Positions 1 through 36,869 of a DNA stretch of 36,869 bases are shown here, piece after piece (within the stretch, counting starts at the first letter, position 1; every line of letters begins with the position of its first letter). The stretch covers positions 1-36,869 of the forward strand of contig JAKAMI010000008.1 in the NCBI GenBank assembly GCA_021812945.1. The letters are read 5' to 3'. The DNA is from a bacterium (lineage in GTDB: Bacteria; Patescibacteriota; UBA1384; XYA2-FULL-43-10; JAKAMI01). The notes below the pieces were generated by a model, which ran no database searches, was not told the origin of the DNA, and saw nothing but the letters and a program-made list of their open reading frames with translations. A program made the position numbers and the translations under genes.

Positions 1-1
1 C

Positions 2-136
2 AAACCTCGAAAGCTTCGGATCTTTAGAGGTCTTGACTTCGTCAATCTGGTTCTGGGACTCCTGCCGAAGAGAGTGAGCTTGAGGGAGAGGACGAGCTTT
101 GGGACAGACGTGCTGGGAGGAGAGAAAGGAAAGTGA
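2..136 (+). CDS. C-terminal fragment of an ORF cut by the window edge (…RGLDFVNLVLGLLPKRVSLRERTSFGTDVLGGEKGK*)
   Basis: Open frame from base 2 to TGA at 134-136; no family recognised. Confidence 0.3.
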   Translation, partial: KPRKLRIFRGLDFVNLVLGLLPKRVSLRERTSFGTDVLGGEKGK

Positions 137-162
137 TTAATAAAAAAGGAGGGATTACCGTG

Positions 163-504
163 ATGCGCGACGAGTATGATACCATACCGCTTAGATGGAC
201 TCTCGCCCTTATCGCTCTCCTTATCGTCGGTTATCTCGGCCTCGTTAGAGAACCGATGTTTTGTCTGGAGGATGGGAGAGGTCGTTGCTACAGGGTTTAC
301 AGAACCACCGGCAAACCCCTCGCTATGGAAGGACCTTTGCGCCTCTGGAGCAACATCAACGATCTTGAGGTGGCAAGGCCTGATGCAACTGTGGAACGAA
401 CCTTGGCCGGCCAACGGTCGATCAAAGTCAAGAAACCAGGACGCTACCTAGTGACGTTTGAGCACCATGACTGGATCTACCACCAGATTATCGTCATTCG
501 TTAG
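163..504 (+). CDS. Small membrane-anchored/secreted hypothetical protein (MRDEYDTIPLRWTLALIALLIVGYLG…)
   Basis: SD GGAGGG at about 148-153 before ATG 163; one N-terminal TM segment; terminator-like hairpin follows. Confidence 0.65.
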   Translation: MRDEYDTIPLRWTLALIALLIVGYLGLVREPMFCLEDGRGRCYRVYRTTGKPLAMEGPLRLWSNINDLEVARPDATVERTLAGQRSIKVKKPGRYLVTFEHHDWIYHQIIVIR

Positions 505-507
505 TCG

Positions 508-538
508 AGCGGGCACCAAACATCGGCGCCCGCTTTAA
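508..538 (+). terminator. Hairpin AGCGGGC…GCCCGCTTT after the small ORF
   Basis: GC-rich inverted repeat followed by a short T run. Confidence 0.6.
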
Positions 539-572
539 CGTCTGTTTCGTTGAAGTATGCGGCAGAGCCAAA

Positions 573-1865
573 TCATAGGACTCTGCTTATCAATTCGGAA
601 ATATTTTTCGAGACAAAAGTTACATATCCCAGATTTTTGGCTTCTTTGAGGCGGCGATCCTCTTTCATAACTTTGCGAATTTCACCAGCTAATCCCAATT
701 CGCCGAAGAAGCATGATTTTTTGGGCAGGGGTTTATTTTTGTATGATGACGTAATAGCTAGGGCAATAGCCAGGTCGAGCGCCGGTTCCGATACCTTCAA
801 ACCACCTGTGATATTTAGGTAAACATCATGATTGGAAAGATTAATATTGGCTCGCTTGGTCAAGATAGCAATGATGATGTTTAACCTATTTAGGTCATAC
901 CCCGAAGCGGTTCGTTTGGGATAGCCGAAATTTGTCGCTACGGTCAATGCTTGCACCTCTACCAAGATTGGTCTGGTACCCTCCAAAGTGACCGCGATAG
1001 CGTTTCCGGGAGCCGAGTCTTGATGCTCTGACAAAAACAGCTCCGAAGGGTTCTTGACCTCCCGCAAACCCTTGTCGGTAATCTGGAAAATACCGCTTTC
1101 GTCGGTGGCTCCAAATCTGTTTTTGATCCCTCGAAGTATCCTGCCGTCATGATATCGCTCGCCCTCAAGATACAAAACCACATCAACCAGATGCTCCAGT
1201 GTCCTAGGTCCGGCCACATCACCCCCCTTGGTGACATGACCGACAAGAATAGCGGTAACGCCCAACTCTTTAATAACTTGCTGAATCCTAAGCGCGCATT
1301 CCTTGACCTGGATCAGGCTTCCGGCCGTAGAGGGAAAATCAATTGAGGCAATAGTTTGGATCGAGTCGATGATAACGAGTTCGGGTCGCTCGCTCGATAT
1401 AGTTTCGATAATGTTGTCCAGATCTGTTTCAGCCACCAACTTTAGCGTCTGGTTAGTAACACCCAGCCTATCTAAACGGCTTTTGACCTGTCCCATTGAT
1501 TCTTCCGCCGAGATATAGAGTGTATTCTGAATCTTTCCCGAGATCTGGGCCAAAAGAGTAGATTTACCGATTCCGGGTTCGCCGGCAAAAAGCAGTAACG
1601 ATCCCCCGACCAGTCCCCCTCCCAAAACTCGGTCGAACTCCCCGATCCCTGTTGCGGTCTTTTTAGCCGTCTCAAGCGAGATCTCTTTTAAACTTTGCGG
1701 CCTCTCTGGTAGTTTCGCATTTCTATTTTGGACTTTTGACTTAGGACTTTGAACTTCTTTTAAGCTGTTCCATTCCCCGCACACCGAACACTTCCCGCTC
1801 CAAGTCAGGAATTCGTTGCCGCAGTTAGTGCACATAAAAATGGTTTTTTCTTTCTTCGGGTTCAT
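573..1865 (-). CDS. radA: DNA repair protein RadA (C4 zinc finger + RecA-like ATPase + Lon-like domain)
   Basis: CTNCG…CSVCGEW, GEPGIGKSTLL, KNRFG motif; likely start ATG 1863-1865 (MNPKKEKTIFMCTNCG), not 2021. Confidence 0.93.
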   Translation of the reverse strand: MNPKKEKTIFMCTNCGNEFLTWSGKCSVCGEWNSLKEVQSPKSKVQNRNAKLPERPQSLKEISLETAKKTATGIGEFDRVLGGGLVGGSLLLFAGEPGIGKSTLLAQISGKIQNTLYISAEESMGQVKSRLDRLGVTNQTLKLVAETDLDNIIETISSERPELVIIDSIQTIASIDFPSTAGSLIQVKECALRIQQVIKELGVTAILVGHVTKGGDVAGPRTLEHLVDVVLYLEGERYHDGRILRGIKNRFGATDESGIFQITDKGLREVKNPSELFLSEHQDSAPGNAIAVTLEGTRPILVEVQALTVATNFGYPKRTASGYDLNRLNIIIAILTKRANINLSNHDVYLNITGGLKVSEPALDLAIALAITSSYKNKPLPKKSCFFGELGLAGEIRKVMKEDRRLKEAKNLGYVTFVSKNISELISRVL

Positions 1866-1944
1866 ATTTTTTCGGCCGGATTGATTTATGATGACAGCCT
1901 TTTTTTTGACTGCAAAGACTGTCATCGTCCGTGCTACGGTTAGA

Positions 1945-2021
1945 AGACAGTCTTTACTGGTTTCAAAGACTGTCTTCATCAGCGCTGAATGACAGTCTTT
2001 ACTGGTATCAAAGACTGTCAT
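1945..2021. repeat. Two tandem copies of palindrome GACAGTCTTT-N9-AAAGACTGTC
   Basis: 1945-1976 and 1989-2021 are near-identical inverted repeats between recJ and radA. Confidence 0.85.
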
Positions 2022-3721
2022 TGCCTCTCGTGACTCGATTGATTTGTTGATAATTTCAAGTCAGTAATACTCAAACTCACCTTCTCACTTCCGTTCCATT
2101 CGTCAACGCCTAGTGTAAATATGATATCGTAATACTTTTTATTTTCCAACTTTTCTTTTTCGCCGAAGTTAAAATAAATACAATCATGATCATGGTCCCT
2201 TGACTGAAACTTAAGTTTCAGATGCCGACTATCCCGTCCGACAAAACGCTGTTCGACTAATTTCAGTTGAGTCATTAGAAACACCGGTTTTGGATTACCC
2301 AGTCCAAACGGTTCCAGCTCTAGAAATCTTTTTATCTTTGAGATTGTAATACTTTCAGACTCCATCTCCAAATCAATCTTCAGTTTGGGGATCAGGTCTT
2401 CTCTCGATATTTGCGTGTTGGCCAACTTAATCATCGCTTTCTCAAAGCTTTCTAAATTCTTGATATTTAGACTTAATCCTGCCGCACCCTTGTGGCCGCC
2501 AAATTTCGTTAGCCACTTGGCGGTTTTCTCCAGATTTTCAATCATATTGAATACTCCCACGCTTCTGGAACTTCCTATTAACCCTTCCTCTTCGATCGCT
2601 AAAAGTATCACCGGACGCCGATATTTTTCAACCAGACGGCTGGCCGTCGGTCCTATGACCCCGCGAGGCCACTGCCCACTGGCGATAATAATCATATCTT
2701 TATCTAGTTTTTCTTTAGCAATCATCTCTATTACTTCCGTCTCGACTTGATCCATCGCCTCTTGCCGTAAGAGATTCTGGTCGTTTAGCCATTTAGCCAG
2801 TTCAGTTGCTTCTTTTTCATTCTCAGTCAACAGCAGCTCAAAAGATTTCGAGGCGCTATCAATCCGGCCGGGGGCATTTATTCTCGGCGCAATCTGGAAC
2901 CCGACAGTGTAAGAATTTATTTTCTCCGTTTTAATCCCCGATACTTCATACATTTTCTCCAAACCCAGGTTTTTAGTTTTTTGCAAAGTAATCAGACCAA
3001 ATTTAGCGATAACCCGATTTTCGTTGATCAAAGGCACGACATCGGAAATAGTTGATATAGCGATAAGGTCCAGATTCCATTTGAGAAACCTGTCCGTAAT
3101 TTTTTCGGGAAATGTCTTCTTGAGTCCCTGGATCAGCTTAAAAACCACTCCCGCTCCGGAAAGCTCGGAAAACGGATATTTGGAAGCCTTAAGTTTCGGA
3201 TTTATCACAGCCACAGCCTGTGGTATCTTATCACCTGGAATATGATGATCAGTTATGATGAGATCACACTTTTTACTTCGACAATATTCGGCTAGCTCAA
3301 TGCTTCTAATACCCAAATCGACTGTAATAATGAGGCTGCATCCGCCAGAGATAAGATAATCTATTCCTTCTTGATTTAATCCATATCCTTCGTCTCTGGT
3401 GGGAATGTAAAAGAACGTTTCAATACCTATTTTAGTTAAAGCTTTAACTAAAAAAGCCGATCCGGGTATACCATCCGCATCATAATCCCCGAACACACCG
3501 ATTTTCTCATGATTATCATAAGCCCGCTTGATTCTATTTTTAAATTTTACAAAATCGGGGAGCAACTCCGGATTATGAAAATCCGTTTCAAAGTTCGGGT
3601 TTATAAAACGGTCGACCAACTTTTCGTCGGTTTTCTCGCCTATGATGCCTCGATTAAACAGAAGTTGTTTAACCTCATCATCGAACACCCTCGGCTTAAC
3701 TTCCCAAAAAAATTCAGTCAT
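2018..3721 (-). CDS. recJ: Single-stranded-DNA exonuclease RecJ
   Basis: GDYDADGIPG, ITDHH, DLIAISTISDVVPL, GGHKGAAGL motifs (DHH/DHHA1). Confidence 0.93.
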   Translation of the reverse strand: MTEFFWEVKPRVFDDEVKQLLFNRGIIGEKTDEKLVDRFINPNFETDFHNPELLPDFVKFKNRIKRAYDNHEKIGVFGDYDADGIPGSAFLVKALTKIGIETFFYIPTRDEGYGLNQEGIDYLISGGCSLIITVDLGIRSIELAEYCRSKKCDLIITDHHIPGDKIPQAVAVINPKLKASKYPFSELSGAGVVFKLIQGLKKTFPEKITDRFLKWNLDLIAISTISDVVPLINENRVIAKFGLITLQKTKNLGLEKMYEVSGIKTEKINSYTVGFQIAPRINAPGRIDSASKSFELLLTENEKEATELAKWLNDQNLLRQEAMDQVETEVIEMIAKEKLDKDMIIIASGQWPRGVIGPTASRLVEKYRRPVILLAIEEEGLIGSSRSVGVFNMIENLEKTAKWLTKFGGHKGAAGLSLNIKNLESFEKAMIKLANTQISREDLIPKLKIDLEMESESITISKIKRFLELEPFGLGNPKPVFLMTQLKLVEQRFVGRDSRHLKLKFQSRDHDHDCIYFNFGEKEKLENKKYYDIIFTLGVDEWNGSEKVSLSITDLKLSTNQSSHERQ

Positions 3722-3756
3722 CTTGATTTTTGATATTTAATTTTTTAATATTTGAT

Positions 3757-4602
3757 TTATTTATAGTAGCCCCAGCCTTCAACTCGGAGATCAATATATT
3801 CGTGAATCTGGTCTCGGTAATTGGCTAGGATTTTTTTAAGATTCTCCAGCTGGCTTTCCGGAGACCTGACAGTCTCAAACATTATTTTGATATTAGCATC
3901 TGTGGTAACGGATAAATCGTACGTTGTCTCATCGACAAAGTAACCGCTTGGTTTAAGATTGGTTTTTTCATAAAAATACTGATCCAGATAAGAAACAAAG
4001 GCAATAAAGTCCGGCGAGAGCAAAAGTTGATTTTCGCTAACCGTAATATTTTTAGCGTCGGCAACCACCGGAATCCCGGCCGATTCCGCCTCGGATACCT
4101 CTCGCGACACCACCCCTTCCGGATCAATCAGGTACCTCTTGCCGGTAGTTAGCCAAACCAAACGTCCCTCACGCTCTACGATCTGGATCTTGACCGCATT
4201 CGGTAAACCCTTGAGAACGGCGATCTCCTTAATCTGCGGGTATTTCTTTTGAATTTTATCTTTTATCGGATCGGTTTTTAGGAGTATTAAATTTCGTCCT
4301 TTCGGAATAAATGATTTTATCTCATTGGCGTTGACTGTTTTAGCGCCCTCGACCATCACCTCGGAGATCTTAAAGTATGAAGAAAAAAATAGTAAAAATA
4401 TTCCGGTTAATACGGCTAAGCCCACAATAATTTTACCCAGAAGTCCGGCGCTCAAGGTTAGGTTGAGCCGTTTCCTCGGCGCTTTTAATTTCCGACTGTA
4501 AACTTTTGGGGATCTAAAGTTACTTGTTTGTTTTCGTTTGGCGATATGGCCGGAATGATATCTTTTCTTACCAGCGCCCAATATATTCAATTTCCTCCTC
4601 AA
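3757..4602 (-). CDS. ftsQ: Cell division protein FtsQ/DivIB
   Basis: Basic N-terminus, one TM, POTRA (FKISEVMVEGAKTVNANEI), position after murB. Confidence 0.85.
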   Translation of the reverse strand: MRRKLNILGAGKKRYHSGHIAKRKQTSNFRSPKVYSRKLKAPRKRLNLTLSAGLLGKIIVGLAVLTGIFLLFFSSYFKISEVMVEGAKTVNANEIKSFIPKGRNLILLKTDPIKDKIQKKYPQIKEIAVLKGLPNAVKIQIVEREGRLVWLTTGKRYLIDPEGVVSREVSEAESAGIPVVADAKNITVSENQLLLSPDFIAFVSYLDQYFYEKTNLKPSGYFVDETTYDLSVTTDANIKIMFETVRSPESQLENLKKILANYRDQIHEYIDLRVEGWGYYK

Positions 4603-5530
4603 GATTTACTCGGTATTCGTCCCGTACTTTTATCTTTAGCTGTTCAGCCAAACGCTTAATGTCTTCGGCTCTGGCCCCACCCTTATTAACCAGATGGTTT
4701 GCGTGTCTCTTTGAGACCGCGGCTTTACCGATCTTCATCTTTTTCGCCCCCACGTGGTCGAGTAGAAATCCAGCCGTTTGTTCTTTGAGTTTCCCGGGAT
4801 TTTTAAAGAAGCTTCCGGCACTGTGCACACCTAAAGGTTGCTTCTCTTTCTTTAGCTCCAAGTTTTTTCTCATCCGGTCGAGAATTACTTCCCGCTTACT
4901 CTGAACCAGTTGCAGTTTTGCGGTTAGAATAATGGGGCGGGGCATAGAATAATTAGAATTTTTGGTCTCATTTTTGAGCCGGCTTTCGCGATATTTGAAC
5001 TCCAGCCAGTCGCTGCGATATTTCACTATCTTAGCGCTTTTAGTTTTTGGATTCGGAATCAGAAGGGTCACAAATTTTACAAAATCGCCGACGGCAATCT
5101 CCGGTGTGCCTACATTGTTGTATATGGCCCCGCCGACTGTGCCGGGTATGCCGAACAAAAACTCTACTCCGCCCAAGTCGCGGGACGCCGCCTCGGTCAA
5201 AAGTTTCGATAAGGTCAATCCGGAATCGGCTATTACCTCCGCCGAACCGGGCATAAATACCAAATTATCAGCTTCATTTTTAATAACCAGACCGGGAAAA
5301 CCGATGTCGGAAATCAGGATATTATTTCCCCCGCCCAACAAAAAGTAGGGTAAATCGAGTCTTATGGCCGCTTCGACGGATTTAACGAGGTCGTTGATGG
5401 TTTTAGCGACATAGAAAAAATCACAGACGCCCCCGACCTGAAAACTGGTATAATCTCTCAAAACCACATTGCTTTTCAACCCCTCACCGAGAAGTTGTTT
5501 TAATTCAAGTTCCACGCTTTGCCCATTCAT
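4568..5530 (-). CDS. murB: UDP-N-acetylmuramate dehydrogenase
   Basis: YTSFQVGG, LGGGNNILISD, GIPGTVGGAIYNNVG, AGSFFKNP motifs. Confidence 0.95.
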   Translation of the reverse strand: MNGQSVELELKQLLGEGLKSNVVLRDYTSFQVGGVCDFFYVAKTINDLVKSVEAAIRLDLPYFLLGGGNNILISDIGFPGLVIKNEADNLVFMPGSAEVIADSGLTLSKLLTEAASRDLGGVEFLFGIPGTVGGAIYNNVGTPEIAVGDFVKFVTLLIPNPKTKSAKIVKYRSDWLEFKYRESRLKNETKNSNYSMPRPIILTAKLQLVQSKREVILDRMRKNLELKKEKQPLGVHSAGSFFKNPGKLKEQTAGFLLDHVGAKKMKIGKAAVSKRHANHLVNKGGARAEDIKRLAEQLKIKVRDEYRVNLEEEIEYIGRW

Positions 5531-6801
5531 CTTTCTCCTTCCAAAAATTCCTCTGCAACTTGATTTATCGGGGGGATCCCGACGGTTAAGAGGAGACTGT
5601 TTGCTGCCATGGTGTCGTTCAAATATTTTACCATACTTGATTGATCGGGAAATGATTTTGCTCTAGTCCCCTTCTTTTGAATTTCATCGGCTAGCTGTTT
5701 TGAACTGACCGGTCGCTCTTCATCTCTTCCCGGGACCAGATAAATGGGGAGTAGCAGGACTTCATCGGCTAGACTCAGCGCTTCCGCAAAGTCGGAAAAA
5801 AGCGATTCTATCCTTTTGTATTGATGGGGCCAAAAAGCCGTCACTAGCCGCCTTCCGGGATAAGCCTCTTTTAAAGCCAAGATGGTATTTTTGATTTCAG
5901 TCGGATGGTGGCCGTAATCATCGATTACCAGAATGCCTTTTTTCTCGCCTTTTATCTCCAACCGCCGGCCGGCCCCTTGGTAACTCTGCAGCGACTTTTT
6001 TGTGATGTTTCGAGAAACCTCCAAATAGTCGGCAACGGCTTCGACAGCCAAAGCATTTAGCTTGTTATGGGCGCCCGGATATTTAAGTTTGTAACCCAGT
6101 TTTTGATACAAAACATTTCCGCCTTGCCCGTAGCCGACGAGAGTTTTCGGTCTCTTGGACGCGAGCCGCAAAGCGGCGCGAATATTTTCATCGCCGGCAA
6201 AGTAAACCAGACAGCCATCGGGATCGATATTTTCGATAAATTTGGCGAAAGATTTTATGATAGTTTTTAGGTCCCCGAAATAGTCCAGATGTTCTTGCTC
6301 GATATTTGAGATCACCGCAATCTTTGGTCTTAAGTGTAAAAAGTTGTCATGATACTCACAACCTTCAGTCACAATCAAATCTTTCGAGCCGAGTAGATAG
6401 TTCGCCCCAAACTCAGCGACGTATGTTCCCGGAATTACGGTGGGTTTGTTCCCGTTATTTTTCAAAACCAAGCCGATCAGGGTGGTAATGGTGGTCTTGC
6501 CGTGCATTCCCGAGACCACTACCGATCTTTTAGCCTTATTTACCAGTCGAGCCAGATACTCCCCGCGGGAGACGGTTTTGAGACCTAATTCTTTGGCCCG
6601 TATTAGTTCCACCTCTCCGGGTGATCCTTTGGTGATAGCAGAGTTGTAAATAACCAAATCCAGGTCCTTTGAGATATTATCGGCTTTGTGCCCTCCGGTC
6701 TTTAGATCGGATCCGGTGACTGCAAAACCGGCCTCTGAAGCGATTTTTGCCAAAGCCGACATTGAAACCCCGCCGATCCCGATGAAGTGTATTTTTTTCA
6801 T
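5527..6801 (-). CDS. murC: UDP-N-acetylmuramate--L-alanine ligase
   Basis: HFIGIGGVSMSALA, SGMHGKTTIT, EQEHLDYF, DDYGHHPTEI. Confidence 0.95.
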   Translation of the reverse strand: MKKIHFIGIGGVSMSALAKIASEAGFAVTGSDLKTGGHKADNISKDLDLVIYNSAITKGSPGEVELIRAKELGLKTVSRGEYLARLVNKAKRSVVVSGMHGKTTITTLIGLVLKNNGNKPTVIPGTYVAEFGANYLLGSKDLIVTEGCEYHDNFLHLRPKIAVISNIEQEHLDYFGDLKTIIKSFAKFIENIDPDGCLVYFAGDENIRAALRLASKRPKTLVGYGQGGNVLYQKLGYKLKYPGAHNKLNALAVEAVADYLEVSRNITKKSLQSYQGAGRRLEIKGEKKGILVIDDYGHHPTEIKNTILALKEAYPGRRLVTAFWPHQYKRIESLFSDFAEALSLADEVLLLPIYLVPGRDEERPVSSKQLADEIQKKGTRAKSFPDQSSMVKYLNDTMAANSLLLTVGIPPINQVAEEFLEGER

Positions 6802-7916
6802 AGTTTATCCGCTATTTGATTTATCAATCCCGCTATTATTTTTACCCCTCCGAATTGATTGGCGTTATAAGCATTTTCTCCCAGCTGTTTCAAGTAGGCT
6901 CGATCAGCTAATAGTTTTTTCACGCTATTTATTAGAACATCGGGGCTAAGTTCATCTTGATTGATTACCACTCCGCCGCCGCTATTTTGAAAATATTCAG
7001 CATTTTTCTTCTGATGGTCCCCGGCCGCATACCGGTAGGGGACAATGATAGCCGGTTTCTTTAGGGCCGCGATCTCAGCTAGCGAGTTACTACCAGCTCT
7101 CGAAATGATCAGGTCGGAGAGTCGCATGTATTCTAGAATATCATGACTGTAACCTTCGGGCAGATACCTGCCCTCCTCTTCTTTGGTTTGTGGTTTTAAA
7201 TCGTTCAGCCAGTAGAAATCATTGGGACCGCTCAGGTGGATTACATTAGCTATCCCAAGAAGCCGGTCCAAGGATTTTGCCACCACTTTATTTAAACTAA
7301 GCGCTCCTTGCGACCCGCCGGTTACCAGTATGGTGGGAAATTTGGAGTTTAATTTAAGTGCAGTACGAACATTTTTAAGTTTTATCGGATCAGATTTGAA
7401 AATTCCCGGGCGAAGGATATGGCCGCTATAGATAACTTTGTCTATCGGCAGGTCATAATATTTCGGCGGAAAACTGACACAAAACTTCTTAGCGTATCTA
7501 AGAGCGACTCTATTACTGGCTCCGATTACCAGATCGGATTCGTGAACTATTATCGGAATCTTGAGAATTTTACCCGCAATAATTACCGGAATTGAAACAT
7601 AACCGCCTTTGGAAAATATCAGTGCCGGTCTTAAAATCAGCAAGAGAGTTAAAGCTTGGATGATTCCAAAAATTGTCTTTATAATATTAGCAATATTTCT
7701 CAGGTATGGCCATAAACTATTGTGCCGGTGAATTTTCCCCGAAATGATTCGAAAATACTTATAACCGCTTCCGCCGATAACCGTCTGATCGTTTTGGCTG
7801 GTTCCGCTAAGTATTACGACTTCATACTTATTTTTTATTTCATCAGCCAAGCTAACCATCGGCCAAAGATGACCTCCCGTTCCGCCTCCGGTGATTATTA
7901 CGGTCTTTGTTTTCAT
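6798..7916 (-). CDS. murG: UDP-GlcNAc:undecaprenyl-PP-MurNAc-pentapeptide GlcNAc transferase
   Basis: TGGGTGGHLWP, GGSQGA, ISRAGSNSLAEIAALKKPAIIVPYRYAAGDHQ. Confidence 0.95.
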   Translation of the reverse strand: MKTKTVIITGGGTGGHLWPMVSLADEIKNKYEVVILSGTSQNDQTVIGGSGYKYFRIISGKIHRHNSLWPYLRNIANIIKTIFGIIQALTLLLILRPALIFSKGGYVSIPVIIAGKILKIPIIVHESDLVIGASNRVALRYAKKFCVSFPPKYYDLPIDKVIYSGHILRPGIFKSDPIKLKNVRTALKLNSKFPTILVTGGSQGALSLNKVVAKSLDRLLGIANVIHLSGPNDFYWLNDLKPQTKEEEGRYLPEGYSHDILEYMRLSDLIISRAGSNSLAEIAALKKPAIIVPYRYAAGDHQKKNAEYFQNSGGGVVINQDELSPDVLINSVKKLLADRAYLKQLGENAYNANQFGGVKIIAGLINQIADKL

Positions 7917-9055
7917 TAGTCATACCTCTTCTGATGAGAGATGTTCATGAGAATCCCGACAGCCGCCAGAGAGACTACCAGGTTGGAGCCCCCGTAACTT
8001 ATAAAAGGCAAAGGGACGCCAGTCAAGGGGATGATCGACAGCATCGCGGCAATATTTACAAAAGCCTGAAAGGCGATCCAGACAACTATCCCGACTCCCA
8101 GAAGCCGCCCGAATGTATCCGGCGCCTCTTTGGCGATTTTCAGCCCTCGAATAGCTAGAAATGTAAAGGCGGCAATTACAAATACGGCGCCGATAAAACC
8201 TAGTTCTTCCGAAATTATCGCAAATATCGAATCGGTTTGCGCTTCGGGCAAATATAAATATTTTTGCCTGGACTGCCCAAATCCCAAACCCCAAAGTCCG
8301 CCGCTTCCGATGGCTATCAGAGCGTTACGAATGTGATATCCGGTTGATAAGCTACCATTTTCCGGATTTAAAAAGGCTAGGATCCGCTCCATCCGGTACG
8401 GTTCTTTTTTGACGGCTATCCAAAAAAGTAAGGTTCCAAGACCGCCTGCCAGCGCCAAGTTTTTTAGGCTGGCTCCGGCGGCGAAATAAATTCCGGCGGC
8501 GATTCCGACAATAACCGAAAGTGTGCCCAAATCTTTTTGTTCCAATAGAAAAAATGAAATAAGTCCGACAATAACAGCGAATAACCAGAAATTTTTATTT
8601 AGACCTCCCGCTTTCTCGGACTTGGCTGAAAACCAGCCGGCCAGGTAAATCAAAAAAGTTAATTTTACAATCTCGGAGGGTTGAAAATGAAATCCGAAAA
8701 TACTGATCCATCGCTGAGCCGATGTCGAACCGGAGTGACCGAAAAGGAATACCGAAATAAGTAAAACTATGGTGATAATCAGCATTGTCCCGGAATATTT
8801 TTGCCAAAAATGATAATCGATATTTTGAAAGATAAACCAAACCACGATGCCGATAGCCAACGGACCAAGCTGTCCCATCAGATAAAGCTTGTCGCTGGCA
8901 CCGTTGGTAACTTGGAGCGACAAATATTTTGAGACCGAATAAATCATAATCAAACCGAAAAGCACCAGAGCGAAAACTCCCAGTGAAAACCAGTAGTCTG
9001 ATCTTTGACGATTTTTGTAACTTATCTGGTTCATCATATTTGAACCGTTCACCAC
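7916..9055 (-). CDS. ftsW: SEDS peptidoglycan polymerase FtsW
   Basis: Multi-TM; FQPSEIVKLTFLIYLA, LGFGQSRQKYLYLPEAQTDSIFAIISEELGFIG, PFISYGGSNL. Confidence 0.92.
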   Translation of the reverse strand: MVNGSNMMNQISYKNRQRSDYWFSLGVFALVLFGLIMIYSVSKYLSLQVTNGASDKLYLMGQLGPLAIGIVVWFIFQNIDYHFWQKYSGTMLIITIVLLISVFLFGHSGSTSAQRWISIFGFHFQPSEIVKLTFLIYLAGWFSAKSEKAGGLNKNFWLFAVIVGLISFFLLEQKDLGTLSVIVGIAAGIYFAAGASLKNLALAGGLGTLLFWIAVKKEPYRMERILAFLNPENGSLSTGYHIRNALIAIGSGGLWGLGFGQSRQKYLYLPEAQTDSIFAIISEELGFIGAVFVIAAFTFLAIRGLKIAKEAPDTFGRLLGVGIVVWIAFQAFVNIAAMLSIIPLTGVPLPFISYGGSNLVVSLAAVGILMNISHQKRYD

Positions 9056-9142
9056 TGATTCTACACACTGATGTCCGCTGATAGCAAACTCTTATTTGTA
9101 TTTTTGCTGGATTCGTAGATTCGCGAAGGAGTCCTGATTATA

Positions 9143-10687
9143 TTATTTCAAACTTAAAACGCTTTTTTTGAATTTCTCTCCTCGATCCTTGTAATTTTTA
9201 AACAAGCCGAAACTGGCGCTGGCAGGGGAGAATAATACCACCTCGCCCGACTTAGCCAGACTTGACGCGACTTTTATAATCTCCTCAATATTTTGTCCAC
9301 CGGGAGAGAGTTGTCCGACGAATTTTTTATCTCGCAATATTGAAGCGATTTTTTCTCCCGTTTCACCGATATAGACTATTGCCTTAATATTTTTCTTTTT
9401 AACCATCTCCTTGGCCAAATCGTTATATTGAATCCCCTTTTCGCTCCCGCCAAGGATTAAAATTTCCGGCTGTTTAAATGAATTGATGGCGGCTATGGTC
9501 GATATCGGGTTGGTGGCATAAGAATCGTTATAATATTTGACTCCCCGTTTTTTCGCCACAAATTCCAGACGATGCTCCAAGCCTTTGAATTCCAAAACCG
9601 CATCTCTGATTGTCTCGGTTTCAACGCCGCATAATTTGGCAACAACAGAGGCTGCCGCGATATTTTCCAAATTGTGTCTGCCGACTACTTGCAATTCGTC
9701 GCTGTCGCAAATATCCTCGTCGATCTCAGCCATTGTTAGAATCACCTTCGACAGCCGGACTCGGGACTCGGGACCCGGAACTTCCCTAACATACGCCCCG
9801 TTCTCCACTCGATTTTTTCCGGAAAAATAATAAACCGACGCCGGTGTCTCCTCCGCAAGTTTGAAAGTTGTTAGAAAATCTTGATTTATAACCGCTAAAT
9901 CGTCTTTGGATTGATGTTTTAAAATGTTGATTTTAGAAGACCAGTACTCATTTATATCGCTGTGGTAATCCAGATGGTCTTCACCAAGATTAGTGATCAC
10001 GGCAACGTGAGGACTTTTATCCAAATCTTGCAACTGAAAACTGGAGAGCTCAAGTATGACAATGTCATCTTTCGTAATACTTTCCAATTTATCGACCGCG
10101 GTTTCCCCTATATTACCCAGCAAATACACGTTGTTCCATTGCTTCATTGCTATTTTCTTTTCCAGTTTTGAATTTGATATTTGGAATTTGTTATTTGTTT
10201 GGTTATTGTTTCTTGTTTCTTGTGATTTGCTCAAAATTAATTGGATCAATTTTGAGGCGGTGCCTTTGCCTTTCGTTCCCGTAACTCCAATGATCTGAGC
10301 TGGGCAAAGGTCAAAAAACAGTTTGATCTGACTCGAAATAACGACTCCGTGTTTTTTGGCTTCTTGAATCTCAGGGGTTAGATACGGAATCCCGGGAGTC
10401 CTGAAAATGACGTCCAATTTATCAAGATCTTCCAGATAATCATCACCAAATCTTGACGTCACACTATTATCATCCTGAACCGACGCAGTCGTCCCGAGTT
10501 CAGACGAGGGATCTGCAATCTGTTTCAGGATCCCATCATTCGTACCGATCATTGCTGGTTGACTGTTCTTATCACGTAATTCGATATTTTTGACCCCGTT
10601 TTTGTACAGAAAAACGGCCAGAGAGACATTCTCCAAGCCCATACCCAAAAGAGCAATTTTTTTGTCCTTCAAATCGCTTATCCGCAT
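9143..10687 (-). CDS. murD: UDP-N-acetylmuramoylalanine--D-glutamate ligase
   Basis: GVTGTKGKGTASK, LSSFQL, ITNLGEDHLDYH, NDSYATNPIST. Confidence 0.93.
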   Translation of the reverse strand: MRISDLKDKKIALLGMGLENVSLAVFLYKNGVKNIELRDKNSQPAMIGTNDGILKQIADPSSELGTTASVQDDNSVTSRFGDDYLEDLDKLDVIFRTPGIPYLTPEIQEAKKHGVVISSQIKLFFDLCPAQIIGVTGTKGKGTASKLIQLILSKSQETRNNNQTNNKFQISNSKLEKKIAMKQWNNVYLLGNIGETAVDKLESITKDDIVILELSSFQLQDLDKSPHVAVITNLGEDHLDYHSDINEYWSSKINILKHQSKDDLAVINQDFLTTFKLAEETPASVYYFSGKNRVENGAYVREVPGPESRVRLSKVILTMAEIDEDICDSDELQVVGRHNLENIAAASVVAKLCGVETETIRDAVLEFKGLEHRLEFVAKKRGVKYYNDSYATNPISTIAAINSFKQPEILILGGSEKGIQYNDLAKEMVKKKNIKAIVYIGETGEKIASILRDKKFVGQLSPGGQNIEEIIKVASSLAKSGEVVLFSPASASFGLFKNYKDRGEKFKKSVLSLK

Positions 10688-10728
10688 AGTTCTATTGTAA
10701 CGTTTTTGATTGATTTTGCAATCAAATA

Positions 10729-11064
10729 TTAATGAATTTGTGCTTCGATCTGGCTTTTTAGTCGTGGCAAATCAATCTTTATCGTAGTCCAAACATTTTT
10801 CAAACTAATATCATCGTAGCCATGAATGAGACGATTTCTAAAAGTAATCGCTGCGCGAAAATCTATCTCGGTATGTTTTTCTTTAAAGTTATCCGAAATA
10901 TTATTACTAGCCTCACCAACGATTTCAAAGTTTCTAACAACTGAATCAATTAATTGATCGTTTTTCCGAAACTAGTCAAAAGAACAATCGCCAATATATT
11001 TTTCAATCTTGATGATTGATTCTAGAACATGTCCCAAATACGCGTTGTCGTCGTGTTTGCTCAT
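10729..11064 (-). pseudogene. HEPN/DUF86 (HepT-like) gene with in-frame TAG at codon 31
   Basis: Manual translation MSKHDDNAYLGHVLESIIKIEKYIGDCSFD*FRKNDQLIDSVVRNFEIVGEASNN…RNRLIHGYDDISLKNVWTTIKIDLPRLKSQIEAQIH; RNRLIH matches the HEPN Rx4-6H motif; amber at 10972-10974. Confidence 0.8.
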
Positions 11065-11066
11065 TT

Positions 11067-11381
11067 TTAGTAAATTTTTTTAGCTTCTTTTATAACTTCG
11101 CTTCGAAAATACCTGCTTAAGTCTTCTTGGGTCATAAGTTGTACAGGTCGACCTACCTTATCTTCAATCCTGTTTTGCATTGCCATAAGCGTAAAATAGC
11201 CAATACTTTTTTTCAGGTGGATAAGTAAATCTACATCGCTCTTTTCGGTAAAATCTCCATGGAGATACGAACCAAAAAGCGAAACGCTCTTAACTACGTC
11301 CCTGTTTGGATCCACCTCGATCGCTTCCTTAACCTTTGAAATAATTTCTTCTTGACTCATCTCTCTTATTTCGCTCGCCAA
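11067..11381 (-). CDS. MNT-domain nucleotidyltransferase (MntA-like)
   Basis: SLFGSYLHGDFTEKSDVDLLI (GSxxxGx8-11DxD); 2 bp upstream of the HEPN gene. Confidence 0.88.
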   Translation of the reverse strand: MASEIREMSQEEIISKVKEAIEVDPNRDVVKSVSLFGSYLHGDFTEKSDVDLLIHLKKSIGYFTLMAMQNRIEDKVGRPVQLMTQEDLSRYFRSEVIKEAKKIY

Positions 11382-11433
11382 TGACCTCTTGTATTTTCAT
11401 TATAACTAAACTGTCTGTTCTTACAAGACTGCT

Positions 11434-12522
11434 TCAAAATCCCCTGCCAAACAGAGCCAAGGCTAGGCCGATGACGCCGGAGGCGGCGCCGATGACCCAG
11501 AAACGCATGGTTATCTTGGTTTCCGGCCAACCGAGAGCCTCAAAATGGTGATGGATCGGCGAAGACAAAAATACCTTTTTACCTTTGCGAAATTTCTTTG
11601 AAACGTATTGAATTATAAAGCTAAAGGCTTCTATCATAAACACCAAACCGATGATCGGAAGTACCACGACCGAATTGGTCAAAAAAGCAATTACGGCCAA
11701 CGTCATACCCAAGGCAAAGGCGCCGGTGTCGCCCATAAAGAATCTGGCGGGGTAAATGTTGAACCACAGAAACGCTAAAAGAGCACCGACTATGGTTCCG
11801 CAAAAGGCCGCCAAAACCGGTTTGCCGGCCACCAAACAGATGATGGCATAACAGGCATAAGCGATGGCCAAGAGTCCGCCGGCCAAACCGTCCAAACCGT
11901 CCGTTTCATTGACCGCAAAAGCAGTAAAAATCAAAACCCCGGCGAAGAGGGGGACGTACCAAAAACCGATTATAAAATCGCCCAGCCGCGGTATATGGAT
12001 CGAGTTCCAATCCAGTTTGAAATAAAACCAGAGAGCTCCGGCGATAGCAATGATTGAGTAGAGTAAAAACTTGTATCGAAAGGACATTCCCCCGTTGCTG
12101 GGTCCTATTCGTCTTACATTCATATAATCGTCAACAGCTCCGACAATGCCGGTTAAAACCAGCACGAATAAGGGAAGCCAAGTCCCAGAACGTTCCAAGT
12201 TAAAAATCAGGGTTAGAGCCGCCGTAGTTACCCAAACCAGAATACCGCCCATAGTCGGGGTACCGGCTTTTTTGGCGTGCAGATTGGAAAATATCGGAGT
12301 GGCTTCACCACCGAAATCGGTTCGGATATTTTTACCAAGACGATATTTGTAGAGCCAATCTGTAAAAAACGGCGTCCAGACCATAGCGACAAAAAAAGCA
12401 GCACCAGCCAAGGCGAAAATTCGAAGCAGCGAATGACCGGTAAAAGTAATTGTTTCCATCAAAATACTCCGTATTTTGTTAAGTAATGTCGGCACTACAC
12501 GGATTTTTACACAGGTTGCCAC
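11434..12522 (-). CDS. mraY: Phospho-N-acetylmuramoyl-pentapeptide transferase
   Basis: KKAGTPTMGG, DDYMNVRR, NETDGLDGLAGG, FMGDTGAFALG, PIHHHFE. Confidence 0.95.
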   Translation of the reverse strand: MATCVKIRVVPTLLNKIRSILMETITFTGHSLLRIFALAGAAFFVAMVWTPFFTDWLYKYRLGKNIRTDFGGEATPIFSNLHAKKAGTPTMGGILVWVTTAALTLIFNLERSGTWLPLFVLVLTGIVGAVDDYMNVRRIGPSNGGMSFRYKFLLYSIIAIAGALWFYFKLDWNSIHIPRLGDFIIGFWYVPLFAGVLIFTAFAVNETDGLDGLAGGLLAIAYACYAIICLVAGKPVLAAFCGTIVGALLAFLWFNIYPARFFMGDTGAFALGMTLAVIAFLTNSVVVLPIIGLVFMIEAFSFIIQYVSKKFRKGKKVFLSSPIHHHFEALGWPETKITMRFWVIGAASGVIGLALALFGRGF

Positions 12523-12576
12523 GGTCTCTTAGTTACCGTGTTTATCCGTGTCTAGATCCATGTGGTTTCTTCGACA

Positions 12577-13899
12577 TTAACTGTGCCACCTTTTCCCCTG
12601 TCTGACTAGTTTGTCCTTGGCTTCTTCGGGTTTGGCCATTAGCGCCTCAACGATTTTTTCGAAACGCATTTTATTTTGCGAAGCTTTTATAAGAATTATA
12701 TCATTTTTTTGGATTAATTCATCGAGTGAAATAACCGCCCGGCTGGTGGTATCGAAAATATCAACCTTTAGACCCTTGATCCTTTCTTTGTCGGCCATTT
12801 TAAGCGCCGCCTCTTTCATTAGCTTAGCATTCGGTCCGATAAATATTAATTGCTTGCAAACCAAAGCCGCGGCTTCCGCCACAACACGGTGGGCTTTTCC
12901 TTCCAGAATGCCCAGTTCATTCATATTACCGATGACGGCCACCTTTCTGCCGGTGTGATCAAATATTTTCAAAGTCTCCAGAGCCGCCAGAGTTGAGATA
13001 GGATTGGCATTGTAACTATCATCGAGTATGGTCGATTCTTTGATTCCGGAGATCAGATTCATCCTCCCCGGCAACGATTTGAGATCCCGCATAGCATAGA
13101 TCGATTTGTCAAAATCCAGTTTCATGGCCACGGCGACCGCCATGGCGGCTAAAATAGAGTAAAGAAGGTGATCGGCAATAATCTTGGTTTTAAATTGTTT
13201 CTTGGTATCTTTATAACTTACCTCAAATAGGGTTCCGTCCGCATCGCGCCGGACTATCCGACCGGAGACATTGGCTTCTTTGGAAAAACCGAACGAGACG
13301 GATCTTTGTTTTGAATCTTGCAGATACTCGCATAATTTTTTGTCGTCTCGGTTGTAAATGGCGATCCCTTCGTCGTTCAGCGAACGAAAAAGCTCGGTTT
13401 TTTCTTTCAAGACTCCGTCAACATTTTTCAGCTGTTCCAAATGAGCCGGACCGATGTTAGTAATAATAGCGATATTGGGCTTTACCAGACCGGTAAAATA
13501 GTTGATGTCTCCGGGCTTCTCCACGCCCATTTCCAGAACAAGATAATCCGGAAAATTCTTTGTCTTGGCTTTTTTTCTGGCCTCAAACAAAACCTTCGGC
13601 CAGCCGGTCTTGGTCGGAATACTTTCAAATCCCAAAACCGCCATCGGGATACCGACTGATTCATTCATATTACCATGACTGCTAAAAACTCTGTCCTTGA
13701 AAAATGATTCCAAAAGCACCCGTACCGCCTCCTTGGTCGAAGTTTTGCCGGCACTGCCAGTGATGGCAATAATAAAAGTATCTTTATTTCTCAGCCTTTT
13801 TTGAGCCAGATCGTAAAGATACTTTTCAATAAATTTTATTAGTCGTTTCTTCATTTTAATAAGAAGCAGTGACCTCCACAGATTTACTCCACAGATCAC
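12577..13899 (-). CDS. murF: UDP-N-acetylmuramoyl-tripeptide--D-Ala-D-Ala ligase
   Basis: AITGSAGKTSTKE, NIGPAHLE, LDDSYNANPIST. Confidence 0.93.
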   Translation of the reverse strand: MICGVNLWRSLLLIKMKKRLIKFIEKYLYDLAQKRLRNKDTFIIAITGSAGKTSTKEAVRVLLESFFKDRVFSSHGNMNESVGIPMAVLGFESIPTKTGWPKVLFEARKKAKTKNFPDYLVLEMGVEKPGDINYFTGLVKPNIAIITNIGPAHLEQLKNVDGVLKEKTELFRSLNDEGIAIYNRDDKKLCEYLQDSKQRSVSFGFSKEANVSGRIVRRDADGTLFEVSYKDTKKQFKTKIIADHLLYSILAAMAVAVAMKLDFDKSIYAMRDLKSLPGRMNLISGIKESTILDDSYNANPISTLAALETLKIFDHTGRKVAVIGNMNELGILEGKAHRVVAEAAALVCKQLIFIGPNAKLMKEAALKMADKERIKGLKVDIFDTTSRAVISLDELIQKNDIILIKASQNKMRFEKIVEALMAKPEEAKDKLVRQGKRWHS

Positions 13900-13950
13900 G
13901 ACCGATCAGTGGGTTATCAGTGGAATTAATCAGTGGAGGTCGCTCATCCT

Positions 13951-15675
13951 TTATGGTGTGGCTGGGACTTTATAGTAGTAATTTAGCAGATAACTGGCTA
14001 TTTGTCCAAAAACCGGTGTGGCCGAACTTTCGGCAAACTTGACCGTTTTCGGGTTATCAAGCCGCACTATCATGACAAATTTCGGGTCGTCGGCCGGAGC
14101 AAATCCGATAAAAGAACCGTTAAAAACATTCTCTTGATAACCGCTTCCGTCCGGCTTGGCAACCTGGGCAGTACCGGTTTTTCCGGCAACTTTAAAACCC
14201 GGGACTGCCGCCTTTTTGCCATGCCCGTTGACTACCACCGACACCAGCATATCCTTGATCTTCGCTGCCGTTTCCGGCTGTACGACTTGAGTTACCGCTT
14301 TGGTTTGAAAAGAAGTTGTTGAGCCGTCGCTTTGAATTATCTTGTCTACAATCTGGGGTGTAACCAGTTTTCCCCCGTTTGCCAAAGCCGCATAAGCCAT
14401 AAGTATCTGGATCGGGGTGATCGTAATACCTTGGCCGAAGGAGATATTGGCGCGATTGATATTTCGCCAATCTTTCGCTTTGGGCGCTGACCCCGTTGAC
14501 TCGCCGCTAATGTCAATCCCCGACTTATCCAAGAGACCGAATTTTTTTAAGTTATCATACATTGCCTGATTTCCCAGTTTATTTGAGACGTCCACCATAG
14601 CCACGTTATCCGAGTTTTCCAGTACTTGAGTCATAGTTTCGTGACCGAAAGCTTTGTCGGTAGCGGTATGAATTTCATGGCCGTCCACCACCACCATATT
14701 CGAGTAATCACCGGTTGTCTCGGGCGTAACTTTGCCCTGATCAATAGCCAAGGCCATAGTGATAGGCTTCATAATACTTCCTGGCTCCCATGCCCCCGAA
14801 ACTGCCATATTCATAAAAAGTCCAAGCTTATCAGCTGCCACCTTATTATATTCATTGGGATTAAAATCGGGTTTGTTGGTTAGGGCGATGATTCTGCCGG
14901 TTTTCGGCTCGACTACAATAATCGAGCCGGAATCGACTTGATACTCGGTCATAGCTTTTTCTAAAGTTTTTTCCACATAATATTGGACACTTCGATCTAT
15001 AGTCAGGTAAATTGAATCGCCATTTTTCGGTGCGCTGTCGGAAACTACATCAATCATTCGGCCGTAAATGTCTTTTTCGGCGGTTTTTTTGCCATTGTAA
15101 CCGGTGAGTTCCGAATTGTAATAATTTTCAACCCCGTACTTACCCTCCCCTTCACCGCTTACGAAACCCAGAGTTTGCGACAACAGCTGGTTCTCCGGAT
15201 ACATTCGGTTAAATTCCGGCAAAACCACCACTCCGGTTAAGTTTAAAGCTGTGATTTTGTCCGCCACACCCGAATCTAGCGATTTGGCAATGGGGGGAAT
15301 ATAAAGCTTGTCGTTATTTATTTTGCCAAATATTTCATCCTGACTAATACCTAGATTTTCCGCCAGCTTCTTAGCCGTCCCGATTTTGTCCACCACATTT
15401 TTCGGCACCACGGCCACCGAATATTTTTGGACGTCGAGGGCAACTTCGATATAGCTTCCCTGAGTCTCGAGATCGTCGTGAACCAATATTTTCCCGCGTT
15501 CCGCCATCTCTTCTTTCGAATAGATCTGCTGGCTTTTGGCCATAGCTAGATATTGTTTGTGTTCCAGAATCTGTTTTTGCCAGAGCCGGCCCATAATCAC
15601 TAGCATTAAAAACACAAAAACAACACCCAAATAGGAGATCCTCTTCGACCAAAGCTGATCTTGTCCGATTCTCAT
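13951..15675 (-). CDS. ftsI: Penicillin-binding protein 2 / FtsI-type transpeptidase
   Basis: N-terminal TM; WEPGSIMKP (SxxK), SDN, KTGTAQ. Confidence 0.93.
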   Translation of the reverse strand: MRIGQDQLWSKRISYLGVVFVFLMLVIMGRLWQKQILEHKQYLAMAKSQQIYSKEEMAERGKILVHDDLETQGSYIEVALDVQKYSVAVVPKNVVDKIGTAKKLAENLGISQDEIFGKINNDKLYIPPIAKSLDSGVADKITALNLTGVVVLPEFNRMYPENQLLSQTLGFVSGEGEGKYGVENYYNSELTGYNGKKTAEKDIYGRMIDVVSDSAPKNGDSIYLTIDRSVQYYVEKTLEKAMTEYQVDSGSIIVVEPKTGRIIALTNKPDFNPNEYNKVAADKLGLFMNMAVSGAWEPGSIMKPITMALAIDQGKVTPETTGDYSNMVVVDGHEIHTATDKAFGHETMTQVLENSDNVAMVDVSNKLGNQAMYDNLKKFGLLDKSGIDISGESTGSAPKAKDWRNINRANISFGQGITITPIQILMAYAALANGGKLVTPQIVDKIIQSDGSTTSFQTKAVTQVVQPETAAKIKDMLVSVVVNGHGKKAAVPGFKVAGKTGTAQVAKPDGSGYQENVFNGSFIGFAPADDPKFVMIVRLDNPKTVKFAESSATPVFGQIASYLLNYYYKVPATP

Positions 15676-15794
15676 ATCATATTTTTGTCATCCAGAACCC
15701 TGTATCGTGGTACGGAGCAGGCTCGTTTCGGGATCCTATACTTGAGTTTGGGATACTGAAACAAGTTCAGTATGACATGATTAATTTGAATGAC

Positions 15795-16130
15795 TCAATG
15801 CACGCTGACGACATTTTGTGCCGGTTGCATCTGAGCATTGTTTATCTGGGAATCAATATTGGAAAGAGATTTTAAGCGGGCGCCTTCGGCGTTAAGCCGG
15901 TCGACTTGCTGTTCCAAGGTTTGGTGCTGTGAATCCAGATCTCTTACCTGCACCGAAAGATTGGCCCGGCTGGTTGAAGAACCCAAATAGATTAGTCCCA
16001 AAGACGCTAATATGACAATAGCAATAAACTTTAGAGCGCTCGGCCCCAAAGTAATCTGCCTTGGCATAGTTCGTTTTTTGACTCCGAGCTCTTGATTGTT
16101 GGCATAGCTCATGACATACATTCTACCCAT
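15795..16130 (-). CDS. ftsL: FtsL/DivIC-like protein
   Basis: Short; one TM plus coiled-coil; between mraZ and ftsI. Confidence 0.6.
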   Translation of the reverse strand: MGRMYVMSYANNQELGVKKRTMPRQITLGPSALKFIAIVILASLGLIYLGSSTSRANLSVQVRDLDSQHQTLEQQVDRLNAEGARLKSLSNIDSQINNAQMQPAQNVVSVH

Positions 16131-16594
16131 CGAACCCTCCTAACTACACGGATATTGTACACGGATGAAACACGGTCATTCTCAATATGTTATTTCAGAT
16201 CGATTGTTGACGCGAAACGATGACAGTATTTGCAAATGTATTTAAAGACTGTCATCACTACTAATCAGTGTTGTGTTATCAGTGATTAAACCGAAAATAA
16301 TCTGATAGCAACAACCAATTAGCTAATCAGCAGAAAGGTCTGCTTGCCCCGCGGAGGCTAAAGCGTAGTGGGGCGGTTTAAGAATCGGCAACTGGCGTTT
16401 TTTGAATCAATCAATGCGGCGAGCATTTTTTGACTTTGTCTGCCGGACTTATTTAAGCTTGTCAGCTAAATATTCCGATCTAATTTTTGTTTTTGAGTCT
16501 ATATTTAAGGCGCTTGGCCTTGCCCCTCCTCTGGTGTTCCCCGAAGTCTCGGGGTCCCGTTTGAGTGCTTGAGCCAGCCGCCGATTCTGTTTTT

Positions 16595-17026
16595 CTAGAA
16601 TCCTACCTCGGCCAAATTTTCGGCTATTTCCGCGGAATTCTTCTCCATTTCCCCTTTAAACTGTTTCCAGGTCTCAGCCGGCCAGATTTCAATGCGGTTA
16701 AAGACTCCGGCCATCACCACTTCTTTTTTGATGCTGGAAAATTCTTTTAGGTAACTCGGCAAAACGAAACGTCCGATCTTATCCAGCTCCAGCTCCATCG
16801 CTCCGGCAAGCATCAACCGGCTGAAATCGCGGGAATTTTTTTGAGTCACCGGCAGTTTTGAGATTTCTTCGGCCAGCTTTTGGAATTCAGCCTTGGGGTA
16901 AAGCCACAAACAACCGTCCAGCCCGCGGGTTACCACCAAACCGTCGGAAAGCGCGCCCCTGAACTTTGAAGGAATCATCAAGCGGTTTTTATCGTCCAGG
17001 TTGTGACTGAATTCTCCGATGAACAT
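16595..17026 (-). CDS. mraZ: Transcriptional regulator MraZ
   Basis: MFIGEFSHNLDDKNRLMIPSKFR…VVTRGLDGCLWLYP; AbrB/MraZ fold. Confidence 0.95.
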   Translation of the reverse strand: MFIGEFSHNLDDKNRLMIPSKFRGALSDGLVVTRGLDGCLWLYPKAEFQKLAEEISKLPVTQKNSRDFSRLMLAGAMELELDKIGRFVLPSYLKEFSSIKKEVVMAGVFNRIEIWPAETWKQFKGEMEKNSAEIAENLAEVGF

Positions 17027-17040
17027 GTTGCCGCCTGATT

Positions 17041-17160
17041 GTCATTCCCGCTTTAGGCGGGAATCCACTAATAATTGACGCAGTCATCCCCGACCCGATC
17101 GGGGATCCAACATAATAAGTATTCAATCGAGTAGATTCGCACGCCTAAAGTGGGAATGAC
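17041..17160. repeat. 120-bp composite palindromic element M1 (MITE/BIME-like)
   Basis: Termini GTCATTCCCGC…GTGGGAATGAC; central CCCCGACCCGATCGGGG; inverted copy at 22015-22123. Confidence 0.85.
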
Positions 17161-17204
17161 AGAGGTAATAGGCATTAATTGTATATGATAATAACCATTA
17201 TGAA

Positions 17205-17351
17205 CTAACTAACCAACGAGTTAACAAATAACCTGTTTTGTTTGATTAAATCCCTAATTTTTGTTTTTCTGCGCCACTCGGCAAGATTCTGTTGCCTGAC
17301 GGCTATCTTCTGCGGCTTTGATTCTTTTGTGTCGATAATAATTCGTTTCAT
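17205..17351 (-). CDS. 48-aa basic hypothetical protein MKRIIIDTKESKPQKIAVRQQNLAEWRRKTKIRDLIKQNRLFVNSLVS
   Basis: Manually read; ATG just downstream of a strong promoter with MraZ-box-like repeats; below the ORF-track cutoff. Confidence 0.5.
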   Translation of the reverse strand: MKRIIIDTKESKPQKIAVRQQNLAEWRRKTKIRDLIKQNRLFVNSLVS

Positions 17352-17410
17352 AATTCTTACCATTCCTTACCACTTATTCCCATTTTAGTTTTAATATGGA
17401 TACCTGTCAA
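17352..17410 (-). promoter_or_regulatory. Promoter TTGACA-N17-TAAAAT with MraZ-box-like 10-bp-period repeats (TGGGAATAAG TGGTAAGGAA TGGTAAGAAT)
   Basis: -35 at 17405-17410, -10 at 17382-17387, repeats at about 17351-17380 overlapping/downstream of the expected start. Confidence 0.75.
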
Positions 17411-17504
17411 GCACCAAAAATACCACCAAGGGTGGTAGATGTAATAGTACGTTAATTGTGATTGCTGGGACTAGCTATTATTAATATTTAGCATTTTTGA
17501 TTTT

Positions 17505-17615
17505 GTGTCATTCCGAAGAAGATTTGTGTCATCCTGACGGAGGAAGGATCTAGGTACCAGCCGTGTTTCTGTTACTAGATTAGATCCTTCCCCAATCCGG
17601 CCTTAGTATGACATC
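17505..17615. repeat. GTCAT-ended palindromic repeat
   Basis: tgtcattccgaag…gtcatcctgacggaggaaggatcta…tagatccttccccaatccggccttagtatgacat. Confidence 0.6.
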
Positions 17616-17621
17616 TTAATA

Positions 17622-19052
17622 CTATTTGAAAAACTTCTCCGGATTAAGAACCCGCTGCTCGACATAAGCCCAGACAGCGTCTTTGTGGACTCGAACCTGC
17701 TTCATAGTGTCGCGATGACGAATAGTAACTTTGTTGTCGTTTAGGGTCTCGAAATCAACTGTAACGCAAAGCGGCGTGCCTATCTCGTCTTGGCGGCGAT
17801 AGCGCCGGCCAACCGAACCGGATTCGTCGTAGTAAGCCGACATACCACATTCCTGCAATTTTCGATAAATCTCTTTGGCTATTTCCGGCAACTTGTCCTT
17901 TTTAACCAAGGGGAAAACAGCTACTTTAATAGGCGCGATTCTCGGATTCAATCGCAACGTCACTTCACCTGCAGCCCGACCGTCGGAACCGTCCGATTCA
18001 TCGTACGCATCCACCAGGAAAGCGAGCATGGCTCTATCAACACCCAAGGAAGGCTCAACAACATAGGGAAGGTATTTCCGGCCTGTTTCTTCATCGAAAT
18101 ATTTAAGATCCTTTCCGGAAACTCTTTCATGTTGCTTGAGGTCAAAATCGGTTCTCTGAGCAATACCGCCAAGTTCGGACATTCCGAAAGGGAACTTGTA
18201 CTCTATGTCCGAGGTGCCGATGGAATAATGTGAAAGTTCCTCTTTTTCATGAGGCCTAATTCTCAGATTTTCTTTTTTAATCCCCAAATCGGTATAAAAC
18301 TTCTCCGAGAGTTCTACCCATTCTTGGTATGATTTTTCGGATTCTTCCTTGTTTGGTTTGATGAAATATTCAATCTCCATCTGCTCAAACTCTCGGGTAC
18401 GAAATATGAAGTTTCCCGGGGTTATCTCGTTGCGAAAGGCTTTGCCTATCTGGGCAATGCCGAAAGGCACTTTGACCCGTGTCGACTGGAGGATGTTTTG
18501 AAAATTGATGAAAATACCTTGAGCGGTTTCCGGCCGCAGGTATGCCACCGAAGAGGACTCTTCAACCGGACCAATGAAGGTCTTAAACATTAGATTAAAG
18601 TCCATGGCTTCGGTGAACTCATGCTCCCCGCCCTTAGAACATTTTAGCATTGATTTTTGTTCGGGTGATATTGAATCAAACCAAATTTTGAATTTTGATT
18701 TGTTATTTTGACTTTTGACTTTTAATTTTTGAATTTCTTCTACATGATCGTAGCGAAAACGATTGTGGCACTTCCTGCATTCAACCAGCGGGTCAGTAAA
18801 CGAAGCTAGATGCCCGCTGGCTTCCCAGACTTTGGGATTTTGAATCACAGCCGAATCGACCCCGACAATATCTTCTCTCGCGATAACAAATTTCTGCCAC
18901 CAAACCGATTTGAGGTTGTTTTTTAATTGTGTCCCCAGAGGACCATAGTCATAAACCGAGCCGGTTCCACCGTAAATCTCAGAAGATTGATACACAAAAC
19001 CCCGCCGCTTGCAAAGCGAGACAATCTTTTCCATGATGTTTTGATCAGCCAT
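17622..19052 (-). CDS. glyS: Glycyl-tRNA synthetase (alpha2 type)
   Basis: Class II motifs: RGFVYQSSEIYGG, YLRPETAQGIF, EPSLGVDRAMLAFL, GRRYRRQDEIGTPLCVTVD. Confidence 0.95.
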   Translation of the reverse strand: MADQNIMEKIVSLCKRRGFVYQSSEIYGGTGSVYDYGPLGTQLKNNLKSVWWQKFVIAREDIVGVDSAVIQNPKVWEASGHLASFTDPLVECRKCHNRFRYDHVEEIQKLKVKSQNNKSKFKIWFDSISPEQKSMLKCSKGGEHEFTEAMDFNLMFKTFIGPVEESSSVAYLRPETAQGIFINFQNILQSTRVKVPFGIAQIGKAFRNEITPGNFIFRTREFEQMEIEYFIKPNKEESEKSYQEWVELSEKFYTDLGIKKENLRIRPHEKEELSHYSIGTSDIEYKFPFGMSELGGIAQRTDFDLKQHERVSGKDLKYFDEETGRKYLPYVVEPSLGVDRAMLAFLVDAYDESDGSDGRAAGEVTLRLNPRIAPIKVAVFPLVKKDKLPEIAKEIYRKLQECGMSAYYDESGSVGRRYRRQDEIGTPLCVTVDFETLNDNKVTIRHRDTMKQVRVHKDAVWAYVEQRVLNPEKFFK

Positions 19053-19070
19053 AAATCCACCTGCCTGTCA

Positions 19071-19161
19071 TTCCGGACTTGATCCGGAATCTATGCAATT
19101 AATTTCTGGATCTCCGTATCAAGTACAGGGTAAACCCTGAACCAAGTTCAGGATGACGAGA
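19071..19161. repeat. GTCAT-ended palindromic repeat
   Basis: gtcattccggacttgatccggaatc…ctgaaccaagttcaggatgac. Confidence 0.6.
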
Positions 19162-19348
19162 AAATAATGTTTCCCATCCGAAATAACTTACTTAACTTTA
19201 CTACTTTCGCTCTCGATAATCAATAAGTTGATTTTTTAAGCAAGCAAAAGCTTGGACTACGGCGTAAATTGAGACCACGCTTTAGCGTGTTGATCCGCAA
19301 GCTAATGCCTGAGCGACAATGAAAACCGTAGACCAGACTTTAGGCTGT

Positions 19349-20083
19349 CTACAAACTTTTTAAAATCTTTTTCGATTTGGTTTCACGCTCGAGAATGTTG
19401 GTAGTGTATTTATCCAAGACGTTTTCCAATTCCAATAATGTTTCACTATCGACTTTCAGCCGGTCGACTAGCGAGATGTCGGACTCAATGATCAGACGAA
19501 AAATCTTAATTGTGTTGACCGAAATCTGGGGCAAACCGTACTTGGCACACTCGCCGCAGACGACTCCGCCATCTTGGTAGCTAAAATAGTTTTCACCGTT
19601 TAGAAGCTTCCGCCGGCATCTGACGCAATAATAAACTTGCGGGTTGTAACCCAAGCGGTCAAGGACTTTTAGTTCGTAAAACGGCAATAGGAACGGATTG
19701 TCGTCACCTTTACAGAGGCGAAATAAGGCCAAGCGGAGTATTTCAAAAAGATCGGAGTTCTTTTCCCCTTCTTCGGTCAGTTTATCGATCAGTTCGCCGA
19801 AATAATGCGCCTTGGTGAAATCCTCACAGCTTTTGGCCAAAACCGAAGCATCCTCGATCGTCACCGCCGAGGTTACAGTGTCGAGGGATTTACCTTCATG
19901 AAACTGAAAATCGACCAGAGAATACGGCTCAAGCTCTCCGGCCAGTTTGGAGTTGATACGGCGAATCCCTTTGGCTATGGCTTTCAGTTTGCCGCGATCT
20001 TTAGTGTAGACCGTTAGTATTTTATCGGCATCACCCAGATTCGACCGCTTGATGATGATGCCTTGAGTTTTTATAGTGGACAT
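19349..20083 (-). CDS. recO: DNA repair protein RecO
   Basis: TQGIIIKRSNLGDADKILTVYTKDRGKLKAIAKGIR; CVRCRRKL…CGEC zinc site. Confidence 0.9.
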   Translation of the reverse strand: MSTIKTQGIIIKRSNLGDADKILTVYTKDRGKLKAIAKGIRRINSKLAGELEPYSLVDFQFHEGKSLDTVTSAVTIEDASVLAKSCEDFTKAHYFGELIDKLTEEGEKNSDLFEILRLALFRLCKGDDNPFLLPFYELKVLDRLGYNPQVYYCVRCRRKLLNGENYFSYQDGGVVCGECAKYGLPQISVNTIKIFRLIIESDISLVDRLKVDSETLLELENVLDKYTTNILERETKSKKILKSL

Positions 20084-20112
20084 TGAAATGACACCTTAAC
20101 TCTATTGGACTC

Positions 20113-20493
20113 TTAACCCTTTATCTCCAGAAATTCCCTAATATCACCTAAAATCCCCCTTCGGGCAGATTCAAATAACTTCTTGTCATTTCCGGCATTT
20201 ATTTGACCGTCACTAACAAATTGTTCCATCACAAATCCGCAGCTGCCAAAAATCAATGATAAATTGTGCACATAATCGGCTCGCTTATTTCTCTCGGCAT
20301 CAGACATTTTATTGATAACTTCCAATGCTGCTTGGCTCATTATTTGCATCTGTCCTAATTCAGCGGTTCCGAACGCTTCTGTATCAGATACTCTTTGTGC
20401 GATCGGTCGCAATTCCGACATGATCGCATCAAATTTTTGAATCAACTGCTCATCCTCTGGGTTGATTCCACCTTCTACCGATCTGTTTTCCAT
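20113..20493 (-). CDS. Hypothetical protein (126 aa, mostly helical)
   Basis: Compact ORF between glmU-like and recO genes. Confidence 0.6.
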   Translation of the reverse strand: MENRSVEGGINPEDEQLIQKFDAIMSELRPIAQRVSDTEAFGTAELGQMQIMSQAALEVINKMSDAERNKRADYVHNLSLIFGSCGFVMEQFVSDGQINAGNDKKLFESARRGILGDIREFLEIKG

Positions 20494-21236
20494 TACTCCT
20501 CCAAATATTTTTCTACTTCCTTTAAGTGTTCTGGGTTGTTGATGCCGATGACTTGGCGCCAGTCGTCCACCGTCACCGACGAAATTTTTTTGCCTTGCTC
20601 TACCGCCAAACCGACCAAGTCGGTCAGGTAATATTCGCCTTGTGAGTTGTCGTTTTTTAGTTTTTCCAAGTTTTCAAATAGCCATTTGGTATTAAATATA
20701 TAAAAGCAAGGGTTACATTCTTTAATTTTCAATTGTTCAGGGGTACAGTCTTTTTGCTCGCAGCTTCCGATAATTTCGCCTTCTTGATTTCTGATAATTC
20801 GACCGAACGCGTAGCGCATCGGATCGTCGAAAAAGTTGGTCAGCATAGCTATAGTTGGTTGCTCTTTTTCATAGACATCGACTAGCTTTTTTATAGTATC
20901 CGGTTGGTAAAGCACGTGATCGCCGTAGTGGACCAGGGTAGCCTGATAATGATGCAATGCTTGATCCCTTGCCTGCGCCACCGCATGACCGGTTCCCAGC
21001 TGTTCGTCTTGAATTGCATACTTCATCTCGTCGCCAAAATATTCCATCACTTTTTCTTTTTGAAAACCGACGACCAAAATGATGTTGTCGACTCCGGCTT
21101 GATGCAAATGATCCACAGCATAACGGATCATCGGTTTACCCAAAACTTCGAACATCACCTTGGGGATACCGGCCTCAGCCGCTCCCATTCGTTTTCCTTG
21201 ACCGGCAGCCAAAACCACCGCGCATAGCTCTTTCAT
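20493..21236 (-). CDS. Sugar-nucleotidyltransferase (GlmU N-terminal-domain type)
   Basis: MKELCAVVLAAGQGKRMGAAEAGIPKVMFEVLGKPMI, GTGHAVAQA, GDHVLY; no C-terminal beta-helix. Confidence 0.88.
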   Translation of the reverse strand: MKELCAVVLAAGQGKRMGAAEAGIPKVMFEVLGKPMIRYAVDHLHQAGVDNIILVVGFQKEKVMEYFGDEMKYAIQDEQLGTGHAVAQARDQALHHYQATLVHYGDHVLYQPDTIKKLVDVYEKEQPTIAMLTNFFDDPMRYAFGRIIRNQEGEIIGSCEQKDCTPEQLKIKECNPCFYIFNTKWLFENLEKLKNDNSQGEYYLTDLVGLAVEQGKKISSVTVDDWRQVIGINNPEHLKEVEKYLEE

Positions 21237-21307
21237 GTTTTTCCCTTTTTCCCTTATTTTGTCCTCACAATCCCAATGTAACAAAAAAATCCCTCCTGTA
21301 CCAGTTC

Positions 21308-21344
21308 TTGTTTACTGTCCACCCGCCGGGTGGACAGTAAACAA
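21308..21344. terminator. Perfect 18-bp-arm palindrome with 1-nt centre
   Basis: TTGTTTACTGTCCACCCG-C-CGGGTGGACAGTAAACAA. Confidence 0.6.
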
Positions 21345-21412
21345 AACGACTCCCCCGCCCAAGTAGCTTGAGCGGAGGCACGGCGGTGCACGCTGTTCGC
21401 GGCACACTGGGC

Positions 21413-21667
21413 TCACTCCTCCTTTTTGACCGGGTAGTAAATGGTGGCGAGCTGACTGGAAGTGATCGAGACATCATCATGATCCTGGAGAACGGCACAC
21501 CAGTAGCAAACAACTACTTCTTCGCCAGGTTTCACTGTGATCGAACGGCCACCCCACAATGGGATCTTTTCCGCTTGTAAACGTCCTTCCAACAACTTCA
21601 CTCCTCCGGTCCGCTGACAGAGCGGGTATTGGCATTTGCGTTCTTGGTCACCATTCACGTAGCACAT
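21413..21667 (-). CDS. Small Cys-pair (zinc-ribbon-like) protein
   Basis: CQYPLC (CX4C) and CYWC (CX2C); SD GGGAGGACG before ATG. Confidence 0.65.
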   Translation of the reverse strand: MCYVNGDQERKCQYPLCQRTGGVKLLEGRLQAEKIPLWGGRSITVKPGEEVVVCYWCAVLQDHDDVSITSSQLATIYYPVKKEE

Positions 21668-21681
21668 GCTGTACGTCCTCC

Positions 21682-21903
21682 CTATCTGATGGGCCCGAAA
21701 CAGCCGCTTGGCTGTGAACGATACTTTACGCCTTCGATCGATATGACTGTCGTGGTCCCTTCCCCAGCACCCCTAATGATCTTTCGACATTTCGGGCACA
21801 ATGCAACATGGCCGCACAGAACCCACAACCATAGCTCCCACCCACGACTGGCTGTGACTTGAACCAGCTCGGTTCCACAATCCGGACACGTCTCTGTCTC
21901 CAT
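21682..21903 (-). CDS. Small zinc-ribbon protein
   Basis: METETCPDCGTELV…CGHVALCPKCRK; SD AAGGAAGG. Confidence 0.7.
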   Translation of the reverse strand: METETCPDCGTELVQVTASRGWELWLWVLCGHVALCPKCRKIIRGAGEGTTTVISIEGVKYRSQPSGCFGPIR

Positions 21904-22014
21904 TCTGGTACCTTCCTTTCGTTCTCCTTGCCGGTCGACGAGTTATTGACCCATCAACCCGCAGAAAAACAGTTTTTTCTCCTAATGGCCATCCGCCATT
22001 CCTTGTCATTCCCG

Positions 22015-22123
22015 CGTAGGCGGGAATCTACCCTATTGAATACTTATTATGTTGGATCCCCGATCGGGTCGGGGATGACTGCGTCAATTATTAGTGGATT
22101 CGCACGCCTCAAGTGGAAATGAC
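22015..22123. repeat. 109-bp element M2, inverted copy of M1
   Basis: Shares ATTGAATACTTATTATGTTGGATCCCCGATCGGGTCGGGGATGACTGCGTCAATTATTAGTGGATTC with reverse complement of 17041-17160. Confidence 0.88.
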
Positions 22124-22139
22124 ACAAATTTAAATGACT

Positions 22140-22166
22140 AAAAAACCCGCTTGCGGCGGGTGTTTT
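22140..22166. terminator. Hairpin AAAAACCCGC-ttgc-GGCGGGTGTTTT
   Basis: GC stem with flanking A/T tracts. Confidence 0.65.
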
Positions 22167-22309
22167 CTCAAATATTATCTAGAAAATATTATCTGGTACT
22201 TGAAAACAACCGGCCCGCTGTCGCGAGGTTAAAGTAGTAAAAGAAAAACCAGTTGTTAAGTTTTAAGTGATCCATCTACTTGACTTTAACAAAATTGCGC
22301 GTAAAAATC

Positions 22310-22338
22310 AAGACCCCGCACCTGAACTGGCGCGGGGC
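22310..22338 (-). terminator. Hairpin CCCCGC…GCGGGG
   Basis: gaccccgcacctgaactggcgcggggctc downstream of the 22482-22646 gene. Confidence 0.5.
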
Positions 22339-22481
22339 TCGACTTGATCTGCTCTCACCACTCGCTGTCATTGCGAGTGAGTCTGCAAGCGAGAAATCCC
22401 CTGCCTGGATTCCTAACTGCCAAGCGGATTCGAAAACGTTTCACGGTTCAACTCTGCCTTCTACTTGACGTAGCAGTACGG

Positions 22482-22646
22482 TTAGTCCGGAAGCTTCCAA
22501 CCCTCACTTCCGTTTTGCGGTTTACCGGCGCAGTAGGGGTTAACGCAAACCCAACGAGTCGGATAACCGAACATCTTGGGCCCGATGGAGCGCTCCCTAA
22601 GCTCTTGCTTGCAATGATGACACACCTTGACCCTCTGATTCGCCAT
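22482..22646 (-). CDS. 54-aa zinc-ribbon protein MANQRVKVCHHCKQELRERSIGPKMFGYPTRWVCVNPYCAGKPQNGSEGWKLPD
   Basis: Manual translation; CX2C + CX4C; SD GGAGG; missing from ORF track because of its size. Confidence 0.7.
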   Translation of the reverse strand: MANQRVKVCHHCKQELRERSIGPKMFGYPTRWVCVNPYCAGKPQNGSEGWKLPD

Positions 22647-22707
22647 GTCGCGCCTCCGAATAGGTTAGACATAGGGAAAGAACCTCGATATGGCATATCA
22701 TACAAAT

Positions 22708-22738
22708 AAAAAAACCGGCCACGGGGGCCAGCTGGTTC
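22708..22738 (-). terminator. Rho-independent terminator (minus strand)
   Basis: ACCAGCTGGCCCCCGTGGCCGGTTTTTTT. Confidence 0.7.
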
Positions 22739-22871
22739 ACAATCTTCAATATTAGTCTAATCAATTCCAAAACGGCTGGCCGCCATGCCCAGATTCTCCC
22801 CACCAGCTGATTTGATTGACAATCACACCTGCAACCATTGTGCTCTAATTACATTTACATATACATATTTT

Positions 22872-22942
22872 GTCATCCTGAACTTGTTTCAGGATCTTAC
22901 TATTTGGTGTCGGGATGCTGAAACAAGTTCAGCATGACACAT
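22872..22942. repeat. GTCAT-ended palindromic repeat
   Basis: ttgtcatcctgaacttgtttcaggatc…ctgaaacaagttcagcatgacac. Confidence 0.7.
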
Positions 22943-22992
22943 ATGAAATTCCTGGATTCCTGCCTGCGCGGGAATGACGATCCGAAAAAGGG

Positions 22993-23027
22993 TTTCTTTG
23001 GCCCCGGATAACGCCCCGGGGCCAAAG
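22993..23027. terminator. Hairpin TTTGGCCCCGG…CCGGGGCCAAA
   Basis: ctttggccccggataacgccccggggccaaag. Confidence 0.55.
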
Positions 23028-23039
23028 ACAGCTTCAGGG

Positions 23040-23222
23040 CTAACGACGACACTTAGAGGCGCCACAGTACCAGACTGTTTTGTATCCCCTCTCCTCTGGC
23101 ACTTGCCTAGATGACATCGGCTGCTGGCAGAGCGGGCACTTCTTCTTCGCTTCGACCGATGGAGCCGGTTTGACTCCGGAGTTTGGATGCTGGATACTAC
23201 CAACGTGAATCGACTGTCTCAT
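23040..23222 (-). CDS. 60-aa zinc-ribbon protein (…KKKCPLCQQPMSSRQVPEERGYKTVWYCGASKCRR)
   Basis: CX2C + CX4C; SD GGAGGG 5' of ATG at 23222. Confidence 0.68.
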   Translation of the reverse strand: MRQSIHVGSIQHPNSGVKPAPSVEAKKKCPLCQQPMSSRQVPEERGYKTVWYCGASKCRR

Positions 23223-23478
23223 TCTAGTCCCTCCATCGCCTGTCATGCGAACGGCTTAAGAGCTTTAAGCGGCTCGCAGACAAACAAAAACTGACCCTTT
23301 AGGCCAGCATTTTTTCTATCGTATAATGAAATCCAAACAAACCGGCCTAGAAGTCAGACATACATCGGAACCAATTATTTTGAAGTAAATCGTGTTTCAT
23401 TACTTTATTTATATCAAAGGATAATTTCTTTTGCAATAGTTTGTTTGATCGTTGGAATTTGGTTATTGGTTATTTTAT

Positions 23479-24141
23479 TCACTGATGGACTTTTGACCTC
23501 TCTGGAATTACTCCTTTGTGGCTCATAGAACCTGAAAGGATGGCGTTCTTGCCAACTATAGTCCCCGGATTGGTCACGGCGTGGCAACCGGTCTGACTTT
23601 CATCTCCAAGAATCACGCCGAATTTACGGAGACTAGTACCTACTAATTCATCATCAACTCTGATTTTCACTTCAGCGTCATCAAAACGTAAATTTCCAGT
23701 CACCGTGCCGGCACCCAAGTTGCAATTTTTCCCGATGATTGAATCTCCGACGTAGTTAAAATGAGGAGCTTTGGCGCCGTCTAACATTATCGTATTTTTC
23801 AGTTCCGAGGAGTTGCCGACCACGCAGTTATTGCTGATGATGACGTTTTCGCGGATGAAGGCCCCGGGACGGATTTCGCAGTTCTTGCCAATAATGACGT
23901 TGTTACCGATGAAAACATTTGGAAATATCTTTGTTCCTTCGCCGATGAAAATGTTGTTGCCCTCGCAACTTAAGTTTTTTGCCTCGGGGATCTGCTTCTC
24001 AATATCTCCGTTGTCGAATCGTTGCTCAATGTAAGACTTGATATTTTTCAGCGTCTCCCAAACCAGTTTATCTTCAAAAAACACCTCGCGATGGGCAAAA
24101 TTTGTAAGGTCAAAATACTCTTTTGGTAAAAACTTGTTCAT
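23479..24141 (-). CDS. Left-handed beta-helix acyltransferase (GlmU C-terminal-domain-like)
   Basis: Hexapeptide repeats (IFIGEGTKIFPNVFIGNNVIIGKNCEIRPGAFIREN…), HFNYVGDSIIGKNCNLGAGT, NPGTIVGKNAIL. Confidence 0.88.
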   Translation of the reverse strand: MNKFLPKEYFDLTNFAHREVFFEDKLVWETLKNIKSYIEQRFDNGDIEKQIPEAKNLSCEGNNIFIGEGTKIFPNVFIGNNVIIGKNCEIRPGAFIRENVIISNNCVVGNSSELKNTIMLDGAKAPHFNYVGDSIIGKNCNLGAGTVTGNLRFDDAEVKIRVDDELVGTSLRKFGVILGDESQTGCHAVTNPGTIVGKNAILSGSMSHKGVIPERSKVHQ

Positions 24142-24303
24142 ATTTCGTATTATACAGATGGTGCGGCGGGGCTACAAGCCAGCGACTCATAGCCCACGGC
24201 TCTTGACTTTCATGCACGTTTATCGAGAAGCTGTCGAGCTAGGATCATTATCGCATCTTGCGATCGTCGATGAACAACCTCTCCACTCAGGCTGTTCGAT
24301 CTA

Positions 24304-24480
24304 TCAGCGCCCAGCCAAACCGTGAGTTTTGACACCTCGCTCGGTTGTTTCCTCCCAGTGCACACATTTGGGACAGACATACAACCCGTCCGAGTTATAG
24401 ACGCCAGGGAGATGTTTCGGGATATTGTTCTTGCAGACCAAATACTTGACTATGTATTTCTGCAGATGAGCGAGTCTCAT
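24304..24480 (-). CDS. 58-aa small Cys protein (MRLAHLQKYIVKYLVCKNNIPKHLPGVYNSDGLYVCPKCVHWEETTERGVKTHGLAGR)
   Basis: SD GGGAGGGG; CPKC. Confidence 0.62.
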   Translation of the reverse strand: MRLAHLQKYIVKYLVCKNNIPKHLPGVYNSDGLYVCPKCVHWEETTERGVKTHGLAGR

Positions 24481-24557
24481 GTGCCCCTCCCGGTCGACAG
24501 GTTGTCTTCGATGCTGAAAATGTATCATAAATATTATTTTTTTAAAATAGGTGTTAT

Positions 24558-24594
24558 GAGCCGCCGTGATAGTTTCCCATCACGGCGGCTCCGG
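24558..24594. terminator. Hairpin GAGCCGCCGTGAT…ATCACGGCGGCTC
   Basis: 13-bp stem overlapping the stop of the 24580-24768 gene. Confidence 0.6.
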
Positions 24595-24768
24595 ATCATC
24601 TTCGGAATAGTGAGGATGCCTCCTCTCCCACTCGATTGCTGCTCGCTCTACCGCTTCGAGTCTGGTGCCTGCGAAGAACCTTGGAGCATTGAACCGTTCC
24701 GGACCCAGGATGGCAACCGCCCCGTCAGGTACCGAACGACAGATGATGACGCACTCATCGTCATCCAT
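24580..24768 (-). CDS. 62-aa acidic hypothetical protein (MDDDECVIICRSVPDGAVAILGPERFNAPRFF…)
   Basis: SD AGGAGG before ATG 24768. Confidence 0.62.
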   Translation of the reverse strand: MDDDECVIICRSVPDGAVAILGPERFNAPRFFAGTRLEAVERAAIEWERRHPHYSEDDPEPP

Positions 24769-24811
24769 TTCAGACCTCCTATCCCAACGCTCGTGCAAGA
24801 GCAGCGGCATT

Positions 24812-25216
24812 TTAGCCAGCTACCAAGTTAGTACCGTAGTCTTCAACCAACTCGGCCAGATGATCAGGCGAAGTCGGAGGTACTAAGGGCTTGAACTGCG
24901 AGGTCCCTGCTGGCGAACCCGCCGTCCAGTCAAGCCGAGGTGTAATGCGTGTCAGGACCACAGTCTCCTCATCGGGCTGGTCTGGGCGGGGGTATTGGTC
25001 AAAGCAACTGACCGCTAGTCTGCGCATTGTCCACTCGAGAGTGCCCGTGTTAATCTTGGTGGAAGAAATACACTCAACCTCGCCTGCTTCCCCAATGAGA
25101 TAGCAGTGCATGACCTGCGTTGCGAGCCTTCCAACCGCCTCTATGCCTACTTCGACAACCCGGTACTGCCTGATGCCAATGTGACTCAAAAACGTTAGAG
25201 CATATCGATCTGCCAT
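24812..25216 (-). CDS. Hypothetical protein (134 aa)
   Basis: SD GGGAGGAAGG before ATG; same style as neighbours. Confidence 0.65.
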   Translation of the reverse strand: MADRYALTFLSHIGIRQYRVVEVGIEAVGRLATQVMHCYLIGEAGEVECISSTKINTGTLEWTMRRLAVSCFDQYPRPDQPDEETVVLTRITPRLDWTAGSPAGTSQFKPLVPPTSPDHLAELVEDYGTNLVAG

Positions 25217-25298
25217 AGCCTTCCTCCCGTTGGTGTGATTGTGTCACATCTTGAGCTTAGGTCATATCCCAAGCACACCACGAGAGGCAAGATTGACC

Positions 25299-25332
25299 GG
25301 CGATGCCACCTACGAGGTGGCATCGCCGGTTG
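25299..25332. repeat. Hairpin CCGGCGATGCCACCT-acg-AGGTGGCATCGCCGG
   Basis: Perfect 15-bp stem. Confidence 0.8.
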
Positions 25333-25610
25333 TAATCAAAAAACTCCGCCGTAGCGGAGAATTTATTTTAAAGTGCGACTATTTCTTATCTAAAAACTTC
25401 TCCGCTTATGCGAGTTCAAGGTAAGGACTAGAAGTAGCAATGAGTCAATTCGTGATTTCATCGATTCTAATATATCAAAATAAAAAAGAATTGCAAGACC
25501 CCCCAGTACGGTTACCTACTTTAGCTACTTGACTCGGTCGGCATCATCACAGTAACCCCCACCTCGTGGGAGTCAAAGCCCCCGAGGTGAGTTTCGAGCA
25601 TAATTACTCT

Positions 25611-25668
25611 GATTTATGCCTAAAGACAGTCTTGCTAGGCGTGTGAAGACTGTCTTTAGGCATAAATC
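25611..25668. repeat. Perfect 23-bp stem abutting mutM stop
   Basis: GATTTATGCCTAAAGACAGTCTT-N12-AAGACTGTCTTTAGGCATAAATC. Confidence 0.9.
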
Positions 25669-26659
25669 AGTGTTGGCATTTGGGGCAAAAGTGGGTACTA
25701 CGGCCGCCGAGGATAATTCGCGAGACGACTCCGCCACAGTCGTTCGGACACGGTCGGCCGGTCTTTCTATAAACTTTTAGATGTTCATGAGCGCGGCCTT
25801 GCTGGCCGAAAGCATCGACAAAGTTTTCCGCTGAAGATCCTCCGAACTTGATTCCCTGCTCTAAAACTTTGCGAATGCTGTCTATTAGAGTCTGCCACTC
25901 GATTTTTTTGATATCTTTGACTAACCTCATCGGCAAAATCTTGGCATCAAACAAAGCTTCATCGGCATAAATATTACCTATACCTGCAATAATTGTCTGG
26001 TCGAGTAAAAACTGTTTTATCTTGCGGTTCGGAAATCTCTCCGCCGTTTTTTCCAGATATCCGACATCCAATTCCTTCTCAAACGGCTCAACCCCAAGGC
26101 TATCTAAAATATTTAGTACTCTTTTGTCATTCTCACTTGAGACGTGCGAATCTACCCGATTATCAGTGGATTCCCGTCGGAGTTTGTCTCGAATCTGGAT
26201 TCCTGCTTTCACAGGAATGACAGATAGGGGTCGGAATAGAGTCAAAGGAATTGTTTTGATATAACCAAAGCGGCGAATGTCGTTAAAATAAAGCACGCCC
26301 CCGTCGTCAAAATAAAATATGGCTCTGGTGTGTTTGTTGGGCAGTTTTTCAAGCCAAGTTTTGTCCGGGTGACCGCCGCCTTGTCGATTCCGCAGACAAA
26401 AGTCCGACCCGCCGCATCTTTCCTCCCAAATCAACTGACCGGTCATCTTTAGATGGAAGATTAGCGCCTTGCCATTATCGAGCGTAATAATAATGTTCTT
26501 GGCTCGACGACTTATTTCTACTATCCTAGCCTTAATGATATCGTCCTCAGATATCTGCACCACCTTCTTATCACGATCCTCAAACCTCAAAACCCGACGA
26601 CCCACCAGCTTCGTCCTCAACCCTCGTACTATTGTTTCAACTTCCGGAAGCTCTGGCAT
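25667..26659 (-). CDS. mutM: Formamidopyrimidine-DNA glycosylase with in-frame palindromic insertion
   Basis: MPELPEVETIVRGL; helix-two-turn-helix; C-terminal zinc finger CPNDCGG…THFCPKCQH. Confidence 0.95.
   Translation of the reverse strand: MPELPEVETIVRGLRTKLVGRRVLRFEDRDKKVVQISEDDIIKARIVEISRRAKNIIITLDNGKALIFHLKMTGQLIWEERCGGSDFCLRNRQGGGHPDKTWLEKLPNKHTRAIFYFDDGGVLYFNDIRRFGYIKTIPLTLFRPLSVIPVKAGIQIRDKLRRESTDNRVDSHVSSENDKRVLNILDSLGVEPFEKELDVGYLEKTAERFPNRKIKQFLLDQTIIAGIGNIYADEALFDAKILPMRLVKDIKKIEWQTLIDSIRKVLEQGIKFGGSSAENFVDAFGQQGRAHEHLKVYRKTGRPCPNDCGGVVSRIILGGRSTHFCPKCQH
26126..26221. repeat. 96-bp palindromic element M3 inside mutM
   Basis: GTCATTCTCACTTGAGACGTGCGAATCTACCCGATT…AGGAATGAC; 96=3x32; related to M1/M2. 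Confidence 0.82.
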
Positions 26660-26713
26660 ATTATAGAATATTGAATGTAGAACGTAGAATATAGAATATG
26701 GAATATGGAATAA

Positions 26714-27307
26714 TTAGAAATTGTACTGGCCGATTCTCAGACCATCAACATGATAGATTGTCGCGTTGGGATGACGTTGATGGACTCCCTCAACAATTTT
26801 TAACTTGTCCTCAAATAATACAAAACTCTCGTTTTGACTGATATATTTTTGTAAAGTTTCCACTTTGTCTGTTGAGATATAAAGGATCTTGTCAAAATCT
26901 TTTTCTATACCGCAAGCGGTTAATTTCTCGTGCTGAAAATTCGGGTCTCCGTATGAATATATGATATATTCATACTTTTCTCTCGGGAAATTTTTGACGA
27001 TCCATTGGTAAATTTCGGGTTTGAAGTATTTATTTGCAGATTTCATCATTTCTTTGCGTCTTTTTGCCAAACCCTCCGTATTGTAGCCTTTTCTTTGGAG
27101 TAGCTCGATCATAGCCGCTGGCGTAAAAACCGTACCCTTGTGTGATCCCAACTCGCTATTTAATAATTCGCCAAATTCTTCCCTAGATAATAAACCGGTG
27201 TTACCCGGAATTTCATTGAACAACAAATAATTTTGAGCTTTTAAGGATTTTGTATCAAAAAGTGTGTCGTCTAGGTCGATAAAAACTTTGGTTTTTTGTT
27301 CTGGCAT
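26714..27307 (-). CDS. HAD-superfamily hydrolase-like protein
   Basis: VFIDLDDTLFDTK; YIIYSYGD; FEDK. Confidence 0.75.
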   Translation of the reverse strand: MPEQKTKVFIDLDDTLFDTKSLKAQNYLLFNEIPGNTGLLSREEFGELLNSELGSHKGTVFTPAAMIELLQRKGYNTEGLAKRRKEMMKSANKYFKPEIYQWIVKNFPREKYEYIIYSYGDPNFQHEKLTACGIEKDFDKILYISTDKVETLQKYISQNESFVLFEDKLKIVEGVHQRHPNATIYHVDGLRIGQYNF

Positions 27308-27550
27308 GATGATTAATCATTAGCTTACCCGACCCACCTCGCGGGAGTCAGGGCCACCCCCGAGGTGATTATTAAATCCCGACATTGACATTATAGCAAA
27401 TATTTGTTAGCTTTAAATTGCCTAGATCATCGGGGTAACAAACCCTAAATCCTAAAACCTAAACTCTAAAATATTTTGAATTTTGTATTTTATTTTGGAA
27501 TTTATTTAGGATTTAGAATTTAGAGTTTTGAATTTGAAAACGGAGCGACT

Positions 27551-27898
27551 ATGAAGGAGCTGGAAAACGAAGGATACTGGAGAAGATTAATAAATCAGGG
27601 ACTGATAAAGTTCTTTCTTTTAAAAGTTTTGTATAAAGACAAAGAGTCCTACGGTTACAAAATTGTTCAACGGATTGAAGAAGTTTCAGACAGCTTTTGC
27701 CGTCCGACCGAATCCACCATTTACCCGGCGCTGGACGAGCTAAAAGCCGGCGGCTATGTTCAAACTCGTTGGTTATCCGCCGGAAAGAGAAAACGAAAGA
27801 TCTACATCCTTACCCCCACCGGACGCGACGCCTACCGGACCGCAGTCAAAACTTACGGCACTATATTACCGATATTACGAGAGAATACGATACTCTAA
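27551..27898 (+). CDS. PadR-family transcriptional regulator
   Basis: ESYGYKIVQRI…STIYPALDELKAGGYVQTRW…GKRKRKIYILTPTGRDAY. Confidence 0.88.
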   Translation: MKELENEGYWRRLINQGLIKFFLLKVLYKDKESYGYKIVQRIEEVSDSFCRPTESTIYPALDELKAGGYVQTRWLSAGKRKRKIYILTPTGRDAYRTAVKTYGTILPILRENTIL

Positions 27899-27975
27899 CC
27901 CGCGGAACAAGCAATAACAGTCTTTAAAAGCATTTGCAAAGACTACCGTTTGGAACTGGTCGATAGTGCGGACCA

Positions 27976-28004
27976 TTGCATTAGTAAAATGAAATTGTTA
28001 CAAT
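27976..28004 (+). promoter_or_regulatory. Sigma70-type promoter TTGCAT-N17-TACAAT
   Basis: -35 at 27976-27981, -10 at 27999-28004. Confidence 0.7.
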
Positions 28005-28040
28005 ATCAAGGCTTTAACAATTAATTTATCGGAGGCTATT

Positions 28041-28082
28041 ATGGGTCCATGCGATTCCTGTGGCGGTGGTAAGTGCTGCTAG
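28041..28082 (+). CDS. 13-aa Cys-rich micropeptide MGPCDSCGGGKCC
   Basis: SD GGAGG at 28031-28035; ATG…TAG; promoter upstream and terminator downstream. Confidence 0.7.
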   Translation: MGPCDSCGGGKCC

Positions 28083-28100
28083 TTGAGCAGCCGCACACCA

Positions 28101-28139
28101 AAAATCTCCCGCTTCGTCAAACAAGTCGGGAGATTTTTA
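28101..28139 (+). terminator. Rho-independent terminator of micropeptide unit
   Basis: AAAATCTCCCG…CGGGAGATTTTT. Confidence 0.85.
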
Positions 28140-28412
28140 TTTCTTGGTCGATCCGGCCATTAGCATGAGAAACCCGAGAATGCCGATGAGAGCAAGAGTG
28201 GCGCCGATGATGCCGATAATAACCCAAAAGAAAGTTAGCCCGCCTTCCGACATATAGATGCTTTGGTCGGCGCTGACGCTCTGGCTAAAGAAAAAAATAG
28301 TTAGAAAAACAAAGCCGACTAAGGTACAGATCACCCAAGGATTTTTCAGAAATGAGAGGATACTTTTCACTTCATACCCCACTTTTTTACCGATCCGTGC
28401 TGGCAACCGCAA
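28137..28412 (-). CDS. Small two-TM membrane protein, tandem paralog 1
   Basis: SVSADQSIYMSEGGLTFFWVIIGIIGATLALIGILGFLMLMAGS; true start may be an internal GTG. Confidence 0.7.
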   Translation of the reverse strand: MRLPARIGKKVGYEVKSILSFLKNPWVICTLVGFVFLTIFFFSQSVSADQSIYMSEGGLTFFWVIIGIIGATLALIGILGFLMLMAGSTKK

Positions 28413-28614
28413 AAAGGAAACCCAAGAGGCCTATCAGAACCACCACAACGCCTATAACCGTAAAAACAATCCACAAAAAGGCGATGCCGTTTCCCTGGGC
28501 CACGGCTTGGTCGGCGCTGACCCTGTTTCCGAAAATACCCACCAGCGCGACCAAAAAACCGGCAAACATAGCCAAAAAACTAAAGTTGACGATTTTTTTT
28601 CTTTTCATCTTCAT
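28387..28614 (-). CDS. Small two-TM membrane protein, tandem paralog 2
   Basis: RVSADQAVAQGNGIAFLWIVFTVIGVVVVLIGLLGFLFAVAS. Confidence 0.72.
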   Translation of the reverse strand: MKMKRKKIVNFSFLAMFAGFLVALVGIFGNRVSADQAVAQGNGIAFLWIVFTVIGVVVVLIGLLGFLFAVASTDR

Positions 28615-28662
28615 CCCTTCAAATAGATCTTACCACCGTCAAAATAAAAAATAAAGTTATTT

Positions 28663-28782
<120 letters not shown>

Positions 28783-29327
28783 AAACAACTTTATTTACAT
28801 TTGACCATGCATCGAAAAGATGCACGGTACAAACGAAAATAAAGCCCTCAAAAGCCTGGGTGTTAGACAGACTCACGGGTTGAGCCGAAGATCCGGCGAA
28901 GCAGATTATTCCGGATTAAGCAAATCTTCACACTGACTCATTAAAGAATTAGTAGGATTTGTTTATGGATTTTTCCACAAAGCGGTATCTAGTGGAGCTT
29001 ACAAAAGCTCCAAGGCTCGAAAATAATACGGCAAAGCCGTTAATTACTAGTCAAGAATTATTAAGTTATATGATCAATTAGTACCTCACGACTTAATCCC
29101 TTACAGGACTTACATCTAAGGCCTATCAAACCAGTGGTCTACTGGTGATCTATGAAATCTAATCTTGGAGCCGGCTTCGCGCTTATATGCTTTCAGCGCT
29201 TATCCGAACCGAACATAGCTACTCTGCAGTGCCACAGGTGTGACAACAGATACACCAGAGGTTCGTCCAGGTAGGTCCTCTCGTACTATACCCAGACCTC
29301 CTCAAATTTCCACGCCCACAGCAGATT

Positions 29328-29371
<44 letters not shown>

Positions 29372-29478
29372 CTTTTAATTGGCGAACAGCCAAACCCTTG
29401 GAACGTACTTCCGCTCCAGGATAGGACGAGCCGACATCGAGGTGCCAAACCGCCGCGTCGATGTGGACTCTTGGCGGC

Positions 29479-29513
<35 letters not shown>

Positions 29514-29665
29514 ATGAGCGATCCGCCTATCACTAGGACGGACCGGATCATTAAGTCCTGGTTTCCCATCTGTTCGACTTGTAGGTCTCACAGTTAAGCG
29601 CACTTCTGCCTTTATACTTTCACTCCGATTTCCATCCGGAGTAAGTGCACCTTTGAACGCCTCCG

Positions 29666-30319
29666 TTACAATTTAGGCAATAATGTTAATCCAATTTTCC
29701 CTAACTTATAGTAGAATTCAGGTAATAAGTAAGGAATTATTATTTTAGCGAATCTAATTGCCGAATCTCCGGTCAATAGAAGCTGATTTCCTTCCGATTG
29801 CTTCCTTATTTGAGATTCTATTTCCCAATTTTTCATCAATGTATCTCTTAGTCGATTAATATCAGTATTAGAGAAGCATTGCGTGTTGAGAATTATGGCC
29901 TTATGTTCTTTCGATTTGATTGAACCATCATCCATAAACCAGACTGCTAAACTTTGTGGTCCGAGCAATTTATAAATCATTTTCGGTATTACTTTCTTCC
30001 TCTCACTGTAAAACTGTTGTGCGTAGAAACGAAAACAGGCATGGCTTACCGTATTGAACCAAATGTTCGTTGACGATTTACTATTGACCATTTTTTGTTT
30101 CTCTTGCGGGGAGGTCAGTACCCATTTATTGAATTGCTCGTAAAGCCAATTTGTGTATTTTGCTTGTACGGTTGAATGCTCAACTTTTAATCTATAAGTT
30201 CTACCGTTATTCTGAGTTTCTAGATGTCCATCGCCCAACATAAGACCAACGAGAATTTCTCGCTGATTCTGAGTCAGTTTCAACTCTTTTTTATGCTGTT
30301 CGATTTCTGTGTTGTACAC
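29666..30319 (-). CDS. LAGLIDADG homing endonuclease within group I intron
   Basis: ILVGLMLGDGHLE and SLAVWFMDDGSIK motifs. Confidence 0.92.
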   Translation of the reverse strand: MYNTEIEQHKKELKLTQNQREILVGLMLGDGHLETQNNGRTYRLKVEHSTVQAKYTNWLYEQFNKWVLTSPQEKQKMVNSKSSTNIWFNTVSHACFRFYAQQFYSERKKVIPKMIYKLLGPQSLAVWFMDDGSIKSKEHKAIILNTQCFSNTDINRLRDTLMKNWEIESQIRKQSEGNQLLLTGDSAIRFAKIIIPYLLPEFYYKLGKIGLTLLPKL

Positions 30320-30597
30320 TACAAAACACTCTTTTTGGATTCTTCGAAAACTTTGAAGATCTGCATGTCGCCATGCAGTTCAGACTATATCATCCCCGAT
30401 GTAAGATCGAGGCTTGGCGTGTAGTCGTTGAGGGGTCCCGCTTCGCGAATGCTTCGCGGGACTTCCCTGCTGATTGTCCGCAGGTATAGATTTTCACTAA
30501 TTAGTACTATACCATACTCGGAGGTTCCAGCATATAGCCAAGACGCCCCACGAGATACCGCTCCCGATAAAATATCAGGAAGTAACGAAGTTTGGTA
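29669..30597 (-). mobile_element. Group I intron in domain V (E. coli ~2250-2270 region) carrying LAGLIDADG ORF; 5' boundary ±15 nt
   Basis: Core GACAATCAGCAGGGAAG, GATGATATAGTCTGAACTGCATGGCGACATGCAG; 3' exon TAACGGAGGC preceded by G. Confidence 0.88.
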
Positions 30598-30648
30598 TCT
30601 CCTTAAGGCAACCGCCCCAGTTAAACTACCCGCCAGACACGGTCCCCC

Positions 30649-30817
30649 CACGCCTTTGTTCACAAAGGCGTGAGAATTTTCAATTTTCAAGTGTCAAGTT
30701 TCAAATAATTATCAATTGTTTAATTTCCAATGTTTGAAGATTGAAAATTGGTTACTGAATATTAATTGATCGTTGATATTTGATTATTGATCATTCCCGA
30801 TGCTCATTTATGAGCAA
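30649..30817 (-). repeat. 23S insertion H (class 1 heptad-repeat hairpin, helix ~79)
   Basis: Between CTAACCCCC… and GGGGACCGTGTCTGGCGGG; flanked by small hairpins. Confidence 0.85.
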
Positions 30818-31058
30818 GGGTGTGGGGGTTAGAACCATTCGACTACAAAGGTGGTATTTCACTGTTGTCTCCACCCCGACCGGAGCCGGAGCTTCAAAGA
30901 CTCCCACTTATGCTACGTATGTAGAAAAATAATTCAATGCCAAGCTGTAGTAAAGCTCCACGGGGTCTTTCCGTCTTGCTGCGGGTAACCGGCATCTTTA
31001 CCGGTATTGTAATTTCACCGGACTCCTCGTTGAGACAGTGCTCAAGACCGTTATGCCA

Positions 31059-31100
<42 letters not shown>

Positions 31101-31111
31101 ATAGGACCGTT

Positions 31112-31428
31112 CAGATTGTTACTTCATAACAAAATTTCTAAATCCAAATTTCTAATTTCTAATCAATTCAAAATGATCAAATTTCAAAACTCTTAAAAAA
31201 TTGTTATGGGCCAAACATTTCTGCTTGACTCTGTATGTCACCATACAGTTCAGACTATATCATCTCCAATCGCTGGAGTTTGGCGTATAGTCGTTGGGGA
31301 TTCTCTAATTATTAGTCAGAGTCTTTCCTGCTGATTGTCTCCACAGCCCAACCGGTTGCCCGTTGGGATTCTAGAGATGTTCCAGCATATGGCCAAATTT
31401 ATTAACGTAACTACAATGGTCCATTTTA
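31112..31428 (-). mobile_element. ORF-less group I intron, 317 nt, after E. coli U1917
   Basis: P1 CGUAACUAU/GUAGUUACG with U·G at splice site; terminal G before AACGGTCC; core matches the other intron. Confidence 0.88.
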
Positions 31429-31474
31429 TAGTTACGGCCGCCATTCACTAGGGCTTAGCCAAACCCCTTCTGCG

Positions 31475-31613
31475 CATCTCGCTCCGCTCGCCAGCAAGTC
31501 GAAAGTTTGTAAAGTAATAAAGTTTATAAAGTCTAATGATTTTTCATCTAACTTTATAACTTTAAGAACTTTTAACTTTATAAACTTGTGTGTCGAACAA
31601 AGTGAGACGCACA
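31475..31613 (-). repeat. 23S insertion F (class 2 hairpin, helix 68)
   Basis: …tctcgctccgctcgccagcaagtcgaaagtttgtaaagtaa…aaacttgtgtgtcgaacaaagtgagacgc. Confidence 0.85.
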
Positions 31614-31740
31614 GTCAAGGCCCGGTTTAACCTTCTAGCATTGGGCAGGCATCAGTCCCTATACATCAGCTTTCGCTTTAGCAGAGACCTAAGTTTTTGC
31701 TAAACAGTCGCTTGAGCTCTTTTGTTGTAACCCCGCTTAT

Positions 31741-31920
31741 GCTCTGCACAAAAGAATCAAAGATTAACTTTCAAGTCTCAAGTATCAAGTTTCAATTAAG
31801 TGTCAAATTTCAACTTTCAATTGGCAAATTGATTATTGATAATTGAATATTAATTGATCATAGGACATTGATAATTGACCATTATTTTGATCATTCTGTG
31901 CAAAGCACAGCCAGGGCAGT
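31741..31920 (-). repeat. 23S insertion E (class 1, helix 63 region)
   Basis: Heptads CTTGANA; terminal ctgtgcaaagcacag. Confidence 0.85.
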
Positions 31921-32384
31921 CCTTATTGCTAACTTACGGACGCTGTTTTGCCGAGTTCCTTAACGAGGATTCTTCCGATCATCTTAGGCTACTCGCCTCA
32001 CCCACCTGCGTCGGTTATCGGTACGGTCGCTAACAATCACGCGTTTAAGACTTTTCTTGTCAGATTCGCCACCCTACCTTTCAACCATAAGATTGATAGA
32101 GCTTAAAATCCGCGTCATCTAAAAACAAATTGCCAGCGGTGCTGGAATATTAACCAGCTGTCCATCATCTACGCTGCCATTACAACAGCCTCGACTAAGG
32201 CCCGACTAACCCTGGGACGATTACCGTTGCCCAGGAAACCTTGGGTTTATGATGGGCCGATTTCTCATCGGCCTAATTCGTTACTTATGCCAACATTCTC
32301 ACTTCTTGACGCTCCACCAACCCTTACAGGTCAGCTTCACCGCCTCAAGAACGCTCCTCTACCACGCCACGCTCCGCGCTTCAA

Positions 32385-32464
32385 CTACTAATGTACTAAT
32401 CAATCTAATATACGAATCTGCGGCAGCAATTATTCGTACTTTCGATAAATTCGTACATTAGTAG
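32385..32464 (-). repeat. 23S insertion D (class 3, helix 45)
   Basis: Inverted repeat CTACTAATGTAC…GTACATTAGTAG. Confidence 0.82.
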
Positions 32465-33119
32465 GAAAAGTGCGAAGCACGGCATCCGTATCTTCGGTCG
32501 ATGTCTTGAGCCCCGTTACATTTTCGGCGCAGAATCTCTGTAACCGCGCAAAGCGCGGATTAGACCAGTGAGCTATTACGCACTCTTTAAATGCATGGCT
32601 GCTTCTAAGCCAACATCCTGGTTGTTTAGGAGATTCCACTTCCTTTTCCACTTAGACATCAGTTAGGGACCTTAGATGACGATCAGGGCTGTTTCCCTTT
32701 TGACCATGGAGCTTAGCCCCCACAGTCTGACTCCCTATAAACGGCACCCCAGTATTCGTAGTTTGTCTGAATTCGACAGATTGCTCCGCCAAGATCCAAT
32801 CAGTGCTCTACCCCTGGGACCTATATAGAGGCTATACCTAAATATATTTCGAGGAGAACCAGCTATTTCCGAGTTCGATTGCAATTTCTACGCTACCCAC
32901 AAGTCATCCCGCGACTTTTCAACGTCGCCGGGTTCGGGCCTTCCCCCGATTTTACTCGGGGTTCACCCTGCTCATGGGTTGATCACTCGGTTTCGGGTCT
33001 AGTATGTATGACTAAACGCACTATTAATGCTCGCTTTCACTACGCCTCCGGGTTACACACCCTTAAGCTTGCCATACATAGCTAACTCGTTGGCTCATTC
33101 TACAAAAGGCACGCAGTCA

Positions 33120-33269
33120 CCGCGCTCTGCGCGGAAGTATCAATTTTCAAGTTTCAATTGTCAAGTAATTATCAAGTTTCAATTTTCAATGTTTAGTATT
33201 GATAATTGAAGTATTGAACCTTAATTGATCATTGATATTTGATCATTGAAATCTCTGTGCAAAGCACGG
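33120..33269 (-). repeat. 23S insertion C (class 1, helix 25)
   Basis: ccgcgctctgcgcgg … ctgtgcaaagcacgg around heptad arms. Confidence 0.86.
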
Positions 33270-33334
33270 CTCCTACTCTTTGTAAGCATTATGGTTTCAG
33301 GTACTATTTCACTCCCCTAAAAGGGGTACTTTTA

Positions 33335-33370
<36 letters not shown>

Positions 33371-33555
33371 AAGATGTATTTAGTCTTGGAGTGTGATCAC
33401 CCCAGCTTCCCACCGGATTACACGTGCCCGGTGGTACTCAGGAACACCAACTAGACTTTACTAAGATTTCGAGTAAGGGACTATCACCCTCTTTGGTCGT
33501 CCTTTCCAGGCTCGTTCCTCTATCTTTTCGAATCTATTATATGGGTCCTACAACC

Positions 33556-33698
33556 CCGCGTGTCTCGCTTCACTCGCCACTGCAAGTTAAAAGTTGAAAG
33601 TTGAAAGTTTGTAAAGTAATTATTAATTTGTTCTACTTTATAACTTTATGAACTTAATACTTTATGAACTTGCGTGTCGAACAAAGTGAGACACACGG
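33556..33698 (-). repeat. 23S insertion B (class 2, domain I helix ~16-18)
   Basis: cgcgtgtctc…gagacacacg arms; AU-rich heptad stem. Confidence 0.85.
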
Positions 33699-33795
33699 TT
33701 TGGACTATTTCCCGTTTCGCTCGCCACTACTCAGGGAATCTCGTTGATTTATTTTCCTCCGGGTACTAAGATGTTTCAGTTCCCCGGCTTACCCT

Positions 33796-33944
33796 CCGCG
33801 CACAGCGCGGAATTATCAAAAGTAAGTTTCAAGTATCAAGTTTCATTTTTTCAAGTATTTACTTGATTATTGATTATTGAAGATTAATTGATCATTGAAC
33901 ATTGATAATTGACCATTATTTTGATCATTCCGTGCTATGCACGG
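33796..33944 (-). repeat. 23S insertion A (class 1, helix 9)
   Basis: ccgcgcacagcgcgg … ccgtgctatgcacgg around heptad arms. Confidence 0.86.
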
Positions 33945-34439
33945 ATCACTGTTTTAAACAGTGGGATTTCTCCATTCGGAAATCTTCGGATCAAAGGTTG
34001 TTTGACACCTCCCCGAAGCTTATCGCAGCCTACTACGTCCTTCTTCGGCATCTTGTGCCTAGGCATCCACCATATGCTCTTACGTAACTTAATTTTTTAG
34101 TTGGAGGTCGAGTTCAAATGGTCATCATGATCTAAAAGATCAGAATAACCCTTGATCCCGACGCAACTTCTTGACTAGTAATTAACGGCTTCAATTACAC
34201 AAGTCCGCAGTCCAAGAGTCCAAAAGTCCGAAGATGTTCTAAGGACTAGGGACTAACGACTTAGGATTTGTAATTGCTTCGCAATTACTTATATTCGGAA
34301 GAATATTTTTTGGTGAAATTACACGCAATCCCATATTTCAGGGACTTACATTTAGCGTGTAAAATTTCGTGAACCTTTATTAGGCTGACCTTCTAAAGAT
34401 TCACAATATTTAGTTGTTAAAGTACGATGACATACTTTT

Positions 34440-34500
34440 TATGTCATTCTGAGCGAAGCGAAGAATCCTTGGAGATCCTTCGTTGCACTCAGGATGACGT
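34440..34500. repeat. GTCATTCTGAGCGAAGCGAAGAATCC…GGATGAC palindromic repeat in the rRNA leader
   Basis: Inverted repeat with GTCAT ends. Confidence 0.7.
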
Positions 34501-34627
34501 ACAATTATTATCCTTTATTAGTATTTTAGTTGAATTCGTATATTAGTAGGAGTTTTGGCGATTGAGCCAAAACAAAAACTTTCCCCCGACGAGTAACAAA
34601 AACAGCGGTATTCTCTTACCTAGAATT

Positions 34628-34656
34628 AACTTAACAAATGACCCAGCCTTTGTCAA
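34628..34656 (-). promoter_or_regulatory. Candidate rRNA promoter TTGACA-N17-TAAGTT
   Basis: -35 at 34651-34656, -10 at 34628-34633, upstream of 23S leader. Confidence 0.5.
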
Positions 34657-34686
34657 GCTTCATTCTATCAACCGCTCGCCATCTCG

Positions 34687-34787
34687 TCATTTCGACACCA
34701 TCTCCGCTTTGCGGAGAGGCGAGAAATCTCATGTTTTTTATTTTATTCTGCAGTGGATTTTTCACTCGATGACTTGTTCGAAATGAC
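34687..34787. repeat. GTCATTTCGA…TTCGAAATGAC palindromic repeat
   Basis: Terminal inverted repeat plus inner gcggag hairpin. Confidence 0.6.
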
Positions 34788-34800
34788 ATCGAGCAGTCAC

Positions 34801-35448
34801 TTAAAATATCTTCGTTTGAGCAAAGATTAATTTGTATATAATGATCAAGGCGGACAGGATTAGAATAATGCCGACTACGGCGCTGGCGATTTTGCGAATT
34901 CTCGAATTGAAATTCACCTTGCCCAAAGCCGCCAGGTTTGAAAGCACCACCGTCCAGCTTAGAATACCAATCATTGCAAACGAAAGAAACATAATTTCAG
35001 CGCCATTTACGTCTGAAATGAGATTACTGCGAAGCGACAAACTGGCCACACCGGCCCAGAAAACCAGAACAAACGGATTGAATATAGTCATCAAAATCCC
35101 GGTTAGGTAAGGGTGAATTTCGTCCTTTTCGAGTTTTTGAATGTCTTGATTGTGAATCCTTTTGGCTTCGATCAATATATAGACCCCGATTCCGGCGATA
35201 AAAACCGCGGCGACTCCGCCACTGACGTTTTTGATGATAGGGTTTGATAGTATAATGTTGCTGACTCCCAGATAGGCCAAAGTTGCGTAGATAATATCCG
35301 AAGTGAGTGTGCCCAAGCCTACCAAAAATGCCGCCCAGAAACCGTAGCAAACCCCTCGCCGGACGATCTCCAAAGCTGAGCTTCCAACCGGCAAAGCCGA
35401 GATAAATCCCATCAAAAAACCCGCCACAATGATTTTTACTATATCCAT
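34801..35448 (-). CDS. LysE/RhtB-family translocator
   Basis: Six-TM pattern; GFISALPVGSSALEIVRRGVCYGFWAAFLVGLGTLTSD; NPFVLVFWAGV. Confidence 0.85.
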   Translation of the reverse strand: MDIVKIIVAGFLMGFISALPVGSSALEIVRRGVCYGFWAAFLVGLGTLTSDIIYATLAYLGVSNIILSNPIIKNVSGGVAAVFIAGIGVYILIEAKRIHNQDIQKLEKDEIHPYLTGILMTIFNPFVLVFWAGVASLSLRSNLISDVNGAEIMFLSFAMIGILSWTVVLSNLAALGKVNFNSRIRKIASAVVGIILILSALIIIYKLIFAQTKIF

Positions 35449-35588
35449 GGCTCCGATTTTAGCACATATTCTCTACCGTGTCGATTTCTTAGCGTCATCC
35501 TGAACTAGATTCAGGAATCCAGATTTTCTTAATTTTATTCGTATTTTGTATTTTTGTGCGTTTTTTGTACTTTCGCGAGGGGTTTTCG

Positions 35589-36710
35589 CTACTGCGACAA
35601 TGTGGTGATCGGTCGCGACTGGACGATGTACAATTCCAATTTGACATTCTCCCGACTTTTGGACTTCCGGACTTTTGGACTCTTGGACTGCCCCTTCGGG
35701 GCCGCCGCCCACTCGATGTCGCAAGGGAAACCATAATGTTTTTCGATGCCAAGGCAAATCTCCGCTAGCTCGACAATCTTTTCGTCTGATAATTTCTGTT
35801 TCTCCCACTCGTCCCGCGCCACCTCTACTTCCTTCGTCCCCTCCGGCCCCCGAACAATCTTCATCTCCTGCTCCGAGATATATTTTTCAGTGATTATTTC
35901 GTTGGAATGTTTAATATGGAATGTAGAATTTGGGTTATTGGTTTTGGCATTTGGAATTTTGAATTTAGAATTTTTTTCGGATTTAGAGTTTAGGATTTCG
36001 GATTTCCGGATAACGTAGTTATCCGGCGTTATCATTCCTCCGACTATCGCCTCTCCCAGTCCCCATCCGGCCTCGATGACCATTTGGTCACGGTCCTCGG
36101 TCACCGGGTGAACGGTGAAACAGATTCCTGAAACCTCCGACTGGATCATCTTCTGCACCACCACCGCCACCGAGACCGCGGCGTTGTGCATGTTTTTTTC
36201 GATGCGGTAAAATATGGCTCTGGGGGTAAATAAAGAAGCCCAGCAATTTTTAATATTTTCAAATAATGTCTCTTTGGTAGTGTTTAGGAAACTATCCAGC
36301 TCTCCGGCCCAGGAAGCGTCCGAAGAATCCTCGGCCGTGGCGGAAGAACGAACGGCGACCAATAAGTCAGTTATCGGTTGTCCGTAGTCAGTGGTCAGGA
36401 ATTGATAATGTTCATTGATTTCCGTAGCGATCTCCTCCGGCATCTGGGCGGATTTGATAATAGCCTGAATCTCGCCTGAAGTGTTTTCGACTGAATTAAC
36501 ATCTTTGTGATTCACTTGAGCTAATAATGAATCAATGTCCGCCTTTATTCCGGCCTGCTCCAAAAAGTAGTCAAACGCCCCTGAGAGAACCACAAACCCT
36601 GGCGGCACCGGAATGCCCGCGTTCGACATTTCACCTAAAGATGCCCCCTTGCCCCCGGCGATCTCCGCATCCCCTTTCCCAAGTTGTTTGAAAGTTTTGA
36701 TAAAAGTCAT
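35589..36710 (-). CDS. PEP synthase/PPDK N-terminal (PEP/pyruvate-binding) domain protein
   Basis: GGKGASLGEMSNAGIPVPPGFVV, VRSSATAEDSSDASWAG, QSRPITTL; no phosphohistidine or C-terminal domain. Confidence 0.88.
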   Translation of the reverse strand: MTFIKTFKQLGKGDAEIAGGKGASLGEMSNAGIPVPPGFVVLSGAFDYFLEQAGIKADIDSLLAQVNHKDVNSVENTSGEIQAIIKSAQMPEEIATEINEHYQFLTTDYGQPITDLLVAVRSSATAEDSSDASWAGELDSFLNTTKETLFENIKNCWASLFTPRAIFYRIEKNMHNAAVSVAVVVQKMIQSEVSGICFTVHPVTEDRDQMVIEAGWGLGEAIVGGMITPDNYVIRKSEILNSKSEKNSKFKIPNAKTNNPNSTFHIKHSNEIITEKYISEQEMKIVRGPEGTKEVEVARDEWEKQKLSDEKIVELAEICLGIEKHYGFPCDIEWAAAPKGQSKSPKVRKSKSRENVKLELYIVQSRPITTLSQ

Positions 36711-36869
36711 AATTTTTGCCCTCGTTAATCAACATCTTGCTCACACTACTGTCCAAATAAAACTTACCAAAAACTTAACTGCGGATCGAATTCTTGGCTC
36801 TTAAACTTGTGAATTGTATCTTCGTTTAGCGATAAAAGGTCGATGAGACTTCTTTTAAACATCAAAACT

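Follow-up and report, generated by a model that had tools for sequence, protein, structure and literature searches.

A putative lineage-specific Cys/Gly-rich micropeptide gene between padR and 5S rRNA in a patescibacterial order

Introduction

In the [4Fe-4S] ferredoxin loop the cysteine ligands are spaced CxxCxxC. Synthetic 16-residue maquettes of the bacterial-type loop have been described (PMC10946529, PMC3320576), and [4Fe-4S] clusters form in vitro on CxxCxxC peptides some 16 residues long, including those in which every non-ligand position is glycine; the maquette literature calls the ligand spacing immutable (PMC10946529). Zinc-finger micro-proteins of the Haloferax HVO_0758 type carry C(P)XCG motifs and hold two knuckles in fewer than 70 amino acids (PMC10716476). 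A literature search with the terms that we tried returned no description of a peptide such as the one reported here.

We analysed a 36,869-nucleotide stretch of DNA (the window), which is contig C9 of a 912-kb patescibacterial genome assembly in 42 contigs (96% complete). Membership in the Patescibacteria (CPR) is suggested by the size of the genome, its gene content and the group I introns in its 23S rRNA. An earlier sequence-only reading of this DNA had proposed a complete transcription unit for a 13-residue, Cys-rich micropeptide that might bind metal, act in redox chemistry, serve as a RiPP-like precursor or signal. We compared the locus with its counterparts in related genomes and weighed these proposals against other explanations.

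Results

The micro-ORF and its surroundings

The open reading frame and its parts are certainly present: the 5′ UTR, the GGAGG placed 5 nt before the ATG, the 13 codons, four of them for cysteine, the TAG and the terminator are found base for base as they had been read. The features of the locus are as follows.

27551..27898, plus strand: padR, encoding a PadR-family regulator; upstream neighbour and syntenic anchor across the order (Pfam PF03551, E 1.5e-20)
27976..28004, plus strand: putative promoter TTGCAT-17-TACAAT, weak, 8/12 matches (from the sequence; uncalled by a consensus scan)
28031..28035, plus strand: Shine–Dalgarno sequence GGAGG, ATG 5 nt further on (from the sequence; GGAG at all four family members)
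28041..28082, plus strand: micro-ORF MGPCDSCGGGKCC, 13 aa, four Cys, stop TAG (from the sequence; relatives in three other genomes of the order)
28100..28138, plus strand: intrinsic terminator, A-tract before and T-tract after (RNA fold; same relative place in all four loci)
28137..28412, minus strand: small membrane protein, longest ORF 91 aa, convergent with the micro-ORF (ORF list and translation; no Pfam match)
28387..28614, minus strand: second small membrane protein, 75 aa (ORF list and translation; Pfam matches below threshold only)
28664..28780, minus strand: 5S rRNA, convergent, second syntenic anchor (Rfam RF00001, 102.7 bits; same arrangement in relatives)

The ATG lies at 28041 and the TAG at 28080–28082. 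The first cysteine is residue 4, the cysteines follow the pattern CxxCxxxxCC, and the peptide occurs once in its own genome. A possible paralogue on contig C6 (88% over 25 nt) was rejected as a short opposite-strand match without a comparable ORF. The promoter that had been claimed can be read at its proposed place, with a −35 element TTGCAT (27976–27981; 3/6 consensus matches), a spacer of 17 nt and a −10 element TACAAT (27999–28004; 5/6 matches). It is the weakest part of the unit, and the consensus scan made no call there. The terminator is as strong as had been supposed: RNA spanning 28006–28142 folds at −41.6 kcal/mol (shuffle z −2.27), with a terminator helix of 15 pairs. The consensus scan did not list it, probably because its loop and bulge lie beyond the limits of the scan. 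As an A-tract precedes the helix and a T-tract follows it, the element is also suited to terminating the transcript that converges from the minus strand.

The placement of the unit between padR and two small membrane proteins was borne out by the PF03551 match upstream and the minus-strand ORFs downstream. The true start of the 28137..28412 membrane protein is probably internal, and both membrane proteins (28137–28614, minus strand) share a SADQ stretch. Immediately 3′ of the rRNA operon, small membrane proteins seem to be a recurrent feature in families of the order, as judged from the window and from loci L050–L054 beside 5S, which were compared unaligned. Further along, the 23S rRNA gene of the window (29058–34093, minus strand; about 5 kb) contains two group I introns (Rfam RF00028; 30361–30586 and 31231–31437) and an ORF for a LAGLIDADG_2 homing endonuclease (29666–30319; E 1.3e-47). 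The DNA upstream of padR (27440–27540) carries inverted repeats rich in AT, ctaaatcctaaa / tttaggatttag, that call to mind a MITE or other repeat element.

Relatives of the micropeptide lie at the same place in other genomes

Each of the order's 10 other genomes carries padR homologues that are 60–70% identical. Micro-ORFs were found in the padR-to-5S interval of genomes G046 (MTKEPGCGSCGGCCFTGPDGGGCC), G047 (MTKGPGDCGTCGGCGFTGPEGGCC) and G049 (MVIYCGGCDSCGGCDPEEIKK, about 60 nt downstream of padR). The loci with a micro-ORF have a common layout, with fpg and mostly a HAD gene on the other side of padR, and the micro-ORF after padR, facing 5S/23S; some have extra genes inserted. At 21–24 aa against 13 in the window, these three peptides are also Cys/Gly-rich, with 4–6 cysteines, and each is preceded by a GGAG Shine–Dalgarno sequence and followed immediately by a terminator. 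In the window and in G049 the micro-ORF is the next gene after padR; other genes lie between them in G046 and G047.

Every member that genome-wide pattern searches of the order (n = 11 genomes) detected belongs to family f1 or f2. In family f3 and in G054, padR and 5S face each other with other small genes between them and without such an ORF, and padR is present without the micropeptide in families f3 and f4. The assemblies of G048 and G055 yielded no 5S, and the padR contig of G048 stops 856 bp past padR. The padR-to-5S interval of G050–G054 is variable, with different small ORFs in each genus, as if it were an insertion spot.

A pattern search of 389 genomes of the phylum revealed no further member beyond the order; its other matches were out of frame, lacked an ATG or fell inside larger proteins. 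A GTDB-wide scan gave at least 114 loci, which were filtered by frame, length and terminator; among the matches listed, the sole relative that remained was JAUSKR010000025.1, which is equal to G047. Phage DNA held no match, and matches on viral contigs were unrelated CGSCGGG proteins. Strongly diverged members could escape the genome-wide searches, because the patterns need a GGAG Shine–Dalgarno sequence or a CxxCGG core. Other small Cys-rich proteins appeared alongside: 51–56-aa proteins on viral contigs (L213, L218, L220, L223, L224 and L225), all starting MACGSCGGG; a 38-aa Bacillus-type peptide beginning MGFGGSCGSCGGGGFAGG, with a terminator, common to L132, L212 and L216; and proteins of about 120 aa in mostly Clostridia-type records (L106, L139, L160 and L177), in which an N-terminal CGSCGGC cluster precedes a shared domain.

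The reading frame is conserved at the codon level

We counted short ORFs in 259 kb of this class, comprising 20 padR neighbourhoods and the window; since padR guided the choice of neighbourhoods, the count tests the locus and does not serve as a census of the genomes. Sixty-seven ORFs of 8–30 aa stand behind a GGAG Shine–Dalgarno sequence, and exactly four of them have at least four cysteines. These four are the micro-ORF of the window and those of G046, G047 and G049, each with a strong terminator within 75 nt. Ten Markov-1 resamplings (2.6 Mb) produced 922 such ORFs, of which four had at least four cysteines and none of those had a terminator.

G046 and G047 are the only pair among the four known members close enough for a codon test. 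Over 23 aligned codons they differ at 1, 2 and 11 first, second and third positions, respectively (11 of 14 substitutions at third positions; binomial P 0.0007 against one third), and both indels are of whole codons. Their leaders between the −10 element and the Shine–Dalgarno sequence are 62% identical, against a shuffled mean of 65%. From the third-position bias, the whole-codon indels and a UTR similarity at the shuffled level we conclude that selection acts on the peptide and not on the RNA. The search for the pattern in related genomes that the sequence-only reading had proposed, with an eye to synonymous conservation, yielded the three relatives and, in this pair, 8 synonymous and 4 non-synonymous codon changes. 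That reading would have taken a conserved RNA without a conserved peptide as the mark of a small RNA; G046 and G047 present the reverse.

The micro-ORF is, from these comparisons, very probably a conserved protein-coding gene, and it would be translated in the cell. Synteny and codon-level conservation both support the earlier claim of a real, independently terminated gene for a Cys-rich micropeptide. Very short ORFs are common and the promoter is weak, as would be expected of an ORF arisen by chance, but the same motif in syntenic position in four genomes, and the failure of any of 922 resampled ORFs to combine four or more cysteines with a terminator, make chance a very improbable explanation. 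A small RNA or terminator element in which the ORF is incidental would account for the stable fold, for a hairpin over the stop codon in the window copy (the copy in which it was examined) and for the terminator kept at all four loci. We consider this improbable as well, since the UTR is unconserved in the very pair whose ORF is conserved, substitutions and indels respect the codons, and the Shine–Dalgarno sequence is kept in all four loci.

The conserved residues are cysteine and glycine

The residues conserved among members are Cys and Gly, arranged as C-x-[ST]-C-G-G and then more Cys. CxxCxxC is present in G046, G047 and G049, with Gly, Ser, Thr or Asp between the cysteines; a vicinal CC occurs in three of the four members, and the spacing of the cysteines varies between them. 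Across the order, CxxCGG(C/G) is in frame in recognisable genes only in these micropeptides and in two true [4Fe-4S] proteins of Pfam Fer4 families, EICHSCGGCNLVCP in G048 and DICIGCGGCVSVAP in G054.

The 13-mer is too short to scan; in its three relatives there was no NCBIfam match and no Pfam match above noise, the Fer4 profile gave no match in Pfam up to E 10, and no metallothionein family model matched in either collection. The PDB held no meaningful match. Among the neighbours of the micro-ORF that were examined, none was recognised as a metal-handling gene.

Discussion

We propose, with a probability of roughly 0.55, that the micropeptide is a lineage-specific thiolate ligand of a metal or an Fe–S cluster. 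Its gene would be lineage-specific and monocistronic, translated from its own Shine–Dalgarno sequence, and the bidirectional terminator would end the transcript at once. The product would most likely act in the cytosol as an unstructured thiolate ligand, in which the CxxC-GG core and the further cysteines would bind a soft metal ion or a small Fe–S cluster, and it may buffer or carry what it binds. Metal or redox binding had been among the earlier suggestions and stays the best reading of what the peptide would do. That the peptide is a free-standing ferredoxin cluster loop of 13–24 residues, acting as a cluster carrier or electron shuttle in the cell, seems unlikely. A ferredoxin-type cluster is doubtful for the window member, because the spacing is reported to be immutable and the window copy reads CxxCxxxxCC. 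Since this member breaks the CxxCxxC spacing, the family as a whole would be better explained by thiolate binding of Zn(II) or Cu(I), or by a looser cluster, than by a ferredoxin-type cluster on its own.

Other roles for a translated product were weighed against the same loci. A ribosomally made low-molecular-weight thiol that buffers redox state without a specific metal, as an analogue of glutathione or phytochelatin, would suit a very short Cys/Gly-rich peptide with frequent vicinal cysteines and variable spacing; the CxxCGG core is, however, more constrained than a thiol pool needs, and we regard this role as unlikely. Shortness and Cys/Gly content would equally suit a RiPP precursor processed by a maturase, whether a radical SAM enzyme or another kind, and radical SAM proteins are encoded in all 11 genomes of the order. 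They are equally present where no peptide was found, however, and the neighbouring genes examined (fpg, HAD, padR, a cupin-like protein, the small membrane proteins and rRNA) include no maturase or exporter. RiPP maturation is improbable because no maturase or exporter is conserved nearby and radical SAM proteins occur irrespective of the peptide; moreover, 13 residues leave no leader segment, and no NCBIfam or Pfam precursor model matched the three relatives, the 13-mer being too short to scan. The RiPP-like precursor of the sequence-only reading is accordingly unsupported, and so is the signalling peptide that it also offered, with no leader region and no conserved maturase or transporter beside the gene. 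A signal or ligand for the neighbouring PadR regulator would explain why the micro-ORF directly follows padR in the window and G049, yet genes intervene in G046 and G047, padR persists without the peptide in families f3 and f4, and no exporter was seen, which leaves it a slim prospect. Slighter still is the chance of a leader peptide in which Cys codons control read-through, an idea in keeping with the pair of Cys codons next to the stop and the terminator close behind. The DNA downstream is convergent in all four loci (small membrane proteins, 5S antisense, a convergent ORF and a convergent AAA-type ATPase ORF), so the micro-ORF would be no attenuator leader: at none of the four loci does the next gene lie on the same strand.

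Annotation normally passes over genes of this length. With a Shine–Dalgarno sequence and a terminator of its own, and with relatives in place in other genera, a gene of 13 codons would lower the size at which protein families can be recognised in uncultured bacteria with small genomes. Binding of a cluster or metal, if it occurs, would make the peptide a natural example of function below the size needed for folding.

In the features tested, the micropeptide is not a member of the ferredoxins, the metallothioneins, the RiPP precursors or the attenuator leaders; it may work in the manner of a small metal or Fe–S ligand. It resembles Cys-codon attenuator leaders in being a short ORF led by a Shine–Dalgarno sequence, with Cys codons ahead of a terminator, but differs in having no co-directional downstream gene at any of the four loci. 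HVO_0758-type proteins share the CxxCG knuckle; they carry two such knuckles (PMC10716476), whereas the micropeptide has only one CxxCGG and is too short to form a ribbon. Metallothioneins and other short Cys-rich metal buffers have a similarly high Cys fraction, with CxxC and CC pairs, and the micropeptide is presumably too short to fold on its own, as with metallothioneins; it is far shorter than they are, its three relatives match no family model and no associated metal genes were seen. Compared with the ferredoxin cluster loop, the micropeptides have neither the ferredoxin fold nor the distal CP, the window member reads CxxCxxxxCC and the relatives lack a Fer4 profile match, but CxxCxxC is present in those three relatives and the CxxCGGC loop also occurs in the true Fer4 proteins of the order. 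Short peptides have been proposed as the ancestors of ferredoxins; should the ferredoxin-loop reading be true, a minimal gene-encoded Fe–S micropeptide of this kind would be their counterpart in nature.

What the first reader, a model, noticed from the sequence alone, without database searches (positions are those of the whole stretch)
35904..36009. Heptad-repeat array inserted in frame in the PEP-synthase-type gene
Seen: ggaatttt gaattta gaatttt…ggattta gagttta ggatttc ggattt encodes SEILNSKSEKNSKFKIPNAKTNNPNSTFHIKHSNEI in a linker after DNYVIRK. 7 nt x 3 = 21 nt, so arrays read as 7-aa patterns. In each host CDS the sense strand carries the A-rich orientation; the opposite strand would bring many TGA/TAA. 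Inference: a selfish or slippage-generated repeat tolerated in surface linkers.
Basis: partly seen in the sequence, partly recalled or inferred. Interest (0 to 1): 0.78.

Follow-up and report, generated by a model that had tools for sequence, protein, structure and literature searches.

The report
Dispersed seven-base repeat inserted in gene
The odd stretch in this enzyme gene is one copy of a short repeated DNA element, built of seven-base units, that has been copied in single or mirrored form into dozens of places in this small bacterial genome, including essential enzymes, ribosomal RNA and RNase P RNA, and that was not found described in the papers searched.

Summary
Confirmed and extended. 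The PPDK_N-type gene (35589-36710, minus) carries a 32-aa in-frame insert (35904-35999) absent from about 60 homologues, plus two smaller period-7/8 inserts, all in loops that AlphaFold leaves disordered or less certain. Across 647 kb of this Patescibacteria genome (same order as a Ca. Berkelbacteria MAG) 119 period-7 arrays occur; period 7 far exceeds other short periods. They are not mainly independent slippage. The finding is one arm of a dispersed element: exactly four A-type heptads (AAAYYCT), a register break, then B-type heptads (TTCAAAA). 22 of 25 arms have exactly four A units, including three in coding genes; full-length copies occur across the class, while a block-swapped control query matches only in pieces. 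Noncoding copies are often two inverted arms (35/74), coding copies never (0/45) and are A-rich on the sense strand (41 of 44). A sister family sits in the 16S, 23S and RNase P RNA genes. It behaves like Rickettsia palindromic elements, but its heptad architecture was not found described. How it moves is unknown; the genome's RAYTs have other REPs, MutS was not found, and perfect hairpins next to a few arrays hint at fold-back synthesis.

The parts
35589..36710 (-). host gene: stand-alone PPDK_N / PEP-synthase ATP-binding-domain protein, 373 aa
   Evidence: PF01326 E=7e-99; fold matches the rifampin phosphotransferase ATP-binding domain (5hv6) and PEP synthase (2ols); homologues of about 311-317 aa in relatives
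35904..35999 (-). insert 1 (the finding): 96 nt / 32 aa
   Evidence: absent from about 60 homologues; residues 247-251 and 253-265 pLDDT < 50
35978..36005 (-). A block of the element arm: four heptads (sense AAATCCG AAATCCT AAACTCT AAATCCG); its outer edge overlaps the host boundary
   Evidence: same four-unit block in 22 of 25 arms genome-wide
35972..35977 (-). register break (sense AAAAAA; break GAAAAAAA)
   Evidence: aligned with CTAAAnAAA of other arms
35946..35971 (-). B block: sense TTCTAAATTCAAAATTCCAAATGCC heptads
   Evidence: alignment with intergenic arms
35904..35945 (-). tail of insert 1, resembling other heptad subfamilies (AATAACC, CATATTCC)
   Evidence: sequence; compare L041 14672 and L076 6164
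36006..36026 (-). perfect 9-bp hairpin CCGGATAAC-TAC-GTTATCCGG directly 5' (sense) of insert 1
   Evidence: homologues read CCGGATAATTATGTYRTYGAY, so the second arm is derived
35637..35693 (-). insert 2 GQSKSPKVRKSKSRENVKL (AAGTCC-type, period about 8)
   Evidence: unique to the window in the alignment; TRF 35650-35689
36363..36386 (-). insert 3 YGQPITDL, short heptad array
   Evidence: unique short period-7 insert, lag-7 identity 0.56
10159..10223 (-). heptad insert in murD (SQETRNNNQTNNKFQISNSKLEK)
   Evidence: about 28 extra residues against MurD structure 3lk7
9757..9781 (-). second, short heptad array in murD (VPGPESRVR)
   Evidence: falls at a gap against 3lk7
18684..18736 (-). heptad array in glyS (EIQKLKVKSQNNKSKFKIW)
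   Evidence: extra residues against 8sld
1713..1756 (-). heptad array in the linker after the zinc finger of radA
   Evidence: linker length close to the reference, so insertion not shown
26662..26712 (.). intergenic heptad array (GAATATAG-type)
   Evidence: lag-7 identity 0.80
27440..27535 (.). intergenic two-arm palindrome of the same element as the finding
30675..30795 (-). two-arm TCAANNN element inside the 23S rRNA gene
   Evidence: 76% to the element in 16S and RNase P
31752..31900 (-). two-arm TCAANNN element inside the 23S rRNA gene
   Evidence: 88% identity over 149 of 154 nt
33140..33250 (-). two-arm TCAANNN element inside the 23S rRNA gene
   Evidence: 80% identity
33831..33934 (-). 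two-arm TCAANNN element inside the 23S rRNA gene
   Evidence: 85% identity
29058..34093 (-). 23S rRNA gene, 5036 nt against a 2925-nt model, with two group I introns and the heptad elements
   Evidence: Rfam

Best explanation
The array is one arm of a small, non-coding, dispersed DNA element. The complete element is a palindrome of about 120-150 bp, each arm about 55-60 nt: four heptads of one type, a fixed register break, then three or so heptads of another. It spreads by copying of whole arms or elements, not by fresh local slippage at each site. Copies survive where harmless: two-arm forms in operon gaps and, as a sister family, at stem-loop tips of structural RNAs; single arms with the stop-free, A-rich strand as sense in surface loops of proteins. 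SHOWN: precise insertion, fixed architecture, dispersal within the genome and class, one-arm/two-arm split, orientation bias. INFERRED: selfish or neutral persistence, copying as the route, later touch-up by slippage in a genome without detectable MutS. UNKNOWN: the copying enzyme. Perfect hairpins beside a minority of coding arrays suggest fold-back synthesis or hairpin targeting at insertion.
For: Insert absent from about 60 homologues, disordered in the model. 78 period-7 segments in 386 kb against 25 for period 8, 0-2 for periods 4-6 and 0 in Markov controls. Exactly four A units before the break in 22 of 25 arms, three of them coding. The arm query hits 31 of 56 genomes of the order and class, full length up to 86% outside this genome and often as inverted pairs; the block-swapped control gives only partial hits, best 54.5 bits against 87.8 (own) and 72.5 (relatives). 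Inverted partner: 35/74 noncoding, 0/45 coding. Sister element: 97% to the query in 16S, 96% in RNase P, 76-88% in 23S (sites). Orientation 41:3. MutS_V not found. Other hosts: MurD, GlyRS, ValRS, TsaD, GatB, MnmA, DnaE.
Against: No transposase, target-site duplication or empty-site pair from the same species was found; no genome of the same family was among the relatives searched. Several coding subfamilies ((AAGTCAA)n, (CCGACAA)n, (ATCTCAA)n) are near-perfect tandems that slippage alone could give, and fixed length was shown only for the AAAYYCT/TTCAAAA family. Cross-genome similarity is 77-86% in AT-rich periodic sequence, so part could be convergence; the control query removes most but not all of this, since its partial hits are also many. 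Arms of one element are not more similar to each other than to arms of other elements.
Confidence: 0.74

Rival explanations
1. Replication slippage: each array grew locally from a chance seed by 7-nt slipped mispairing, favoured by the polymerase footprint and by missing mismatch repair, and was then blurred by point mutation.
For: Period 7 is the commonest long SSR period in many bacteria, and a polymerase-footprint idea was proposed for it (PMC4679880, PMC4692102); MutS_V was not found; neighbouring units are more alike than distant ones; some arrays are near-perfect tandems.
Against: Fixed number of units and a shared break at unrelated loci, conservation across the class, and long two-arm copies nearly identical between 16S and RNase P genes.
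Confidence: 0.15
2. Functional element: the two-arm copies are kept for a job (RNA processing by RNase III, mRNA stability, transcription pausing), and coding copies are by-products.
For: Long stable hairpins (z = -6.7 for the 16S copy); two-arm copies fill whole gaps between genes of operons; variable positions are mostly C/T, which keeps pairing possible. Neisseria NEMIS hairpins are RNase III sites (PMC2229807).
Against: Patchy presence in relatives; no better pairing within an element than between elements; single arms in essential enzymes have no partner.
Confidence: 0.08
3. Adaptive linker: the inserted peptide has a protein function in this enzyme.
For: None found beyond being in frame.
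Against: Similar peptides in unrelated enzymes, disordered in the model, absent from homologues, and the same DNA occurs outside genes.
Confidence: 0.02
4. Assembly or binning artefact of a metagenome-assembled genome.
For: Repeats lie near contig ends somewhat more often than expected (8 of 48 ends against about 3).
Against: Arrays sit inside long open frames of essential genes without frameshifts, and separately assembled genomes of the class carry the same element.
Confidence: 0.01

Closest known systems
Rickettsia palindromic elements (RPE)
   Same: About 105-150 bp palindromes, intergenic and in frame inside many conserved protein genes, also reported in RNase P RNA; no known transposase; neutral or slightly harmful (PMC2229807, PMC10969869).
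   Different: Arms are arrays of degenerate 7-nt units with a register break; coding copies are single arms; found here in Patescibacteria and in 16S and 23S rRNA. No sequence comparison with RPEs was made.
Heptanucleotide STRR / SSR arrays (Calothrix STRR, TAACTGA of Beggiatoaceae, GGGAATC of Xanthomonas)
   Same: Tandem 7-nt units, dispersed, mostly intergenic, sometimes in ORFs in the stop-free orientation (PMC4679880, PMC4692102).
   Different: Those have one unit per family with a free copy number; here the units are degenerate, two types are ordered around a break with fixed copy number, and arms are often inverted.
Bacterial MITEs (ERIC, Correia/NEMIS, RUP)
   Same: Short non-coding inverted-repeat elements with long stem-loop RNA; some ORF fusions (PMC2229807).
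   Different: No target-site duplication or partner transposase was found here.
Borg tandem repeats
   Same: A-rich tandem repeats that create disordered protein segments (PMC9879509).
   Different: Borg repeats are reported as rapidly evolving and independently formed; here a dispersed, degenerate, fixed-architecture family.
Uncharacterised short insertions in CPR rRNA genes / IVS
   Same: Short (<200 bp) insertions at stem-loops of CPR rRNA were reported without known identity (PMC11270868).
   Different: Here those of this genome are shown to be copies of one element also present in RNase P RNA and related in design to intergenic and protein-gene inserts.

Membership tests
Rickettsia palindromic elements | palindromic, about 105-150 bp, long stem-loop | tested here: met
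   two-arm noncoding copies of about 120-150 bp fold into long hairpins; coding copies, the finding included, are single arms and not palindromic
Rickettsia palindromic elements | in-frame insertion in conserved protein genes | tested here: met
   PPDK_N, MurD and ValRS inserts against homologues or structures
Rickettsia palindromic elements | insertion in structural RNA genes | tested here: met
   RNase P, 16S, 23S, by the sister family
Rickettsia palindromic elements | sequence homology to an RPE family | not tested
   no RPE sequences were compared; resemblance in behaviour only
Heptanucleotide STRR | tandem 7-nt period | tested here: met
Heptanucleotide STRR | one near-identical unit with free copy number | tested here: not met
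   degenerate units, two types, fixed four units in 22 of 25 arms
MITE | terminal inverted repeats | tested here: met
   inverted partner for 35 of 74 noncoding arrays; none of the coding ones
MITE | target-site duplication | tested here: inconclusive
   similar mini-hairpins flank the rRNA and RNase P copies; no empty site of the same species was available
MITE | related full-length transposon | not tested
   no full transposon with such ends was noticed, but no systematic search was made
REP / RAYT system | elements flank a RAYT (Y1 transposase) gene | tested here: not met
   the four RAYT loci inspected (of five) have their own different palindromes at both flanks

The most novel reading that the evidence does not exclude
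A new class of prokaryotic dispersed element whose period-7 arms and adjacent perfect hairpins reflect the way it is made: nascent-strand fold-back or template switching that copies a heptad arm into stem-loop sites, giving palindromes in noncoding DNA and single arms in genes, and spreading through Patescibacteria that lack mismatch repair.
Probability: 0.2. Interest if true: 0.88.

Novelty: new variant of a known kind. Interest (0 to 1): 0.72.

Why it matters
Patescibacteria genomes are small and usually called streamlined, yet this one carries a dispersed element in a DNA polymerase, tRNA synthetases, cell-wall ligases, both large rRNAs and RNase P RNA. It offers an identity for the unexplained short insertions in this genome's rRNA, explains odd lysine/asparagine-rich linkers in its proteins, shows that over-represented seven-base repeats in a genome can be remnants of a dispersed element rather than slippage, and gives a test bed for how in-frame elements such as RPEs arise.

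Tried and rejected
RAYT/REP mobilisation: five Y1 transposases found, four inspected, all flanked by unrelated palindromes. Within-element arm co-evolution: arms of one element do not pair or align better than arms of different elements. Reverse transcriptases present (three RVT_1 matches), type not determined and no link to the elements shown. Hairpins at insertion sites: significant on the 5' sense side of coding arrays (4 of 45 against 0.6%, p = 2e-4) but noticed before it was tested, few cases, none on the 3' side, and weak around noncoding arrays (p = 0.02-0.06); kept as a lead only. radA linker: insertion not demonstrable. No paper on such elements in Patescibacteria was found, but the library lacks most subscription journals.

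Full report
OBSERVATION. The window is one contig (C9) of a 912-kb, 42-contig, 96%-complete genome. Its short PPDK_N relative in the same order (G005, locus L010) is the same sequence as a Candidatus Berkelbacteria MAG, PEZW01000011 (locus L080), so the genome belongs to Patescibacteria. The reported array is real and strongly period-7 (lag-7 identity 0.64 against 0.33 +/- 0.06) and lies in frame in a 373-aa stand-alone PPDK_N protein.

INSERTION. Homologues from the order, class and phylum and further named MAGs (about 60 usable in the alignments) run straight from TPDxYVxxK to the next strand; only the window has 32 extra residues. Two further inserts, YGQPITDL and GQSKSPKVRKSKSRENVKL, sit at other turns of the same protein. 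The Berkelbacteria relative has its own heptad insert at a fourth turn (lag-7 identity 0.74), and other Patescibacteria have other inserts, some palindromic, at two of these turns. AlphaFold gives a confident core (mean pLDDT 84.6) with residues 247-251, 253-265 (insert 1) and 344-348 (insert 2) below 50; the fold is that of PEP-synthase-type ATP-binding domains. Extra residues at heptad arrays are also seen against solved structures in MurD, ValRS (at three arrays) and GlyRS; radA is unclear.

GENOME-WIDE. In the first 386 kb, 78 period-7 segments pass the threshold against 25 for period 8, 0-2 for periods 4-6 and none in third-order Markov controls. In 647 kb there are 119 merged arrays, 45 inside ORFs of at least 150 aa: 8.9 per 100 kb coding against 52 noncoding. 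41 of 44 coding arrays are A-rich on the sense strand (background 61%); the antisense strand is stopped in all frames in 23 of 45, the sense strand in none. Hosts include DnaE, ValRS, GlyRS, TsaD, GatB, MnmA and MurD. Across the phylum, TCAAN3 x4 occurs in 64 of 192 genomes, TCAAN4 x4 in 10.

ARCHITECTURE. Aligned in the A-rich direction, arms read AAAYYCT x4, CTAAAnAAA, then TTCAAAA-like heptads. 22 of 25 arms have exactly four A units. The finding (AAATCCG AAATCCT AAACTCT AAATCCG - break - TTCTAAATTCAAAATTCC) and two other coding copies (L045 in GatB, L052 in TsaD) fit. Independent slippage would not fix unit number and break. The arm query finds 31 of 56 relatives, full-length copies at 80-86% and many inverted pairs; the same units in swapped block order find only pieces (best 54.5 bits against 87.8 own and 72.5 relatives). 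Noncoding arrays have an inverted partner nearby in 35 of 74 cases, coding arrays in 0 of 45.

STRUCTURAL RNAS. The window's 23S gene is 5036 nt long, with two group I introns and four copies of a 154-nt two-arm element of TCAANNN heptads. The same element is in the 16S gene (97% to the query) and three times in or beside the RNase P RNA gene (86-96%), at stem-loops, flanked by short hairpins. The 16S copy folds with z = -6.7. A survey of CPR rRNA insertions reported short uncharacterised ones at stem-loops (PMC11270868).

MECHANISM. Dispersal by copying, with survival filtered by host context, best fits. The copying route is open: RAYTs have their own REPs, MutS_V was not found, reverse transcriptases are present without a link. 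Directly 5' of the finding lies a perfect hairpin CCGGATAAC-TAC-GTTATCCGG; homologues have GTYRTYGAY in place of GTTATCCGG, so its second arm is new. Such hairpins adjoin 4 of 45 coding arrays on the 5' side against 0.6% of random sites, a lead towards fold-back synthesis or hairpin targeting, chosen after seeing examples.

COMPARISON. It works like Rickettsia palindromic elements (in-frame, intergenic and in RNase P RNA) and shares period 7 with STRR and TAACTGA repeats, but membership in neither was shown: the single free-copy-number unit of STRRs was tested and not met, and sequence homology to RPEs was not tested.

LIMITS. Fixed length is shown for one subfamily only; other coding arrays may include true slippage products. 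No same-family genome was available to date insertions. Gene calls in the sample are ORF-based, not curated.

Noticed in passing
window 29058-34093: 23S rRNA gene with two group I introns (30361-30586 and 31231-31437); a LAGLIDADG_2 endonuclease ORF (29666-30319) lies within the same gene region.
   Followed up: partly
L050 17505-18071, L073 11910-12473, L056 15876-16565, L071 15496-16089, G000:C39:33519: Five RAYT-like Y1 transposases; the four inspected are flanked by distinct REP-like palindromes unrelated to the heptads.
   Followed up: yes
window 1944-2019: Tandem repeat of AAGACAGTCTTTACTGGTATCA at the start of the radA frame, similar to the palindrome (AAGACAGTCTT) flanking the RAYT gene in L050; the radA start codon is probably downstream.
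   Followed up: no
L057 4848-5813 and L048 3956-5117: Reverse transcriptases; the second is split into two frames. Type not determined.
   Followed up: no
L110, L127, L145, L147 (PPDK_N homologues): Other Patescibacteria carry other in-frame inserts, some of them palindromic, at two turns of this protein, so these turns are insertion hot spots.
   Followed up: partly
L042, L047, L073, L071 coding arrays: An ATCTCAA subfamily codes for similar peptides (SQISDLKSQN-GSN) in several unrelated proteins, with some similarity beyond the heptads.
   Followed up: partly
L080 and L010; L079 and L011: Loci from the two genome collections coincide: L010 lies within L080 (Ca. Berkelbacteria CG10 43_13), and L011 and L079 read the same at the insertion site.
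   Followed up: yes
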